Part shown: positions 1 to 64,000 of the stretch, one piece after another
Layout: each line of letters starts with the position of its first letter
How positions within the stretch are numbered: position 1 is the stretch's first letter
Assembly: GCA_015654475.1 (NCBI GenBank)
Contig: JAATGV010000001.1
Span: forward strand, 1 to 64,000
Source: Actinomycetales bacterium
Lineage (GTDB): Bacteria; Actinomycetota; Actinomycetes; Actinomycetales; Microbacteriaceae
Direction of reading: 5' to 3'
DNA length: 64,000 nt
Made by a program: the position numbers and the translations under genes
Notes under the pieces: model-generated
Seen by the model: the letters and a program-made list of their open reading frames with translations, nothing else
What the model was told of the DNA's origin: nothing
The model's database searches: none

Positions 1-1194
1 AGCGATCTGCTGCATGATGATGGTCTTGCCGGCCTTGGGCGGCGCGACGATCAGGCCGCGCTGGCCCTTGCCGATCGGCGAAACGAGATCGATGATGCGG
101 GCAGAGACCTTGTTCTGCTCGGTCTCGAGACGGAACCGCTCGTTCGGGTAGAGGGGGGTGAGCTTTCCGAATTCGACCCGCGCCTTCGCCTCTTCGACGG
201 TCTGGCTATTGACCGAGTCGATTTTGACGAGCGCGTTGAACTTCTGCCTGCCCTGGTTCTCGCCCTCGTTCGGCTGGCGAATGGCGCCGATGACGGCATC
301 GCCTTTGCGCAGGCCATACTTCTTGACCTGACCGAGCGAAACATACACATCGCTTGTGCCAGGCAGGTAGCCGCTGGTGCGCACGAACGCATAGTTGTCG
401 AGAACATCGAGGATGCCAGCGATGGGCACGAGAACGTCGTTCTCGGTGATCTCCGGCTCAATGTCGTCGCGCTGGTTGTTGCCGGGGCGACGTTTGCGGT
501 TGCGATCGCGATCGCGGTACCGGCTGTTGCGATCGTTGTTGTTACGATCGCCACGGTCGTTGTTGTTGCGGTCGTTGTTGTTGCGGTTGCGGTTGTTCTG
601 CTGACCGCCCTGACGTTCGTTGCCGCCCGTGCCAGAAGTCGACGCGGTATCCGAACCGTCGTTCGACGACCCCGACTTCGCGAGATCCGACTTTGACGCA
701 TCCAGCTTCGCCAGGTCAGACTTGACGGCCTCGGCAATGCTCGATGAATCGGTCTTCGCCGGCTCGGCCGCCTTGGCGGGCTCAGCAGACTTCGTTGTTT
801 CAGCCGCCTTCGCGGGTTCAGTTGCCGATTCTGCAGATACCGAACCGGCGTCCGCAGGAGCAGCTTCGGCCTGTACCGCCGTTGTCTTCCTCCGGCTGTT
901 GGTGCGCTTCGGTGCAGCGGCCGGCTCAGCGGTAGCAGGCTCGGCTGCGCCCGAATCGCCACTTGCCGCAGCAACCGCTGTCGGCTCGGCGGGCGTCTCA
1001 GCAGCCTGGGTCACGGTTGCGGTTGTAGCTCTGCGAGGAGCACGACGCGTGGTCTTTTTGGGGGCGACCTCGTCAGTTGCTTGGGTGGCCACCTTATCGA
1101 GGCTTGCGGCGAGCTTCTGCAACTCGGCCGATTTACGGGCGGCCTCTTCGCCCGAAGTGTTCTCAGTTGACTCTTGAGTGTTCACGTCTGTCAC
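1..1194 (-). CDS. rho: Transcription termination factor Rho (3' end beyond window)
   Basis: ATP-dependent RNA helicase that ends transcription. The frame starts at a GTG (1194) with an AAGGAAAG ribosome site 8 nt upstream and runs off the window start. The first ~190 residues are Ala/Ser/Thr/Lys-rich; residues ~195-240 form an Asn/Arg/Asp-rich tract (NNRNRNNNDRNNND) typical of the actinobacterial insertion; the RNA-binding domain follows (EPEITENDVLVPIAGILDVL), then RIIDLVSPIGKGQRGLIVAP and the Walker A motif PPKAGKT just before the edge. The C-terminal ATPase lobe is outside the window. The Asn/Arg tract is encoded by near-repeat DNA around 475-605. It is the last leftward gene after the threonine genes. 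Identification is firm. Confidence 0.96.
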   Translation of the reverse strand, partial: MTDVNTQESTENTSGEEAARKSAELQKLAASLDKVATQATDEVAPKKTTRRAPRRATTATVTQAAETPAEPTAVAAASGDSGAAEPATAEPAAAPKRTNSRRKTTAVQAEAAPADAGSVSAESATEPAKAAETTKSAEPAKAAEPAKTDSSSIAEAVKSDLAKLDASKSDLAKSGSSNDGSDTASTSGTGGNERQGGQQNNRNRNNNDRNNNDRGDRNNNDRNSRYRDRDRNRKRRPGNNQRDDIEPEITENDVLVPIAGILDVLDNYAFVRTSGYLPGTSDVYVSLGQVKKYGLRKGDAVIGAIRQPNEGENQGRQKFNALVKIDSVNSQTVEEAKARVEFGKLTPLYPNERFRLETEQNKVSARIIDLVSPIGKGQRGLIVAPPKAGKTIIMQQIA

Positions 1195-1388
1195 GACGGT
1201 AGCTTTCCTTTCCCCACATCCAATAGTGGAGATTCTGGTGCGATGCATGTCAGCGTCTCACTCGCTGCATTGCCTTGCTGATTCCGCATCGACCCCGTTG
1301 CCGCTCCCCTGGGCCCTCAGGCACAGACAAACGGGAGAGATTCGTTGAGTAATTGATGCAGCTGGTCTGAAACTCAATAACGAGCGAC

Positions 1389-2315
1389 CTAACGGATATC
1401 CACTGTAGCACCTTTAGTGTCAATCTTCAGTTCACGAGCGACCCACCGTGTCGCAGTACCCGACGGAACCATCGCGGATGCGGCAGCTGCTGCATCCGCC
1501 CCGTCGCAAAGAGCGAGCACCGTCGCCCCTGCCCCGGAGATCACGGCGGCAAAACCAGCGGCACGCAAATCTGCGACAAGGTCGGCGCTTGGCCGCATGA
1601 TTGCGGCGCGATACGGCTGGTGAAGCTTGTCTTCCGTTGCAGCAAAGAGCATGTTCGGATCGGCTGAGATCGCGTGCACGAATACGGCTGCCCTCGCCAC
1701 GTTCGCGAGCGCATCGGGCTTCGGATACGTCTGCGGCACTAGAGTGCGTGCCACGGCGGTTGGGGACGCGAAGTCTGGTGTGAATGCCACCGCATGAACA
1801 CGTTCATGCACCCTCGGTTGCACCATCATGGGGCGACCATCCTGCATCCAAGACACCGTGAACCCGCCGAAAATGGCCGGAGCTGCGTTATCAGGATGCC
1901 CCTCGTATTCCGTTGCCAGCGCGAACACATCGTCAAGAGTGATGTCAACGATTCCCGAGAGCAGCGCCCGTGCCGCCGAGATTCCCGCGACAATGGCAGC
2001 GGCCGAAGAGCCAAGACCGCTCGAATGTGGGATGACGTTGTGACACACCAGCCGCAGGCCGGGCAGAGGCTGCCCATAGTGTGCGAAGACACGAGCGATC
2101 GTCGCGGCCACCAGATTGCGCTCGTCGGTCGGCACGTGTCCGGCCCCGATCCCCGCGACCTCGACAACCACGCCCGGCTGCTCGGTTCTCTCGACAGAGA
2201 GCTCGTCGAAAAGCTCAAGCGCGAGGCCGAACGTGTCATACCCTGGCCCAAGGTTGGCGCTCGTGGCCGGCACGCGCACACAAATTGTGCGACTGCCGGG
2301 CGTCGCTTGGGTCAC
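1389..2315 (-). CDS. thrB: Homoserine kinase
   Basis: Phosphorylates homoserine to O-phosphohomoserine, the substrate of ThrC. The 308-residue protein is a normal-length GHMP kinase: N-terminal PATSANLGPGYDTFGLAL, then the ATP-binding loop HSSGLGSSAAAIVAGI near residue 95. Its ATG overlaps the thrC stop by 4 nt, so the two are probably translationally coupled and form the end of a hom-thrC-thrB unit. A gap of about 190 bp separates it from rho. Cytosolic. Confidence 0.96.
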   Translation of the reverse strand: MTQATPGSRTICVRVPATSANLGPGYDTFGLALELFDELSVERTEQPGVVVEVAGIGAGHVPTDERNLVAATIARVFAHYGQPLPGLRLVCHNVIPHSSGLGSSAAAIVAGISAARALLSGIVDITLDDVFALATEYEGHPDNAAPAIFGGFTVSWMQDGRPMMVQPRVHERVHAVAFTPDFASPTAVARTLVPQTYPKPDALANVARAAVFVHAISADPNMLFAATEDKLHQPYRAAIMRPSADLVADLRAAGFAAVISGAGATVLALCDGADAAAAASAMVPSGTATRWVARELKIDTKGATVDIR

Positions 2316-3391
2316 GCTCTGCTCGCCAAGCCAAGCGCGTCGGCGATCTCGTCGACGTCTGACGACATCTGGGTTGGTGTTGTCTCGACGCCGTCAAGGC
2401 CGTGGAGCGCCCACTGCGGGTCTTTCAAGCCGTGTCCCGTCACGGTGAGCACGATAGTCGAGCCGCCGGGGACCAGTCCTGCCTCGTGGCGGTTGAGCAA
2501 GCCTGCAACACTGATCGCGCTTGCCGGCTCGACGAAGATGCCGACCTCGGCCGAGAGGATGCGGTGCGCTTCCAGAATCTTCTCATCGCTGATAGCGCCG
2601 ATATAGCCGCCGGAGACATCGCGGGCTTCGATAGCTTGCGCCCACGACGCAGGATTGCCGATGCGGATCGCGGTCGCGACAGTATCGGGATTCTCGATAG
2701 CGTGCCCGAGAACAATCGGCGAGGCGCCCTCTGCCTGGAAACCCCACATCATGGGCAACTTCGAGATCTCGCCTGCTTCTTGAGCCTCGCGATACCCCTT
2801 GAAATAGGCGGTGATGTTGCCGGCATTCCCGACAGGAAGAACATGGATGTCCGGGGCACGGTCGAGAACATCGATGACCTCGAACGCGGCCGTCTTCTGG
2901 CCTTCGATGCGATCCGGGTTGACCGAGTTGACCAAGTGCACCGGGTAACGCTCGGAGAGTTGCCGAGCCACAGTAAGGCACACGTCGAAGTTGCCGTCGA
3001 TCTGCAGGATGTGCGCGTTGTGGGCGACGGCCTGGCTGAGCTTGCCCATCGCGATCTTTCCATCCGGAACAAGCACGGCCGCGCGGATGCCTGCCGCAGT
3101 GGCGTAGGCGGCCGCCGATGCCGACGTATTGCCCGTGGACGCGCAGATGACCGCCTTTGCTCCGCGCTCCATCGCCTTCGAAATGGCCATTGTCATGCCA
3201 CGGTCTTTGAACGATCCGGTGGGATTCATGCCCTCATACTTGACGTAGACCTCTGCGCCGACACGACGCGAAAGCGCTGGGGCGGGGATCAGCGGCGTAC
3301 CGCCCTCGCCAAGGGTGATGATCGGCGTGTGCTCCGAAACCGGAAGTCGATCGAAATACTCGCGGATGACACCGCGCCACTGCTTGGCCAT
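2312..3391 (-). CDS. thrC: Threonine synthase
   Basis: PLP enzyme converting O-phosphohomoserine to threonine. The 359-residue protein has the PLP lysine K62 in NPTGSFKDRGMT and the phosphate-binding Gly-rich loop VGNAGNIT. It is the short threonine synthase form common in actinobacteria. The start shares one base with the hom stop (TGATG) and the end overlaps thrB by 4 nt, so the three genes form a tight operon. No frameshift seen. Confidence 0.97.
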   Translation of the reverse strand: MAKQWRGVIREYFDRLPVSEHTPIITLGEGGTPLIPAPALSRRVGAEVYVKYEGMNPTGSFKDRGMTMAISKAMERGAKAVICASTGNTSASAAAYATAAGIRAAVLVPDGKIAMGKLSQAVAHNAHILQIDGNFDVCLTVARQLSERYPVHLVNSVNPDRIEGQKTAAFEVIDVLDRAPDIHVLPVGNAGNITAYFKGYREAQEAGEISKLPMMWGFQAEGASPIVLGHAIENPDTVATAIRIGNPASWAQAIEARDVSGGYIGAISDEKILEAHRILSAEVGIFVEPASAISVAGLLNRHEAGLVPGGSTIVLTVTGHGLKDPQWALHGLDGVETTPTQMSSDVDEIADALGLASRA

Positions 3392-4704
3392 CAGGCTCCC
3401 TCAACTCTCAACACTGCGGTCACTGCTCGAACGGACTCGCAGGTCGCGAGCCCATTCACCGTATCGCGAAGGCTGCCCTCGCGCCCCGAATGTGTTTCCA
3501 CAATCAGCGTAGCGCCCCCCTCTGACACCGTGTTCTGGGATTGGCTCACTGCCCGCACCGACACCCCATGCGCCGAGATGACCTCCGCAACGGTCGCAAG
3601 CACGCCTGGCCGATCATCCACCTCGAGCGTGATCTGGTAACGGACCAAAACATCGTCGATAGGGGAAATGCCCAAATGCGCGTCGAATGTGATGAACTGG
3701 GCCGGCGCGCCAGTGCGGATGCGTTTGGCCGCAAGCACAAAGTCGCCGAGCACCGCCGAACTCGTCTCGACTCCCCCGGCACCCGCCCCATAAAACATCA
3801 GGTCTCCAGCGGCCTCCGCCTCGACGAAGACAGCGTTCTTGCCGCCCCGCACAGCGGCGAGCGGGTGGTCGCGCGGAATCAATGCTGGGTACACCCGAAC
3901 GTTCACCGTCTCCGTGCCGGACTCACTTGTCAGCCGCTCGGCGATGGCAAGCAGTTTCACCACATACCCGGCAGCCTTGGCCGCCGCGATCTGATTTGAC
4001 GTGACAGCGCCGATGCCCTCGCGGTACACCGCGTCGGCCGGCACATGCGTGTGGAACGCGAGACCGGCCAGAATGGTGGCCTTAGACGCGGCATCATATC
4101 CATCGACATCAGCAGACGGATCGGCCTCAAGGTAACCGAGCTCGCTCGCCTCCGTGAGGGCCTGCTCCATGCTGATGCCCCGACTATCGATCTGGTCGAG
4201 GATGTAATTGGTGCTGCCGTTGACGATGCCCATCACGCGGGTGATCTTGTCGCCGACGAGCGAGTCTTGCAACGGGCGAAGGATCGGGATGGCCGCCGCG
4301 ACGGCCGCCTCATAATATGTTTCGGCATTGCCCTTCTGCCCCACCGCGAAGAGTTCGGTCTGGTGCTCCGACAGCAACGCCTTGTTGCCGGTGATCACGT
4401 CCTTGCCTGAGCTGAGTGCACGCTCGATGTAAGTTTTTGCCGGCTCGATGCCGCCGATGAGCTCGATCACGATGTCGGAGGCGTCGATGACTGCATTCGC
4501 ATCAGTGGTGAGCAGGTCGCGGGGAATCGCGGGGTCGCGTTGCGCGGTGAGGTTGCGAACCGCGACTCCGACGATCTCGTAGCTGCCGCCGATGCGCTGT
4601 TCGAGCTCTGCCTTGCGCTCGATGAGCTGACGCACCGTCTGACTGCCCACCGTGCCTGCGCCAAGCACGCCGACGCGAAGGGTCTTCTGCTGCTCATTGC
4701 TCAC
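3391..4704 (-). CDS. hom: Homoserine dehydrogenase
   Basis: NAD(P)-dependent reduction of aspartate semialdehyde to homoserine, the branch point to threonine and methionine. Of 437 residues, the N-terminal Rossmann fold begins VGVLGAGTVGSQTVRQL; the central catalytic domain contains NGSTNYIL and ADPSADVDGYDAASK; the last ~80 residues are an ACT domain (ITLEVDDRPGVLATVAEV) that in this family usually senses threonine. Starts at GTG with a GAGGAG ribosome site. It follows lysA by 113 bp and leads directly into thrC. Feedback control by threonine is inferred from the ACT domain. Confidence 0.97.
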   Translation of the reverse strand: MSNEQQKTLRVGVLGAGTVGSQTVRQLIERKAELEQRIGGSYEIVGVAVRNLTAQRDPAIPRDLLTTDANAVIDASDIVIELIGGIEPAKTYIERALSSGKDVITGNKALLSEHQTELFAVGQKGNAETYYEAAVAAAIPILRPLQDSLVGDKITRVMGIVNGSTNYILDQIDSRGISMEQALTEASELGYLEADPSADVDGYDAASKATILAGLAFHTHVPADAVYREGIGAVTSNQIAAAKAAGYVVKLLAIAERLTSESGTETVNVRVYPALIPRDHPLAAVRGGKNAVFVEAEAAGDLMFYGAGAGGVETSSAVLGDFVLAAKRIRTGAPAQFITFDAHLGISPIDDVLVRYQITLEVDDRPGVLATVAEVISAHGVSVRAVSQSQNTVSEGGATLIVETHSGREGSLRDTVNGLATCESVRAVTAVLRVEGA

Positions 4705-4817
4705 AGGTGGTGCTCCTCAGTGGTTGATCTTGTGGGGAATGTTTTGGGTGTTTCGGGATGGTTCGGGCTGGGTTCGAGGCGTGGATGCGTGCGCCTCATC
4801 ACGCCACGGGCGTGCGG

Positions 4818-6251
4818 TCATGCCTCACCATAGGCCGCTGAGATCCCTGCGTCGCGCGACAACAGGTCGGCGATGGTCTCGCGGCGGATGAGGACGCGGG
4901 CCGTGCCCTCGTCAATGGCGACGACCGCCGGCCGAGGCAGCATGTTGTAGTTGCTCGAAAGCGAGAACGTGTAGCCGCCGGTGGCAGCAACGGCGATGAG
5001 GTCGCCTGGCGCGACGTCGGCAGGCAGATACACGTCCCGCACCACGATGTCGCCTGTCTCGCAATGTTTGCCGACAACGCGGCTCAGCGTTGCGGGAGCA
5101 TCCGAGTTCCGCGATGCGAGCAACGCCGAGTAGTCCGCTCCATAGAGTTCAGGACGAGGGTTGTCACTCATACCGCCATCGACCGCAACATAAAGGCGTG
5201 TGATCTCACCGGTCGCATCCACAGGCACCCGTTTGACCGAACCGACCGTGTATAACGTGAACCCGGCTCGGCCGACGATAAAACGCCCCGGTTCGATGGC
5301 AATGTCTGGTACAGGCACGCCGTGGCGCGCGGCCGCCGCCGCGACAGCCTCCGCGAAATCTTGCGCAATCGCGTCGATGGATCGAGGTGAGTCGGCCGAC
5401 GTGTAGGCGATGCCGAATCCGCCGCCCAAGTTGAGCGTTGACAGTCCCGTCGTCGGAGCGATCTCGGCGATCAACGCGAACAAGGCGTTGATTGCCTGAA
5501 CGAAGCCATCCGTATCAAATATCTGCGACCCGATGTGCGAATGCAGCCCAATAAAATCGAGCGAGCCAGCGGCCTCGGCCGCGCGCAGCAGCCCAACCGC
5601 CTTTGCGAGATCGGTGGCAGGCACCCCAAACTTCTGGTCGAATCCCGCCGTTTGCAGAAACTCGTGTGTATGCGCGGACACGCCGGTCACGACCCGCAGT
5701 TGCACTCGTTGCCGAACGCCTGCACGCACGGCAGCCGCGGCCACGCGATCCACCTCATCGGCGCTATCGATGATGATCGTCGAGACACCATGAGTAATGG
5801 CGAGGTCGAGTTCTTCGTCGCTCTTGTTGTTGCCATGCAGTTCAAGATGCGGGCCGGGCACGCCGGCGGCGAGTGCGATGCTGAGTTCGCCGATGGTCGA
5901 AACGTCGACGCTGAGGCCCTCGGCTACCAGCCAGCGCAGTACGTCGGCGGTAAGCAGCGCCTTGCTCGCGTAGTTGATGCGCGCGCGCGCACCGAGCGGT
6001 GCAAAGTTGCTCGCGAACGCGTCACGAACGGCTCGCGCCTGAGCGATGACCGTCGCCTTATCAAGCACCCAGAGAGGGCTGCCCTGTTCGGCGGCCAGTG
6101 CGTCTGTGGCGACGCCCGCGACCGTGACGACACCGCGGTGGTCGCGCACGCATCCATCGGGCCATAGTTGTTCGTCGATCGCGTTGACGTCGACGGGCGG
6201 CGTCAGCCAGTCGGGGGCGTGGGCTTCACGGGTAACGGGGTTGGCGGACAT
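4818..6251 (-). CDS. lysA: Diaminopimelate decarboxylase
   Basis: Last step of lysine synthesis: decarboxylates meso-diaminopimelate using PLP. The 477-residue protein has the PLP lysine K97 in INYASKALLTADVL, the HSHIGSQIF loop, the GGGFG phosphate-binding motif and the C-terminal CETGD motif with the substrate-side Cys. I chose the ATG at 6251 (MSANPVTREA), preceded by GGAAGA, over an in-frame ATG 153 bp upstream because the extra residues are Arg/Pro-rich, unlike LysA, and would read through a C10 tract. It lies between argS and hom, the usual actinobacterial order. Confidence 0.96.
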   Translation of the reverse strand: MSANPVTREAHAPDWLTPPVDVNAIDEQLWPDGCVRDHRGVVTVAGVATDALAAEQGSPLWVLDKATVIAQARAVRDAFASNFAPLGARARINYASKALLTADVLRWLVAEGLSVDVSTIGELSIALAAGVPGPHLELHGNNKSDEELDLAITHGVSTIIIDSADEVDRVAAAAVRAGVRQRVQLRVVTGVSAHTHEFLQTAGFDQKFGVPATDLAKAVGLLRAAEAAGSLDFIGLHSHIGSQIFDTDGFVQAINALFALIAEIAPTTGLSTLNLGGGFGIAYTSADSPRSIDAIAQDFAEAVAAAAARHGVPVPDIAIEPGRFIVGRAGFTLYTVGSVKRVPVDATGEITRLYVAVDGGMSDNPRPELYGADYSALLASRNSDAPATLSRVVGKHCETGDIVVRDVYLPADVAPGDLIAVAATGGYTFSLSSNYNMLPRPAVVAIDEGTARVLIRRETIADLLSRDAGISAAYGEA

Positions 6252-6299
6252 GGGTTCTAGTCTTCCAGGCCGAGGCCACATTCGCGAACGAGGCCGCGA

Positions 6300-6309
6300 C
6301 CCCCCCCCC
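6300..6309. repeat. Homopolymeric C10 tract upstream of lysA
   Basis: Ten consecutive C residues about 49 bp before the lysA start, in the 253-bp argS-lysA gap. Such tracts are prone to slippage. No effect on a reading frame is expected with the chosen lysA start, but it lies in the likely leader. The rest of the gap contains no gene I can support. Confidence 0.7.
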
Positions 6310-6504
6310 GCGGTGCATGTGCAACTTCGCGGATAGTTTTGGCGACCCGCCGGTTTTCGTGGCCTATGTTGTTCTCTCGAACCAAACGACGGCCAAAGTT
6401 GCACGATAAAGATCCGACCTCGGGCGAAGACACGGTCGGGGCAGGCGCCCCCGAAAACTTCTTCCCGCGCGTGGATAACGCCAAAACTCCCTGCACAGCA
6501 GAGG

Positions 6505-8169
6505 CTACATGCGGTCTGGCGCCGAAACTCCTAGGAGTTCAAGGCCGTTCCGCAGGACCTGCCCAGTGGCATCGTTGAGCCACAGCCGCGACTGATGCAC
6601 GGGCTCGATCGCGCCATCGCTCAGTGGGATCACACGGCAATTGTCGTACCAGCGGTGGAAGTCGGCCGCCAAATCTTCGAGGTAGCGCGCAATCCTGTGC
6701 GGTTCGCGCAGTTCGGCCGCACGCGTGACCGTGTCTGGATACTGCCCGAGCCGGGCGATGAGCGCCTCCTCGGTCGGATGGTCGAGCGTCGCCGGCTCAA
6801 AGACTGCGCGGGTGACCCCGGCGACCGCGGCATTGCGGGCAACGCTCGCCGTGCGGGCATGCGCGTACTGCACGTAGAACACGGGATTGTCATTGGTGCG
6901 GCTGCGCAGCGCCTCGCCTTCAAGAGACAGCGGCGAGTCGGCGGGAAACCGGGCAAGCCAATACCGCAACGCGTCGGATCCGATCCATTCAAGAAGGTCG
7001 TCGAGTTCGACAATGTTGCCGGCACGCTTCGACAGTTTCGCGCCATTCAGGTTGACGAGCTGCCCGATCAGCACGGTGAGGTTCTTGTCCGGGTCATCGC
7101 CCGCGGCAGCCGAAAGCGCCTTGAGCCGGCCGACATAGCCGTGGTGATCGGCGCCGAGCAGGTAGATGAGCTCTTCGTATCCGCGAGCGCGCTTGGACAG
7201 GTAGTAGGCGGCGTCTGCGGCGAAATAGGTGGGCACATCGTTCGAACGGACAAAGACCCGATCTTTGTCGTCGCCGAAGGCCGTCGTGCGCACCCACGTC
7301 GCATCGTTCTCGTCGTATACGTTGCCTTGGGCACGCAAAGTGTCGAGCGCTTGGTCGATAGCCGAGCGCCCAGACTCCGGGTCGGCGGCATGCAGGGTGC
7401 GTTCTGAGAACCACACGTCGAAGTGCACATTGAAATTGGCTAGTGAACGCTTTATTTCGGCAAGTTGGATCTGGTAGCCGCCTTCGCGCGCAATCGGCAT
7501 GGCCTCGTCTGCAGGAAGAGTCGCCACCTCCGGATGCTCGGCAAGCACGGCTTTGGCAAGCTCGCCGATGTAGGCACCCGGGTATCCGCCTTCGGGCGTT
7601 GGCTCACCTTTCGCGGCCGCCAACACGGAATAGCCGAAACGATCCATCTGGGCACCCGCGTCGTTGATGTAATACTCTTCGACAACATTCGCGCCAGTGG
7701 CACGCAATAACCGGGCGATGGAGTCGCCAAGAGCCGCCCAGCGGGTGTGACCGAGGTGGAGGGGGCCGGTGGGGTTGGCCGAGACGAACTCCAGGTTGAT
7801 GGATCGGCCGGCCAGCTTCCTGCCTGTGCCATATGCGGCTGCGGCGTCGACAATGTCTTTGACGACGCTGCCTGCTGCCGATGCGTCGATACGGAGATTG
7901 ACGAAGCCTGGCCCGGCGATCTCAGCGGAAGTGATTCCGGGAACCTCTGCGAGCCTGGCGACAAGCGTCTCGGCGACATCGCGTGGCTTCAAGCCAGATC
8001 GGCCCGCCAACTGCATGGCAACGTTGGTAGCCCAGTCGCCGTGGTCCCGGCTTTTGGGACGATCGACGCGCGGCTCCTCAGGCAGAACAAGGTCAGGCGG
8101 CAGGATGCCATCGGCCTGCATTCCGCGCAGAACGTTGGCAATGTGGTGGGAAAGCTCGGTGGGAGTCAC
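6505..8169 (-). CDS. argS: Arginyl-tRNA synthetase
   Basis: Class I aminoacyl-tRNA synthetase charging tRNA-Arg. With the GTG start at 8169 the protein has 554 residues, normal for the bacterial enzyme. The N-terminal Arg_tRNA_synt_N domain is followed by the HIGH-type motif HLGHTRWAALGDS; the KMSKS region is the relaxed form LSKRAGNIVELDDLL typical of ArgS; the C-terminus carries the DALR anticodon-binding domain. A longer in-frame start would lie antisense across the tRNA gene and is rejected. tRNA-Arg is transcribed away from it only 45 bp off. Confidence 0.96.
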   Translation of the reverse strand: MTPTELSHHIANVLRGMQADGILPPDLVLPEEPRVDRPKSRDHGDWATNVAMQLAGRSGLKPRDVAETLVARLAEVPGITSAEIAGPGFVNLRIDASAAGSVVKDIVDAAAAYGTGRKLAGRSINLEFVSANPTGPLHLGHTRWAALGDSIARLLRATGANVVEEYYINDAGAQMDRFGYSVLAAAKGEPTPEGGYPGAYIGELAKAVLAEHPEVATLPADEAMPIAREGGYQIQLAEIKRSLANFNVHFDVWFSERTLHAADPESGRSAIDQALDTLRAQGNVYDENDATWVRTTAFGDDKDRVFVRSNDVPTYFAADAAYYLSKRARGYEELIYLLGADHHGYVGRLKALSAAAGDDPDKNLTVLIGQLVNLNGAKLSKRAGNIVELDDLLEWIGSDALRYWLARFPADSPLSLEGEALRSRTNDNPVFYVQYAHARTASVARNAAVAGVTRAVFEPATLDHPTEEALIARLGQYPDTVTRAAELREPHRIARYLEDLAADFHRWYDNCRVIPLSDGAIEPVHQSRLWLNDATGQVLRNGLELLGVSAPDRM

Positions 8170-8214
8170 GGCCTTCGATCCTACCCTGTCGCTAATGGTA
8201 ACCTTGGATGTCGC

Positions 8215-8288
8215 GCGCCCATAGCTCAGCTGGATAGAGCGTTGGTTTCCGGTACCAGAGGTCGCAGGTTCGAATCCTGTTGGGCGCA
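8215..8288 (+). tRNA. tRNA-Arg (anticodon CCG)
   Basis: A 74-nt cloverleaf: acceptor GCGCCCA pairs with TGGGCGC, D-arm GCTC...GAGC, anticodon arm TTGGT-TTCCGGT-ACCAG giving anticodon CCG (codon CGG), T-arm GCAGG-TTCGAAT-CCTGT, discriminator A. CCA is not encoded in full (ACA follows). It is divergent from argS, 45 bp away. Its 3' end runs into 31-bp tandem repeats. Confidence 0.97.
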
Positions 8289-8376
8289 CAAAGTTTGTTG
8301 GTTACGTGCCTGGTGGGCACAAAGCTCGTTGGTTGCGCCCCTACTGAGCACAAAGCTTCTTGGTCGTGCGCCTAAC
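8284..8376. repeat. Three 31-bp imperfect tandem repeats starting inside the tRNA 3' end
   Basis: Units 8284-8314, 8315-8345 and 8346-8376 share the pattern RGCACAAAG-N5-TTGGT-N4-CGCC. The first unit overlaps the last bases of tRNA-Arg, so the array includes repeated copies of the tRNA 3' boundary. It could come from replication slippage or from repeated events at a tRNA attachment site; no integrase gene is seen nearby. The following bases to 8564 hold no gene I can support. Confidence 0.8.
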
Positions 8377-8564
8377 AGGCATATAAATATCCAAGCCCGT
8401 CGATCTAAGCCCGAGCTCTTCCCATTGCACCGTCACCGCAACTGTGGCAGGACACGGCCTCCGATTCGACTTCGGCTTAAAGTGGCAAAGCCTCGGGTAT
8501 TGCGGGGTCGGGTTACGGGAATGTGGCGGAAACGGACGTTTCGCAGCACACGATCTGACTGTCA

Positions 8565-8696
8565 ATGCGCGTAACGTTGAGTGATGCACTTCGACGGGAG
8601 ATCACGGTGAACAGCACACTCACATGCTGGAACGATCGGACCACCATCCTCGTAGCGCGTCCCACAACGGTAACGATTCAGGAGTCTCAACCATGA
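8565..8696 (+). CDS. Tiny open frame coupled to the next frame
   Basis: A 43-codon frame from ATG 8565, or 29 codons from GTG 8607, which has GGGAG 6 nt upstream and is the likelier start. It ends in QESQP and its TGA overlaps the ATG of the next frame (ATGA). No recognisable domain; the peptide is Thr-rich with TCWNDRTTILVA. The good ribosome site and 4-nt overlap hint at translation, possibly as a leader. It may also be chance or a gene remnant. Confidence 0.35.
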   Translation: MRVTLSDALRREITVNSTLTCWNDRTTILVARPTTVTIQESQP

Positions 8697-8908
8697 ACCG
8701 GATCCTCATCATCGACGGTTCCAGCCGTGCTGACCGCTCCATGTCGGAAGAGGCTAACCGTCTCGGTCGTGGCGTGGCGATCACCTCAGGGAAACCGCAG
8801 CGCCCCAGCAGCGGGCGGAAGCCCGGTCGTTGCGACTTCGCGGCATCCACGGCTGAACAACTGGGCAACCACAAGTGGTCACGGCGACTGTCGGCGTGCG
8901 CCGAGTGA
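8693..8908 (+). CDS. Short hypothetical protein, possible flavodoxin-fold remnant
   Basis: 71 codons from ATG 8693 with AGGAG 8 nt upstream. The N-terminus MNRILIIDGSSRADRS resembles the first strand and phosphate loop of flavodoxin-like NAD(P)H-dependent FMN reductases; after residue ~25 the sequence becomes Arg/Ser/Gly-rich and no longer resembles that family, so it may be a decayed gene. Its stop overlaps the GTG start of ctaB (GTGA). With the preceding tiny frame it forms a chain of 4-nt overlaps that could couple translation into ctaB. Function unknown. Confidence 0.45.
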   Translation: MNRILIIDGSSRADRSMSEEANRLGRGVAITSGKPQRPSSGRKPGRCDFAASTAEQLGNHKWSRRLSACAE

Positions 8909-9828
8909 GCATGCACGTGACGAGTAACCCAGCCGTCGCCGCGCCCATGCGGCTTGTTGATCGCGTGCGGGCATATGTGGCTCTCACGAAGCCTCGAATC
9001 ATCGAGCTTCTCCTCGTAACGACTCTGCCGGGGATGATCCTGGCAGCAGACGGCTGGCCGTCCTGGCCAGTGCTCATCATGACCATGGTGGGCGGCGCCT
9101 GTGCAGCAGCCGCGGCGAGCGTGATGAACTGTATCTACGACCGGGACATCGATGCGGTGATGGTTCGGACCCAGGCGCGTCCACTGGTGACCGGCGCGGT
9201 CTCTGTTCCAGCGGCCTGGGTGTTCGCGGGGGTACTTACTCTGTTCAGCATCGGTCTCCTGGCGTGGGGCACTACTCTGTTGGCCGCTGCGATGGCGGCG
9301 GCGTCGATTGCCTGGTACGGCCTGCTGTACACCCGGGTCTTCAAACGACATACTCGCCATAACACGGTCCTCGGCGGATTCCCCGGCGCAGCGCCGGTCC
9401 TGATCGGGTACGCGGCCGTTGCCGGCACTTTGTCACTCGCGTCATTCGCTTTCTTCGCGGTGGTCTTCTGCTGGCAGATGCCGCACTTCTGGTCTCTTGC
9501 GACGAAACATCGGGAAGACTACAAACGCGCGGGGGTACCAATGCTCCCGGTTGTCGTTCCGGTTCGCGGTGTCGCGCTGCGCAGCCTGTTGTGGACGTAT
9601 GCGACGGTGGTGGTGTCATTCACCTTGCCTCTCACAGATGACCGTATCGGTGCCCTGTATCTCGTTGTGTGCAGTCTTGGCGGGCTGTGGCTGCTTTTCG
9701 AGGCTCACATGTTTCTTCGCCGCGCGAGCAGCACGCCCGATGATCCGCATCCTATGCGGCTCTTCCATACGACTGTTGCGTACATGTGCCTGCTTCCGAT
9801 TGGGATCGTCCTCAGCGTGATGCTTTAG
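8905..9828 (+). CDS. ctaB: Protoheme IX farnesyltransferase (heme O synthase)
   Basis: Integral membrane UbiA-family prenyltransferase that adds farnesyl to heme B to give heme O for terminal oxidases. Of 307 residues, the first polar loop holds the NxxxDxxxD motif (NCIYDRDIDAVM) followed by RTQARPL; the second conserved loop is HFWSLATKHREDYKRAGVPM. About eight to nine hydrophobic segments. The start is GTG 8905 (overlapping the previous stop) or ATG 8911; neither has a good ribosome site of its own. It stands apart from oxidase genes, so it may be a second, acquired copy. Confidence 0.92.
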   Translation: MSMHVTSNPAVAAPMRLVDRVRAYVALTKPRIIELLLVTTLPGMILAADGWPSWPVLIMTMVGGACAAAAASVMNCIYDRDIDAVMVRTQARPLVTGAVSVPAAWVFAGVLTLFSIGLLAWGTTLLAAAMAAASIAWYGLLYTRVFKRHTRHNTVLGGFPGAAPVLIGYAAVAGTLSLASFAFFAVVFCWQMPHFWSLATKHREDYKRAGVPMLPVVVPVRGVALRSLLWTYATVVVSFTLPLTDDRIGALYLVVCSLGGLWLLFEAHMFLRRASSTPDDPHPMRLFHTTVAYMCLLPIGIVLSVML

Positions 9829-9877
9829 CGCCTGCGTTCGTAGCGCTTAGGGCACAGAGTTCGAAGGAGAGTGTCAA

Positions 9878-10492
9878 ATGCCACACGGTGATGAGCCAGA
9901 TGAGCAGGAAGTGTTGAATCGGATCGGCCAGGGCCTGGTCTATTCCGAGTCGGACGCAGCGTTCAAGAACCCGCAACGACGAGCCGACCTCATCTTCCAA
10001 TACAACCAAACGCCGCCAAGCGAGGAGGCCAAGCAGGCGGAACTTCTTGTCGCGATCTTTGGGTCTGTTGGTGAGCGCGCGATACTCAACCCGCCTTTCA
10101 GCGCAGCCTTTGGCGGGAACGTCCATGTTGGAGACGACTTTTATGGCAACGTGAATCTCGCCTTCGTGGATGACGTGGAGATTCGCATCGGCAATGGCGT
10201 CATGATTGCCCCGAATGTGACGCTGACCACGACTGGACATCCGGTGCATCCGGCACGTCGTTTCGATCATTCGCGATTCTCTGAACCAATCACGATCGAG
10301 GATAGGGTCTGGATCGGCAGCAACGCGGTCATTCTGCCTGGGGTCCACATCGGGTATGGGTCTGTGATTGGCGCGGGAAGTGTGGTGAGTCACGACATCC
10401 CGGAGATGGTTGTCGCGGTCGGGGTGCCATGCCGTGTGCTGCGTCCGATCACAGATGCAGACCTCCGTACTCGAACTGCGGCGGGGCAGTAG
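9878..10492 (+). CDS. Maltose/galactoside-type O-acetyltransferase
   Basis: Cytosolic acetyl-CoA-dependent sugar O-acetyltransferase of the left-handed beta-helix (hexapeptide repeat) class. 204 residues: an N-terminal Mac domain (residues ~10-60, AFKNPQRRADLIFQYNQT), then hexapeptide turns (FGGNVHVGDDFYGNVNLAF, IRIGNGVMIAPNVTL), the catalytic His in TTTGHPVHPARR, and VWIGSNAVILPGVHIGYGSV. Length and order match Maa/LacA. An AAGGAGAG ribosome site precedes ATG 9878. It may be cotranscribed with ctaB (49 bp gap) but shares no obvious pathway with it. The acceptor sugar is unknown. Confidence 0.9.
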   Translation: MPHGDEPDEQEVLNRIGQGLVYSESDAAFKNPQRRADLIFQYNQTPPSEEAKQAELLVAIFGSVGERAILNPPFSAAFGGNVHVGDDFYGNVNLAFVDDVEIRIGNGVMIAPNVTLTTTGHPVHPARRFDHSRFSEPITIEDRVWIGSNAVILPGVHIGYGSVIGAGSVVSHDIPEMVVAVGVPCRVLRPITDADLRTRTAAGQ

Positions 10493-10523
10493 GCACTGGT
10501 AACTGCGTACTCGGCACTCTCCG

Positions 10524-10664
10524 TCAACGGAGCAGAACCCGACACCCGTTCCGGAACTCCTTCGGTGAACGGAGCAAAAGCCGACAGATTTGGCCAAAAT
10601 CTGTCGGCTTTTGCTCCGTTGAGAGGGAGGGTGTAGCTGTCGGTGTCGGGTTTTGCTCGGTTGA
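10524..10664. repeat. 141-bp nested inverted repeat element, copy 1
   Basis: Four 21-bp half-sites (10524-10544, 10566-10586 forward; 10602-10622, 10644-10664 reverse) with 21-bp spacers and a 15-bp centre. The core is GAGCAAAACCCGACA or a close variant. The inner pair extends to a perfect 24-bp stem (10568-10591 with 10597-10620) around GGCCA; the outer pair has two mismatches. It starts 32 bp after the acetyltransferase stop. Copies 2 and 3 at 35765 and 59930 have identical geometry. Confidence 0.95.
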
Positions 10665-10691
10665 GGGGAGGTTGAGGGGAGGTTGAGGGGA
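10659..10691. repeat. Three perfect 11-bp tandem repeats
   Basis: GGTTGAGGGGA occurs three times in a row (10659-10669, 10670-10680, 10681-10691), starting within the last half-site of the 141-bp element. It looks like slippage from the element end. The remaining intergenic sequence to 10862 also has a pair of ~22-bp direct repeats (10790-10811 and 10849-10870, GGTGCATCAC...), the second covering the stop codon of the giant surface protein. Confidence 0.9.
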
Positions 10692-10862
10692 GCACGACGG
10701 AGGTTGCTTGGCCCGCCCGGGGCGCGCGGGGGATCGCTGTCCTGCGCGGGCCAAACAACCGGCTTACGTCGGTGGTGCGCCGTCTATGCGGTGCATCACC
10801 TTTCTCGGCGCCATGTACTTTGCGCCGCTTTGTCAGCGCTGTTTACATGGTGCATCACTTTC

Positions 10863-13800
10863 TCAGTGCTGCCGGTGCCGACGACGTGTCGCGAGTATGA
10901 GCACTAGACCAGCGAGCAGCAGTGCTACAGCGGCGGCAATACCGGCACTGACCAGTAGACCACCGGCACTGGTGTTGATCAGGGGGTCACCTGTGTCCGA
11001 CCCGCTTGGGTTCGGCACGACCGTGCTACTGCCGTCTTCGTCGTCTGGACTGGGGGTCACTGATTCCGAGGGGTCTAATACTGGGTCCGAGGGATCAACC
11101 ACAGGCTTGGATGGGCTGGGCGTGGGAGACGATACTGCGGCCGCGACCACATCGACTGTGACTGTCACCGTGGTGGCCTGACCGAGGTCGTCGAGGATTT
11201 GTACGGTGAACGAGTCTGTGCCCCAGTAGCCTGCCGCCGGCCGGTAGACGACCTGGCTGCTCGCGCTTCTGGCAGCACCGTCCACGACTTCGGCCGTGCC
11301 GTGGGATGGGTCACTGATCTGGCCGATGACCAGGTTGGTTCCGGTCGTCTTGGCGATGACGTCTATTTTTACCGCGGCGTCTTGGTTGGTTGTGGTGCGG
11401 ATGTCTTCTCCGGTTGGCGCCGCCTGCACGGTGACGGTGATCGTCGCCGTGCCGGTTTGGCTGAGTTCGTCGGTCACTGTGTAGGCGAATGCATCCGTTC
11501 CGGTGAAACCTGTTGCTGGCGTGTAGGTGATCGACCCATCGGAACCGACTTCAGCGGTGCCGTGCTCTGGGTCTGCACTTGTCACAGTCATGCCCGGCGC
11601 GAGACCGTCCAGCACGCCCACGGTAATCGGCAGTTGCTCGCCTGTACGTACCTCATGGTCTGCGGGAGCCGGTGGGGCCAGGACCGTCACTGTCACGGTG
11701 CCCTCGTCAGTCTGGTCGAGGTCATCGGTGATCGTGTAGGTGAACGTGTCCGCCCCGCTGAAACCGGCGTGCGGTGTGTAGGTGACGGTTCCGTCACCGT
11801 TGTCGGCGACGGAGCCGTTGGAGGCGTCGCCAACGGCCGTGACGGATATCCCTTCTCCTTGGTCGTTGCCGATCAGGTTGACGTCAACCGGGCGGTCCAT
11901 GGCGGTGGTTGCGGAGTCGGCCACCGCGACGGGGCCGTCAATGACTTGGATGCTGACCAGCGCGTCGCTGGATTGGCCGAGGTGGTCGGTCAGGGTGTAG
12001 GTGAATGCGTCAGCACCGACGTAGCCTGCGGACGGGGTGTAGGTGATCGTGCCGTTGTCCCCGACCACTGCCACGCCGTGCCCGGGGGCGCCGGTAACCG
12101 TGACGATGGTGTTTGCCGGATTGGGCACGGTGTCATTGGCGAGCACGTCGACGACGACCGGAGTGGCAGCGCCGGTGCGAATCGATGGGTCGTCGACGGC
12201 AACGGGCGGTGCATGAACGGTCACGGTCACGGTGCCCACCGCAGTCTGACCGAGGTCATCGGTCACCGTATAGGTGAATGAGTCGGTGCCCACGAAGCCA
12301 TTGGCCGGCGTGTATGTGACGACACCATCATCCAGAACGGCGGTTCCGCTGGCTGGTGCTGTTACGGACGTGACCGCGGCGGCGGTTCCGCCGATGTGTT
12401 CGGTCAGGTCGACTTCTACAGGCATCTCTTTGCCTGTCTCGGTTGTGACGATCTCAGCGGTGGGCGGGCTTTGCACGGTGACGGTCACTGTGCCTGTGGT
12501 GGTCTGGTCGAGGCTGTCGGTCACCGTATAGGTGAATGAGTCGGCGCCTGTGAAGCCGTCGGCTGGCGTGTATGTCACTACTCCGTCGACCAGTTCAGCT
12601 GTTCCGTGCGTCGGATCAGAGACCGCTGTGACGGCGGCGTCGAGACCCGAGGCCTCATCTGCCAGGTTGCGGCTGATAGCGGTGTCTTGGGCGGTGCGCA
12701 AGGCAACGTCTGGTGCCACTGGGCCGTTTTGAACTGTGACCGTGATGGTCGCGGTGGATTCTTGACCGAGATCGTCGGTCAGCGTGTAGCTGAAGCTCTC
12801 GGTGCCGGTGAACCCGTTTGCTGGCGTGTAGCTGATCGTCTTGTCGGCGCCGACAACGACCGCTCCCCCGTGATTCGGGGTGTCGACCGTGACCGATGCG
12901 ATCTTGTCTACGCCTGCTGGCGCGGTGGCCTCGGTGATGACGGTGAAGGACGTGGTCTGGTCACGCGCAATGGTGCGGGACAGGTTGGCTGCGGCTGGCG
13001 TCGGCTGCACTGTGACGGTCACGGTGCCGGTGGCGGTCTGGCCGAGGTCGTCGGTCACGGTGTAGGTGAACGAGTCGGTTCCCGTGTATCCGTCGTCAGG
13101 CGTATACGTCGCGACATCGTCATCAAGCTCAACCGTTCCATGTGCTGGATCAGATGTGGCCGTAACAGCCGAGTCGACACCGTCAATATGACTGGCGAGA
13201 TCGACATCTACAGCAGCATCCACACCGGTGGTCACCGCGACCGCCTCAGTGGTCGGCGGGGCCTGGAAAGTGAGGTTGACCACAGCGGATGAGATTCCAC
13301 CGATGGCGTCGACGATCTGGTACCTGAATGTGTCGGTGCCGCTGGCTCCCTCGGACGGTGTGAAGTACGCCTTACCATCGCGGATGACTGCGGTGCCCAT
13401 CTCCGGGTTCGGAGCGGTGACGATCTGGTCGAGGCTGACTTTGCCTGCTGGGGTGTCGTTTGCCAGCAGATTCAGCTGCCGTTCGCCACCCGTGATTGCC
13501 ACAGTGTAGGCGTCGGCGACCGCGACAGGGTGTGCCAACACTGTGACCGTGACGGTCGCGGTGTCGGTGGCCCTGGTCTTGTCTGTGGCGGTGTAGCCGA
13601 ACGTGTCAGTGCCGACGAAGTCGGCGGCGGGAGTGTAGACGAGCTTGCCGTCCACCTCTGCGACTGTGCCGTGCTGACCCTGTTGGTACGCCTTGACGTG
13701 TACGTCGCCATTGGGGTCGCGTGCGTCGTTGGCGAGCACGTCAATGGTGACGGCATCGCCAGAGTGGGTGGATGCCGTGTCGTTTTCGGCGGCGGTCGGT

Positions 13801-16800
13801 GGCGTGAGCGGTTCGAAGAATCCGAGGTTCACGTCGGCGGCCGCGGTGTCGAGAGGCAGCGTGATTTCTTGCTGGGTTTCGCCGGGCAGCAGACCGTCAA
13901 GCACCGCGCCTGAGGCGGTCACATCATAGCGACCTGAATGCAACCCATCCACAGAATAAGTGCCATCGGCACCCGTTGGAACCTCGATGGGCTCTTCGAG
14001 CGCGATGTCGTCGCCGTGACCTGGTCCGCCGTTGTCTGCGCCGTCAGCACCGAAGGAATACCCGTCGACGGTCACGGTTACGGGGGTGAGGCCTTCGTCG
14101 CCTTCGCTGAGATCGAACGAGTAGTCCGCGTCGTGGTAGACGGTCCCTGAGAGGCTTGAGGCCTGGGAGCGCACCGTAGCCGGAGACACGTCTTTGAGCG
14201 ACCCAGCGCTCGCGGTCGTTACGCCCGACGTCACCGAGTTGGTGATGCTTGTGGTGGTGAGCAGCCCGTGCGGCGTCACGTCGAGAGAGATGGATCCCAC
14301 TGAGTTGGGTGCGAGTTCTGGGGTCTGGATGCGCAGTGCCGTCGTGTGCTCGGGCTTCTCACTCGTCCACGTGATGCCGGTAGCGCCCGACGGGTCGGAG
14401 TCTAGCGCGGCCAGAACATCCGCAGGCTCGTCCGCGGTGTAGCTGATGCTGACAGATGGGTCGGCGGTCACCTTGTCGAGCGTGATGCTGGCTAGATCTG
14501 TGGTGCCGTTGCGGTCGCCTGAGTATGGCAGCACGTCGACGAATGAGCCGAACCCGGCGGAGGTTCCGAGTGTGTTGGACCATCCGAGGGTGTAGCTGAA
14601 CGAGTCGCCTGGCTGCGCGACAGCGGTCGAGGCACTCTTCATGACGGCAAACTCGGCCGCCGCGTTCAGGCCGAGCACATCACTCGATCTGCGAGCTGAC
14701 GCAAGGCTTAGATCGGATGGGGACTGGATGACCGAGGTCACAGTGAGTTCGGTCGGCGTCGGTGTGGTGATCGGCACGTTCACCTTGAACGAGAATGCAG
14801 GAGGCGGATCAGCCACCGTGCGTTCGCCGAGCTGCCACTCCATAGTGGCGCCGGTCTCGCCCGCGTCCATTGTGCACGGCACGCCGTCCGCGCCGGGGTT
14901 GCCCGGCGTGATGGTGACCGGAGGGGTGCTCGGCACAACTGAGTTGGACACGTAGCAGACACCGGCGGGCAGGGTCGTGGTGAGTACTATGTTGCGCGCG
15001 CTAGCGGAATCGGAACCGGCGGGCACGGAGACAGTCGGCGTGACCGTCACAGTGCGCTGTGCGCCCGGCTTGGCCAGGTCGACATCCCAGGATGTGGTGG
15101 CTCGAACTGACGCCTCAGCGGCAACAACCCGCGTGCCAAGACCGGTGTTGGCGTTCGTCTCTGGGATGTAGGTCGACTTTTTGGAGAGCTCGTCCGAGGT
15201 GAGTTGCCAGAATGTGGGGATAGGCGTTCCCACAGCAATCGACGAATCCACCCTGACAAAAGATACGGCGAAGTAGGACGTGACCCCCATGAGCGCATCA
15301 GGGTAGGCCATTCGCACTGCGTTGACCGCGCTTGGCCCACCTGCCGCTTCGAGGCTGTCGAACCAGTGCATGTCGCCATCGCCCACCTTGCCGCATTCGA
15401 CATCGCGCCGGTCGGCATCGGTCGAGACATCGAGAACCCCATACTGCACGGCTGTCGGCGTTCGCCCTCCTGTGCCGGGAGCAATAGTCGGGTCAAGACG
15501 AGTCAAGGACTGATCCCACACCCCGCATACCGTCAGATTGTGTAGATCGACACCAGCACCACCGTTGTTTGTCAGAAGAAAGCCTTGCCGATATTTCGAC
15601 CCCGGATATGCCGCTCCATCTCCCTTCGCCGTCGTCGATGCGTTCTCCCAAACGGGTACTGTGTTGGAGACTGCCGAGGTGCCTGGTGCCCACGTGCGCG
15701 CGCCAATGCTGAAGGAATTGTCCGTCCTTCGATCAACGCTTGTCGCGATTGAGTTGACGCCCGAGCTGAACGGCCCAGCTGGTTGACCCTTGGTATAACC
15801 CTCACCATAGTTCGACTGCCCGGAGACGGACAGCGGATCAAAGCCCGTGAGCCGCGAGGTGAACGACGTCGCGGCGTCAACGGGAAAGTTGCTGGCAGGC
15901 ACTCGTATGTACACGACGTACACCCCAACCCAAGCCATGTCCGAACTCAGTACAGCCCCGTCAATCGTTCTCGTGGGGTAGGAGCGTAGGTCGGAGATCA
16001 TGTTAGTTACAGTCACGGTAATCGGCGTGTCCGCTCCGCCCGGTTGTGCGCAGGTGGCCACACCCGAATCCGGGACTGCGTTCTCCGCAGTGTACGTGCC
16101 GGAGATCTTCGGTGCTGGTTGGAGAGATGTAATGCGACCAGCCTGACATGAACTGAGGATTACTCCCGAGGTCGTTGCCAGAGACTCAATCTGAAAGCTG
16201 AAGCTGGCGGCCGCGGCCTCGCGCCCCACAAAGCCCTTGACTGCATCCTTGGGAACGACAATGTCAACGCCCACGGGAATGTTGAATGCCGTTACTTCCC
16301 TGTCATCATTGAGCACGGGCGTTGCCGTAGCTGAGCGCAGCATCGTATCGAACTTCGGTGCCGCAGACAGATACACGGTCGCCTGGTTCGACGTGCGAGT
16401 GCCGTCGGTGACGCTGGTCACCAGGGCTACGCCCTGCCCGCCCAAGCCGGTAGTCATTGCCGTCACTGGGTAAGACCCCTGGCCCGACGAGACGGGGAGC
16501 GTGCACGCGAGTGTGCGACCGTCGGACGAGATGGCGCCTGCGCCCTCGACACAACCGGCAGCGGAGGCCACCACCCAGTTCATGCCGGCGGGAAGAACCT
16601 GGGTGAATGTCGTGTTGCCGCTGGTGGCAGCGGACCACACCCAGCGGTAGGCGACCGAGTCGCGCGACCGGACGATGTCGTTGTCTGGCCCGGAGTCGTT
16701 GCCCGGCTCGTCGTCGGCATCGAACGGAACCGGCGACGCCGTGCCCGTTGACAACACGTCCAGCGACAATGTCGACAGGGACGCCCGCTCGGGTGCCGCA

Positions 16801-16904
16801 AAGGCGGTCTGCGCAAGCGGCAGAAGCGTGACCACGAGGCCCACGACGAGCACGCCAGCAAGCACCTTCCATGCTCTGGAAGGTGCGCTCAAAAATTTCC
16901 CCAT
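10863..16904 (-). CDS. Giant repeat-containing surface protein (putative adhesin)
   Basis: About 2,013 residues from ATG 16904, chosen for its GGGGGA ribosome site. Residues 1-40 are a signal peptide (KVLAGVLVVGLVVTLLPLAQ...AFA). The N-terminal ~900 residues include DUF11-like segments (ASARNIVLTTTLPAGVCYV); an SdrD-B-like domain follows (SLSGTVYHDADYSFDLSEGD). Then come ten ~85-92-residue Ig/cadherin-like repeats with the motif YTP-x4-GxTGxDSFTYTVTDDLGQT, then a Pro/Ser-rich stalk, a transmembrane helix and RRRHRQH. No LPXTG sortase motif is visible, so anchoring seems to be by the C-terminal helix. Cell adhesion is inferred from architecture only. Confidence 0.88.
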   Translation of the reverse strand: MGKFLSAPSRAWKVLAGVLVVGLVVTLLPLAQTAFAAPERASLSTLSLDVLSTGTASPVPFDADDEPGNDSGPDNDIVRSRDSVAYRWVWSAATSGNTTFTQVLPAGMNWVVASAAGCVEGAGAISSDGRTLACTLPVSSGQGSYPVTAMTTGLGGQGVALVTSVTDGTRTSNQATVYLSAAPKFDTMLRSATATPVLNDDREVTAFNIPVGVDIVVPKDAVKGFVGREAAAASFSFQIESLATTSGVILSSCQAGRITSLQPAPKISGTYTAENAVPDSGVATCAQPGGADTPITVTVTNMISDLRSYPTRTIDGAVLSSDMAWVGVYVVYIRVPASNFPVDAATSFTSRLTGFDPLSVSGQSNYGEGYTKGQPAGPFSSGVNSIATSVDRRTDNSFSIGARTWAPGTSAVSNTVPVWENASTTAKGDGAAYPGSKYRQGFLLTNNGGAGVDLHNLTVCGVWDQSLTRLDPTIAPGTGGRTPTAVQYGVLDVSTDADRRDVECGKVGDGDMHWFDSLEAAGGPSAVNAVRMAYPDALMGVTSYFAVSFVRVDSSIAVGTPIPTFWQLTSDELSKKSTYIPETNANTGLGTRVVAAEASVRATTSWDVDLAKPGAQRTVTVTPTVSVPAGSDSASARNIVLTTTLPAGVCYVSNSVVPSTPPVTITPGNPGADGVPCTMDAGETGATMEWQLGERTVADPPPAFSFKVNVPITTPTPTELTVTSVIQSPSDLSLASARRSSDVLGLNAAAEFAVMKSASTAVAQPGDSFSYTLGWSNTLGTSAGFGSFVDVLPYSGDRNGTTDLASITLDKVTADPSVSISYTADEPADVLAALDSDPSGATGITWTSEKPEHTTALRIQTPELAPNSVGSISLDVTPHGLLTTTSITNSVTSGVTTASAGSLKDVSPATVRSQASSLSGTVYHDADYSFDLSEGDEGLTPVTVTVDGYSFGADGADNGGPGHGDDIALEEPIEVPTGADGTYSVDGLHSGRYDVTASGAVLDGLLPGETQQEITLPLDTAAADVNLGFFEPLTPPTAAENDTASTHSGDAVTIDVLANDARDPNGDVHVKAYQQGQHGTVAEVDGKLVYTPAADFVGTDTFGYTATDKTRATDTATVTVTVLAHPVAVADAYTVAITGGERQLNLLANDTPAGKVSLDQIVTAPNPEMGTAVIRDGKAYFTPSEGASGTDTFRYQIVDAIGGISSAVVNLTFQAPPTTEAVAVTTGVDAAVDVDLASHIDGVDSAVTATSDPAHGTVELDDDVATYTPDDGYTGTDSFTYTVTDDLGQTATGTVTVTVQPTPAAANLSRTIARDQTTSFTVITEATAPAGVDKIASVTVDTPNHGGAVVVGADKTISYTPANGFTGTESFSYTLTDDLGQESTATITVTVQNGPVAPDVALRTAQDTAISRNLADEASGLDAAVTAVSDPTHGTAELVDGVVTYTPADGFTGADSFTYTVTDSLDQTTTGTVTVTVQSPPTAEIVTTETGKEMPVEVDLTEHIGGTAAAVTSVTAPASGTAVLDDGVVTYTPANGFVGTDSFTYTVTDDLGQTAVGTVTVTVHAPPVAVDDPSIRTGAATPVVVDVLANDTVPNPANTIVTVTGAPGHGVAVVGDNGTITYTPSAGYVGADAFTYTLTDHLGQSSDALVSIQVIDGPVAVADSATTAMDRPVDVNLIGNDQGEGISVTAVGDASNGSVADNGDGTVTYTPHAGFSGADTFTYTITDDLDQTDEGTVTVTVLAPPAPADHEVRTGEQLPITVGVLDGLAPGMTVTSADPEHGTAEVGSDGSITYTPATGFTGTDAFAYTVTDELSQTGTATITVTVQAAPTGEDIRTTTNQDAAVKIDVIAKTTGTNLVIGQISDPSHGTAEVVDGAARSASSQVVYRPAAGYWGTDSFTVQILDDLGQATTVTVTVDVVAAAVSSPTPSPSKPVVDPSDPVLDPSESVTPSPDDEDGSSTVVPNPSGSDTGDPLINTSAGGLLVSAGIAAAVALLLAGLVLILATRRRHRQH

Positions 16905-17157
16905 GTCATTCCCCCGGTACATCAAGATAAAGACCCCAAGACGCTCAACTCAGATGTGAGCAGTCTCCTGATGCAAATATACCGCACCCCCGTGATCGGG
17001 GCAACTTGAGCAGGTGTGAGCAGCTCAGTGCTTACAGGCGACCCCCAGAATTCCGAAAAAAGTTCGTGACATTCCGGCCGCGAGACGCGTCTTAACTATG
17101 TCGCTGGTTCGAAGCGACCCGCATCCAATGCGGAATATGACTTGTAAGGAGTCCAGC

Positions 17158-17613
17158 ATGGCAACCGTAACGAACGCAACACAGCCAGACACACAGCAGG
17201 GGAAGGCAACTGCGCCAGCCGACTTTGGCGGTAAGACCACGATCGACAACAGCGTCATCGCAAAAATCGCCGGAATCGCGGCCCGCGAAGTCAGCGGCGT
17301 CTACGCCCTCGGTGGCGGGGCCGCCCGAATGGTCGGGGCAATCCGAGATGCGTTGAACACCACGGATCTGTCGCAAGGCATCAGCGTCGAGGTCGGCGAG
17401 AAGCAGGTCGCCGTTGACGTGACGATCGTGGCGGATTACCCAATCGCGCTGCAGAAAGTCGCCAACGACGTACGCTCATCCATCTACCGCGCCATGGAAG
17501 ACCTTGTGGGCATGGAAGTCACCGAAGTCAATGTGACTGTCAACGACGTGCACATTCCCTCTGACGACGACACCACCGAGGATCCACAGCCGCAGGAAGC
17601 GCGAGTTCAGTGA
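17158..17613 (+). CDS. Asp23/Gls24 family envelope stress protein
   Basis: 151 residues from ATG 17158, preceded by AAGGAG; upstream in-frame ATGs lack such a site. The core (GGKTTIDNSVIAKIAGIAAREVSGVYALG ... VDVTIVADYPIALQKVANDVR) is a full Asp23/Gls24 domain, about residues 25-130, with an acidic tail. In Firmicutes members form membrane-tethered assemblies linked to alkaline and cell-wall stress. It opens a cluster where the next four genes each overlap by 4 nt. Role in this organism is inferred from the family. Confidence 0.93.
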   Translation: MATVTNATQPDTQQGKATAPADFGGKTTIDNSVIAKIAGIAAREVSGVYALGGGAARMVGAIRDALNTTDLSQGISVEVGEKQVAVDVTIVADYPIALQKVANDVRSSIYRAMEDLVGMEVTEVNVTVNDVHIPSDDDTTEDPQPQEARVQ

Positions 17614-17801
17614 GCACCACATTGATCGGTGCCGCGGCAGGCACCGTGCTCGCATTGACATGGGTCACGCTCGGGTTCTGGGCGTTCCTGCTCGTCGCCG
17701 TCGCAATGCTCATCGGGGCAGCCGTCGGCCGTATCGTCGATGGCCGCCTGGATGTGCGGGCGCTTGCAGACGCCTTCCGCGGGCGGCGCTCGTCGTCATG
17801 A
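17610..17801 (+). CDS. Small two-helix membrane protein (DUF2273-like)
   Basis: 63 residues starting at GTG 17610, which overlaps the previous stop by 4 nt. Two hydrophobic stretches (LIGAAAGTVLALTWVTLGFW and FLLVAVAMLIGAAVGRIVDG) then a basic tail ending GRRSSS. It resembles the small DUF2273 proteins found beside Asp23 genes. Likely a membrane partner of the Asp23 proteins. Confidence 0.75.
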   Translation: MSTTLIGAAAGTVLALTWVTLGFWAFLLVAVAMLIGAAVGRIVDGRLDVRALADAFRGRRSSS

Positions 17802-18145
17802 TCGCCGACAACCGCACCGAAACCGGCAGCCGGCCGCTGGCAGGGCGAACCATCTTGAGTGCACGAGCCCTACAGCATCTGGCCGTCGGAGTGGCCCGCG
17901 ACGCCGCCCGGGTCAGCGCCAAAGACGTGTCCGTCACGCTGGCCGACCACGAGGGTGCTCTGATCGCCTCAGTGACCGTGCCAGTCGTGTTCGGCCCAGT
18001 TGCGAATCAGTCGCTCGACGTGCAAGGGGCGCACCTTCGGAGGGCAATGATAGCCGGGCTAGAGGACTATGCAGGTCGTCGAGTGACATCGGTGAACGTC
18101 CGATTCTCAGGGGTACGAAATATTAAGGAAAGGAGAGTGTCATGA
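17798..18145 (+). CDS. Asp23/Gls24-like small protein
   Basis: 115 residues from ATG 17798 (overlaps previous stop, ATGA). Segments LSARALQHLAVGVARDAARVSAKDVSV and VTVPVVFGPVANQ...RRAMIAGLEDYAGRRVTSVNVRF follow the Asp23 fold pattern of helix, beta pair, long helix and final strand, but are diverged. No membrane segment. Its stop overlaps the next start by 4 nt. It is probably a second structural Asp23-type subunit of the stress cluster. Confidence 0.7.
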   Translation: MIADNRTETGSRPLAGRTILSARALQHLAVGVARDAARVSAKDVSVTLADHEGALIASVTVPVVFGPVANQSLDVQGAHLRRAMIAGLEDYAGRRVTSVNVRFSGVRNIKERRVS

Positions 18146-18708
18146 CTGCTGATGCGCTGGTTTACCGGCGGGTATTGCGTCGTGAGACCCACTCCGCCCG
18201 CACCGTGCCTGCAGTGATCCTCGCTGCGGTCCTTGCCCTATTACTGCTCGCGGCCCTTGTGGGCGGAGCATGGCTGCTCATCGACCAAGGGATGCGAGAA
18301 TCCGCGGCTACGGCGATGCAGGATGCCGTATCGGCGATCGACGTGGCCTCGACCGCGACCATCACCGGTGCAGTGCTTGTGGTGATCGCCGTGATTCTGA
18401 TCCTGTGTGCCCTGTTGCCAGGGCGGCGGGCACGTCACGGGCGAGTGGCAGACAGAATGGCTGTGCTCGTCGATGACGGGGTGCTCGCGGACGCGACCGC
18501 CAGCCACGTCGCCACGCAATGCGGCATCGACCGATCCCAAGTGTCAGCCACAGTCGGCCGGCGCTCCGTGTGGGTACGTGTGACACCGACAAGCGGACTG
18601 CCCGTGGACCAACAGATCGTATACGATGCGGCCTCAGAAGTGCTTTCGGGTGCAGGATTCGACGCTGCAGTGAAAGTGACCATCGCCCGCCGAGGGGTGG
18701 TGTCATGA
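18142..18708 (+). CDS. DUF6286-type membrane protein
   Basis: 188 residues with two transmembrane helices (VPAVILAAVLALLLLAALVG, and ATITGAVLVVIAVILILCAL) followed by a ~90-residue cytoplasmic domain with DGVLADATASHVATQCGIDRSQVSATVGRR. The layout matches the DUF6286 proteins that accompany actinobacterial Asp23 clusters. Overlaps both neighbours by 4 nt, so coupled translation is likely. The molecular function is unknown; anchoring of Asp23 proteins is the reasonable inference. Confidence 0.75.
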   Translation: MTADALVYRRVLRRETHSARTVPAVILAAVLALLLLAALVGGAWLLIDQGMRESAATAMQDAVSAIDVASTATITGAVLVVIAVILILCALLPGRRARHGRVADRMAVLVDDGVLADATASHVATQCGIDRSQVSATVGRRSVWVRVTPTSGLPVDQQIVYDAASEVLSGAGFDAAVKVTIARRGVVS

Positions 18709-19319
18709 ACGCCACCAACCGCGTCCTCAACAGAGCGCTACTTTTCATCGTCGGCATCATGCTTGCCGCAGTCGGTGCCGCAGCAATGCTCACCGCTGTT
18801 CGCCCGCCATGGGCGCAAGCAGCAGTGGCCGCCATCGCCGAATGGGTCGACAAGGCCGGTTCGGCTCTCGCCAGCTGGGGCCTCGACCTTTCCGGCGCCA
18901 CCGTGACACTCACTGCGGCGTGGATCGCGCTCGGTGTGATCCTGGTGCTGCTCATCCTGCTGATCGTGTTCATCGCAACCCGCGGAGGAGGAAAGACCAC
19001 GACTGTGCTGCAAGTGGACGCCGAGGACGGCACCGCACGAGTAGACCGGAATGTCGCAGACGCCGTGCTGGCCGGCACGCTACGCCGTCGGCCCGACGTG
19101 CTCTCCGCACACACCAGTTCGTACAGGGTCAAAGGCAAGCCCGCTATCAAACTCACCGTCGCGACGCGGCAGAACACACCCCTGCCACGCATCCTGCAAG
19201 CCACCGAAGACGCGGTCGCCGATTGGGACGCACTCGCCGGATCCGAGATACCGGTGGTGCTGCACCTGACTGGGCGAAGCCGGCTCGAACAGTGGCGCTC
19301 AGCTACACGGGTGCAGTAG
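18705..19319 (+). CDS. AmaP-like membrane anchor protein of the Asp23 cluster
   Basis: 204 residues from ATG 18705. A first helix (LLFIVGIMLAAVGAAAMLTA), a ~45-residue outer loop, a second helix (AAWIALGVILVLLILLIVFI), then a cytoplasmic domain (residues ~105-204) with TARVDRNVADAVLAGTLRRRPDVLSAH and IKLTVATRQNTPLPRI. This resembles AmaP, the membrane anchor of Asp23 in staphylococci, in topology and context. Overlaps the previous gene by 4 nt. Assignment rests mainly on topology and neighbourhood. Confidence 0.72.
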   Translation: MNATNRVLNRALLFIVGIMLAAVGAAAMLTAVRPPWAQAAVAAIAEWVDKAGSALASWGLDLSGATVTLTAAWIALGVILVLLILLIVFIATRGGGKTTTVLQVDAEDGTARVDRNVADAVLAGTLRRRPDVLSAHTSSYRVKGKPAIKLTVATRQNTPLPRILQATEDAVADWDALAGSEIPVVLHLTGRSRLEQWRSATRVQ

Positions 19320-19358
19320 CCCCCGTGGAAGAACGAGAGCAGAAAGGAGACAAAGCAT

Positions 19359-19520
19359 ATGCGTAAGAACCTCGCAATCGTCGTGATCCTTGTCGTCGCG
19401 TCCTACCTTGTCGGTGTGGAGTCCGCGAAGTCTCGTGGCAAGAACTACGAGGACCTCCGACACCAGATCGAACGAGTGTGGAAAACCTCAAAAGCGAAGA
19501 AGCCGCGGCGAAGGCGGTAG
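19359..19520 (+). CDS. Small single-helix membrane protein
   Basis: 53 residues: MRKNLAIVVILVVASYLVGV, a short polar region, and the very basic tail KAKKPRRRR. An AAGGAG site lies about 10 nt before ATG 19359. It is 39 bp after the AmaP-like gene and in the same direction. The N-terminal anchor and basic tail suggest a membrane protein that may touch nucleic acid or acidic lipid. No family recognised. Confidence 0.65.
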   Translation: MRKNLAIVVILVVASYLVGVESAKSRGKNYEDLRHQIERVWKTSKAKKPRRRR

Positions 19521-19645
19521 CCAACGCACAAGTTTACTGATCAGGCGCAAAGCCGCCTGTTCGGCACATGTCCTGACAGTGCAGTTTGCACGCAGGGACA
19601 ACGGTCTTCGACCCCCGAAGACCTGACGAGAAAGGAAAGAACGCT

Positions 19646-19819
19646 ATGAGCGAAGAGAACAAGATCAAGGCAGCAGCCGACAAAGTGACCGGCAAAGTCA
19701 AGGAAGCCGCCGGCCACATCACCAACAACGACAAGCTCGTTGCTGAAGGCAAGGCTGAACAGGCCAAGGGCCATATCAAGGATGCGGCGGAAGACGTCAA
19801 GGACGCATTCAAGAAGTAA
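19646..19819 (+). CDS. CsbD family stress protein
   Basis: 57 residues from ATG 19646 with AAGGAAAG upstream. The sequence MSEENKIKAAADKVTGKVKE, NNDKLVAEGKAEQAKGHIKD and a Lys-rich end is a typical CsbD domain: small, charged, helical. CsbD proteins are general-stress induced in many bacteria; their biochemical role is unclear. It lies within the Asp23 cluster, consistent with a common stress response. Confidence 0.93.
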   Translation: MSEENKIKAAADKVTGKVKEAAGHITNNDKLVAEGKAEQAKGHIKDAAEDVKDAFKK

Positions 19820-19922
19820 ATGCAAGGGGCGCGGGGCGGGCCGGAGCTACACGGCCCGCCCCAAACTCGGCTCAACAATCTGAACTCAACAAGATCAACA
19901 AGATCAACGGAAGGATACCCTC

Positions 19923-20186
19923 ATGGGTTTTTTCAGTTTTCTCCTCCTAGGCCTCATCGCCGGCGCAATCGCGAAACTCATCATCCCAGGCGACCAAGCC
20001 GGTGGATGGTTCGCCACTCTCCTGCTCGGCGTGATCGGAGCAATGCTTGGCGGATGGCTTGGCGGGATCATCTTCAACGTCAACTTGGAGTCCTTCTTCT
20101 CCCTGTCGACGTGGCTGCTCTCCATCGGTGGATCGGTAATCGTGCTGCTCATCTATGGTCTGATCACAGGGCGACGCGCCAAGTAA
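19923..20186 (+). CDS. GlsB/YeaQ/YmgE family membrane protein
   Basis: 87 residues with three hydrophobic segments: FFSFLLLGLIAGAIAKLIIPGDQ, then WFATLLLGVIGAMLGGWLGG, then STWLLSIGGSVIVLLIYGLI, ending in GRRAK. The GDQAGGWFATLLLGVIGAMLGG block is the signature of the transglycosylase-associated (YeaQ/GlsB) family. GGAAGG precedes the ATG. In enterococci glsB lies with gls24, matching the neighbours here. Confidence 0.92.
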   Translation: MGFFSFLLLGLIAGAIAKLIIPGDQAGGWFATLLLGVIGAMLGGWLGGIIFNVNLESFFSLSTWLLSIGGSVIVLLIYGLITGRRAK

Positions 20187-20289
20187 CGGCATTCGGAGGC
20201 AGTGTTTTGGCTCCAACGACAAAATTCTCTCCCCGCAAGGGGAAGGTATGAGAGGATGGGCACAATGCGCGGCAATTTTGCCGAACGTT

Positions 20290-20323
20290 GGCCCTCGCTG
20301 GAGAGGGCCCCTCGAGTGAGGGG
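20290..20323 (+). promoter_or_regulatory. Two overlapping hairpins at the sigma-factor ribosome site
   Basis: GGCCCTC (20290-20296) can pair with GAGGGCC (20303-20309), and CCCCTC (20308-20313) with GAGGGG (20318-20323). The second stem's right arm is the likely ribosome site, 8 nt before ATG 20332. The stems share two bases, so they would compete. A translational switch for the sigma factor is a hypothesis. Confidence 0.4.
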
Positions 20324-20331
20324 TACGGGGT

Positions 20332-20898
20332 ATGGATGGTGACCGGTTCAACGAAGCGTTGGAATCTGCTGACGATCGCATCGTCGCAGGCCGCGCTGCT
20401 GACGGTGACACTGCCGCCTTCGCCGTGCTGGTGCGCAGGTACACGCCAATGATGCGCGCCTACACACATCGAATCCTCTCCGGCAGCGCCGAGGTGGACG
20501 ACGTGGTGCAAGAATCGTTCATTACCGCCTGGCAGCGTCTACCCGAGTTAGATGACCCAGGTAAAGTGAAGAGCTGGCTGATGCGAATCTCCAGTCGCAA
20601 ATCCATCGATCGCGCCCGCGCACACCGACCCCACACCGATATCGACAACATCGACGCCCCAGCCCCAGCCCACAACACGCCACCCCAGCTCGCGGAAACA
20701 CAAGCTGGGGTGGCTGCGCTCGGTGCTGCCCTTCAGGAGCTTCCCGACGCCCAACGGGCGTGCTGGGTGCTTCGAGAACTCGGTGAATACGGATACGACG
20801 AGATCGCGCAAGAACTCGACTTGCCCACCTCCACAGTGCGAGGGCTGCTCGCCCGCGCGAGAAAACACATCCTCGTCCAGATGGAGCAGTGGCGATGA
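20332..20898 (+). CDS. ECF-type RNA polymerase sigma factor
   Basis: 188 residues. Region 2 (FAVLVRRYTPMMRAYTHRIL...AEVDDVVQESFITAWQRL) spans ~25-85 and region 4 (LPDAQRACWVLRELGEYGYDEIAQELDLPTSTVRGLLARARKHI) ~125-180, a standard sigma-70 group 4 layout. The next gene's start overlaps its stop (ATGA). Unusually, that gene encodes an Asp23-like protein rather than a recognisable zinc anti-sigma factor. It probably drives the stress cluster around it; no promoter was identified with certainty. Confidence 0.93.
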   Translation: MDGDRFNEALESADDRIVAGRAADGDTAAFAVLVRRYTPMMRAYTHRILSGSAEVDDVVQESFITAWQRLPELDDPGKVKSWLMRISSRKSIDRARAHRPHTDIDNIDAPAPAHNTPPQLAETQAGVAALGAALQELPDAQRACWVLRELGEYGYDEIAQELDLPTSTVRGLLARARKHILVQMEQWR

Positions 20899-21524
20899 CC
20901 GACAAACACGACACTCCCTCCGTGCAAAACCTCAAACTCGAGCCAGAAGACCTCGACGGACACACCCTTGAGGAGCTCACCGACTACCTCGCTGCCGGCC
21001 GCACGCCGCCCAACGCATCCATCGACGCATCCCCTGGATGCCAAATCGTGCTGGACGCCCTCGAACGGCTTCATGCGCTCACTCCGCAACTACTCGTCGA
21101 AGACGCCCAAGCGAAACCAGTCGATGAAGGGTGGGTACAAAAAATCCTCGCAGGCATCGCCCTCGATGCGAGAGCCGGACGCCGTATCCCCATTCCCACT
21201 CCCCTGCCACGCGCAGACCTCGGAATCACCGAAGGCGCCGTCCGCGGCCTGATCAGAGGCGCAGAAAGGGCGGTACCCGGCGCGGTCGTCGGCAGATGCC
21301 GCCTCGAAGGCGAAGTCACGCAGGAAGGGGCGCCCATCCATATCCTTATCGACGCGAGCGTTGCCTATGGCGAACCCATCCCAGACGTTGCACAACGGCT
21401 ACGCGCGGAAATCGCAGAACGACTGAGCGCCCACACACGGCTCAACATCACCGAAATCGATATCACGGTGTACGACATCCAAAAACTCCCCACACCCGTC
21501 GAAGATGACGGTGAGGATAAATAA
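20895..21524 (+). CDS. Asp23/Gls24-like protein coupled to the sigma factor
   Basis: 209 residues from ATG 20895 (4-nt overlap with the sigma stop). The N-terminal ~95 residues (TLEELTDYLAAGRTPPNASI, CQIVLDALERLHALTP) resemble the start of anti-sigma-type partners; the second half (LGITEGAVRGLIRGAERAVPGAVVGRC...IHILIDASVAYGEPIPDVAQRLRAEIAERL) looks like an Asp23 domain. This suggests a two-part protein linking the sigma factor to Asp23. That role is inferred from position; no His/Cys zinc motif is seen. Confidence 0.7.
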   Translation: MTDKHDTPSVQNLKLEPEDLDGHTLEELTDYLAAGRTPPNASIDASPGCQIVLDALERLHALTPQLLVEDAQAKPVDEGWVQKILAGIALDARAGRRIPIPTPLPRADLGITEGAVRGLIRGAERAVPGAVVGRCRLEGEVTQEGAPIHILIDASVAYGEPIPDVAQRLRAEIAERLSAHTRLNITEIDITVYDIQKLPTPVEDDGEDK

Positions 21525-21556
21525 AGAATGAAAGCGAGGATAGATGAGGGGAAGCG

Positions 21557-21928
21557 ATGAATAGTACAGACGATACGAGCCTGGCAGCAGACATCGAGGC
21601 CGCCACACGCGAAGTCCTCGGAGTAGCGGACGTGTACAGGGCAAGCCGCAGCAAGATGTCGCACATCATTGAGGCTGGGAGTCAACTGCTCGGCGTGCGC
21701 GACGAGGACGCACCACTTGTCACCGTGGTGCGCGGTACCCGCGCTGGCGCCGCCAAAGGCAAAGGAAGCCTTCAGATAGAGATCTCCGTCAGCATGTATG
21801 CAGACCGAAGCGCCGCCGAAAGCGCCGGGCGCATCCACCAATCCATCACCAGCCTGCTCGCGTCTCGCGGCGAACCCGACGCCGACATCCACATCACTGT
21901 CGTTCACTTAGACGAATCCACACAATGA
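21557..21928 (+). CDS. Hypothetical protein of the Asp23 cluster
   Basis: 123 residues with no transmembrane segment. ADIEAATREVLGVADVYRAS at the start and IEISVSMYADRSAAESAGRIHQSITSLLAS...DIHITVVHLD at the end follow the strand-helix-strand pattern of Asp23-type domains, so it may be a further diverged member. A ribosome site (GAGGGGAAG) precedes ATG 21557. It lies between the coupled Asp23-like gene and a lipid kinase gene, all rightward. Confidence 0.6.
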   Translation: MNSTDDTSLAADIEAATREVLGVADVYRASRSKMSHIIEAGSQLLGVRDEDAPLVTVVRGTRAGAAKGKGSLQIEISVSMYADRSAAESAGRIHQSITSLLASRGEPDADIHITVVHLDESTQ

Positions 21929-21941
21929 AAGGACCGAGCAC

Positions 21942-22883
21942 ATGAACGCCACGCACGTCGGCATCGTCTGGAATCCCTCCAAGACCAGTAAGGAAGACCT
22001 CGAAACCGCTCTCAAGGATTCGATCGGTGACTCGGCACCACAAGTGTCGTGGTTCGAGACCAGCGAAGACGACCCCGGCCGCGAAGCCACTCAACGCGCA
22101 CTCGACGCGAGCGCCGATCTCGTGCTCGCCGCCGGCGGCGACGGCACAGTCCGCGCCGTCGCCGAACATCTCGCCAAGGCCGAGGCCGATGCAGAACTAG
22201 GAATCATCCCCCTCGGCACAGGGAACCTCCTCGCCCGCAACCTCGACATCCCGCTCAACGACCTGCCTGCCGCGTTCGCACACGCCCTCGACGGCAAAGC
22301 ACACCCGATCGACCTCGGCTGGGCCGAGATAGCGCGGCCCGACGGCACCGAACGCCACGCATTCGCGGTAATGGCAGGATTCGGCATCGACGCGCACATG
22401 ATCACCGAGACCAACGACGACCTCAAAGACAAGGCAGGATGGCTCGCCTACGTCGAGTCGCTCGGCCGCGCCGTATCCGCAAGCGAAATCATCACTATCC
22501 ATCTCTCGATTCCAGGACAAGACGCCGTGGAGGAGCAAGCTCACACCCTCATCGTCGGCAACTGCGGCACACTTCAAGGCGGAGTAACGCTACTGCCCGA
22601 CGCCGACCCGGCAGACGGCGAACTCGATCTGTTGATCCTCAACGCAGACGGGATCGGCGGGTGGATGGACACGCTACGGAACATGGTGTGGGACAACGGC
22701 ATCAAGCGGCTGTTCGGCACCAACGACACCGCAGAGAGCAGCGACAGCACCACCCACCAACGGATCACCGCGCTCACGATCGAACTCGACGAGCCGCGGG
22801 TATTCGAAGTCGACGGCGACGACCTCGGTGAGACAACCCGAATCGAGATCAGCATTCAGCCTGCCGCCATCCTCGTCCGCTAA
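21942..22883 (+). CDS. Diacylglycerol kinase-type lipid kinase
   Basis: 313 residues, full length for the DagK/YegS family that phosphorylates diacylglycerol or sphingoid lipids. The nucleotide-binding motif is AAGGDGTVRAVAEHL (near residue 65); PLGTGNLLARNL follows, and the C-terminal beta domain includes GWMDTLRNMVWDN and VFEVDGDDL. It starts 13 bp after the previous gene and so likely belongs to the stress cluster, suggesting that lipid turnover is part of the response. Substrate cannot be fixed from sequence. Confidence 0.9.
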   Translation: MNATHVGIVWNPSKTSKEDLETALKDSIGDSAPQVSWFETSEDDPGREATQRALDASADLVLAAGGDGTVRAVAEHLAKAEADAELGIIPLGTGNLLARNLDIPLNDLPAAFAHALDGKAHPIDLGWAEIARPDGTERHAFAVMAGFGIDAHMITETNDDLKDKAGWLAYVESLGRAVSASEIITIHLSIPGQDAVEEQAHTLIVGNCGTLQGGVTLLPDADPADGELDLLILNADGIGGWMDTLRNMVWDNGIKRLFGTNDTAESSDSTTHQRITALTIELDEPRVFEVDGDDLGETTRIEISIQPAAILVR

Positions 22884-22991
22884 CCCATTCGCCATTCTCG
22901 GCGCCGGCCGCGCTCTCGCGTCACGCGGCCGCGCTATAGTGCGCATAGCGCCACCATAGGGGCGGCGCTGTCCGACGAAAGCGAAATCTTA

Positions 22992-23651
22992 GTGAACACC
23001 TCAGCATCAGCGCCAAGCTCTGCTCCAGCAACCGAATCGCCATCCACTCCACAGCAACCACAGCACCCGCGCAGCATCGCCGTATTCTGCGGCTCAGCTT
23101 CCGGCACGCGTCCGCAATACGCCGCAGCGGCAAACGCCCTCGGCACACTGCTGGCACAGCGCGACATCCGTCTCGTATACGGCGGCGGTCAAGTCGGCAT
23201 GATGGGTCTTGTCGCCGACGCGGCGCTCGCTTCCGGTGGCGCCGTCACCGGCGTGATCCCCACGGCGCTGTTCGACAAAGAACTCGGACACGCCGGCGTC
23301 AGCGACCTGCGGGTGGTCGAGACAATGCACGAACGCAAACTCGTCATGAGCAATGAGGCCGATGCGTTCATCGCGCTACCCGGCGGACCAGGCACGCTCG
23401 AAGAGATCACCGAACAGTGGACATGGGCACAACTCGGCTACCACAACAAGCCATGCGCGCTCGTCAACGTCGAAGGCTACTTCGACACCCTCGTCGCACA
23501 AATTCGCCACATGGTCGACGAAGGCTTCGTGAGCGAGGCACACGCTCGCATGGTCATCGTCGAGACGACACCCGAGCGAGCATTGCACGCGATCGAGAAT
23601 TATCACGCCCCGGCAAGCAAATGGGCGGGCCGCTCAATCACGATGCGCTAG
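22992..23651 (+). CDS. LOG family protein (nucleoside 5'-monophosphate phosphoribohydrolase)
   Basis: 219 residues, GTG start at 22992. The Rossmann-like core has VFCGSASGTRPQYAA, VYGGGQVGMMGLVAD and the signature PGGPGTLEEITE. Such enzymes release the base from (cytokinin-type) nucleoside monophosphates; the bacterial housekeeping substrate is often unknown. The first ~30 residues are Ser/Pro-rich and probably not part of the fold. It is separated by 108 bp from the lipid kinase and convergent with the P-type ATPase. Confidence 0.92.
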   Translation: MNTSASAPSSAPATESPSTPQQPQHPRSIAVFCGSASGTRPQYAAAANALGTLLAQRDIRLVYGGGQVGMMGLVADAALASGGAVTGVIPTALFDKELGHAGVSDLRVVETMHERKLVMSNEADAFIALPGGPGTLEEITEQWTWAQLGYHNKPCALVNVEGYFDTLVAQIRHMVDEGFVSEAHARMVIVETTPERALHAIENYHAPASKWAGRSITMR

Positions 23652-23834
23652 ATCGAAAGAACGACGCGCTCAGGGGAGGCGCGACGCGCAGGGCCGAAGG
23701 CTCAGTCGATACGCGATTCAGACGCCCGCGCGATGTTTTCAGCGCAATCACGGCCGCGCGATGTTCCTTGTGTCAAGAGATCGCGAACTGAACAGCACTT
23801 ACAGCGAGCGACACGCGACGACACCGCCACGCCA

Positions 23835-26519
23835 TTACGCAGTGAGCTGACCGCGCTTGCGGCCCAACACCTTGACCGCCTCGACCAGCGCGAAGACGAC
23901 CAACCCCATGACAATGGGGAGAGCCCATCCCATGAACCCAAGGGCCGCCGAGCCGAACAAAGTGTGCATCACCGGCACATACACGAAGATCACCTGAAAT
24001 ACGACGAGCACGCCAACTGCAGCCCAGATCACCCAGTTGCCTTCAAAAACCCGGAAAGTGAAACTCGACGATGACAAGAACCGGCAGTTGAACAAGTAAA
24101 ACAGTTGCCCGAACGCGAGCGTCTGCACGGCGATGGTCTGGCTCTCGGCAAGCCCTGCGCCCTGTCCCTGCGCAAAGAAGAACGTGAACAAAGTCGCCCC
24201 GGCAATGAGCAACGACACCACCAACACATGTGCGAGGGCAAACCCAGGCAGAATCGATCCGCCCGGTTTGCGAGGCATCCGGGCCATGATGTCCGGCTCG
24301 GCAGGTTCGTATGCGAGGGCGAGTGAGAGCGTAATGGCGGTGACCATGTTGATCCACAGCACCTGAGTCGGCTGCAAAGGCAAAGTGAACCCGAACAGCA
24401 CTGCTAGCAAGATCACGAGCGACTGCGCGCCATTCGTCGGCAACAGAAACACGACAGATTTGCGCAAGTTGTCGTAGATTCGCCGGCCCTCTTCGACCGC
24501 GCGTTCGATCGACGCGAAGTTGTCGTCGGCAAGCACAATCTCGGCGGCCTCCTTTGTCGCCTCGGTGCCCTTGATACCCATCGCGACCCCGACATCCGCC
24601 TTGCGCAGTGCGGGTGCATCATTGACACCGTCACCCGTCATCGAGACAACCTCGCCCTTGGCCTGCAGCGCGGAGACGATGCGGATCTTATGCTCGGGGC
24701 TGGTGCGTGCAAACACGTTCACGCCCTGCACCACGGCCTTCAGCTTCTCCTGGCTCATCTCCGCCAACTCTGCGCCGGTCAGAACCGCCACATCCCCTTC
24801 GCCGACAATGCCCATCTGGCGGGCAATCGCGACCGCGGTTCCCGCGTGGTCACCGGTGATCATCTTCACGCCGATGCCGGCAGCGTGACACTTTGCGATC
24901 GCCTCAATGGCTTCGGGCCGCGGCGGATCAATGATGCCGACCAGCCCGCGAAAAGTAAGGCCGGCCGCGATGTCCTTGTCTTTGAGCTTGTGCGCACCTG
25001 CGCCGGCCGGAAGCGATGCTGCCGCCAAAACGCGGAGACCCTGATCGCTCAACTCGTCGATCTTCTGTTGCCAATAGTCGCGTTCGAGCGGCTTGACTTT
25101 TCCATTCGGGCTGAGCTGCTGGATGCTGCGGTCCAGAAGGCGGTCTGGCGCACCTTTGACGAGAATCACCATCTCTCCCGTTGCCGACTTGCTCAACGTA
25201 GCCATGTACTTGTTCGCGGAGTCGAACGGCAGAACGGCGACGCGCTCGTACTCGTCTGCGGCAAAACCCGCCTTTACGCCGAGGGTGCGCAACGCCCCTT
25301 CGGTCGGCTCACCGACGATAGTCCACCGACCTTCGTCGTTCTGGGCAAGCTGGGCATCGTTGCACACGGCCATCGACTCGATGACCGCGCGCAAATCCGG
25401 AAAACCGTTCAAGGTGATCTCAGCGCCGGTCAGCGAAATGTCCCCCACAGGCTCATAGCCAGTCCCCGAGACGTCGAACGAGCGCTTGCCCGTCACGACG
25501 ACGGTCGCCGTCATCTCATTCTTGGTGAGGGTTCCCGTCTTATCCGAGCAGATCGTCGTGACTGAGCCGAGCGTCTCGACTGCGGTGAGCTGCCGAGTTA
25601 TGGCATTGCGTTTCGCCATCGACTGCACCCCAAGCGCGAGCGTGATCGTCACAAGAGCGGGCAGGCCCTCAGGAATCGCAGCGACAGCGAAACCGATCGC
25701 CGCGGAGACAATCTCATCGACATCGAACTCGTGCACGTACCGCCCGATGAGCACCATCACCGCGGCCATGCCCAAGATCGCCACCGAGAGCTGTGTGCCG
25801 AATTTGCGCAACTGCTTCGTCAACGGCGTCTCAAGGCTGTCAACGTTCGAAATCATCGTCTGAATCGCGCCGATCTCGGTGCCAGACCCCGTGGCCGTGA
25901 CCACTCCCTCAGCCTGACCCGCGGTGACGATGGTGCCGGAGAACAGCATGGAAGTGCGATCGCCAATCCCTGCATCGGCATCCACCGCCTTCACCGACTT
26001 CGATGCAGGCACAGACTCGCCAGTCAGCGCGGCCTCTTCGACGCGCAACGAAGTGGAAGTGATGAGACGAATATCGGCAGGAACCTTGGCACCAGGGCCA
26101 ACCCGCACGATGTCGCCAGGCACAACACTGTCTGCGGCAATCGTGGCCCAACTGCCATCGCGCAGCACCTGCGCATCCGCCGAAAGCATGTTGCGGATGC
26201 CATCGATCGCCTTCTCGGCGCGACCCTCCTGCAGAAAACCGATCACCGAATTGATAATGGCGACCGCGATGATGATGGCGAAATCGATCCACTCGCCAAG
26301 CAGCGCCTTCAAGACAGCCGAACCGAGCAAGATATAGATGAGGATGTCATTGAAGAAACTCAAGAAAGCGAGCACCGGATTACGCTTCTTAGGCTCGGGC
26401 AGCTTGTTCGGGCCGAAACGTTCGAGTCGCACCTGCGCGTCGGCGCTACTCAGGCCGCCAGCATCGGCAGAAAGCTCGGCAAGTACGTCTGTGGGTGAGA
26501 GTGAATGGGGGCTCGCCAT
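23835..26519 (-). CDS. Type II cation-transporting P-type ATPase
   Basis: 894 residues: N-terminal cation-ATPase domain, TGES actuator loop ([10 protein letters not shown], ~160), [15 protein letters not shown] in M4, phosphorylation Asp in [13 protein letters not shown] (~326), hinge [20 protein letters not shown] (~630), and a six-helix C-terminal domain. The M6 segment reads [22 protein letters not shown], lacking the Asp that follows VT in typical Ca2+ pumps, so calcium specificity should not be assumed. Monocistronic, facing the LOG gene. Membrane-located cation export is the likely role. Confidence 0.92.
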
Positions 26520-26587
26520 GTCACCTATCTTTCCATGCCGGCCGCGGCTCGCCGACCAACCTCCGCGATGTTGCCGATCGACAAGCC

Positions 26588-27529
26588 TCAGAACGCCGGC
26601 CGACCGCCGCTAACGGCCACGGCACGAGCCGAGAGAAGCGCACCCCGCTCCGCCGATTCCTGAACGCTGCGGCCCGAGACAAGAGCAGCCATGAAACCAG
26701 CAGCATAGGCATCCCCCGCGCCAGTCGGATCGACCACAGCCGCGGCGGGAGCGGCCTCGACCTCGAACACCCCTTCCCCGGCAGCGACAAGGCTGCCATG
26801 CGAGCCCAGCGTCATCGCCACTGTGTCGAAATGCTCCCGAAGGGCGCGAAGCGCCCAAGAAGTGTGGCCCGCGCCCGTCAGTTCCAGTGCCTCATCGGCA
26901 TTCGGGAAGACAACATCCGCTCCAGCGATCGCGTCCAGAAACCGAGCGGCGCCATACTTCCCGATACCGCTTGCCGAAGCCGGGTCGACCGAAACCATCA
27001 GCCCGCGTTCGTGCGCATCGGCGACCAGAGACGCGACCTCCGCGCCACTCTCGCCATCGGACCCGAACAACGAATACCCGGTCAGGTGCAGCGCTGCCGC
27101 ACCGTCAAGGATGTGGCGGTCGACAAGCCGAGGAAACATCGCGGCATTCGCACCACGATCAGTCAGCATGTCACGCCTCCCCTCCACAGCATCGAGGATG
27201 AGCACGATGCGGCCCGTCGGAAGCAACGCGTCGCGAAGCAGCCGTGCATCCACGCCATAGCCGGAAAAAATCCGCTTATGCTGCTCGGCATCCTCGGCAG
27301 CGACCCGGCCGACGAAAGTGACATCCACCAACCCGGTCTCCGCCATCCAGCACGCCGCATTCGACGCCGATCCACCCGGCCGCACCACAATCGATGACGG
27401 CGTGTCGGTGTCTGGAGAAATCGGGCCAGAAGGGGTGACGAGGATATCGTCGATGACGTCGCCGACGACAACGATCCGCGGGCGCCCCACCGGCGCACCA
27501 GCAAATTCGCCGAACGTCAGATCAGGCAT
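26588..27529 (-). CDS. psuK: PfkB-family kinase, probable pseudouridine kinase
   Basis: 313 residues from ATG 27529, chosen because it overlaps the end of psuG by 8 bp and gives a family-typical N-terminus (RPRIVVVGDVIDDIL). PfkB signatures: GGSASNAACWMAETG near residue 50 and DPTGAGDAYAAGFMAAL near the C-terminus with the catalytic Asp. The PfkB family has many sugar and nucleoside substrates; pseudouridine is inferred from its overlap with the glycosidase gene. It would phosphorylate pseudouridine for PsuG. Confidence 0.88.
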   Translation of the reverse strand: MPDLTFGEFAGAPVGRPRIVVVGDVIDDILVTPSGPISPDTDTPSSIVVRPGGSASNAACWMAETGLVDVTFVGRVAAEDAEQHKRIFSGYGVDARLLRDALLPTGRIVLILDAVEGRRDMLTDRGANAAMFPRLVDRHILDGAAALHLTGYSLFGSDGESGAEVASLVADAHERGLMVSVDPASASGIGKYGAARFLDAIAGADVVFPNADEALELTGAGHTSWALRALREHFDTVAMTLGSHGSLVAAGEGVFEVEAAPAAAVVDPTGAGDAYAAGFMAALVSGRSVQESAERGALLSARAVAVSGGRPAF

Positions 27530-28442
27530 CGCTCTCGGCCGACCAGGCTGTGGCGATCTCGGCCGCGAGCCGCACATTGTTGCGTGCGATATTCAGATTG
27601 ATTTCGAGGCTCACACCACCCGACGCCTCGACGATGTACGAAAGCAGGAACGGAGTCACGGCCTTGCCGCGCAGCCCCCGCTTGTCGGCCTCGGCGAGCG
27701 CCTCCGTGAGGATCGCGTCATGCGTGACCGGGTCCCACTGCTCGGCCTCGGGCAGTGGGTTGGCAACGAGGATTCCCGAACCCGTGCCGATCTCGGCATT
27801 AGCCCTCATGATCGCGGCAATCTCGTCAGCCGACTCAACCCGCCAGTCGATGTCGTAGCCTGAACTCGTCAACCAGAAGCTCGGGAACGTCGAGGTACGA
27901 TAGCCGACCACCGGCACACTGAGCGTCTCGAGCCGCTCAAGCGTTGCCGCGATATCAAGAATCGACTTGACCCCTGCCGAGACGACGGCAACAGGCGCTG
28001 AGGCGAGAATGCTCAAGTCAGCTGACTCGTCGAACGACTCCGATGCATGCCTGTGCACCCCGCCAAGGCCACCCGTCGCGAACACGCGGACGCCGGCTTT
28101 GGCAGCGAGATAGGCAGTAGATGCGACCGTCGTGGCGCCGCTTCGGCCGAGCGCCGCGAGAATGGAAAGGTCGCGAACGCTGGCCTTGAACATCTCCTCT
28201 TCAGCAATGCGACGCACCCCCTCATCGTCGAGGCCAACATGCGGCACCCCATCGAGCACCGCGACGGTGGCCGGCACCACATCGCGCGAACGCAGAATCT
28301 CTTCGAACTCTTTGGCCGCCTCCCCGTTGCGCGGCCGCGGCAATCCATGAGAAATGATGGTGGATTCGAGCGCCACGACAGGCTTTCCCGCTGCGAGGGC
28401 GCGCTGAACTTCTGCGGAGACAATGATGTTGGTGTTGGGCAT
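27522..28442 (-). CDS. psuG: Pseudouridine-5'-phosphate glycosidase
   Basis: 306 residues, normal for the family. Splits pseudouridine 5'-phosphate into uracil and ribose 5-phosphate. Diagnostic stretches: VALESTIISHGLPRPRN at residue ~25, TVAVLDGVPHVGL, FATGGLGGVHRHA, and the C-terminal ANPLPEAEQWD. Upstream gene of the psuG-psuK pair, so the pathway for salvage of RNA-derived pseudouridine is complete here apart from an evident transporter. Confidence 0.96.
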   Translation of the reverse strand: MPNTNIIVSAEVQRALAAGKPVVALESTIISHGLPRPRNGEAAKEFEEILRSRDVVPATVAVLDGVPHVGLDDEGVRRIAEEEMFKASVRDLSILAALGRSGATTVASTAYLAAKAGVRVFATGGLGGVHRHASESFDESADLSILASAPVAVVSAGVKSILDIAATLERLETLSVPVVGYRTSTFPSFWLTSSGYDIDWRVESADEIAAIMRANAEIGTGSGILVANPLPEAEQWDPVTHDAILTEALAEADKRGLRGKAVTPFLLSYIVEASGGVSLEINLNIARNNVRLAAEIATAWSAESDA

Positions 28443-28701
28443 AACGACTTTCGATCAGGTGCCGCGTCTGCCCCTGAGCATGGTGCTCGGCGGGCTGCGC
28501 CGGCATCGTGTGTACGGCGCACCCATTTTAGCAACGGGGTTGGGCGTTGCAGCGAGCCTTCGCCGAGGGCTGCGCCGGGCCGTCGCGATGCGGGGACGCT
28601 GCGATGCGGAGGACGGTGCGATGCGGGGGACGCGCGGACACTCACGATACTGACATGATTGAGTGGATACGGCCCCGTGCGGCCAGAAGTGAGGATGCAG
28701 C

Positions 28702-30141
28702 GTGACCAGTGTGACATTTCCCAATGGTTTTCTGTGGGGTGTTGCCACTGCGGCATACCAGGTCGAAGGCGCAGCCCGCGAGGATGGCAAAGGCGAATCC
28801 ATCTGGGATCGATTCACGCGGGTTCCCGGCGCGATTCTTGGCGGAGACACCGGCGACGTAGCCTGCGATCAGTATCACCGATACCGGGACGACGTCGCTC
28901 TCATGGCCGAGCTTGGCGCACAGTCATACCGATTCTCTGTCTCATGGCCACGGATCCTGCCGAACGGGCGTCTCACCGGCGCCGGCCCCAATCCCGCGGG
29001 CGTCGACTACTACTCTCGCCTGGTCGACTCCATCCTTGAGAAAGGCATCCTGCCCTGGCTCACCCTGTACCACTGGGACCTGCCCCAAGCGCTCCAGGAT
29101 GACGGCGGCTGGCTAAATCGCGACACGGCGTACCGTTTTGCCGACTACGCCGCAACCTTGCACGAAGCAATCGGCGACCGCGTACACCATTGGACCACGT
29201 TCAACGAGCCATGGGTATCGGCATTCCTGGGCCACGTCGCCGGCGTCCACGCCCCCGGTCAGCAGTCGGCCGCAGCCGGGCTCGTCGCGACCCACCACCT
29301 GCTACTCGCCCACGGCCTTGCAACCGAGGCAATCAGGGCAGCTGCCCCCACCGACCAGATCGGCATCACCCTCAACCACACGTTCCCCTACCCCAAGGAT
29401 CCTTCGAACCCTGACGACGTTGCCGCAGCCGAGTCGCTCAACGGGCAACACAACCGTATCTTCCTAGACCCGCTCTTCCGTGGCGAATACCCGGCCACCT
29501 TGTGGGAAGATCTCCACTCGGTCGGCATCGACACCGCACTCTCGAACGTGATTCGCGAAGGTGACCTGACACGCATCAGCGCACCCTTCGACTTCCTCGG
29601 CATCAACTACTACACAGACGACCTGGTTACGACCCCAGGAAAGGACACGATCTCGGGTATTCCCGAATCCCCCGGGCGTTCCCCCTACCCCGCTCCCGAC
29701 CGGTTCGGCATCGTCCCCCGTTCGCTGCCAACCACCGAGATGGGCTGGTACATCCATCCACAAGGCCTCACCGACCTCCTCGTCTGGCTCGACGCAGAAT
29801 ACACGCGACCCTCAGGCACTGCGCTGTATGTGACCGAGAACGGGTCGGCGTTTCGCGACGTGGTGAGTGCCGACGGGTCGGTCGACGATCCGCAACGCGT
29901 AGCCTACCTTCGCGACCATTTGCAGGCAATCCTGGACGCCATCGCGGCCGGAGCAGACGTACGCGGGTATTTCGGCTGGTCGCTTTTCGACAACTTCGAG
30001 TGGTCCTACGGATATTCGAGACGCTTCGGCCTTGTGCGCGTCGACTATGAGACCCAAAAACGCACGGTGAAGACAAGCGGCCGGCTGTTTGCCCAGATCG
30101 TGCGTGAGAACGCCATTCCTGAGCTCGACGCCGACTCATAG
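28702..30141 (+). CDS. GH1 beta-glucosidase
   Basis: 479 residues, GTG start at 28702. The N-terminal signature FPNGFLWGVATAAYQVEGA is typical of glycoside hydrolase family 1; the acid/base is E169 in TTFNEPW and the nucleophile E379 in YVTENGS, both present. No signal peptide, so cytosolic hydrolysis of beta-glucosides or related oligosaccharides. No sugar transporter or regulator is adjacent; it is isolated upstream of a repeat island. Confidence 0.95.
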   Translation: MTSVTFPNGFLWGVATAAYQVEGAAREDGKGESIWDRFTRVPGAILGGDTGDVACDQYHRYRDDVALMAELGAQSYRFSVSWPRILPNGRLTGAGPNPAGVDYYSRLVDSILEKGILPWLTLYHWDLPQALQDDGGWLNRDTAYRFADYAATLHEAIGDRVHHWTTFNEPWVSAFLGHVAGVHAPGQQSAAAGLVATHHLLLAHGLATEAIRAAAPTDQIGITLNHTFPYPKDPSNPDDVAAAESLNGQHNRIFLDPLFRGEYPATLWEDLHSVGIDTALSNVIREGDLTRISAPFDFLGINYYTDDLVTTPGKDTISGIPESPGRSPYPAPDRFGIVPRSLPTTEMGWYIHPQGLTDLLVWLDAEYTRPSGTALYVTENGSAFRDVVSADGSVDDPQRVAYLRDHLQAILDAIAAGADVRGYFGWSLFDNFEWSYGYSRRFGLVRVDYETQKRTVKTSGRLFAQIVRENAIPELDADS

Positions 30142-30500
30142 ACCGAAAGGTGCGGGCCGGGCCTTGGCCCGAGCTTCGTGGGTTCGCCCTGTGGCCGGGC
30201 CGAGCCCGGCCTGTTTGGCTCGACCTAGCCCTGCCTGGCCTGATCCCGATCCCGCTTTCTTGCACCCGTTCTCCTGATCCTGATCCCGCTTTTGTGTCCC
30301 CGTCGTTCTGATCCTGTTTTCCTGCACCCGTATTCCTGATCCTGTCACCCTGTACCTGCTTTACTGTGGGCTGATTTGTCCGGCCGATATTCTTGCGCAC
30401 ACCCACTTTCCCGTATTCCTCGCGTACATCTGCTTTCATTTCTTGACCACACTCCCCCGTACCGGCGTTCCTACACCTGTCTTCTTGCACCCCTCGCGTG
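30142..30500. repeat. GC-rich hairpins and degenerate C/T-rich tandem array
   Basis: After bglB, GC-rich inverted segments (GGGCCGGGCC...GGCCC, 30157-30175, and GGCCGGGC...GCCCGGCC, 30194-30210) may act as a terminator. From about 30230 to 30362 the plus strand is a degenerate array of TCCTGATCCTG, TTGCACCCGT and CCCGCTTTT modules with ~27-30-bp periodicity, and similar modules recur to 30500. No gene is supported. Confidence 0.65.
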
Positions 30501-30528
30501 CGTCCCCCCATTGCTTGCGCCTACTCTG

Positions 30529-30839
30529 CTGCAGACGCCCCCACGCGAACGCCCAAACGTGGCAACTGACATCCGACGCTCCCACCCCGGCCGCACCACA
30601 TCCGCCACACCCGTACGCGGCTTTTTCTGCAGACGCCCCCACTCGAACGCGTAACTTCTCGCGTTGGAGCGCGGTCGGGCCCGGAAATACGGGCAACACG
30701 ACGAGCACCTGCCGCATGTGAGGGTTTCGGATGGGGGCGTCTGTATTCCGTGAGGAGGAGGCTGCCGTTTGCGACCGTCACGTAGATGATGCAGGCGACC
30801 TGCATCTTGCAGAATGGCGGGTGGGGGCGTCTGCAGAAA
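30529..30839. repeat. Inverted-repeat element family B, copy 1
   Basis: Core GCAGACGCCCCCA occurs forward at 30529-30544 and 30624-30642 and reverse at 30731-30744 and 30821-30839. The second and fourth copies are perfectly complementary over 19 bp. The region between the second and third copies aligns with the second family member at 50539-50660, including CGAACGCG and a small hairpin GCCCG-N6-CGGGC. Probably a REPIN-like or MITE-like non-coding element. Confidence 0.8.
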
Positions 30840-30939
30840 CAGGGCGCGGATAAGCGGGTGAGCAGTGCGGGTGCCTGCGGAACTAGGCTCATAAGTATCG
30901 GAGCGTTGCGGCTAGGGATGCATTTGCATTGATCTGTCC

Positions 30940-31117
30940 GGTTCAACCCAGCTCAGTTCAGTTCGGTTCAACTCATTCAGCTCAGGTCGTTCAGGTGGGC
31001 CAAACTCAGTTCGTTCAGTCCAGTCAGCTCAGGTTGTTCGGCTCGTTCAGAGCGTTCAGGTGGGTCCAGCCCTGTTCAGCAGCCCTGTTCTGCCCAGCCT
31101 GACTCAGTTCAATTTGT
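30940..31117. repeat. Degenerate GTTCAG array
   Basis: About 175 bp made mostly of GTTCAG, GCTCAG and GTTCGG hexamers with occasional GGTGGG interruptions. Its end runs into the 3' end of the adjacent dedA gene (stop at 31104). Looks like expanded simple sequence; no coding role is evident. Confidence 0.75.
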
Positions 31118-31751
31118 CAGCCATGGGGCCGGGGCTCACCGAATCATCTTGGGCACGAGCATGGCGACGCCTACGCACCGCGAAATCGATGAGTGCGCCG
31201 ATAAGCAGACCACCAACTACACCGACGCAGGCATTCAGAAGCGGCCCGCCGTTGATCCATCGACCTGCAAGCAGACCGATGAGAATTGAATACGCAGACC
31301 ACACAGCAGCGGAGAAACCGCCGACCACAGCGAACCGTCGATACGGATAGGCGAGAGTGCCGGCCGCCATATTCACCGCCACCCGGCCGACCGGGATATA
31401 GCGTGCCGAAAAAATGATGCTGCTGCCACGGACCGCGAGCGCCCGCTCCGCATGCACGAACATCGCACGCACCCGAGGGCGCTGGCAGAAGCGAAACCGG
31501 GTGACATCGATCCACTTGCCGATTCCATAGGCAGCCTGGTCGCCAAGCCAGGCAGCAACAAGACCGACAACGAAAATCGCCCACAGCGGTGGCGCGGCAT
31601 GACCCGCAACAGCGAAAGTGGTCAGAGCGATGATCAGCGACTCAGACGGCAAAGGAGGGAAAAAACCGTCGATGACGGTGAATACGAAGAGGATGGGCAA
31701 CATCCACATCGAGCCCGAGATGGCAAGGACGATGGTCTCAATTTCTGCCAT
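31104..31751 (-). CDS. DedA/VTT-family membrane protein
   Basis: 215 residues from ATG 31751. Five or so hydrophobic segments; the family core is FPPLPSESLIIALTTFA, GDQAAYGIGKWID, and FSARYIPVGRVAVNMAAGTLAY (the conserved Arg-rich re-entrant motif). DedA proteins are linked to polyprenyl-phosphate or phospholipid transport across the membrane. No clear ribosome site fits ATG 31751; a GTG two codons upstream is possible. Longer starts give Arg-rich extensions that are unlikely. The C-terminus falls in the GTTCAG array, which may have altered its last residues. Confidence 0.88.
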   Translation of the reverse strand: MAEIETIVLAISGSMWMLPILFVFTVIDGFFPPLPSESLIIALTTFAVAGHAAPPLWAIFVVGLVAAWLGDQAAYGIGKWIDVTRFRFCQRPRVRAMFVHAERALAVRGSSIIFSARYIPVGRVAVNMAAGTLAYPYRRFAVVGGFSAAVWSAYSILIGLLAGRWINGGPLLNACVGVVGGLLIGALIDFAVRRRRHARAQDDSVSPGPMADKLN

Positions 31752-31836
31752 GAACACAGGATATGGCGCGACTACCTCCCCGCGGCATCCGCCGAATGGA
31801 CGATATTCCCCGAGCTTCAGGCGCCGAATTTCGGCT

Positions 31837-32403
31837 TCAGATGTAGAGCGACGGGTCTTCGAATGGATCGATGTCCGGCTTGGTCTGCGACGAACGCGGC
31901 CGCACCGTGGCAGGGATTCCCACGGCAATCGAGTCGGGAGGCACATCTTTGACAACCACGGCGTTGGCACCGATGATGCTGCGCGCACCGATAGTCACGG
32001 GACCGAGAATCTTCGCCCCAGCACCGACGGTGACGTTGTCTTCGAGCGTCGGATGCCGCTTGACGGGTGCTGAGTTGCGACCACCGAGAGTGACCCCGTG
32101 GTAGATCATGCAATCGTCACCCACTTCGGCGGTTTCTCCGATCACGACGCCCATGCCATGGTCGATGAAGAACCGCCTGCCGATCGTCGCAGCAGGATGG
32201 ATTTCGATGCCCGTCAGAAACCGGGAGAACTGTGAGATCGCGCGCGCGAGGCCCTTGAGGCCAGGCACCGCCCACACCCGATGAGCGAATCGATACCACC
32301 ACACCGCATGCAAGCCGGAATAGGTCAGGAACAGAAGAACAGAACTGCGCGCCGCCGGATCGTGACTGCGCGCCGCCCGGATGTCTTCGCTCAGACGCGT
32401 CAC
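31837..32403 (-). CDS. cysE: Serine O-acetyltransferase
   Basis: 188 residues, the short actinobacterial form. Acetylates serine for cysteine synthesis by CysK. Hexapeptide repeats begin at residue ~65 ([44 protein letters not shown]), with the catalytic HG motifs present. GTG start at 32403 preceded by AGGAG. It lies 266 bp downstream of cysK in the same direction, with a strong hairpin in between. Confidence 0.95.
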
Positions 32404-32550
32404 ATGACTCCTGTCGGTGTTGCTTATTGTGATTGATCCAGACTAGTCGATCCGACCCAACGCCAACGCGCCCCGCTAAGCGTCCGACACAGCTAGACGT
32501 CGCGACCGGCCGGCCGCATCCTGATGCTCGCCAGGCATCCTGCACACACA

Positions 32551-32598
32551 TATGCGGAACTGCGCGCAACCTATGATGGTCGCGCGCAGTTCCGCATA
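32551..32598 (-). terminator. 17-bp perfect hairpin between cysK and cysE
   Basis: TATGCGGAACTGCGCGC (32551-32567) is perfectly repeated in inverted form at 32582-32598, with a 14-nt loop. It lies about 70 bp after the cysK stop. No T-run follows on either strand, so it may be an intrinsic-like terminator, an mRNA-stabilising 3' structure that keeps cysK above cysE, or an operator. The effect on expression is unknown. Confidence 0.6.
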
Positions 32599-32669
32599 GC
32601 ATTCGAAAAGTGCGCACTTATCGACGTCGAGCCTACGATCAGCCGATCGCATACGGCTCGCGTGCCGAC

Positions 32670-33632
32670 TTAGTCGATCAAGTCCTCATACAACGGTGTC
32701 GAGATGTACCGCTCACCGAAGTCGGGGATGATGACCACGATGTTCTTGCCTGCCGCCTCCGGACGTGCCGCGATCTGCAACGCGCCCGCAACCGCGGCAC
32801 CCGACGACGGGCCACCGAGAATTCCCTCGAGTGCAGCGATATCGCGAGCAGTCTGCTTCGCCGTTTCGTAGTCGATATCGAGAACCTCGTCGTAAACCGT
32901 CTGGTCAAGCACATCTGCGATGAAGTTGGGGCTGATGCCCTGGATCTTGTGGGGCCCAGCCGCGCCTCCGTTGAGCAGTGGCGATTCAGCCGCCTCAACG
33001 GCGACGATCTTCACATCCGGGTTGCGCTGCTTGAGCACCTGACCGACACCAGTGATCGTGCCACCAGTGCCGATGCCTGCGACGAAGTAGTCGACCTGGC
33101 CCGCAGTATCCGCCCAGATTTCTTCGGCCGTCGTCTTACGGTGCACCTCTGGGTTTGCAGCATTGGTGAACTGGCTGGCAAGGATCGCATTCGGGGTGTT
33201 CGCGACGATCTCTTTCGCCTTGGCAACCGACTCCTTCACGCCACCGGCAGCTGGGGTAAGCACGAGTTCGGCGCCGTATGCACGCAACACGACGCGGCGC
33301 TCCTTGCTTGCGGACTCCGGCAAGGTGATGATCACCTTGTAGCCGCGAGCCGCGCCGACGAGAGCGAGCGCGACGCCAGTGTTGCCGCTTGTCGCCTCGA
33401 CAATGGTTCCACCCGGCTTAAGTTCGCCCGAAGCCTCAGCGGCGTCGACAATCGACACGCCGATGCGGTCTTTGACACTTGACGCAGGGTTATAGAACTC
33501 GAGTTTTGCGAGCACGTTTGCCGTCGAATCGCCCACCACTCGATTGAGGCGCACCAGCGGGGTGCGACCAACGATCTCGGTGACATTCTGGTAGATCTTG
33601 GACTCTGTGTTCGCGAACGTTTCGACTGACAT
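32670..33632 (-). CDS. cysK: Cysteine synthase A (O-acetylserine sulfhydrylase)
   Basis: 320 residues, a typical CysK. PLP lysine K54 in NPASSVKDRIG, substrate loop EATSGNTGVALA, phosphate loop GIGTGGTITG, and GILGGPSSGAAVAGAL. Converts O-acetylserine and sulfide to cysteine in the cytosol; normally forms a complex with CysE. Divergent from nhaA across 183 bp. Confidence 0.97.
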   Translation of the reverse strand: MSVETFANTESKIYQNVTEIVGRTPLVRLNRVVGDSTANVLAKLEFYNPASSVKDRIGVSIVDAAEASGELKPGGTIVEATSGNTGVALALVGAARGYKVIITLPESASKERRVVLRAYGAELVLTPAAGGVKESVAKAKEIVANTPNAILASQFTNAANPEVHRKTTAEEIWADTAGQVDYFVAGIGTGGTITGVGQVLKQRNPDVKIVAVEAAESPLLNGGAAGPHKIQGISPNFIADVLDQTVYDEVLDIDYETAKQTARDIAALEGILGGPSSGAAVAGALQIAARPEAAGKNIVVIIPDFGERYISTPLYEDLID

Positions 33633-33815
33633 CAGATTCGCCGCCTTTTCGTATGTGGATATCTGAAAACCTGATGCGCCCTACTGTAGTTACTTCACCT
33701 TGCTTTTTCCCTCAGCGTTACGAAAGTTGACACCAATCCTGAGACCGGCCGCAGACCACGACCGCAATAGACTGTTCTTCGGCGTGCTGGGGTCGCGCAG
33801 TCGGGAGGCGAATGG

Positions 33816-34955
33816 ATGAAGGCACTTCGGTCTCCCCAACTCTCGGCCGGCCTGCTTCTCACCGCCGCCGTGATCGGCATCGTTCTCGCAAACACGGCTG
33901 TCTCAGACAACTTCCTCGGCCTCATCGATACGCACATCGGACCCGCATCCATCGGCCTTCACATGTCCATCGGTCATTGGATCATGGATGCGCTGCTGTC
34001 CGTCTTCTTCTTCGTCGTCGCTGCCGAACTGCGCCATGAGGTGCGATTCGGTTCGCTGAGCAACGTCCGCACCGCAGTGGTGCCGGTTCTTGCCTCCGTT
34101 GGCGGCGTTGTCGCGCCGCTGACAATCTACCTGCTGATCACTGCCGGCTCGGGCTTTGAATACGGCTGGCCCGTGCCGACCGCGACGGATATCGCCTTCG
34201 CTCTCGGAGTATTGGCGATCTTCGGCAAATGGATTCCGGCCAAGATTCGCACCTTTTTGCTCACTGTTGCCGTCGTCGACGATGTCATCGCCATCCTCCT
34301 CATCGCCGTGCTGTTCACTCGTGACGCTCGGCCCCTCTTCGCGTTGCTCGCGGTGGTTCCGCTCGTTCTGTTCGCCTTGGTGTCCCACACGGCACTCGTG
34401 CGCAGGCTGGGCGGGGCTCTGCTGCTCGTCGTATTGGCCCTCTGCACCTGGTGGCTGGTCTATCTGTCGGGCATCCACGCAACTATCGCCGGGGTCGCCC
34501 TTGGACTCGTGATGGCGGATGCGATCGCCGATAAAACGCGGCACGCACTCGAACCTTTCGTGAACGGCGGGGTGCTTCCGCTGTTCGCGCTCGTCGCGGC
34601 GGCAGTAGTCTTCCCATCGTCGGGCTTTGACGGCCTTACCGTCGCCTTCTGGGGAATCGTGATCGCTCTGCCTGTTGGCAAGGTGATCGGGATTGCGGGC
34701 GCAGGATGGCTGGCCGGGCGCGTGTTGGCGCCGCCGGGCGAGCGTCTGGACGTTGCCGACCTGCTGACCGTCGGGGTCGCCGGCGCGATCGGATTCACGA
34801 TGTCACTGTTGCTCGGCGAACTCGCGTTTGCCGGCCACGACGATGTGGGCGACCAAGGCGTACTGGCAGTGCTTGCCGCATCCGTGATTGCGATCGTGGC
34901 CGCATCCCTCGTGGTGGGCACGCGTAACATCCACTACCGGAACCTGAAGCGTTGA
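33816..34955 (+). CDS. nhaA: Na+/H+ antiporter NhaA
   Basis: 379 residues with about eleven to twelve transmembrane segments. The ion-binding pair of aspartates is in LLTVAVVDDVIAILLIAVL, and PTATDIAFALGVLA is the conserved loop before it. Exchanges sodium for protons to control pH and sodium. Monocistronic; GGGAGG precedes the ATG. The 3' end is followed by a heptamer repeat and then the convergent acetyltransferase gene. Confidence 0.96.
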   Translation: MKALRSPQLSAGLLLTAAVIGIVLANTAVSDNFLGLIDTHIGPASIGLHMSIGHWIMDALLSVFFFVVAAELRHEVRFGSLSNVRTAVVPVLASVGGVVAPLTIYLLITAGSGFEYGWPVPTATDIAFALGVLAIFGKWIPAKIRTFLLTVAVVDDVIAILLIAVLFTRDARPLFALLAVVPLVLFALVSHTALVRRLGGALLLVVLALCTWWLVYLSGIHATIAGVALGLVMADAIADKTRHALEPFVNGGVLPLFALVAAAVVFPSSGFDGLTVAFWGIVIALPVGKVIGIAGAGWLAGRVLAPPGERLDVADLLTVGVAGAIGFTMSLLLGELAFAGHDDVGDQGVLAVLAASVIAIVAASLVVGTRNIHYRNLKR

Positions 34956-35046
34956 GACGTTGAGCTACCGTTACGGCGGGAACTGGCGGCGACAGATGCG
35001 CGATAGCTGGGGCGCCCGAATCCTGCCGGCTGCCGCTTCGGCCACG

Positions 35047-35129
35047 CGGGGCTCGGGGCTCGGGGCTCGGGGCTCGGGGCTCGGGGCTCGGGGCTCGGGG
35101 CTCGGGGCTCGGGGCTCGGGGCTCGGGGC
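35047..35129. repeat. Heptanucleotide microsatellite (CGGGGCT)x12
   Basis: Nearly twelve perfect tandem copies of CGGGGCT between the ends of nhaA and the convergent acetyltransferase gene, ending 3 bp from the latter's stop. The tract is long and pure, so copy number probably varies between strains. It is outside both coding regions as annotated. Confidence 0.95.
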
Positions 35130-35132
35130 AGG

Positions 35133-35726
35133 CTACTTTTCGGCGCGCTTCTTCTTCAACGACTTCTGCATGAGCACAGTGCCCACCCAACGGTCGAACT
35201 TATAGCCGACCTTGCCGAGCCGCCCGACCTCTTTGAAACCCAGCTTCTGGTGCATGCGGATGGATGCCTCGGCCCCTCGGTCGGCAATCACCGCGACGAT
35301 TTCCCGGATTCCGCGCTCGCGGCATTCATCCATCAGCGCATTCATGAGTCGCGGGCCAAGGCGTAGACCGACCGCCGCTGGACGCAGGTAGATGGAGTTC
35401 TCGACGGTGTGCTTATAGGCGGCGCGTTGGTTCCACGGCGAAACGTACGCGAAGCCGAGAATCTGATTGTTCGGCGATACCGCTACCAGAAATGGCAGGT
35501 CGAGCTTGGTCAAGTATGCGAATTTGTCCACCCACTCTGCGAGCGGCTTCGGCGCGTCGTCGAACGAGACAACGGTGTTTTCGACGTAATGCCGGTAAAT
35601 CTGGGCGACATCGCCCATGTCGGCCTCGGTAGCGAGCCGGATGCTGATCTCGCCGATCTCCTCAACGCGCTTTTTCCGCAGATGGCGTGGCAGTTTGCGA
35701 CCAGGGTCATATTCTTCGGGAAGCAT
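35133..35726 (-). CDS. GNAT N-acetyltransferase, phosphinothricin/methionine-sulfone type
   Basis: 197 residues. The GNAT core begins at ~30 (ISIRLATEADMGDVAQIYRH), with VENTVVSFDDAPKPLAEW, FLVAVSPNNQILGFAYVSPW, the acetyl-CoA loop LRPAAVGLRLGPRLMNALM, and RMHQKLGFKEVGRLGKVGYKFDRW at the end. The order matches the MnaT/Pat subfamily, which acetylates methionine sulfone or phosphinothricin. The ~28-residue basic N-terminal extension and the KKKRAEK tail are extra. The physiological substrate is not known. Confidence 0.88.
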   Translation of the reverse strand: MLPEEYDPGRKLPRHLRKKRVEEIGEISIRLATEADMGDVAQIYRHYVENTVVSFDDAPKPLAEWVDKFAYLTKLDLPFLVAVSPNNQILGFAYVSPWNQRAAYKHTVENSIYLRPAAVGLRLGPRLMNALMDECRERGIREIVAVIADRGAEASIRMHQKLGFKEVGRLGKVGYKFDRWVGTVLMQKSLKKKRAEK

Positions 35727-35764
35727 GTGCCCATGCTACTGGCAGCGCAGCCCGTCCCCCATCC

Positions 35765-35905
35765 TGAACCGAGCAAAACCCGACAGCCCTGTCCGACAAC
35801 CACTCCTCAACGGAGCAAAACCCGACAAAATCGCGCCGAAACTGTCGGGTTTTGCTCCGTTGAGGGCTGGGCACGAGAGCAGGCTGTCGGGTTTTGCTCG
35901 GTTCA
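35765..35905. repeat. 141-bp nested inverted repeat element, copy 2
   Basis: Half-sites 35765-35785, 35807-35827 (forward), 35843-35863, 35885-35905 (reverse). The outer pair is perfectly complementary (25 bp when extended, 35764-35788 with 35882-35906), as is the inner pair (23 bp, 35805-35827 with 35843-35865). Outer arms read GAACCGAG and inner arms CAACGGAG, so each pair has its own matching variant. It begins 38 bp before the GNAT start and ends 8 bp before the ung stop. Confidence 0.96.
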
Positions 35906-35912
35906 GACAGGG

Positions 35913-36587
35913 TTAGACGAGCTCCCATGAGACTGGCGCGCCGCCTTGGGCCACAAGTGCCTCGTTGGCCCGACTGAACGGGCGCGAGCCGAAGAAGCCG
36001 CGACTCGCCGACAACGGCGATGGGTGCACCGACTCGATCACAGGCACACCAGGCAGAAAAGGCTTAGCCGATGCAGCATCCTTGCCCCACAGAATCGCCA
36101 CAAGAGGTACGTCGCGAGCCGCGAGCGCCCGAATCGCGCACTCCGTCACCGCCTCCCACCCGATACCGCGATGGCTTGCGGGAGAACCGGGGCGCACAGT
36201 CAGCACGCGATTGAGCAGCAGCACCCCATTGCGCGTCCACGGTGTCAGATCCCCGGAGCCCGGAACCGCCACCCCAAGGTCGTCGTGCAGTTCGCGATAA
36301 ATGTTCTGCAGCGACTTCGGGATCGGGCGCACGTCGGGCGAAACCGAAAACGCCAACCCCACAGGGTGGCCGGGAGTCGGATACGGGTCCTGCCCGAGAA
36401 TGAGCACGCGAATCGAGTCGAATGGGATGGTGAACGCCCGCAAAACGGCGGAACCTGCGGGCAGGTATGGACGCCCTGCGGCGACCTCCGCGCGCAGCCA
36501 TTCACCGATTGCGGCGACCTGAGGCGCGACAGGCGCCAATGCGGCAGCCCAACCTGGATCAACAAGGTCTGCCAGTGGATGTGCCAT
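35913..36587 (-). CDS. ung: Uracil-DNA glycosylase (family 1)
   Basis: 224 residues. Removes uracil from DNA. The water-activating loop [19 protein letters not shown] carries the catalytic Asp, and the leucine/His loop is [18 protein letters not shown]; both intact. It follows the phosphoribosyltransferase gene by 4 bp and they probably share a transcript. Copy 2 of the 141-bp element begins right after its stop, in its likely 3' UTR. Confidence 0.97.
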
Positions 36588-36591
36588 GGAA

Positions 36592-37098
36592 CTACTCGCC
36601 GTAACGCCCCGTTACCGGCTTCTTGGACGACCAAGGGAAAGCGATCCACTTGCTTGTATGCCGAAGCACGTAGTCCGGCTCGAACACGGTGGTCGGTTTG
36701 GCGTACAGGCAGGCGGTGCGCACCTCTGCACCGGTGTCGCGGAGGATCGCGACAGTCAATTCGAGGGTCTTACCCGAGTCGGCGACGTCGTCCGCGACGA
36801 GCACCTTTTTGTCACGCAACGCCGAGGTGTCGAGCAACGGCGGCAGCACGACGGGTTCGGGCAACGTTTCGGCGATGTCACTGTAAAACTCGACGTTGAG
36901 GCTTCCGCATACCTTTGTGCCGAGGGCGTATGAGATGGCACCGGCAGGGATAAGGCCCCCGCGGGCGACCGCAATAATGACATCCGGTATCCACCCGCTG
37001 TCAGCAATCTGCTTGGCGAGTTCTCGGGAGGATGCCCCGAAGTCTTCCCAAGTAAAAACTTCACGTTCGATAAGGGCCGGTTTGCTCGCACTGGTCAT
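36592..37098 (-). CDS. Purine-type phosphoribosyltransferase
   Basis: 168 residues of the type I PRT fold. The PRPP-binding loop is [21 protein letters not shown] (near residue 95), and [16 protein letters not shown] is the N-terminal loop. Such proteins act as xanthine/hypoxanthine/guanine phosphoribosyltransferases in base salvage; the exact base cannot be read from sequence. Directly upstream of ung, giving a small nucleobase-related pair. Divergent from the MFS gene. Confidence 0.88.
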
Positions 37099-37187
37099 GC
37101 GCTCGAATCTACCCCGAATTGTCGCGCGATGTGTCGCGACGACAAGACCGAAACATCCCCTTTACATGCAACCCCTAGTCTTCAACG

Positions 37188-38660
37188 ATGAATAAGCGCG
37201 TTGCATCGGTGACTGGCGGCCTCATTGGAGCACTGGCGTTTGTCGAGGTCACCAGCGGCATCCTGCAGGGCTACTACGTGCCGCTCTACAGCGATATCGT
37301 GCGCCACCTCGGCCTGGCGAGCGATGCCGACTTCAATATTTTCGAAGGCGCACAGCTGCTGCTTTCGGCACTGGTCGTACCCATTCTCGCCAAGCTCGGC
37401 GACATGTTCGGGCATAAACGCATCCTGCTCATTTCGACCGCGCTGACCGCCCTCGCCTCATGGGGTGTCGTCGCTGCTTCAGGATTCGTCGCCTTTTTCA
37501 TCGCCTGGACGTTGCAAGGCTTTTACACGGTGTGGCTTCCGCTTGAGATCGCCCTCATCTTCGATCGCGGACGCAAGTCAGGGTCTGCAGCTTCGCAGAC
37601 GCGCGGTGCCGCGGCCTTCCTCGTGGTCGCACTCGAGTCTGGTGCCATCGTCGGAGCCGTCGGTGCAGGAATCGTCTTTTCCGCGCTGGGCGGCAATGAG
37701 AACATCGCTGCTGCAATAGCGCCGACTCTCATGGTTCCGGCGATCGCGGTCTCGCTCGCGTTTTTCGCCATCCTGTTCTTCGTGCGAGAGTCGACGCCTT
37801 TGCCGGGCCGTTCGCTCGACGGCTTCGGCTTCGCGCTGCTGAGTTTGGCGCTGCTGTTCATCACCTCCGGGCTATCGTTCCTGAAATTCAACCCGCTCAA
37901 CACGTGGTGGGTGTGGGCACTCATCGTGGCAGGCATCGCGATGGTCTGGCCGTTCGTGCGGCATTGTCTGCGCCGTGACGACCCGGCGATCGATATTCGC
38001 GTGCTTCGCCAACCCACCATGTGGCCCGTGCAGTTATGCGCGTTCCTGGTCGGCATCAGCCTTCTCGGAGCCCAAACACCGCTATCCACCTTTGCGGGAA
38101 CCGATCCGGCACAGAACGGATTCGGCCTTGGCCTCGCCGCGGGTGCGCGTTCCATCCTGATCGGGGTGTATCTGCTCTCGATGATCACGGGCGCGCTGCT
38201 TTTCCCGCTGATCTCGCGGCTCACTACGCCACGACGGGCGTTGATCATCGCCGCGTTCTTCGTTGCCGCAGGCTACGGGTTGCTGATCTTCTCGCACGCG
38301 ACAACCGTGCAGGTATTCACGAACATGGTGATTGCGGGCCTTGGATCCGGGGTGCTGATGGGCGCGATGCCTTCCGCCGCTGCCGCTGCCGCGCCCGTCG
38401 GTCAGACCGGGATCGCCTCAGCGATGACGAACACGACCAAGACCATCGGCGGGTCATTCGCCTCATCGGTGTTCGCGATCGTGCTGCCAATCGGCGCGGT
38501 GCAGGTGGCCGGAAACACCGCAGCCGGCCTTGGCGGTTACATGATCGTGTGGACGATTTGTGCCGCTGGCGCACTGATCGCGGCCTTCCTGCTGTTCATC
38601 GTTCCTAAGGTCGCGTTCACAGATGAGGCTGTCGCGACCGAGGCACCGACAGGCGTCTAG
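37188..38660 (+). CDS. MFS transporter
   Basis: 490 residues with about 14 hydrophobic segments, as in the DHA2-type drug/H+ antiporters. The loop 2-3 motif is present as LAKLGDMFGHKRILLI, and RGAAAFLVVALESGAIVGAVGAG resembles the antiporter motif of segment 5. The C-terminal tail is acidic. Substrate unknown; multidrug or metabolite export is plausible. A hairpin follows the stop. Confidence 0.85.
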   Translation: MNKRVASVTGGLIGALAFVEVTSGILQGYYVPLYSDIVRHLGLASDADFNIFEGAQLLLSALVVPILAKLGDMFGHKRILLISTALTALASWGVVAASGFVAFFIAWTLQGFYTVWLPLEIALIFDRGRKSGSAASQTRGAAAFLVVALESGAIVGAVGAGIVFSALGGNENIAAAIAPTLMVPAIAVSLAFFAILFFVRESTPLPGRSLDGFGFALLSLALLFITSGLSFLKFNPLNTWWVWALIVAGIAMVWPFVRHCLRRDDPAIDIRVLRQPTMWPVQLCAFLVGISLLGAQTPLSTFAGTDPAQNGFGLGLAAGARSILIGVYLLSMITGALLFPLISRLTTPRRALIIAAFFVAAGYGLLIFSHATTVQVFTNMVIAGLGSGVLMGAMPSAAAAAAPVGQTGIASAMTNTTKTIGGSFASSVFAIVLPIGAVQVAGNTAAGLGGYMIVWTICAAGALIAAFLLFIVPKVAFTDEAVATEAPTGV

Positions 38661-38661
38661 A

Positions 38662-38697
38662 GCGACCGCCCGTAACGCCGTCGGGCAGGGTGGTCGC
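38662..38697 (+). terminator. Candidate terminator hairpin after MFS gene
   Basis: GCGACC (38662-38667) pairs with GGTCGC (38692-38697), and GCCCG (38668-38672) with CGGGC (38682-38686), making a two-part stem directly after the stop codon. No U-tract follows. The rest of the 198-bp gap before metY contains a weak TTGACC (38772) promoter-like box; I see no SAM riboswitch consensus. Confidence 0.5.
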
Positions 38698-38857
38698 GCC
38701 GACCGAGGCATGCATGCCGATAGGTAATGCCCCGCAAACTGCCACGAGTGTTGCACTTCGTGACAACGACCGTTGACCTGCCTAACCCGCCCTCCTTAGG
38801 CTCTCGCCAAAGCACGAAGCACTCCCCCAGCCTTTTCCCCACCCAAGGAGATCCACC

Positions 38858-40189
38858 GTGAGCACAGATCCAAGCACCTGGTCATTCGAAACCCGCCAAA
38901 TTCATTCGGGCGCGGCGCCCGATCCCACCACCAACGCGCGGGCAACGCCGATCTACCAGACAACCTCGTATGTCTTCAATAGCGCAGACCACGCAGCCAA
39001 CCTGTTCGCGCTTGCTGAGTTCGGCAACATCTACACCCGCATCCAGAACCCCACCCAAGACGTGGTCGAGCAACGCGTTGCCGCTCTTGAAGGCGGGACG
39101 GCGGCCCTCCTGGTCGCCTCCGGCCAGGCCGCCGAGACGTACGCGATCCTCAACATCGCGCAGGCAGGCGATCATCTCGTCTCGTCATCGTCGATCTACG
39201 GCGGAACATACAATCTGCTCAAATACACGCTCGCCAAGCTCGGCATCGAGACCACCTTCGTCGAGGATCAGGACGATCTCGATGAATGGCGACGAGCGGT
39301 GCGGCCCAACACCAAGTTGTTCTTCGCCGAGACCATCGGCAACCCGCAGGTCAACGTTCTCGATATCGAGGCCGTATCCGGGGTCGCTCACGAGGCCGGC
39401 GTGCCACTGATCGTCGACAACACAGTCGCGACACCGTACCTGATCCAGCCGATCAAGTGGGGCGCGGACATCGTCGTGCACTCGGCGACCAAGTATCTGG
39501 GCGGTCACGGTACGACCATCGGCGGGATCATCGTCGATGGGGGCACGTTCCCGTGGAGCGCGCATGCAGACAAGTTCCCCGGTCTCACCACACCCGATCC
39601 TTCGTATCACGGCGTGAACTATGTCGAGGCACTCGGCGACGGGATCGCATTCATCATCAAGGCCCGCGTTCAGTTGCTGAGGGATCTTGGCGGCGCCATT
39701 TCCCCGCAATCCGCCTGGAACCTGATCCAAGGCATCGAGACGCTCAGCCTGCGGGTCGAGCGGCACGTACAGAACGCCGTAGACCTCGCGGCATGGCTCG
39801 AGCGCCACCCCGACGTTGTCAGCATCAACTATGCAGGGCTCTCGTCGAGCAAATGGTATGCGGCTGGGCAGAAATATGCTCCGCGCGGCGTCTCCGGAGT
39901 GGTCTCGTTCGAGATCACTGGCGGACTTGAGGCCGGCAAACGATTCGTCGAGTCTGTGTCGCTCTTCTCGCACCTGGTGAACATCGGCGATGTGCGCAGC
40001 TTGATCGCGCATCCGGCATCCACAACGCACTCGCAGCTCTCCGCCGAAGACCAGTTGACGACCGGCGTGACTCCCGGACTGATCAGGCTTTCGGTCGGTT
40101 TGGAGGGCGTCGAAGATTTGAAGGCCGATCTTGAGGCCGGCTTCGCCGCCGCGCGCGAACTCAATGCTGCCCGAGAGTCCGTAGGATAG
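38858..40189 (+). CDS. metY: O-acetylhomoserine sulfhydrylase
   Basis: 443 residues; GTG start with AAGGAG upstream. PLP-dependent Cys/Met metabolism enzyme that turns O-acetylhomoserine and sulfide into homocysteine. PLP lysine K212 in HSATKYLGGHGTTIGG; FETRQIHSGAAPDPTTNARA at the N-terminus and the insertion FPGLTTPDPSYHGVNY are features of MetY rather than MetB. Followed by metX at 33 bp in the same direction; the pair forms a direct-sulfhydrylation methionine route. Confidence 0.96.
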   Translation: MSTDPSTWSFETRQIHSGAAPDPTTNARATPIYQTTSYVFNSADHAANLFALAEFGNIYTRIQNPTQDVVEQRVAALEGGTAALLVASGQAAETYAILNIAQAGDHLVSSSSIYGGTYNLLKYTLAKLGIETTFVEDQDDLDEWRRAVRPNTKLFFAETIGNPQVNVLDIEAVSGVAHEAGVPLIVDNTVATPYLIQPIKWGADIVVHSATKYLGGHGTTIGGIIVDGGTFPWSAHADKFPGLTTPDPSYHGVNYVEALGDGIAFIIKARVQLLRDLGGAISPQSAWNLIQGIETLSLRVERHVQNAVDLAAWLERHPDVVSINYAGLSSSKWYAAGQKYAPRGVSGVVSFEITGGLEAGKRFVESVSLFSHLVNIGDVRSLIAHPASTTHSQLSAEDQLTTGVTPGLIRLSVGLEGVEDLKADLEAGFAAARELNAARESVG

Positions 40190-40222
40190 ACCCACACTTT
40201 CCACCAACTCGAAACAGGACCT

Positions 40223-41419
40223 GTGGACCTCCAGACGTCTGAAGACACCATCCCGTCTGCCCCCGTGACCGATCAGGACATCCGGCTTATCGCCGGTCGC
40301 CCGCCGGTCACGGGGGCTTGGCGCGCGGGCGACCCGGTCGGCTGGCGTTCCTTTGTCGGCACTTCCCTCACCCTCGAATCCGGCACGGTGCTTCCCGATG
40401 TTCGAATCGCCTACGAGACGTGGGGCGAGCTCAACGAGGCGAAAGACAACGCCATCCTCATCGTGCACGCCCTGACCGGCGATTCGCATGTCGCTGGCAC
40501 CGCCGGGCCCGGCCAGCCCACCGAGGGCTGGTGGAATGACGTCGTGGGCGAAGGAAAGTATGTCGACACGACCCGTTGGTTCGTCGTATGCAGCAACGTC
40601 CTTGGCGGCTGCCAAGGGACGACGGGCCCAAGCTCGCTCGCACCGGACGGCCGGGAATGGGGCCTGAGGTTTCCCTCTGTCACCATTCGAGACCAGGTAG
40701 CAGCTCAGGTTGCTCTTACCGATGCCCTCGGCATCGACACATGGCACGCAGTCATCGGCGGTTCAGTCGGCGGCATGCAGGCTCTCGAATGGGCGGTCGG
40801 CTATCCCGAACGCGTCAGCCGGTGCGCCGTCATTGCTGCCCCGGCGGCCACATCCGCCGACCAGATCGCACTCAACTCGGTGCAAGAGCAGTCCATCGTG
40901 GCCGACCCAGAGTTTCGGGACGGCAACTATTACGACCGCCTTACCGGCCCACACCGCGGCCTCGCGCTTGCCAGGCGCATCGCCTTGTTGTCATACCGCT
41001 CGGCGCAAGAACTCAACGAACGGTTTGGCAGAACATCGCAGAGCTCGATTTCCCCGATAACGGGGCAGGGCCGGTTCGCTGTCGAGTCATACCTCGACTT
41101 TCATGGCAACAAGTTCACTCGGCGCTTCGATGCCAACACCTATTTGTACTTGTTGACCGCCATGAACTCTCACGATGTCGGCCGCGACCGCGGTGGAATC
41201 GCTGCGGCGTTGGCGCGCGTCACTGCACGTACGCTCGTTATCGGAGTGGATTCCGACCGTCTGTTCACTGTTGCGACGCAACAGCAGATTGCGGCGGGAG
41301 TGCCAGACTCAGTGTCGGGATCGCAGCCAGTTATCGTTTCGTCGATCTACGGGCACGACTCTTTTCTCATCGAGTCCGACGCGATCGGGCGCAACTTGCA
41401 CGACCTCGTCGAAAGCTGA
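40223..41419 (+). CDS. metX: Homoserine O-acetyltransferase
   Basis: 398 residues, GTG start with AGGA upstream. Alpha/beta-hydrolase fold enzyme making O-acetylhomoserine from homoserine and acetyl-CoA. Nucleophile Ser in GGSVGGMQALEW; GPSSLAPDGREWG; FAVESYLDFHG; the C-terminal catalytic His in YGHDSFLIE and Asp in VDSDRLF. It supplies the substrate of metY, and receives homoserine from hom at 3.4-4.7 kb. Likely a metY-metX operon. Confidence 0.95.
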   Translation: MDLQTSEDTIPSAPVTDQDIRLIAGRPPVTGAWRAGDPVGWRSFVGTSLTLESGTVLPDVRIAYETWGELNEAKDNAILIVHALTGDSHVAGTAGPGQPTEGWWNDVVGEGKYVDTTRWFVVCSNVLGGCQGTTGPSSLAPDGREWGLRFPSVTIRDQVAAQVALTDALGIDTWHAVIGGSVGGMQALEWAVGYPERVSRCAVIAAPAATSADQIALNSVQEQSIVADPEFRDGNYYDRLTGPHRGLALARRIALLSYRSAQELNERFGRTSQSSISPITGQGRFAVESYLDFHGNKFTRRFDANTYLYLLTAMNSHDVGRDRGGIAAALARVTARTLVIGVDSDRLFTVATQQQIAAGVPDSVSGSQPVIVSSIYGHDSFLIESDAIGRNLHDLVES

Positions 41420-41445
41420 CCTTCAGAGCCGACGTTCATAAACAA

Positions 41446-41463
41446 CCGGTTACTCCGAACCGG
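41446..41463. terminator. Bidirectional hairpin between metX and the convergent membrane gene
   Basis: CCGGTT (41446-41451) pairs with AACCGG (41458-41463) around a 6-nt loop, ending at the stop codon of the glycosyltransferase gene. It could terminate either transcript, but is short and has no T-run. Confidence 0.5.
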
Positions 41464-42801
41464 CTATTCCTTGATTGCCGACTTCGCCAGGTCGTTGTAT
41501 CGGTCGACCACCAGAATCGTTCGTCCACGTAGCGCGTCTCGCAAGGCAGACACGAGTTGTACCCCGCTCCAGATGAGCAGGAATACGAGCAGACCGTTGC
41601 GCAGCGACGTGACGATGACAAGTGCCGGGTTGAGCCACAAGAAGAACAAGTAAAAGGTCGGAAAGATTATCTGCGTGAGCAACGCGATGATAAGCACGTA
41701 CCGCGCGGGAAGCTCGAATCCACGCTGCTGCATCACCAAACCAACGATCACTGGGGCAGCAAGCCACGCCATGAACTGCGGGGAGCCAACCTTATTGAAC
41801 ACGATAAGAGTCAGCGCAAGACCGAGCATAAGAGGAGGCAGTATGCGGCGCACCCGCGCACCACTGCGCCTGGCAAAATAGGCGATGCCGCACAGCACCG
41901 CCGCTGAAATCACCATCAGGGGCGAGAGCAGATCATTCACAAGAACGGCACCAGTGCCGTAAATCTCGTTGGTCAGCAAATGTGAGTTCCACACAATGCC
42001 GGCCTTGCCCCCAAGCGCACCAATCCAAAGGAACGGCGTCGCCGCAACCGCCTCTGCCTGGATACCACGGTCGTTTTGCGACGTGATGAAACCGAGAATG
42101 ACACTGAGCTTGGCGCCGAGCGCCATGTACACGACGATGAGCCCAACGGTGAAGACGACGGCTCCGGCCAAGATCGACCACCGACGGCGCAACACCACGA
42201 ACAAAGCACCAAACACGGCTATCGGCCAAATCTTGATCCACCCAGCCAGGGCGATCAACGCACCGCTGATCGCAGGCCTGCGCCACAACCACGTCAAGGC
42301 GACGATGGTAATAGGAACGCTCACCGCGTCGACACGGCCGATGGCAACCGGCCCGAGCAGGAGGATGAACGCGGCCCACCACCAGCACAGCCACAGCCGC
42401 TGCGTGTTTCTCGGATTCCAACCGAGGATGGCAAGGACCGCCACCGAGTTGAGAATGAATACGATCGCCATCCAGGTGGTGAAATAAAGCTGTGCGCCAA
42501 ACACTGCAGGGACAAGGATCACGGGGAGAGCAGCACCTGGGTAGACAAAAGTGGTGTCTATAGCTGGCCACACACCGGTGACCACCGCCTTCTGAACTTG
42601 ACTCAGGTACCAGAACACATCCCCGAGCCCGCCGAGGAAGTACCCGCTGAGCGCAAGCGCAACATGGATTACGAAAAAGACGACCCAAAACGCCCGCGGG
42701 CTTCGGGTGATCTGACGCAACCCGGCCCTTCGTTCAGGCTCGTCGAGCTCCGGCTCACTGGTCTTGATTTCTGCGGTCGGCACCGGAACATAGTAGCCCA
42801 C
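41464..42801 (-). CDS. Polytopic membrane protein, probable GT-C-type glycosyltransferase
   Basis: 445 residues with about ten or eleven transmembrane helices. The first outer loop after helix 1 (GGLGDVFWYLSQVQKAVVTG) carries an Asp as in GT-C enzymes; GRVDAVSVPITIVALTWLWRR and GWIKIWPIAVFGALFVVLRR are reminiscent of polyprenol-phosphate-mannose-dependent mannosyltransferases (DUF2029-type). That suggests a role in lipoglycan or wall glycan assembly. The family assignment is moderate and no partner gene is adjacent. Divergent from pflB with 174 bp between. Confidence 0.7.
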   Translation of the reverse strand: MGYYVPVPTAEIKTSEPELDEPERRAGLRQITRSPRAFWVVFFVIHVALALSGYFLGGLGDVFWYLSQVQKAVVTGVWPAIDTTFVYPGAALPVILVPAVFGAQLYFTTWMAIVFILNSVAVLAILGWNPRNTQRLWLCWWWAAFILLLGPVAIGRVDAVSVPITIVALTWLWRRPAISGALIALAGWIKIWPIAVFGALFVVLRRRWSILAGAVVFTVGLIVVYMALGAKLSVILGFITSQNDRGIQAEAVAATPFLWIGALGGKAGIVWNSHLLTNEIYGTGAVLVNDLLSPLMVISAAVLCGIAYFARRSGARVRRILPPLMLGLALTLIVFNKVGSPQFMAWLAAPVIVGLVMQQRGFELPARYVLIIALLTQIIFPTFYLFFLWLNPALVIVTSLRNGLLVFLLIWSGVQLVSALRDALRGRTILVVDRYNDLAKSAIKE

Positions 42802-42814
42802 CCGGTCACCCTAG

Positions 42815-42830
42815 TTGTGGAAATACACAA
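42815..42830. promoter_or_regulatory. TTGTG-N6-CACAA palindrome upstream of pflB
   Basis: A perfect 5-bp inverted repeat (42815-42819 and 42826-42830) lies 145 bp before pflB and 14 bp before the divergent membrane-protein gene. Half-sites look like those of Rex or Crp/Fnr regulators, but the spacer is 2 bp shorter than either consensus. A -10-like TATAAAT is at 42869-42875. Redox control of pflB is a hypothesis. Confidence 0.4.
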
Positions 42831-42975
42831 AAGCGTTACCTCAATAGGCCTTAGTGAACGTGGCGTTCTATAAATACTTTTTGCCTCGATGCCGACCCGG
42901 ATAACGTATTACTCATAGGGCGGCAACAGGCTGCCAGCGCATTCACCACAATGGAGCAGGAAAGGGGCGCATCGC

Positions 42976-45264
42976 ATGACGATCGTCAACGATATCGGCC
43001 AGAACAAGGGCCACGAAGAAAAGTCCCCTGCCGAGATCGCTTGGGCAGGCTTTACCGGAGACGCATGGCGACAAGCCATCGACGTCCGCGACTTTATCCA
43101 GTGCAACTACACACCATTCGACGGCGACGCACAGTTCCTCGCCGGGCCAACCGCCAAGACACTCGCCGTCTGGGACACACTCGAGAAGAAGTACCTTTCC
43201 GTTGAGCGCAAGAAGCGCGTGTTCGACGTAGACGTCGACATCCCCGCCGATATCGACGCCTTCCCAGCCGGCTACATCTGCAAAGAAGACGACGTTATCG
43301 TTGGCCTGCAGACCGACGTTCCCCTCAAGCGCGCGATGATGCCGAATGGTGGATGGCGCATGGTTGAGGTGGCCATCAAAGAGGCAGGCAAAGAGCCGAA
43401 CCCTGCTATCAAGGAAATCTTCACCAAGTACCGCAAGACACACAACGAAGGCGTCTTCGATATCTACACCCCGCGCATCCGCGCAGCCCGCTCCTCACAC
43501 ATCATCACCGGTCTTCCCGACGCATACGGCCGCGGCCGTATTATCGGCGACTACCGTCGCGTCGCGCTCTACGGGGTCGACTTCCTCATCGAACAGAAGA
43601 AGAAAGACCGCGATTCCGTTGTCGATCAGCCGTTCAGCGCTGAATGGGCCCGTTTCCGCGAGGAGCACAGCGATCAGATCAAGGCTCTCCAGAAGCTGAA
43701 GACGATGGCCGCGTTCTACGGCTTCGACATCTCCGGCCCAGCAAAGACGGCTAAAGAGGCTGTCCAGTGGACCTACTTCGGATACCTCGGTTCAGTCAAG
43801 TCACAAGACGGTGCCGCCATGTCGATCGGCCGCCTCTCCAGCTTCTTCGACATCTACTTCGAGCGCGACCTCGCATCCGGCCTGCTCACAGAAGAAGGCG
43901 CACAAGAGATCATCGACTCGCTCGTCCTCAAACTGCGCATCGTGCGGTTCCTGCGCACCATCGACTACGACCAGATCTTCTCGGGCGACCCGTACTGGGC
44001 AACCTGGTCAGACGCCGGCTTCGGCGACGACGGACGCCACATGGTCACCAAGACGGCGTTCCGCCTGTTGCAGACTCTTCGCAACCTCGGCCCGGCCCCC
44101 GAGCCGAACATCACCGTGTTCTGGGATCCAAAGCTTCCCGCAGGCTACAAAGAGTTCTGCGCAGCGATCAGCATCGAGACTTCGTCCATCCAGTACGAGT
44201 CCGACGCACAGATTCGCGAGCACTGGGGCGACGATGCAGCAATTGCTTGCTGCGTTTCCCCCATGCGCGTCGGCAAGCAGATGCAGTTCTTCGGCGCTCG
44301 CGTCAACGCCGCCAAGGCGCTGCTGTATGCGATCAACGGTGGTCGCGACGAAATGACCGGCAAGCAGGTTGTCACCGGCCTTGAAGGAATCGCCGGAGAC
44401 GGCCCCCTCGATTACGACGAGGTGTGGGCGAAGTACGATGCCATGCTGCAGTGGGTTGTCGAGACCTATGTCGAGGCGCTCAACATCATCCATTACAGCC
44501 ACGACAAGTACGCTTACGAGGCCATCGAGATGGCGCTGCACGACAAAGACGTGCTGCGTACCCTCGGCTGCGGTATCGCAGGATTGTCCATCGTCGCCGA
44601 CAGCCTCTCGGCCATCAAGTATGCAACCGTCACACCGGTTCGCGATGAGACCGGTCTTGTGATCGACTATGTCACCGAGGGCGAGTTCCCCACATACGGT
44701 AACGACGACGATCGGGCCGACGAGATCGCCGAACTGGTTGTCCACACCGTCATGGATAAGATCCGTAAGCTGCCGACATACCGCGACGCCGTGCCGACCC
44801 AGTCTGTGCTGACCATCACCTCGAATGTCGTCTATGGCAAGGCCACTGGCGCGTTCCCCTCCGGTCACAAGAAGGGCACCCCGTTCGCTCCTGGTGCAAA
44901 CCCGGAGAACGGCATGGATACGCACGGAATGGTTGCAAGCATGCTTTCCGTAGGCAAGCTCGACTACAACGATGCGCTCGATGGCATCTCGCTGACAAAC
45001 ACCATCACCCCTGCCGGCCTTGGCCGCACCGCGGGCGAGCGTGTCCAGAACCTCGTCGGCATCCTCGATGCCGGCATGGGCGAAGGCCTCTACCACGCGA
45101 ACATCAACGTGCTCAATCGTGAGACGTTGGAAGACGCCATGGAGCACCCGGAGAACTACCCGAACTTGACCATTCGAGTCTCGGGCTACGCCGTGAACTT
45201 CGTGAGGCTCACGCGTGAGCAGCAGCTCGATGTTCTGAGCCGCACGTTCCACCACGGCGCGTAA
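42976..45264 (+). CDS. pflB: Formate C-acetyltransferase (pyruvate formate-lyase)
   Basis: 762 residues, full length. Glycyl-radical enzyme splitting pyruvate with CoA to acetyl-CoA and formate under anoxia. The catalytic cysteine pair is C425-C426 in IACCVSPM and the radical glycine is G737 in RVSGYAVNF; both intact. GGAAAGGGG precedes ATG. Codon use looks even and the gene sits in a normal context. PFL is uncommon in Micrococcales, so this implies mixed-acid fermentation or acquisition by transfer. The activase follows 24 bp downstream. Confidence 0.98.
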
Positions 45265-45288
45265 CAAGCACACCAGCAAAAAAACACA

Positions 45289-46146
45289 ATGACGAGCGTC
45301 GCACTTGGAGTGCCCACCCTTCGCAAAGACAACGGTCTTGACGATGCGGAGTATGGGCACTCCGGTGTCGACCTCGATCTGCATAGCCAAGAGATGAAGG
45401 CTATGCGTGCGGGCGAAGTGGCGAGTGTGCACTCCTGGGAGCTGGTGACCGCCGTTGACGGCCCCGGCACGCGAATGACATTGTTCCTCTCGGGATGCCC
45501 GCTGAACTGCCTGTATTGCCACAACCCCGACACATTAAAGATGAAGGACGGCCTGGTCTACTCGTTCGACGAGATCTGGGACCGGGTAAGTCGCTACCGC
45601 GGCATCATGCGCGCAACGGGCGGCGGGCTCACCATCTCCGGTGGCGAGCCGCTCATGCAGCCGCAGTTCGTTTCACGCCTGCTCGCAAAGTGCCAGGAAG
45701 CGGGTATTCATACTGCTCTCGACACCTCGGGGTTTCTCGGGCGCCGTGCGACAGACGCGATGCTCGACAATCTCAACCTCGTGTTGCTGGACGTCAAGTC
45801 TGGCATTCCTGCGACATACAAGTACGTCACCGGGCGCGAGCTGCAGCCCACCATCGACTTCGGAACCCGCCTCTCAGAACACGGCAACGCCATGTGGGTG
45901 CGCTTTGTTCTTGTGCCGGGCCTTACGGATGCGGTTGAGAATGTGGAGGCCGTGGCCGAGATCGTCTCCAACTGGAAAACTGTCGAGCGACTTGAGATTC
46001 TGCCGTTCCATCAGATGGGCGAGCAGAAGTGGGAGGAACTCGGGATGACCTACACACTTGGCGACGTGCATCCACCGACCACCGCTTTGATCGAACGGGT
46101 TCGCGCCCAGTTCGAAGCGCACGGACTGCCCGTCACTGTCGGCTAG
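45289..46146 (+). CDS. pflA: Pyruvate formate-lyase activating enzyme
   Basis: 285 residues. Radical-SAM protein that installs the glycyl radical on PflB. The cluster cysteines are C70, C74 and C77 in SGCPLNCLYCHNPD; GGGLTISGGEPLMQPQF is the SAM-binding GGE motif. ATG 45289 has no clear ribosome site and gives a ~35-residue extension before the family start (EVASVHSWELVTAVDGPG), so an internal ATG near 45394 is possible, or translation depends on coupling with pflB. Confidence 0.96.
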   Translation: MTSVALGVPTLRKDNGLDDAEYGHSGVDLDLHSQEMKAMRAGEVASVHSWELVTAVDGPGTRMTLFLSGCPLNCLYCHNPDTLKMKDGLVYSFDEIWDRVSRYRGIMRATGGGLTISGGEPLMQPQFVSRLLAKCQEAGIHTALDTSGFLGRRATDAMLDNLNLVLLDVKSGIPATYKYVTGRELQPTIDFGTRLSEHGNAMWVRFVLVPGLTDAVENVEAVAEIVSNWKTVERLEILPFHQMGEQKWEELGMTYTLGDVHPPTTALIERVRAQFEAHGLPVTVG

Positions 46147-46206
46147 CATCCCGCAGACCGCGATACTGGTCACCCCCAGTTCGGCTGCTCATGCGCCGCC
46201 GAACGT

Positions 46207-47535
46207 TCAGAGCGACAGCGTGGCCAACTGAAGGTTATGGTCAGACGGGTGCGGCAGACGATACTTGCCGTCTGCGTTCAGACTGAACACGTTGCGGTAC
46301 GTCCATGCGCCAGGGGCACCCTTGACCATGATGTAGTCAAACCGTGAGTCCGAGCCCGCCGGGCGTGTGCGGAAGTTCGTATAGCTTGGATACATCGTGC
46401 CGATCTGGGTAACCGCACCACGCGCATCGAAATATCCGGCCGCCCGAAGCGCGACATGTGCTCGCGACGTCTGCCGCAGTTGGGTCGAATTGAGATCGCC
46501 TGCGACAACCACTGGCAGATGATGAACATTGTATTTTTTGATCGCGGCAATGAGTTGTTCGATCTGGCGCCGGCGAAGGATGTCGAGGGACACCGTGTTC
46601 TTAGGCGTCAAATGGACGCTCGCGAACACAAACGACACGCCGGTTTTGCGCGACTTGAACGTCGCGACCGACGCATACCTGTCACCAGAAGGCCGGTGAT
46701 AACCCGAGAGCCACACCGTTTTGCGCGAAATGAGCCGCATAGCCTTCGAGTTGTACAGGATACGCCCGCCATGGACAACCGATCGGTGACCGCCCGTCGT
46801 GATCTTGCCACGCGTATCGAGCGCGTATCCCCGCGAAGCGAGCAGCCGTTGCAAGTCGAGATACTGCGCCCGTCGTTTACGCGCGACGCGCTTGCCCTTC
46901 TTTCGCTTTCGGAAAAAACCGGTGATCGACGTCGAGATATTGAGCGGCGTCGCCTCCTGCACTGCGAGAACGTCTGGCATGTGGTTCTTGATAACGGCTG
47001 CGACACGAGTGCGACGCTTCTTCCATGACCGCACCCCCGTCCCAGAGGCACACGACAGAACGTTGTACGTGCCGACAGTGACCTTGGTGCCAGCCGGATT
47101 CGGTTGAACGGGGGTCGGGCGGGAAATGACAACGCCGCTGGAACGCTGGCGCCGGTCACCGCGAGAATCTTTCGCGGTGACCGCGACAACGCGAGTAAAT
47201 GTGTAGTTCCCCGACCACGAATCAAGTTCACGAGCGCCGAGGTCGTTGATAATCGCAGTTTCGCCCGAGATACCACTCACAACTGACTTCCCGACGCTGA
47301 CAGCGCGATTACGCCCCGACTCAACTCGATAGCTTTCGGCGTTCGCAACAGCCGTCCACCTGAGCTTGAGCGCTTCCTTCTCCGGTGAGATCAGCGGCTG
47401 ACCTGGGAGGAACTGTGCAGGCATCACCGCCGCATGGGCCGCGTAAGGCGACTGGCCGAGGGCGATTGCTGGAACGATTCCCGCAGCAGCTCGAAGCACC
47501 GTCCTGCGTGGCACCCCTCGAGAGTCACGAATCAT
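46207..47535 (-). CDS. Secreted endonuclease/exonuclease/phosphatase-family protein
   Basis: 442 residues with a twin-arginine signal (VPRRTVLRAAAGIVPAIALG), so probably exported folded. Residues ~50-140 resemble a fibronectin-type III domain (ALKLRWTAVANAESYRVESG). The EEP domain starts ~150: VGTYNVLSCASG, MPDVLAVQEAT (catalytic Glu), VVAGDLNSTQ and the final HPSDHNLQLATL with the catalytic Asp-His. Substrate may be extracellular nucleic acid or a lipid phosphoester. It overlaps the upstream deaminase gene by 4 nt. Confidence 0.88.
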   Translation of the reverse strand: MIRDSRGVPRRTVLRAAAGIVPAIALGQSPYAAHAAVMPAQFLPGQPLISPEKEALKLRWTAVANAESYRVESGRNRAVSVGKSVVSGISGETAIINDLGARELDSWSGNYTFTRVVAVTAKDSRGDRRQRSSGVVISRPTPVQPNPAGTKVTVGTYNVLSCASGTGVRSWKKRRTRVAAVIKNHMPDVLAVQEATPLNISTSITGFFRKRKKGKRVARKRRAQYLDLQRLLASRGYALDTRGKITTGGHRSVVHGGRILYNSKAMRLISRKTVWLSGYHRPSGDRYASVATFKSRKTGVSFVFASVHLTPKNTVSLDILRRRQIEQLIAAIKKYNVHHLPVVVAGDLNSTQLRQTSRAHVALRAAGYFDARGAVTQIGTMYPSYTNFRTRPAGSDSRFDYIMVKGAPGAWTYRNVFSLNADGKYRLPHPSDHNLQLATLSL

Positions 47536-48119
47536 TGCGAAGACACCGCCCTCCGGGGGTTGTAAACCAGGCGATTCGAAGCCGCATAGGAATGGAAGAC
47601 GTCAAGAGCCTCGCCGGTGAGAACCCCATCAGTCACTCGGATGCCCCGATCCTCTGCCTGCTGTTTCCAATCATCACGAATCGGGCCCTCGTCAAAACCG
47701 GTGATTTCTTCCAGCTCGGGCCCGGATCCTGCGATGACAAGGCTGCTGATACCCGACCAGATCGTGGCTCCGTAACACATCGCACACGGCCGCCAGTTGA
47801 CCACGAGTTCGTGATGCGCGCTGCTCAAGTCCCAGTTGCCCAGCGCCGTCTGAGCGAGACTGAGCGTCACCACCTCGGCATGCATACTCGACAATTGTGA
47901 CGAGAGCACCAAGTTGACGCCGGCCGACACGATACGCCCAGCATCCGCATCCCACACCAGCGCGGCGAAAGGGCCACCGCTGCCTTCCATGAAGTTGCGT
48001 GCGGCAAGGCGGTTGACCAGACGCATGCGCTCGTCAACCGTGGCGCAGGGCCCGGCTGCATCCACTTCATCAATAACCCAGGAGGGAAGATCGGCACGAA
48101 TTGACGTTGGGAGACTCAT
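47532..48119 (-). CDS. Nucleoside/cytidine-type deaminase
   Basis: 195 residues from ATG 48119; a longer start gives a Cys/Arg-rich extension that is not family-like. Zinc site: HAEV (catalytic His-Glu) and PCAMC (two Cys), as in the cytidine/deoxycytidylate deaminase superfamily. The spacing and NWRPCAMCYGATIWSG resemble guanine-type deaminases. Overlaps the exported phosphoesterase gene by 4 nt, so the two may form a nucleotide-scavenging pair. The base cannot be fixed. Confidence 0.88.
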   Translation of the reverse strand: MSLPTSIRADLPSWVIDEVDAAGPCATVDERMRLVNRLAARNFMEGSGGPFAALVWDADAGRIVSAGVNLVLSSQLSSMHAEVVTLSLAQTALGNWDLSSAHHELVVNWRPCAMCYGATIWSGISSLVIAGSGPELEEITGFDEGPIRDDWKQQAEDRGIRVTDGVLTGEALDVFHSYAASNRLVYNPRRAVSSQ

Positions 48120-48188
48120 AGGACGAGACTTTACAGTGGAAGCTTCGGCTCCCCTTATCAGTTCACGCGGATGTCGGAAAGGGTTAAC

Positions 48189-49178
48189 ATGACTGCAATG
48201 CACGAGGTTCGCTGGGGTATCATCGGCACTGGGGGTATTGCCACCGCATTCGTCACCGATCTGCTTGGCACAGGCCACACGGTCACCGCCGTCGCATCGC
48301 GCTCGGCAGAGAAGGCAAGCGCCTTTGCGGCCACACACGGTATCCCGACCTCATTCGGCAGCTACGAAGAATTGGCCGCCTCAGCCGATGTCGATGCCGT
48401 GTACGTGGCGACCCCGCATTCCCGGCACCGCGACGACGCGATGCTTGCCATTCAGGCAGGCAAAGCCGTGCTCGTCGAGAAGGCATTCACCCAGAATGGG
48501 CGTCAAGCGCGCGAGCTCGCCGATGCGGCCGAAGCTAAGGGTGTTTTTGCCATGGAAGCCATGTGGACCCGATTCCTGCCACACATGCGTGCACTGCGGC
48601 AACGCATCCTCGACGGTGCAATCGGTGAGGTTCGCACCGTCATCGCCGACCACAACCAACTGCTCTCGACAGACCCCAAACACCGAATCCGCAACCCGGA
48701 ACTCGCCGGAGGCGCACTGCTCGACCTCGGCATCTATCCACTCTCATTTGCGGTGGATGTGCTTGGCCTGCCAACCGCAATCCGCGCAGTAGGGACAATG
48801 ACCGACACGGGCGTCGACAGGCAGACCTCAGTGGTGATGTCCCACCCTGGCGCCGCACTGTCGCTCACGCAGAGCGCACTCGACCAGCCTGGGCCAAACA
48901 CCGCGCTTGTGATCGGCAGCACCGGCTACATCGAGATCGATGCCGTCTGGTACACCCCGACATCCTTCACCGTGTTTGACACTGAGCGCCATGTCGTCGA
49001 GCGGTTCGAACAGGCAACCGAGTATCGTGGCATGCAATTCCAGGCCGACGAGGTCGAACGCTGTATAGCTGCGGGGATCACCTCAAGCGACATCATGCCA
49101 TTGCGTGAGTCTGTGGCGATCATGGAGGCCCTGGATGAAGTGCGCGCCCAGCTTGGATTCGTGCTTCCTGGCGACTGA
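48189..49178 (+). CDS. Gfo/Idh/MocA-family oxidoreductase
   Basis: 329 residues. ATG 48189 was chosen because GGAAAGGG lies 5 nt before it. NAD(P)-binding GIIGTGGIATAFVTDLL at the N-terminus, VYVATPHSRHRDDAM, and the catalytic EKAFTQNG (EKP-type motif with Ala in place of Pro). C-terminal GFO_IDH_MocA_C domain has GGALLDLGIYPLSF. Likely a sugar or inositol-type dehydrogenase, substrate unknown. Divergent from the deaminase-phosphoesterase pair. Confidence 0.9.
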   Translation: MTAMHEVRWGIIGTGGIATAFVTDLLGTGHTVTAVASRSAEKASAFAATHGIPTSFGSYEELAASADVDAVYVATPHSRHRDDAMLAIQAGKAVLVEKAFTQNGRQARELADAAEAKGVFAMEAMWTRFLPHMRALRQRILDGAIGEVRTVIADHNQLLSTDPKHRIRNPELAGGALLDLGIYPLSFAVDVLGLPTAIRAVGTMTDTGVDRQTSVVMSHPGAALSLTQSALDQPGPNTALVIGSTGYIEIDAVWYTPTSFTVFDTERHVVERFEQATEYRGMQFQADEVERCIAAGITSSDIMPLRESVAIMEALDEVRAQLGFVLPGD

Positions 49179-49360
49179 TCGTCGCGGCTTACGGGCGGCG
49201 CGCTCACGTCGATTGCCGTGGCAGCCGTTGCGGTGCACATTCGCGAAAGTCTGAGGGTTATCTGGGCAGTGGCAAGGGGCTGGCTTATTGGCAACCTCGA
49301 ACCAGTAGGCTCGTAATTGATGGCTGAGCATAGACTCAACTGACGAAAGGTGACCTCCGA

Positions 49361-50077
49361 ATGCACGGGATTGTGACCCCAACAGCGCTGCTTCCGTGGC
49401 TGGATCCAACCTCGATCATCACCAATTCCGGCGGCTGGGCCCTGCTTGTCGTCGGTCTGATCATCTTCGCTGAGACCGGCCTCCTTGTCGGCTTTATCCT
49501 GCCCGGTGACACCTTGCTCGTCATTTCCGGTCTTCTCTCCAACCCCACGGCCAATCCATCTGGACCCATTTTCGGCGTGAACGTCTGGGTGGTCGCGCTC
49601 GTCATATCGCTTAGCGCCTTTCTCGGTGGAGAGGTCGGCTACTACATTGGCAAGAAGAGCGGACCAGCGATCTTCGAGCGCAAAGAGACCGGTCTTTTCA
49701 GCAAAGAGAACGTTGATCGCACCATGTACTTTTTCGACAAGTATGGTGCGTGGGCCGTTGTGATCGCCCGATTCGTTCCGATCGTACGCACATTCGCCCC
49801 CGTCGCCGCTGGCGTCGGCAAGATGAGCTACAAGCGCTACTCGCTATACAACATCCTCGGGGCAATAGCGTGGGGTGTCAGTCTCACGATGCTCGGCTAC
49901 TTTGTGGGATACGTTCCCGTTATTGCCGACCTTGTCACCAACTACATCGATATCATCCTGCTTCTCATCGTCGTCGGCACGCTCGGCCTCGTGGTGGCGC
50001 ACTACTTCTGGGAGCGACACAAGGCCACGAAACGGGCGAACGACAAACCCAGCGACGAGGACGCTCTCACCGAGTAG
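49361..50077 (+). CDS. DedA/VTT-family membrane protein
   Basis: 238 residues. DedA hallmarks: FAETGLLVGFILPGDTLLV (the conserved E and PGD), FLGGEVGYYIGKKSG, and the Arg motif VVIARFVPIVRTFAPVAAGVG. A polyprenyl-phosphate or phospholipid translocase role is likely by family. AAAGGTG precedes ATG. It is a different subtype from the DedA at 31.1 kb; the 3' side of both faces a repeat island. Confidence 0.94.
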   Translation: MHGIVTPTALLPWLDPTSIITNSGGWALLVVGLIIFAETGLLVGFILPGDTLLVISGLLSNPTANPSGPIFGVNVWVVALVISLSAFLGGEVGYYIGKKSGPAIFERKETGLFSKENVDRTMYFFDKYGAWAVVIARFVPIVRTFAPVAAGVGKMSYKRYSLYNILGAIAWGVSLTMLGYFVGYVPVIADLVTNYIDIILLLIVVGTLGLVVAHYFWERHKATKRANDKPSDEDALTE

Positions 50078-50247
50078 ATTCGGGTCGGCTGTTCTCGTCC
50101 GAACGTTCGCCCCCCCTCGGCAAGCACCCTTCATCCCCATCCAAACGTAAGTTCGGGCCAGCTGTTCCCCCGTCAAGCATCCGTCCGCGGCCAAATGTGA
50201 GTTCGGACCGCCCAAACCCGGCTAAACGTAAGTTCGGATCGGCCGTT
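50078..50247. repeat. Repeat family C (CAAACGTAAGTTCGG)
   Basis: Related segments at ~50071-50093, 50141-50166, 50191-50212 and 50222-50247 share CYAAAYGTRAGTTCGGRYC and often GCYGTT. The first may overlap the DedA stop. Spacing is irregular (about 73, 50 and 31 bp). No protein-coding role is seen. Confidence 0.75.
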
Positions 50248-50340
50248 TCTAGCCAAACATTCCACCCCAGCCAGACCTTTGTCCTGTCTGCAACGCTCAA
50301 ATAGGGCACTTGCCGTCGCCTGATGATGTCTACTGGTCAC

Positions 50341-50494
50341 GTGTTGATTCCGTCCTGGCCCCTGTGTTGATTCCGTCCTGGCCCCTGTGTTGATTCCGTC
50401 CGGCCCCTGTGTTGATTCCGTCCCGCCCCTGTGTTGATTCCGTCCCGCCCCTGTGTTGATTCCGTCCTGGTCGTGTTGATTCCGTCCCAACCTT
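50341..50494. repeat. Seven-copy 20-23-bp tandem array
   Basis: Seven units beginning GTGTTGATTCCGTCC at 50341, 50364, 50387, 50409, 50431, 50453 and 50473. The tail varies (TGGCCCCT, GGCCCCT, CGCCCCT, TGGTC, CAACCTT). A minisatellite rather than a CRISPR: there are no unique spacers between units. Confidence 0.95.
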
Positions 50495-50538
50495 GTGGTG
50501 CTGTCACGGGTGCACCTGCCACCACGCCGCGCCCTTTT

Positions 50539-50660
50539 CTGCAGACGCCCCCATCCGAACGCGCAAACCTGCGAGGCGCAGCGCAGCCGTGGCCCGAGAT
50601 ACCGGGCCACACGGTGCGTACGTGTTGCGAGCGAGAACATTCGCGTGGGGGCGTCTGCGT
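50539..50660. repeat. Inverted-repeat element family B, copy 2
   Basis: CTGCAGACGCCCCCAT (50539-50554) faces GTGGGGGCGTCTGCGT (50645-50660). Between them are CGAACGCG and the hairpin TGGCCCG-N6-CGGGCCA, matching the central part of copy 1 (30627-30746, 120 bp against 122 bp here). Confidence 0.82.
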
Positions 50661-50700
50661 TTTGGTCGTTTCGACAAGGTGCGGTGCGGGGTAGAACATG

Positions 50701-50748
50701 TCAGTCCGTCAGTCCGTCAGTCCGTCGTGCAGTCGTGCAGTCGTGCAC
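50701..50748. repeat. Two adjacent octamer arrays
   Basis: TCAGTCCG three times (50701-50724) followed by TCGTGCAG, TCGTGCAG, TCGTGCAC (50725-50748). Further GGTGGGACGTG repeats follow at ~50777-50805. The rest to 50973 is the upstream region of msrA. Confidence 0.9.
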
Positions 50749-50973
50749 TCTGCAAAATCGTGCAGGGTACAACAGGTGGGACGTGTACCGTCAGGGTGGG
50801 ACGTGCAGATGCAGGGTGGAAGGCATTTTGGCCTATAGCCCAGACACCAGACGGGAACATAGTCTGTAGGTACGGTGTTTCCATCAGTGGTGTCGCACAC
50901 GGCGGCGACCAGAGCCACCAAGGCCGGTTAGTCCGTTGCGGAGAGCGACCCGCCCCGAGGAAAAGAGGAACAG

Positions 50974-51495
50974 ATGACGACCAGCCATACAGACACGGCC
51001 ATTCTTGCCGGGGGCTGCTTTTGGGGGGCCCAGGAGTTGCTGCGCAGACGTCCCGGAGTTGTTTCAAGCAGGGTAGGGTACTCGGGCGGCGATACCCCCA
51101 ATGCGACCTACCGCAACCACGGTGATCATGCTGAAGCTGTCGAGGTCACATTCGACCCCAGCCTCATCTCATACCGCGAACTCTTGGAGTTCTTCTTCCA
51201 GATCCATGACCCGTCGACGAGGGATCGTCAGGGAAACGATATCGGTCGCAGCTACCGCTCGGCGATCTTCTACAACTCCGATGAGCAGAAGCGCGTCGCG
51301 CTCGACACCATTGCCGATGTGGACGCCTCAGGCATCTGGCCCGGACCGGTTGTCACCGAGGTCGAACCGGCGGGTGACTTCTGGCAGGCCGAAGAAGAGC
51401 ATCAGGACTACTTGGAAAAGCATCCGCACGGCTACACCTGCCATTATGTGCGACCGGGCTGGAAGCTTCCGCACCGCGAAAGTGTCGCAAGCTAG
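50974..51495 (+). CDS. msrA: Peptide-methionine (S)-S-oxide reductase
   Basis: 173 residues. Reduces methionine sulfoxide in proteins. The catalytic Cys is in [13 protein letters not shown], followed by [26 protein letters not shown]; the substrate-pocket Tyr residues are present. GAGGAAC ribosome site before ATG. It follows a repeat island of about 900 bp, so its promoter may be near repeats. Convergent with recQ. Confidence 0.97.
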
Positions 51496-51548
51496 TAGCG
51501 ATCGGCCAGAGTTCGCCTCGCCGCCCACTGCGCTCTAGAGGCCGCCTG

Positions 51549-53393
51549 CTAACGAGAAGCCTTGGCCACCAGCGACAGCACTGCGTCGCCATAGGAATCG
51601 AGCTTCTTCGCACCGACTCCGCTGATATTGGAGAGCCCAGCGAGCGAGTCAGGGCGCGTTGCGGCGATCTCGGCCAGCGTTGCGTCAGCAAACACCACAT
51701 ACGCAGGCACGCCTGCCTCCTTGGCTGTCTCCGCCCGCCATGCCCGCAATGCTTCGAACAGGGCAAGCGAAGCGCCGTCCAGGCTTTCAGCGGCCGCTGA
51801 TCGCGAGCGCTTCGAAGAAGATGACCGTGCCGATCCACGAGCACCGCGCACCGCGTTCACGACTGCGTCCTTGCGCATCTGCACCACACGCTCGGCGCGC
51901 AATACAGGCCATGCCGCTTCGGTGATAGCCAGCGTGCCATAGCCGTCGGAACTCACGGCAAGCAGGCCTGCGGCGAGAAGCTGCCGTGTGACCGCGCGCC
52001 ACTGCATGTCGTCAAGCTCAGTGCCGATGCCAAACGTGGCAAGCTCGCCGTGCCCTAGTTGATCGACACGAGGAGTGTGCTTGCCGAGCAGGATGTCGAT
52101 CAGTTGCCCTGCACCATAGCGCTGATTGCGTTCGCGCTGCAGCCGCACGATTGTCGACATCAACTTTTGCGCCGCGATAGTGCCATCCCATGCCTCGGGC
52201 GGCGTCAGGCAGGTGTCGCAGTTGCCACACGGCGTGCTCGACTCGCCGAAGTAGTCGAGCAAAGAGACGCGGCGGCACCCGAGCGTCTCGCACAAGGCGA
52301 GCATCGCATCCAACTGCTGCCCAAGTACGCGCTTATGGTCGGCTGTGCCCTCGGAGCGTTCGATCATCTGGCGCTGCTGCACCACGTCCTGAAGCCCATA
52401 CGCCATCCACGCGGTTGCAGGCAAGCCATCTCGACCGGCCCGGCCTGTCTCCTGGTAGTAGCCCTCAATGCTCTTGGGCAAGTCGAGGTGGGCGACAAAG
52501 CGCACATCGGGTTTGTCGATGCCCATGCCGAAGGCGATGGTCGCAACCATCACGACGCCATCTTCGCGCAGAAAGCGCGACTGGTTGGTGGCCCGTACGT
52601 CCGCGGGCAATCCGGCGTGGTACGGCAGCGCAGTGATGCCGTTCTTGTTCAACGCCACCGCGGTCTTCTCCACTGAGGCACGCGACAGGCAGTACACGAT
52701 GCCTGCGTCGCCATCGTGCTCACCATGAATGAAGCGCGCGAGCTGTTGAATGGGTTGGTTCTTGGCCTCGATGCGGTATTGGATGTTCGGCCGGTCAAAG
52801 CTGGATACGAAGAGCCGAGCGTCGCCCAGCTCAAGCCGCTGGACGATCTCGCGCTGGGTTGCCGGCGTCGCCGTCGCGGTCAGCGCAACCCGCGGCACAG
52901 CGGGCCAGCGCTCGTGAAGCATTGAGAGCCTCAAATAGTCTGGCCGAAAGTCATGCCCCCATTGTGAAACGCAGTGCGCCTCGTCGATGGCGAAGAGCGC
53001 GATCGAAATCTGGTCGAGCAGCCAGAGCGTGCGGTCGAGCCCAAGGCGTTCCGGCGCAAGATACAGCATGTCAAGCTGGCCGTGGATAGCGGCCTGTTCG
53101 GTGTCGTGGCGCTCTTCCGCGCTCTGGGTCGAGTTGAGAAAGCCCGCACGAACGCCCGCAGCCGCCAGCGCCGATACTTGGTCGTGCATGAGCGCGATCA
53201 AGGGTGAAATCACCACACCGACACCGGGCCGTACCAGCGCGGGGACCTGAAAGCACAGCGATTTTCCTGCACCGGTTGGCATCAGGATGAGCGCGTCGCC
53301 ACCAGCCACGACATGATCGATAATCTCGGCCTGCTTGCCCCGAAACTCGTCATACCCGAACACCGTGTGCAAGATTTCGAGGGGTGCTGGCAT
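51549..53393 (-). CDS. recQ: ATP-dependent DNA helicase RecQ
   Basis: 614 residues, full RecQ layout: Walker [14 protein letters not shown] (~40), DEAH box [15 protein letters not shown] (~145), helicase motif [12 protein letters not shown], a zinc-binding RQC region ([22 protein letters not shown]), winged helix, and a C-terminal HRDC domain (~535-610, [20 protein letters not shown]). Unwinds recombination and replication intermediates. Monocistronic. Confidence 0.97.
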
Positions 53394-53546
53394 GGATTAA
53401 TGCTAGCGCCGGGCACTGACACCGGCGATAAGTGTGCGACAGCACCTCCGCGTGTTGGAGACAGACGTGCCCGCGTCGGCACAGCTGCCTGCGCCGGCAG
53501 ACACCGCGCGGAATAGCCGGAAGCGTGCACCGGTTGCACCATTGTG

Positions 53547-54605
53547 ATGAGCACAACCGATTCAACCACGCCCGCGCTCTCGGTGCTCGACCTCGTTCCG
53601 GTGCGCACGGCGCAGACCAGTGCCGAAGCCGTCGCATCCTCGATGGCGCTCGCGCAGCGCGCCGACGAACTCGGGTACCGCCGCTACTGGTTTGCCGAGC
53701 ACCACAACATGCCCGCCGTTGCTTCGACAACGCCGCCAGTGCTCGCGGCAGCGGCAGCTGCGCGCACCACCCACATTCGACTTGGCTCTGGCGGAGTCAT
53801 GCTTCCCAACCACGCACCGCTGCTCGTCGCCGAACAGTTTGCTGCGCTCGAGGCGCTTGCCCCCGGCCGCATCGATCTCGGCCTCGGTCGCGCGCCTGGC
53901 AGCGATCCCGTTGTCACCCAACTGCTTCGCACCTCAGGCACAACCAGCGACGTCGACCATTTCCCTGACCACATCCACGACATCATCGGCATGCTCCAGC
54001 CGGCCGGGGCGAGGATCACATTCACGACCGGCCGCACGTACGACGTACACTCGACGCCCGCATCCACCGAAGCTCCCGATGTGTGGCTGCTCGGGTCAAG
54101 CGACTATTCGGCGCATCTTGCTGCGCGCATGGGATTGCCTTACGTGTTCGCCAACCACTTCGCGGGGCTTGGCGCGGAACAGGCGCTCAGCATCTACCGC
54201 AACGAGTTTCAGGCGAGCGAGTGGCTGGATGCGCCACGCACCATCCTGACAGCCAATGTCGTCGCCGCACCAAGCACCGCCGAGGCCGAGGAACGCGCGT
54301 TACCGCATATGCGAATGAACGCCCGCATGCGCCAAGGGCTACCGCTCGTGCCGATCGAAACAGTCGAGCAGTCGATCGCGGACGCAGCATCGTTTGCTGC
54401 TTCGGAGGCGCAGATGCAGGCGGGCCGCCGCAGTTGGTTCGTAGGAACCGGGGCGGAAGTGGCCGCCGGTCCGACGCAGTTTGCTGCGCGTTTCGGCCTC
54501 GACGAGGTTATGGTCGTCCCGATCACTGGCGCATATGACGCCGAGGCCAAGGATGCGGCCGGGGCTCGGGGTGTCACGCTTGAGCTGATCGCCGCGGCTC
54601 GCTGA
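53547..54605 (+). CDS. LLM-class flavin-dependent oxidoreductase
   Basis: 352 residues in the luciferase-like monooxygenase fold, MsnO8/YhbW-type subgroup. Marks: LSVLDLVPVRTAQTSAEAV, YWFAEHHNMPAVASTTPPVL, LGSGGVMLPNHAPLLVAEQF and IDLGLGRAPGSDP. FMN and NAD(P)H-linked oxidation of an unknown substrate. GTG 53544 immediately precedes ATG 53547; either could be used. Divergent from recQ. Confidence 0.9.
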   Translation: MSTTDSTTPALSVLDLVPVRTAQTSAEAVASSMALAQRADELGYRRYWFAEHHNMPAVASTTPPVLAAAAAARTTHIRLGSGGVMLPNHAPLLVAEQFAALEALAPGRIDLGLGRAPGSDPVVTQLLRTSGTTSDVDHFPDHIHDIIGMLQPAGARITFTTGRTYDVHSTPASTEAPDVWLLGSSDYSAHLAARMGLPYVFANHFAGLGAEQALSIYRNEFQASEWLDAPRTILTANVVAAPSTAEAEERALPHMRMNARMRQGLPLVPIETVEQSIADAASFAASEAQMQAGRRSWFVGTGAEVAAGPTQFAARFGLDEVMVVPITGAYDAEAKDAAGARGVTLELIAAAR

Positions 54606-54623
54606 ATGTGAGGAACTCGCGGG

Positions 54624-55484
54624 CTACTCACATGCGATTCCGTCACCATCGCGATCGAGTTTGCTGCTGTATCCCGGCTCCCCAGCAAAAATGGGGGTAA
54701 CACCAGCCGCCCTTGCCGCGGTGCAGTTCGCATAGAACGACGAGGAGGTGCCGGAGGAAGATTTCTTCGTGGTCTTCTTCTTGGTGGCCTTCTTCTTGGC
54801 GACCTTCACGGTCTTAGCAGCTTTCACAGTCTTGACCGATGACTTCGTCTTAGCGGTGTATTTGCTCTTCGGGACCAAGACATAGTACTTGCCTGGCTTA
54901 ACGGCCTTCTTCAGCTTCCACGTCCCAGAATGGGATATCTTTGCAGACCCTAACTTCTTGTATTTACTCGAGCCCGAATGCTTGAAAAAGATGCTAACTT
55001 TCTTGCCCGACAAAAACTTTTTGTAACCAACTTTTCCAGAAAGAGACTTCGCTCCCACCTTCAAAGAGGTGAACGAAGCCGACGGCTTCCCTATCACGAC
55101 GACGGACCCGGAAACTGTCCTGTTGCCTGAAGAGGTCTCCAAATCGAGCGAGAATTTGTGGACGCCCGGAGAGTAGCTCTCGCAAAAGAACAGATCCACA
55201 CTGAACGTGCCCGAGCCGGACCCATAGTCGAAGGCCACCGGATCGATACCGCTCAGCATCCAATCTTCCTGCTGGCCCAACCCCGTCAGCTTGAGTACCG
55301 CACCCACACCGTCGCATGAGTCAGTCCCGATTGACTTCTTCACCGTCAGCGAGGCCGAGACAACGCTGGCATTGGCCGCGGTCATGGGCACAACCAACGA
55401 TCCAGCCATGAGCGCAATCGCGGAGAGGGCCACAAGCGGCTTGCGCCAATGCTGCGAAACTCCGAACCGAGCGGACTTATCCAT
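54624..55484 (-). CDS. Secreted protein with C-terminal excalibur calcium-binding domain
   Basis: 286 residues. Residues ~12-38 form a signal peptide (PLVALSAIALMAGSLVVPMTAANA). The middle (~40-200) is beta-rich with no named family; residues ~205-245 are a Lys/Thr/Ala tract (KKATKKKTTKKSSSG) that could bind the wall or polyanions. The last ~35 residues are an excalibur domain: CTAARAAG ... LDRDGDGIACE, with the DxDxDGxxCE calcium loop. Probably a surface protein. Confidence 0.88.
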   Translation of the reverse strand: MDKSARFGVSQHWRKPLVALSAIALMAGSLVVPMTAANASVVSASLTVKKSIGTDSCDGVGAVLKLTGLGQQEDWMLSGIDPVAFDYGSGSGTFSVDLFFCESYSPGVHKFSLDLETSSGNRTVSGSVVVIGKPSASFTSLKVGAKSLSGKVGYKKFLSGKKVSIFFKHSGSSKYKKLGSAKISHSGTWKLKKAVKPGKYYVLVPKSKYTAKTKSSVKTVKAAKTVKVAKKKATKKKTTKKSSSGTSSSFYANCTAARAAGVTPIFAGEPGYSSKLDRDGDGIACE

Positions 55485-55860
55485 AATTTTCGTTCCTTCC
55501 CGATGCTAAGCCGCGCTCAATTCCGATTGGGGACAAAGTGTGGAGGGCTATGAAACTCCTTTGCATTACCTATTACAGGAGCATAGCCAATACGTGAGCA
55601 ATTTCTTGCCACTCGGCGAGGCGGAGCTTTCGTGTACCGATTTTGGGCGCGACCGTTCGTGTTCCACGTTGCATGCACGCTTGTCGGGGCATAGCAGCTG
55701 CACGGAATCTTATGCACCGATGAACAAATACGTATTCGGGACAGCGACAGATAAGGACGAGCCCGCAAAGAGCAGGTTGGTTTACCCATGACTCCTAAAT
55801 AATCTAAAGAAGACCAACCACGGCGGCCTCCTGAAACCGCGAAGCGCTGCCTCGCCCCAG
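55485..55860. other. AT-richer intergenic region without a supported gene
   Basis: 376 bp, visibly lower in GC than its flanks. The minus strand has a promoter-like pair for the excalibur gene, TTGCTC near 55597 and TGTAAT near 55576 (18-bp spacing). An 83-codon plus-strand frame (55540-55791) has no convincing ribosome site or similarity and is not called. Confidence 0.5.
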
Positions 55861-56625
55861 TCAGCTCTTCTTCGGCGCAGTCTTGTAGTTGGATGCCTGG
55901 CGCGTCGGCCGAAGCACGATCGTGTCGATGTTCACATTCGCCGGCCGGGACAACGACCACGCAATCGCATCAGCGACGTCCTCATCCACCAGCGGATCCA
56001 TCCCGTCATAAACCGAGTCCGCGCGATCCTGATCGCCTGCAAAACGCGTCAGCGAAAACTCGGCGGTGTGCACCATGCCTGGCGCGACCTCAAGCACGCG
56101 AATGGGTTCGCCGACCAGTTCGAGGCGCAAAGTGCGGGCGATCATCTTCTCGGCATGCTTCGCACCGGTATAGCCCGCGCCGCCCTCATACGCCATGATC
56201 GATGCGGTGGATGTGACAAACAAGATGTCGCCGCCTCCCCGCGCGCGCAGCATGGGCAAGAACGCCTGAGTAACGCGCAAAGTGCCAAGCACATTGACCT
56301 CATACATGCGACGCCAATTCTCTGGATCCGTCTGGTCGATGGGCTCCTGGCCGAACGCCCCACCAGCGTTATTCACTACAGCGTCAACGCCTCCGAGTGT
56401 CTCGGCGAAAGCGACGAGCGCATCCACATCGTCCTGGCTTGTGATATCCGCTACAAAAATGTCGGCACCGGTGTCTGCCGCAAGCTCGGCAAGCCGATCG
56501 GCACGCCGCGCGACCGCGAGCACCGAAAGCCCGTCGGCAACCAGCCGACGCACTGTGGCAGCACCAATGCCAGACGAAGCGCCGGTAACAAGAACACGTT
56601 TTTGGGGGGAAACGGAAGTAGACAT
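55861..56625 (-). CDS. Short-chain dehydrogenase/reductase
   Basis: 254 residues, classical SDR. Cofactor loop VLVTGASSGIGAATVRRL, NNAGG, catalytic Ser in VTSTASIM and Tyr/Lys in YTGAKH. Near the YdfG/3-hydroxy acid dehydrogenase group (serine/threonine dehydrogenase-like: VEPGMV-type segment reads VAPGMVHTAEF). Substrate inferred only broadly. 31 bp upstream of the rdgB stop side, same strand as rdgB and rph. Confidence 0.92.
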   Translation of the reverse strand: MSTSVSPQKRVLVTGASSGIGAATVRRLVADGLSVLAVARRADRLAELAADTGADIFVADITSQDDVDALVAFAETLGGVDAVVNNAGGAFGQEPIDQTDPENWRRMYEVNVLGTLRVTQAFLPMLRARGGGDILFVTSTASIMAYEGGAGYTGAKHAEKMIARTLRLELVGEPIRVLEVAPGMVHTAEFSLTRFAGDQDRADSVYDGMDPLVDEDVADAIAWSLSRPANVNIDTIVLRPTRQASNYKTAPKKS

Positions 56626-56656
56626 CCAGCCATGTTACCGTCCCATTATTAACAGA

Positions 56657-57271
56657 TTATTGCCCCGACATCGTCTCGACGAGTACGGGGATGAGAGCGT
56701 CGAACGCGCGCCGCCGGTGCGAGCCCAAAGCCTTTTCGGCCTCGCTCAGTTCGGCGGCAGAACGCGCGCCGCCCTCCGGGATGAATATTGGGTCGTAACC
56801 GAAACCGCCTACACCGCTCGGCACGTTCGCAAGCCGACCAGGCCAGATTCCCTGGACAACATGCTCCCCGCCATCACCACCGCCTTCTCCGGGCACAACC
56901 AGCGCATGCACAGCGACGAACTGGGCGCTTCGCCTTTCCGGCTCGGGGATGTCGGCGAGCTGATCAAGCAGAAGCTCAAGATTCGCCACCGGATCTTTGG
57001 CATGGCCAGCCCAGTACGCCGAAAAAACGCCTGGCATGCCGGACAGCGCATCGACACAGATCCCGGAGTCGTCGGCCAATGCGGGGAGTCCTGTGGATTC
57101 GGCGGCCGCGCGCGCCTTGATAAGGGCGTTCTCCGTAAAGGTCAACCCAGACTCGATCGGCTCCGGGCCGACGTATTCATCAATCGACACACCAGGCAAG
57201 GCCTGCCCGACAATCGTGCGGAACTCTGCAAGCTTGTGCGGATTATGGGTCGCCAGAACAATCTGAACCAT
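56657..57271 (-). CDS. rdgB: XTP/dITP diphosphatase (RdgB/HAM1)
   Basis: 204 residues. Hydrolyses non-canonical purine nucleoside triphosphates. IVLATHNPHKLAEFR at the N-terminus, ALIKARAAAESTGLPALADDSGICVDAL (catalytic Asp region), GFGYDPIFIPEG, and the C-terminal LGSHRRRAF motif. It lies 12 bp after rph, a common rph-rdgB operon. Confidence 0.96.
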   Translation of the reverse strand: MVQIVLATHNPHKLAEFRTIVGQALPGVSIDEYVGPEPIESGLTFTENALIKARAAAESTGLPALADDSGICVDALSGMPGVFSAYWAGHAKDPVANLELLLDQLADIPEPERRSAQFVAVHALVVPGEGGGDGGEHVVQGIWPGRLANVPSGVGGFGYDPIFIPEGGARSAAELSEAEKALGSHRRRAFDALIPVLVETMSGQ

Positions 57272-57283
57272 GCTGCCTATCCC

Positions 57284-58027
57284 CTAACCCAGATCCCGTG
57301 CCAGAGCGAGAGCCTGGATGCTCGCCAGCTCTTTCGTGCCCGAAAGCGCGAGATCGAGCAAGTTGTTCAGTTCAGTGCGGTCAAACGGCGCGCCCTCGGC
57401 AGTTCCCTGCACCTCGACGAACCGGCCGTCACCTGTAACGACAACGTTCATGTCGGTCTCGGCCCGCACATCCTCGACATATGCCAAGTCAAGCAGAGGC
57501 ATCCCGTCAACAATGCCCACCGAAATAGCCGACACGCTGTCACGGAGCGGAACTGCTTTCTTCCCGACGAAGCCCTGCGCACGCGCCCATTCGATCGCAT
57601 CGGTCAAGGCAACGAAGGCGCCGGTGATCGCCGCCGTTCGTGTACCGCCATCGGCCTGCAGCACGTCGCAGTCGAGGACGATCGTGTTCTCACCGAGTGC
57701 CTTCACGTCGACGACCGCGCGAAGGCTGCGGCCGATCAGCCGCGAGATCTCGTGCGTGCGCCCCCCGATTTTCCCCTTCACCGATTCGCGATCGTTGCGG
57801 CTACCCGTCGCCCGTGGCAACATCGCATACTCTGCAGTCACCCATCCTGAGCCAGACCCCGTCTTCCAGCGAGGAACGCCGCGCGTGAACGACGCCGTGC
57901 ACAGCACCCGAGTTCCGCCAAAGCTGATCAACGCCGACCCCTCTGCCTGCGCACTCCAGCCACGTTCAATCGTCACGGGCCGAAGCTGATCGGCCGTACG
58001 GCCGTCTTTCCTAAACTGTGTCACCAC
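57284..58027 (-). CDS. rph: Ribonuclease PH
   Basis: 247 residues. Phosphorolytic 3' exoribonuclease for tRNA maturation. [20 protein letters not shown] at the start, [33 protein letters not shown] (phosphate-binding), [11 protein letters not shown], and [18 protein letters not shown] with the metal-site aspartates. Starts GTG GTG. First gene of the rph-rdgB pair; divergent from pncB by ~105 bp. Confidence 0.97.
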
Positions 58028-58132
58028 TAATGCCTCTCTCTCAGGGCACCAAGCCTACGGCCTCCAAAAGACGCAACCTGTGACATCCACCAGTGCACGC
58101 AATATTGCGCGCAAAGAGAATAGGCTTGGGGG

Positions 58133-59437
58133 GTGAATGAGTCAACCGCGCTCCTGACCGACCGATACGAACTGACCATGTTGGATGCCGCGCTTGCCGA
58201 CGGCACTGCTAAAACCCCGTGTCTGTTCGAACTGTTCTCACGCCGATTGCCGAGCGGCCGCCGATACGGCGTCGTAGCGGGAGTCGGCCGCTTTCTGGAA
58301 GGCCTCGCTGCGTTCCGCTTTGGCGACGACGAACTTTCGTGGCTCTCAGACAATCATGTGGTGAGCGATGCGACACTCGCCTTCCTGGCGGACTACCGGT
58401 TCACCGGGACAGCGTTCGGATACCGCGAAGGTGACCTCTATTTCCCGCACTCCCCCATCCTCACGCTTGAGACAGACTTCGCCCATGGGGTGATTCTCGA
58501 AACATACGCGCTGAGCGTATACAACTACGATTCCGCCGTTGCCAGCGCAGCATCACGGATGGTCTCAGTGGCGGGCGGGCGACCGATCGCCGAAATGGGT
58601 TCACGTCGAGCCAACGAATGGGCAGCCGTCGCAGGCACCCGTGCCGCATACCTCGCAGGCTTCAGTTCGTCATCCAATCTGGAAGCGGGACGGCAATACG
58701 ACATCCCCACCATGGGCACTGCTGCGCACGCATTCACGTTGCTCCATGAGACCGAACAGGACGCATTCCGGTCGCAGATCGCGGCAATGGGCACGGGAAC
58801 GACGCTGCTTGTCGACACATTCGACATCGACAAAGGCGTGCGCAACGCCATTGCGGTCGCGGGGCCAGAGCTCGGGTCGGTTCGGATCGACTCAGGCGAC
58901 CTTGTGCCCACCGTGACGGCTGTGCGGAACCTGCTCGACAGCCTCGGCGCGACATCCACCAAGATCACCGTCACGAACGATCTCGACGAATACTCGATCG
59001 CCGCGCTCGCGGCAAGCCCGGTCGACTCGTTCGGGGTGGGCACATCGGTACTCACCGGCGGGGGCGCCCCAACATGCGGCATGGTATACAAATTGACTTC
59101 GCGGCAAACTGAAAGTGGTCGCTGGATTCCCGTGCAAAAGACGTCAGCAGGCAAAGCACACTTTGGCGGCAGGAAGACCGCCATGCGACGCCTGAACTCC
59201 CGCGGAATCGCCGAAGCTGAGATGATCGGAGTCGATCGCGGAGTCAGCGACGGAAGCGCCGACCGCAACCTGCTGACAGTGCTCGCCACGAACGGAGAAC
59301 CGGTCGAGGCCTTCGTCGGAAGCACCGGATTAGTGAATGCTCGCGAGTTTCACCGCCAAGCGATGGCCGAGTTGCCCGCACAGGGACGCCGATTGACACG
59401 GGGCGATGCGGCCATCCCCACCGTTTTCGAGCATTAG
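58133..59437 (+). CDS. pncB: Nicotinate phosphoribosyltransferase
   Basis: 434 residues, GTG start. Makes nicotinate mononucleotide for NAD salvage. ALLTDRYELTMLDAALADG at the start, LFSRRLPSGRRYGVVAG, EMGSRRANEWAA, FSSSSNLEAGRQYDIPTMGTAAHAF and LVDTFDIDKGV, and RIDSGDL for PRPP binding. Its last codons (VFEH) and stop lie in a 17-bp sequence that recurs 30 bp later. Confidence 0.96.
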   Translation: MNESTALLTDRYELTMLDAALADGTAKTPCLFELFSRRLPSGRRYGVVAGVGRFLEGLAAFRFGDDELSWLSDNHVVSDATLAFLADYRFTGTAFGYREGDLYFPHSPILTLETDFAHGVILETYALSVYNYDSAVASAASRMVSVAGGRPIAEMGSRRANEWAAVAGTRAAYLAGFSSSSNLEAGRQYDIPTMGTAAHAFTLLHETEQDAFRSQIAAMGTGTTLLVDTFDIDKGVRNAIAVAGPELGSVRIDSGDLVPTVTAVRNLLDSLGATSTKITVTNDLDEYSIAALAASPVDSFGVGTSVLTGGGAPTCGMVYKLTSRQTESGRWIPVQKTSAGKAHFGGRKTAMRRLNSRGIAEAEMIGVDRGVSDGSADRNLLTVLATNGEPVEAFVGSTGLVNAREFHRQAMAELPAQGRRLTRGDAAIPTVFEH

Positions 59438-59467
59438 GCCGTTGTTCCGACGGTTTTCGAGCATTAG
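59421..59467. repeat. Duplicated 3' end of pncB
   Basis: The 17 bp at 59421-59437, including the pncB stop, recur with one change at 59451-59467 (GTTTTCGAGCATTAG in both). The period is 30 bp. Recent tandem duplication is likely. Confidence 0.85.
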
Positions 59468-59578
59468 CTCGTTTCTGGGCACCACCAGAGCAGCTGGATC
59501 GCCAGGCCGCTGGGTCGTGGATGCCACGGGGCGGTTACCCAGGGGCTCCAGTCGGGCGGCCCAGATCGCTCCTGGCGG

Positions 59579-59857
59579 TCAGTCGCGCTTCAGTGATTCG
59601 TAGATTTCTTTGCACTCGGGGCAAACCGGGAACTTCTCCGGGTCACGGCCGGGGGTCCACACTTTGCCGCACAAGGCGATCACTGGTGCGCCGGTGACGG
59701 CCGACTCGACGATTTTCTCTTTGCGCACGTAGTGGGCGAACAGATCGTGGTCGCCTTCTTCCGTGACCTCCTGCTGCAACTGTCGTTCGAGCACGGCCGT
59801 GCCGCCGCCCTCAAACTCGCGCTCAAATTCTTCGAATGGATCGTCAAGGCTACTCAC
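59579..59857 (-). CDS. DUF3039 protein with zinc-binding cysteines
   Basis: 92 residues. The N-terminal half is acidic (DDPFEEFEREFEGGG), the C-terminal half is the DUF3039 core: DLFAHYVRKEKI, VIALCGKVWTPGRDPEKFPVCPECKEIY with three Cys (C-x18-C-x2-C, His nearby) suggesting a zinc ribbon. The family is actinobacterial and of unknown function. It may be transcribed with the htrA gene upstream, across the 141-bp element copy 3. Confidence 0.9.
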   Translation of the reverse strand: MSSLDDPFEEFEREFEGGGTAVLERQLQQEVTEEGDHDLFAHYVRKEKIVESAVTGAPVIALCGKVWTPGRDPEKFPVCPECKEIYESLKRD

Positions 59858-59929
59858 GTGTCCCAGCCTAAAACACTAAGCACGATCGCGCACTACCTGT
59901 GCCGATACTGCACACCCAACGTTTGGCGC

Positions 59930-60070
59930 TCAACCGAGCAAAACCCGACAACCGATCCGGGAGGTGTGCGTTGAGCCGAGCAAAACCCGACAGATTCGGC
60001 CAGAATCTGTCGGGTTTTGCTCGGCTCAGGAGAAGTGGATGGATGCCGGTGTCGGGTTTTGCTCGGTTGA
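59930..60070. repeat. 141-bp nested inverted repeat element, copy 3
   Basis: Half-sites 59930-59950, 59972-59992 (forward), 60008-60028, 60050-60070 (reverse). The outer pair is perfect over 21 bp and the inner pair over 26 bp (59972-59997 with 60003-60028) around GGCCA. Outer arms read CAACCGAG, inner arms GAGCCGAG. The element ends 13 bp from the stop codon of the htrA gene. Confidence 0.97.
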
Positions 60071-60082
60071 CCGCAGTTATCT

Positions 60083-61852
60083 CTAGTTACTCGAGCTTGC
60101 CTGGGACGACACGTAGTCCTCATAGGAACCGAGTGTGACGCTCGTTTTCTGTGACGAACCATCCCGGGTGTATGCCACCTCGACCTCCGTGCCCGGTGCG
60201 AGGCTTCGCACGAGCGCTGTCAGTTCGGTGGAATCCGTGACCCGCACCCCGTTGAAGCTGGTGATGACATCCCCCTTCTTCAAGCCAGCGGCCGCAGCGG
60301 CCTGGCCCGAGGTCACATCCGCAAGTGCGACGCCAAGCGATCCAGTCGACGAGCTGTCTTGCACGCTCGCACCAAAGAAACCGTGCGTTGCCTTGCCCGT
60401 GGCGATGATCTCATCTGTGATGCGCTTCGCAACGTTGCTCTGGATAGCGAAGCCCACGCCGATGCTGCCGGACGACGAACTCGATGACGAACTGCCTGCC
60501 GATGCGATCGCCACATTGATGCCGATCACTTCGCCCTTCGTGTTGACAAGCGCGCCACCAGAGTTGCCTGGGTTGATCGCCGCATCTGTTTGTACGACGC
60601 TCAGGTAGATGTAGCTTGCGGCTGAGCTCGATTGCGGGCTGTTCTGGCCGAAATCGAAGCCCCACACGTCGCCGTCGTTGCCAGAGCCAGAGTCGAGGTC
60701 GTCGCCCGTGGATGCTTCGGATGACTGAACGGTGATGCCCCGGTTGAGGGTCGAGACAATGCCATCCGTCACTGTGTTCGACAGGCCGAGGGGTGCCCCG
60801 ATCGCGATCGAGGTGTCGCCAACGTTGAGGCTGCTCGAGTCGGCGAAGGTTGCGGCTGTGAGGCCACTCGCATCGATCTTGATGACAGCGAGATCGTAGG
60901 TTGCGTCGAGCCCGACGACTTCAGCGGAGTAGACGGTGCCATCGCTCAATATGACTTTCAGCGACGGTGTGCTCGTCTCTCCGTCTATAGTCACAACGTG
61001 GTTGTTGGTCACAATGTAGCCGTCTGATGTGAGAATCACACCCGAACCTGTGGCCGAGCCACTCGACGAGTTGTTCGACGAACTGCCAGAACTCGATTCG
61101 ATGGTCACCACAGAGGGCTGCGCGACCGCGACCGCTCCCGTAATGGCGTTGACCGAATCCGTGTTGTTCACCACGAGGTTGGTGGTCGTTCCGGTTGTGC
61201 TCACCGTGCTAGAGGCTTGTGTATTCGAGGTGGCGCTCGTCACGCCCCAGACGACTCCACCGCCCGCAGCGCCACCGACGATCGCGCCGATGACGAGGGC
61301 TGCAATGGGGCTCACTGCGCGCTTCTTTGGTGCAGATGGTTTCTCGGGGCCGGCTCCGCCGAAGACGGGAGGAAGCGGGGCAGTCGGACCGGTGTGCTGC
61401 ACATCAGGTCCTGGCTGATTCGCAGGCGCGGTGCCGTAGCTCGAAGGATACGGGGCACCTGGTGTTGGGGCGATCGGTTCGCTTGGGGGAACGGGGTTAG
61501 AAGCTTGCGCCGCATATTCGCCAAAGCGGGGCAATTGTCGATCCGGCGCGGCAGGCGTGGAGGCGCTAGCGGAATGCTGCGGAGCGGTCGGCGCAAACTG
61601 GCCGTAGGCATTCGCCGGCGGTGCCGTATATCCGGCGGCAGATGTAGGCGCAGCCGGATATGCAGGTGCCTGCGGCGTCGCCGGAGGGACTTCTCCTGGC
61701 GCGGGAACCGGGGAGATCGGAATAGCCGACTCCGTCGATCCCGTCACATTCTCCGCCTCGGAGGAAACCGCGGCGTCCGTGGATGGTTGTGCGGACTCCG
61801 GTGTGCGAGGAGTCTCGTTACTTGGCGTCGTGTCATCACTCGGGTTGGTCAT
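60083..61852 (-). CDS. HtrA/DegP-type serine protease with PDZ domain
   Basis: 589 residues from ATG 61852 (AAGGAA upstream). Residues ~1-175 are a Pro/Ala-rich cytoplasmic tail; a transmembrane helix follows (IAALVIGAIVGGAAGGGVVW); the trypsin-like domain has H~285 (VTNNHVV), D~320 (YDLAVIKI) and S~431 (NPGNSGGAL), all intact; a PDZ domain ends the protein (GLKKGDVITSFNGVRV). A Ser/Gly-rich insertion (SSSSSSSGSIG) lies after the active Ser. Membrane-tethered quality-control protease. Confidence 0.95.
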   Translation of the reverse strand: MTNPSDDTTPSNETPRTPESAQPSTDAAVSSEAENVTGSTESAIPISPVPAPGEVPPATPQAPAYPAAPTSAAGYTAPPANAYGQFAPTAPQHSASASTPAAPDRQLPRFGEYAAQASNPVPPSEPIAPTPGAPYPSSYGTAPANQPGPDVQHTGPTAPLPPVFGGAGPEKPSAPKKRAVSPIAALVIGAIVGGAAGGGVVWGVTSATSNTQASSTVSTTGTTTNLVVNNTDSVNAITGAVAVAQPSVVTIESSSGSSSNNSSSGSATGSGVILTSDGYIVTNNHVVTIDGETSTPSLKVILSDGTVYSAEVVGLDATYDLAVIKIDASGLTAATFADSSSLNVGDTSIAIGAPLGLSNTVTDGIVSTLNRGITVQSSEASTGDDLDSGSGNDGDVWGFDFGQNSPQSSSAASYIYLSVVQTDAAINPGNSGGALVNTKGEVIGINVAIASAGSSSSSSSSGSIGVGFAIQSNVAKRITDEIIATGKATHGFFGASVQDSSSTGSLGVALADVTSGQAAAAAGLKKGDVITSFNGVRVTDSTELTALVRSLAPGTEVEVAYTRDGSSQKTSVTLGSYEDYVSSQASSSN

Positions 61853-62049
61853 TGTGGGTTCCTTTCGATGCAAGACCATGCTCGCCGGGCTTCCTGTGAA
61901 ATTCCCGACACTGACCTGAATGTGAACTATCCCTTTGTCGAGTGCTCCGTGGATGCCCCAGACCATGACGCATCATGACGCCGACAGCGGTTCGGCATGC
62001 ACAGGATGAGTAAGGTTGTTGTGCACACCAGCAGAGAAAGAAGGGCACC

Positions 62050-63246
62050 GTGCCTGTACCTGGATCCTGGCAAGAGACAGCCCGGGCGGCACGCCTCCTC
62101 AACCCCGATGGAGGAATCGCCACCACCATATTCACCGAAATGTCCGCGCTCGCCACGCGCACCGGAGCCATCAACCTCGGCCAGGGCTTCCCCGACCAGG
62201 ACGGCCCCCAAATAGTGCTCGACACAGCCAAAAAGGCTATTGACGCAGGCGTCAACCAGTATCCCCCCGGTCGTGGCACTCCCGAACTCCTCGATGCCGT
62301 CATCGACCATCAAAAACGCTTCTACAATCTCGCCCTCGACACGGACAACGTGCTCGTCACAGCAGGAGCGACCGAAGCCATTGCCGCAACGCTACTCGCC
62401 CTGCTCTCTCCCGGAGACGAGGTCATCACTTTCGAGCCCTACTATGACGAGTACGCGGCCGTCATCGCCCTCGCCCACGCCACCCAGGTGACCGTTCCGC
62501 TGAGCTACCCCGCCTTCACGCCAGACGTTCAATCCCTTCAAGCCGCCGTGACCCCGCGCACGCGAGCCATCGTCATCAACAACCCGCTCAACCCGACCGG
62601 AACAGTATTCGATGCACGCGTGCTCCAGCAGATTGTCGATGTCGCCGTTACACACGACCTTCTCATCGTCAGCGACGAAGTATACGAGCACCTCGTATTC
62701 GAGGGGCTGCGCCACATCCCCATCAGCACGCTGCCCGGCGCGTTCGAGCGCACCATCACGATCTCCTCCGCAGCCAAAACGTTCTCGGTCACCGGCTGGA
62801 AAATCGGATGGCTCAGCGGGCCGGCAGAGCTCGTGTCGGCGATCCTCACCGTCAAGCAGTACCTGACCTTCGTCAATGGGGCACCGTTCCAGCCGGCTGT
62901 CGCAGCAGGCCTCCGTCTCGACGACGCCTTCTACACAAGCATCGCCGCAGCGTTGCAACGCAAACGCGACATCCTGGTTGAAGGTCTTGAAGCCGCAGGA
63001 TTCGGCGTTGCACCGTCGGCCGCATCCTATTTCGTCGTCGCAGACACCGCGCCGCTCGGATACCCAGATGCCGAACTGCTCAGCCGCGAATTGCCCGAAC
63101 TTGTCGGCGTCGTCGGTGTTCCTGTCTCGGCATTCGCCTCAGAGAAGACGGCACAGAGCTACAGATCGCTGTTACGTTTTGCGTTCTGCAAACGCGAAAG
63201 CGTGCTCGCCGAAGCCGCCACACGGCTCACCAAACTACGCCGCTAG
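62050..63246 (+). CDS. PLP-dependent aminotransferase class I/II
   Basis: 398 residues, GTG start. Fold type I: INLGQGFPDQDGPQIV, VTAGATEAIAA, NNPLNPTGTVF, VSDEVYEHLVFEG, PLP lysine in SSAAKTFSVTGWKIGW, and the C-terminal LLRFAFCK with the substrate Arg. Resembles YbdL/DapC-like methionine or succinyl-diaminopimelate aminotransferases; the two cannot be separated safely. Its stop shares CTAG with the stop of the convergent nitrilase gene. Confidence 0.92.
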   Translation: MPVPGSWQETARAARLLNPDGGIATTIFTEMSALATRTGAINLGQGFPDQDGPQIVLDTAKKAIDAGVNQYPPGRGTPELLDAVIDHQKRFYNLALDTDNVLVTAGATEAIAATLLALLSPGDEVITFEPYYDEYAAVIALAHATQVTVPLSYPAFTPDVQSLQAAVTPRTRAIVINNPLNPTGTVFDARVLQQIVDVAVTHDLLIVSDEVYEHLVFEGLRHIPISTLPGAFERTITISSAAKTFSVTGWKIGWLSGPAELVSAILTVKQYLTFVNGAPFQPAVAAGLRLDDAFYTSIAAALQRKRDILVEGLEAAGFGVAPSAASYFVVADTAPLGYPDAELLSRELPELVGVVGVPVSAFASEKTAQSYRSLLRFAFCKRESVLAEAATRLTKLRR

Positions 63247-64000
63247 TCAGTCGACCCAACCACTGAGAAGCGGCGCAACTCCAACGCCGGGTTGTTGCCC
63301 CGTGCCGCGGCAAGCGTCGGCGCATCCAAATCCGCGATTGCAAACCCCTCGTCGGCACCCGCCTGGGCCAACACATAACCCAGCGGGTCAACGATGACGG
63401 AACGCCCGATTCCTGTCGGAGAGCTCTGATCGGCGCCGACCACGTAGACAAGGTTCTCAATGGCTCGCGCCTCAATCAGCACATTCCAGTGATGCTCCTT
63501 GAAATCGCCAGAAACCCACTGCGCCGGCAACACGACAACCTCGGCGCCGGCATCCACCAGCCTCCGGGTCACCTCAGGGAACCGCAGGTCGTAGCACGTC
63601 TGGATGCCGACAGTCAGACCACCGATCTCAAACACGGGACGTTGGTCTAGCGGCCCAGCCTCGACCCATTCGGATTCCTGAAAGCCAAACGCATCGAAAA
63701 GATGCACCTTGCGATAGATCGCGACAAGTTCGCCACTCGGCTCGACCGCCACAACCGTGTTCGTCACCCGAGCAGAATCGTCGATAGTCTCGCCGAAACC
63801 GGCAATCACCGTAAGCTGGTGCTTCTGCGCGACGCTACGCAGATGGGCCACGAACGGGCCGTCAAGGGTCTCGGCGTTCTCGACGAAATCCGGGCCGAGA
63901 TGGCGGTGGAAATAAGCCGAATATTCTGGAAAGACGGCGATACGCGCCCCCTTTTCAGCAATACGCGATGCCAGGCGAGATATGTGTCTGAGGTTCTCAT
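63243..64000 (-). CDS. Carbon-nitrogen hydrolase (nitrilase superfamily), 5' end outside window
   Basis: Frame open to the window edge, so the N-terminus is missing. The catalytic triad is complete: Glu in RIAVFPEYSAYF, Lys in AIYRKVHLFDAFG, Cys in IQTCYDLRFPEV. PAQWVSGDFKEHHWNVLIEARAIEN follows. This is a C-N hydrolase of the omega-amidase or deaminated-glutathione amidase type. The nearby aminotransferase could supply an alpha-keto acid amide, but the genes face each other. About 252 residues are visible. Confidence 0.93.
   Translation of the reverse strand, partial: ENLRHISRLASRIAEKGARIAVFPEYSAYFHRHLGPDFVENAETLDGPFVAHLRSVAQKHQLTVIAGFGETIDDSARVTNTVVAVEPSGELVAIYRKVHLFDAFGFQESEWVEAGPLDQRPVFEIGGLTVGIQTCYDLRFPEVTRRLVDAGAEVVVLPAQWVSGDFKEHHWNVLIEARAIENLVYVVGADQSSPTGIGRSVIVDPLGYVLAQAGADEGFAIADLDAPTLAAARGNNPALELRRFSVVGSTD

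Follow-up and report, generated by a model that had tools for sequence, protein, structure and literature searches.

A 141-bp element built from four 21-bp half-sites, arranged as two nested inverted pairs, is dispersed through the genome of an Actinomycetales bacterium of the Microbacteriaceae (GenBank assembly GCA_015654475.1). The element is real, occurs genome-wide and is of the REPIN/MITE type, with an unusual design in which four sites are locked in phase. With a probability of roughly one half, we read it as a lineage-specific, REPIN/MITE-like dispersed element that was mobile in the past and was then retained for a predicted protein-binding function.

Anatomy and census of the element

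The window was the whole 64,000-nucleotide stretch that was analysed, at the start of contig JAATGV010000001.1. The initial annotation had placed three 141-bp copies in it, each with the order half-site, spacer, half-site, centre, inverted half-site, spacer, inverted half-site (21/21/21/15/21/21/21 bp), and both the positions and the geometry were confirmed. The half-sites are called L1, L2, R1 and R2 below. The features in the window are as follows:

59930..60070, no strand: element copy 3, complete, between a DUF3039 gene (minus, 59579-59857) and a trypsin/PDZ protease gene (minus, ends 60083)
59930..59950, plus: copy 3 half-site L1
59951..59971, no strand: copy 3 spacer 1, 21 bp, C at position 2
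59972..59992, plus: copy 3 half-site L2
59993..60007, no strand: copy 3 centre, 15 bp, partly self-complementary (GATTCGGCCAGAATC)
60008..60028, minus: copy 3 half-site R1, partner of L2
60029..60049, no strand: copy 3 spacer 2, 21 bp, G-rich
60050..60070, minus: copy 3 half-site R2, partner of L1
35765..35905, no strand: element copy 2, complete, between a uracil-DNA glycosylase (UDG) gene (minus, ends 35913) and a GNAT gene (minus, starts 35726)
35765-35785 and 35807-35827, plus, 35843-35863 and 35885-35905, minus: copy 2 half-sites
10524..10664, no strand: element copy 1, complete, between convergent genes, namely a hexapeptide-repeat transferase gene (plus, ends 10492) and the gene of a large Big_9/cadherin-repeat protein (minus, ends 10863)
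10524-10544 and 10566-10586, plus, 10602-10622 and 10644-10664, minus: copy 1 half-sites

When the window was scanned for the geometry with no sequence specified (at least 13/21 matches in each of L2-R1, L1-R2 and L1-L2), exactly three matches were returned, which were copies 1-3 (18, 19 and 19 of 21). In five randomised versions of the window (shuffled in 2-base blocks) the best score was 11, and 1.08 Mb of relatives' loci contained no match.

Further repeats were recorded in the window. An 11-bp tandem repeat (GGTTGAGGGGA, 3.1 copies, 10659-10692) starts in the last six bases of copy 1 R2 and exits the element. A perfect 7-bp tandem array of CGGGGCT (11.9 copies, 35047-35129) lies between convergent Na+/H+ antiporter (plus) and GNAT (minus) genes, and a 22-bp tandem repeat (6.7 copies, 94% matches) occupies 50341-50487. 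The large protein beside copy 1 is a giant surface-type protein encoded by a 2020-aa ORF (10863-16925), and the 899 aa scanned at its end contain many Big_9/cadherin-like repeats.

For the census, the source genome (2.41 Mb, 42 contigs, 98.3% complete) was searched with the 15-bp core pattern GAGCARAASCCGACA, allowing up to 2 mismatches, which gave 127 matches vs 25 for a reversed-pattern control. Places were taken from 100 of the 127 core matches, with the 1-mismatch matches on later contigs and all 2-mismatch matches missing, and a few degenerate copies may be absent. L-numbers denote the 22 stretches that were fetched around clusters of the core pattern, and the census covers these stretches and the window. 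It comprises at least 31 places, of which 21 are complete copies (141-143 bp) and 10 are partial or altered (L009, L011, L014, L018:7683, L021:9692, L022, L023, L024, L025 and L026); a lone chance half-site in L012 (C3:124240) was left out. Covariance model R1 matched 30 of the 31 places, including the 21 that were its building set, and missed the fragment in L018 that retains R2 only.

Copies without a fixed spacing would, according to the initial annotation, have spoken against a defined element, and the core-pair distances establish that spacing is fixed genome-wide. In the window and the 22 stretches (up to 3 mismatches), these distances were 30, 42/43, 72/73 and 114/115, apart from 31, 32, 60, 61, 62 and 104, which occurred once each; the reversed core, searched in the same DNA at the same threshold, gave 9 matches and zero pairs. 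Spacers of the complete copies were exactly 21 bp in 37/42 cases and 22 bp in the other 5/42 (an outer spacing of 42 vs 43 bp). The centre was 15 bp in 21/21 complete copies, and the resulting core-to-core distance of 30 was also retained in 7 partial or altered ones. In L009 and L011 one outer spacing is shortened by 10 and 11 bp, to 32 and 31 bp respectively, and the surviving sites of L022 and L025 lie 60 and 72 apart. Inner half-sites surviving in the partial or altered copies (n = 14, from 7 of the 10 copies, with L022, L025 and L018:7683 left out) carried 0.86 mismatches per 15 bp, compared with 0.30 in the 84 half-sites of complete copies (one-sided p = 0.006; p = 0.025 against the inner sites of complete copies only).

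Of 59 genomes searched by BLAST with copy 3, the source genome alone matched; that sample contained no second species of the genus, within which the element may be more widely distributed. Covariance model R1 detected the element in the source genome only among 299 genomes of the family (85 genera); over 396 genomes of the order, it added one lone 49-bp hairpin without outer sites. Both scans used stricter filters and scored 8-10 candidates per genome, and weak relatives could escape them. The hairpin (L148, G047:C257:4123-4171) comes from another family of the order and reads AGCAGGACCCGACC...GGTCGGGTCCTGCT, with letters like those of the inner stem; being terminator-like and devoid of outer sites, it was not counted as a relative of the element.

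The exact geometric pattern had 0 matches in genome_contigs and viral_contigs (which may exclude the source genome and near relatives), and no plasmid or phage matched copy 3 by BLAST. Rfam reported one tRNA only in the window and no element match above the gathering score. An exact match to a named repeat family was the second outcome that the initial annotation had held against its own proposal, and these Rfam, pattern and BLAST searches produced none. The half-site sequence did not occur in the text of papers, and among the open-access titles and abstracts listed for REP, REPIN, MITE, palindrome, gyrase, Microbacteriaceae and actinobacterial terms, none describes the element.

Dispersal and gene context

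Empty sites, proposed at the outset as a check, were sought in relatives, and two junctions (UDG-GNAT and ksgA-ispE) proved to be element-free there. In the source genome, the UDG-GNAT junction, which contains copy 2, measures 186 bp; in 20 relatives (those of the best 80 UDG relatives in which GNAT follows UDG) it lacks the element and measures 9-148 bp. The ksgA-ispE gap (names assigned here from Pfam RrnaAD and GHMP kinase matches) is 169 bp with the element, and -7 to 140 bp in 17/23 relatives; in the other 6/23 it is 307-908 bp, possibly with extra genes within. For this junction 29 relatives' stretches were fetched, of which 23 had both genes and 6 had no ispE match. The relatives' loci hold the four-site geometry at neither junction, and this comparison covers 2 of the 31 places. 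The ksgA stop codon TGA is formed by the first three bases of the element, and the next start codon follows the element after about 30 bp (UDG-GNAT) or about 38 bp (ksgA-ispE).

Two recognisable duplications were present, one whole-unit pair (L010) and one partial pair (L018). The L010 copies (13604-13744 and 14808-14948) are inverted duplicates whose spacers are 19/21 and 18/21 identical; the centre is 15/15 identical and is flipped relative to the spacers, and similarity stops within 2 bp of the element edges. The fragment in L018 near 7683 (R1 tail, spacer 2 and R2) derives from the copy at L018:3341-3481, with 93% identity over 55 bp.

Element-free junctions in relatives, together with a sharp-edged pair that shares its spacers, indicate that the element spread as a unit. 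To this extent the early suggestion of a mobile non-autonomous unit was supported, but two other traces that were looked for did not appear. In the 21 complete copies, 104 tests for target-site duplication (lengths 2-9, at offsets of -6 to +6 from the boundary) gave nothing above chance, the best being equalled by about 4-5 of 100 shuffles. Age could have erased any such duplication. The lack of a target-site duplication, and of a transposase from the four families described below, counts against the preferred reading.

The source genome had 0 matches to the Y1 transposase domain (RAYT, Y1_Tnp, PF01797), which was detected in 5/14 control genomes, and none to the rve, IS110 or IS256 transposase domains; each of the four families was found in 4-6/14 controls. 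None of the genes called beside the 31 places contained a transposase domain above the Pfam cut-off. The sole IS110-type match in a neighbour was sub-threshold and lay inside a BadF-type ATPase domain. In L010 (13604-14948), the inverted element pair flanks an AbiEi-like ORF (minus, about 13773 to 14714) in a composite arrangement. This gene was considered as a mover and set aside as weak, with a sub-threshold AbiEi_1 match only and nothing in NCBIfam. Its C-terminus may be DUF559-like; a DUF559 search of the source genome matched five other places, not the L010 gene, and none of them at an element.

These results bear on whether the element is still active. A selfish unit might be moved in trans by an unrecognised transposase, following the logic of REPINs; only intact copies would move, which would keep the half-sites identical while the spacers drift. 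The edge-sharp duplication and the more degenerate state of partial and altered copies fit such activity, as do ends, compensatory changes and length-constrained spacers like those that PMC3116915, in the passages on REPINs, describes. However, the genome lacks Y1, rve, IS110-type and IS256-type transposases and the neighbours have none above cut-off, no target-site duplication was found, and a single whole-copy pair is recognisable. The scarcity of near-identical copies (one whole and one partial pair) counts against continuing activity, since more would be expected of an active element. We regard present-day activity as unlikely. The lack of the four transposase families favours past mobility followed by retention for binding.

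The flanking genes of 30 elements (L024, which has no left gene, was excluded) were convergent in 15 cases, tandem in 12 and divergent in 3, compared with 17 convergent, 99 tandem and 31 divergent among 147 element-free gaps of the same loci. The convergent enrichment was significant (Fisher p = 8e-6; 6e-5 when the comparison is limited to the 105 gaps of 30 bp or longer), and the scarcity between divergent genes was not (p = 0.21; 0.05 against gaps of at least 30 bp). Genes were called with a simple codon-usage caller, which makes the orientation counts approximate, and the neighbours called to the left of L017 and to the right of L018:3341 are more than 1 kb away. A Pfam scan of the genes called on either side of each of the 31 places (62 and a few extras, the large protein beside copy 1 being covered in part) found ordinary and varied functions, for example citrate synthase, PNPase, S15, superoxide dismutase, 2-oxoglutarate dehydrogenase and Cpn10. 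In L013 (2802-4095), an element copy separates two tandem DUF4870 genes.

Supercoils collect between convergent genes, and placement there would also suit a site that organises the chromosome, for instance a strong site for gyrase or for a nucleoid protein. The dyad symmetry, the 141-bp size and the 42-bp step agree with this idea; the size presumably matches the length of DNA wrapped by gyrase. Gyrase sites are loosely specified, unlike these half-sites with their invariant letters; restriction to one lineage would be odd for gyrase, and the covariation of the arms would be left unexplained. Parts of PMC3733652 set out that gyrase targets the REPs of E. coli and that supercoiling may be relieved by REPs located at the 3' ends of ORFs. 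On balance a role of this type appears improbable.

Conserved half-sites, variable spacers and covarying arms

The half-site consensus, from 84 sites in 21 complete copies, is TGAACCGAGCAAAACCCGACA. The half-sites are shared among the copies but are not identical, with a mean identity of 89%. Positions 8-10, 16-18 and 20 are invariant in 84/84 sites, five further positions are constant in 83/84, and variation falls mainly at positions 1, 2, 6 and 12. The 15-bp centre is semi-conserved (47% mean identity). In the flanks, position -6 was C/T in 35/42 cases (p = 4e-5 uncorrected, for the best-looking of 60 flank positions).

The spacers had been described as unrelated in sequence and equal in length. 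The lengths are indeed held and the sequences are nearly unrelated, but some positions are constrained: with numbering from the outer half-site towards the centre, C occupies position 2 in 35/37 spacers and C/T position 8 in 34/37. Left spacers are C-rich and right spacers are G-rich. Spacer identity over all positions was slightly above that of shuffles (33.8% vs 30.9 +/- 0.4%), and at free positions, leaving out positions 2, 8, 16 and 21 and the duplicate L010 copy, there was no excess (28.8% vs 28.5 +/- 0.4%). Copy 3 spacer 2 and an L010 spacer are identical at 15/21 positions, which 28 of 1000 shuffles reach, and from this pair a trace of kinship among the spacers may remain.

Unrelated spacers of constant length between constant repeats recall CRISPR arrays, in which case the spacers would be captured foreign or chromosomal sequences. 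When the source genome was searched, however, the 42 spacers matched only their own copies and the one known partial copy; moreover, the repeats are inverted rather than tandem, the spacers carry fixed letters, and duplicated copies share spacers with point changes. Capture is a highly implausible origin for the spacers.

According to an estimate from bacterial indel rates, saturated spacers should mostly have changed length by now. That 37/42 are nevertheless exactly 21 bp long, and that the two large departures come to about one helical turn, favours a phased protein complex on double-stranded DNA. In the reading that we prefer, past mobility followed by retention, the 141-bp unit would have spread by insertion into intergenic DNA, mostly beside gene 3' ends, and a sequence-specific protein, predicted from the invariant positions, would recognise the 21-bp half-site. 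The four sites, at 42/36/42 bp centre to centre, could seat protein copies on one face of the helix, where a symmetric complex would close. Purifying selection on this complex would hold the half-sites and their phase, and the spacers would drift to saturation. The binder might be the mobilising transposase, or a host chromosome or 3'-end factor now using the element, or first one and then the other. Binding by a multimeric protein, already raised when the three copies were first described, is something that we infer only from the invariant half-site letters and the 42-bp step. Phasing on one helical face would follow from the spacing, and the 10- and 11-bp departures, two cases in all, are close to one helical turn.

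The arms of the element vary together. Within copies, the matching of variants between L2 and R1 was equalled by 0/2000 permutations and that between L1 and R2 by 1/2000; for the four other half-site pairings 224-1398/2000 permutations were as good, that is, there was no covariation. In an alignment of the 21 copies 94.8% of cells pair, and 11/42 pairs have changes on both sides vs a shuffle mean of 6.0 (0/500 shuffles as high); sliding the partner by one column destroys the signal. The shuffles ignore relatedness, and the structure read from the same sequences beats the slid versions anyway. Folded as single strands, the six copies tested formed the nested hairpin (z -9.7 to -14.8). The spacers did not pair with each other across the internal loop (6.6 matches vs 7.2 when permuted, in the 16 copies with two 21-bp spacers); minimum free energy folds pair some spacer letters, no more than swapped spacers would. 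Nor did the centre pair within copies more than expected by chance.

The nested cruciform that had been proposed thus has its pairing logic in the covariation of L1 with R2 and of L2 with R1, which other pairings do not have; such a structure might form in DNA or in RNA. Simple binding to double-stranded DNA does not predict arm covariation, which favours pairing of the arms, as a cruciform or as a hairpin of single-stranded DNA or RNA, or repair of one arm from the other, and points to hairpins or to template-switch correction. Both the fixed spacing and the covariation would be accounted for by a transposase that acts on hairpin ends, but the genome lacks the Y1, rve, IS110 and IS256 families.

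Hairpins also raise the possibility of host-evolved bidirectional terminators or 3'-end RNA hairpins, in which the inner stem CCCGACA...TGTCGGG, followed by TTTTGCTC in both directions, would terminate the transcripts of convergent genes and the outer pair would act as a backup. Of the features of an intrinsic terminator, a G+C-rich stem is present, but the T-tract after CCCGACA/TGTCGGG is limited to TTTT. A terminator role would suit the enrichment between convergent genes, the strong nested hairpin of the six folded copies and the covariation of the arms. The copies that retain the inner pair only (L014, L021:9692, L024 and L026) are likewise in keeping with it, three of them lying in gaps of 131-159 bp between convergent genes and the other having no called left gene, and so is L148, the single hairpin from a different family of the order, which is terminator-like and similar in sequence. 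For a terminator, however, structure should suffice, yet 84/84 half-sites carry AGC at positions 8-10, past the T-tract; spacer length should be irrelevant; and two copies occupy junctions that are short in most of the relatives examined (UDG-GNAT and ksgA-ispE), close before the next start codon. Termination as the original function is, in our view, a doubtful explanation.

Relation to known repeats and significance

The initial annotation knew of no described element with this design. The exact design was indeed not met in our searches, but REPINs and REP dimers share much of its logic. REPINs are REP doublets that form hairpins and are mobilised by RAYT (Bertels and Rainey, 2011; PMC3116915); their ends are strongly conserved, with compensatory changes, and singlets are more degenerate. 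For their spacers, length and hairpin capacity matter rather than sequence. Measured against these passages of PMC3116915, the present element is alike in consisting of dispersed extragenic inverted doublets with ends conserved above the spacer, a constrained spacer length, compensatory changes and degenerate partial copies. It differs in having four half-sites in two nested pairs at a fixed 42/30/42, where a REPIN has one pair. Furthermore, its half-site is not itself a hairpin and no RAYT/Y1 was detected in the source genome. Folded as DNA, the half-sites of copy 2, the only copy used for this purpose, gave 0 kcal/mol (L1) and -0.6 kcal/mol (R2), no better than shuffles; one inner pair also folds as a hairpin. 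An inverted hairpin pair and spacers held in length over sequence were found, a palindromic repeat and a RAYT were not, and the element resembles a REPIN in several respects but does not belong to the REPINs.

GTAG/CGTC REP dimers (Di Nocera et al., 2013; PMC3733652), where REPs are palindromes of 20-40 bp, are placed between convergent or tandem genes and adjoin ORF 3' ends; the REP ends can supply stop codons, and the spacers of some dimers differ in sequence at similar length. As far as these sections of PMC3733652 describe the dimers, the element shares with them the convergent or tandem placement, the stop codon from a repeat end (here the ksgA TGA) and the unlike spacers of similar length; it differs in that its half-site is no palindrome. 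Inspection of the half-site consensus revealed no GTAG or CGTC tag on either strand.

BIMEs, which mix REP variants and short conserved linkers, are another point of comparison. Like the element, the BIMEs of enterobacteria are clustered inverted palindromic units at ORF 3' ends; the element differs from them by its one half-site type, its fixed geometry and its unconserved linkers. Bacterial MITEs, as portrayed in part of PMC2229807 (Correia/NEMIS, RUP), are similarly short and non-coding, with terminal inverted repeats and empty sites. The element is a short non-coding unit with terminal inverted repeats, but it has no target-site duplication, no source transposon was found for it, and its interior is saturated while its sites are constant.

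The ends of Mu/Tn7-type transposons carry repeated transposase sites of about 22 bp. The element resembles them in having repeated, ordered sites at each end, and many of its L1/R2 ends read TG...CA. It has only 15 bp between its ends, however, with no cargo, and no rve-type transposase was detected.

A more far-reaching interpretation is possible, and we advance it tentatively. The element could represent a new class of binding elements on the chromosome, a dyad of four 21-bp half-sites that inherits nothing but these sites and their exact helical phase. At about 25-30 places, one lineage-specific oligomeric protein would occupy it and would fold or bridge DNA between convergent genes. Such a class might have arisen from a transposable unit whose transposase was lost or became that protein.

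On the preferred reading, a once-mobile unit retained for protein binding, the saturated spacers and the fixed sites and spacing would form a natural record of what the binding complex needs, namely 42/36/42 bp and weak extra letters at fixed offsets, and the presence of about 30 copies in one small genome makes this requirement measurable. If the binder is a transposase, the element would be part of a system that resembles REPINs but has no detected RAYT, and the main text of PMC3733652, a large REP survey, does not name the lineage (it contains no word beginning with 'actinobact' or 'corynebact'). If the binder is a host protein, the element would be a domesticated mobile element acting at gene ends.
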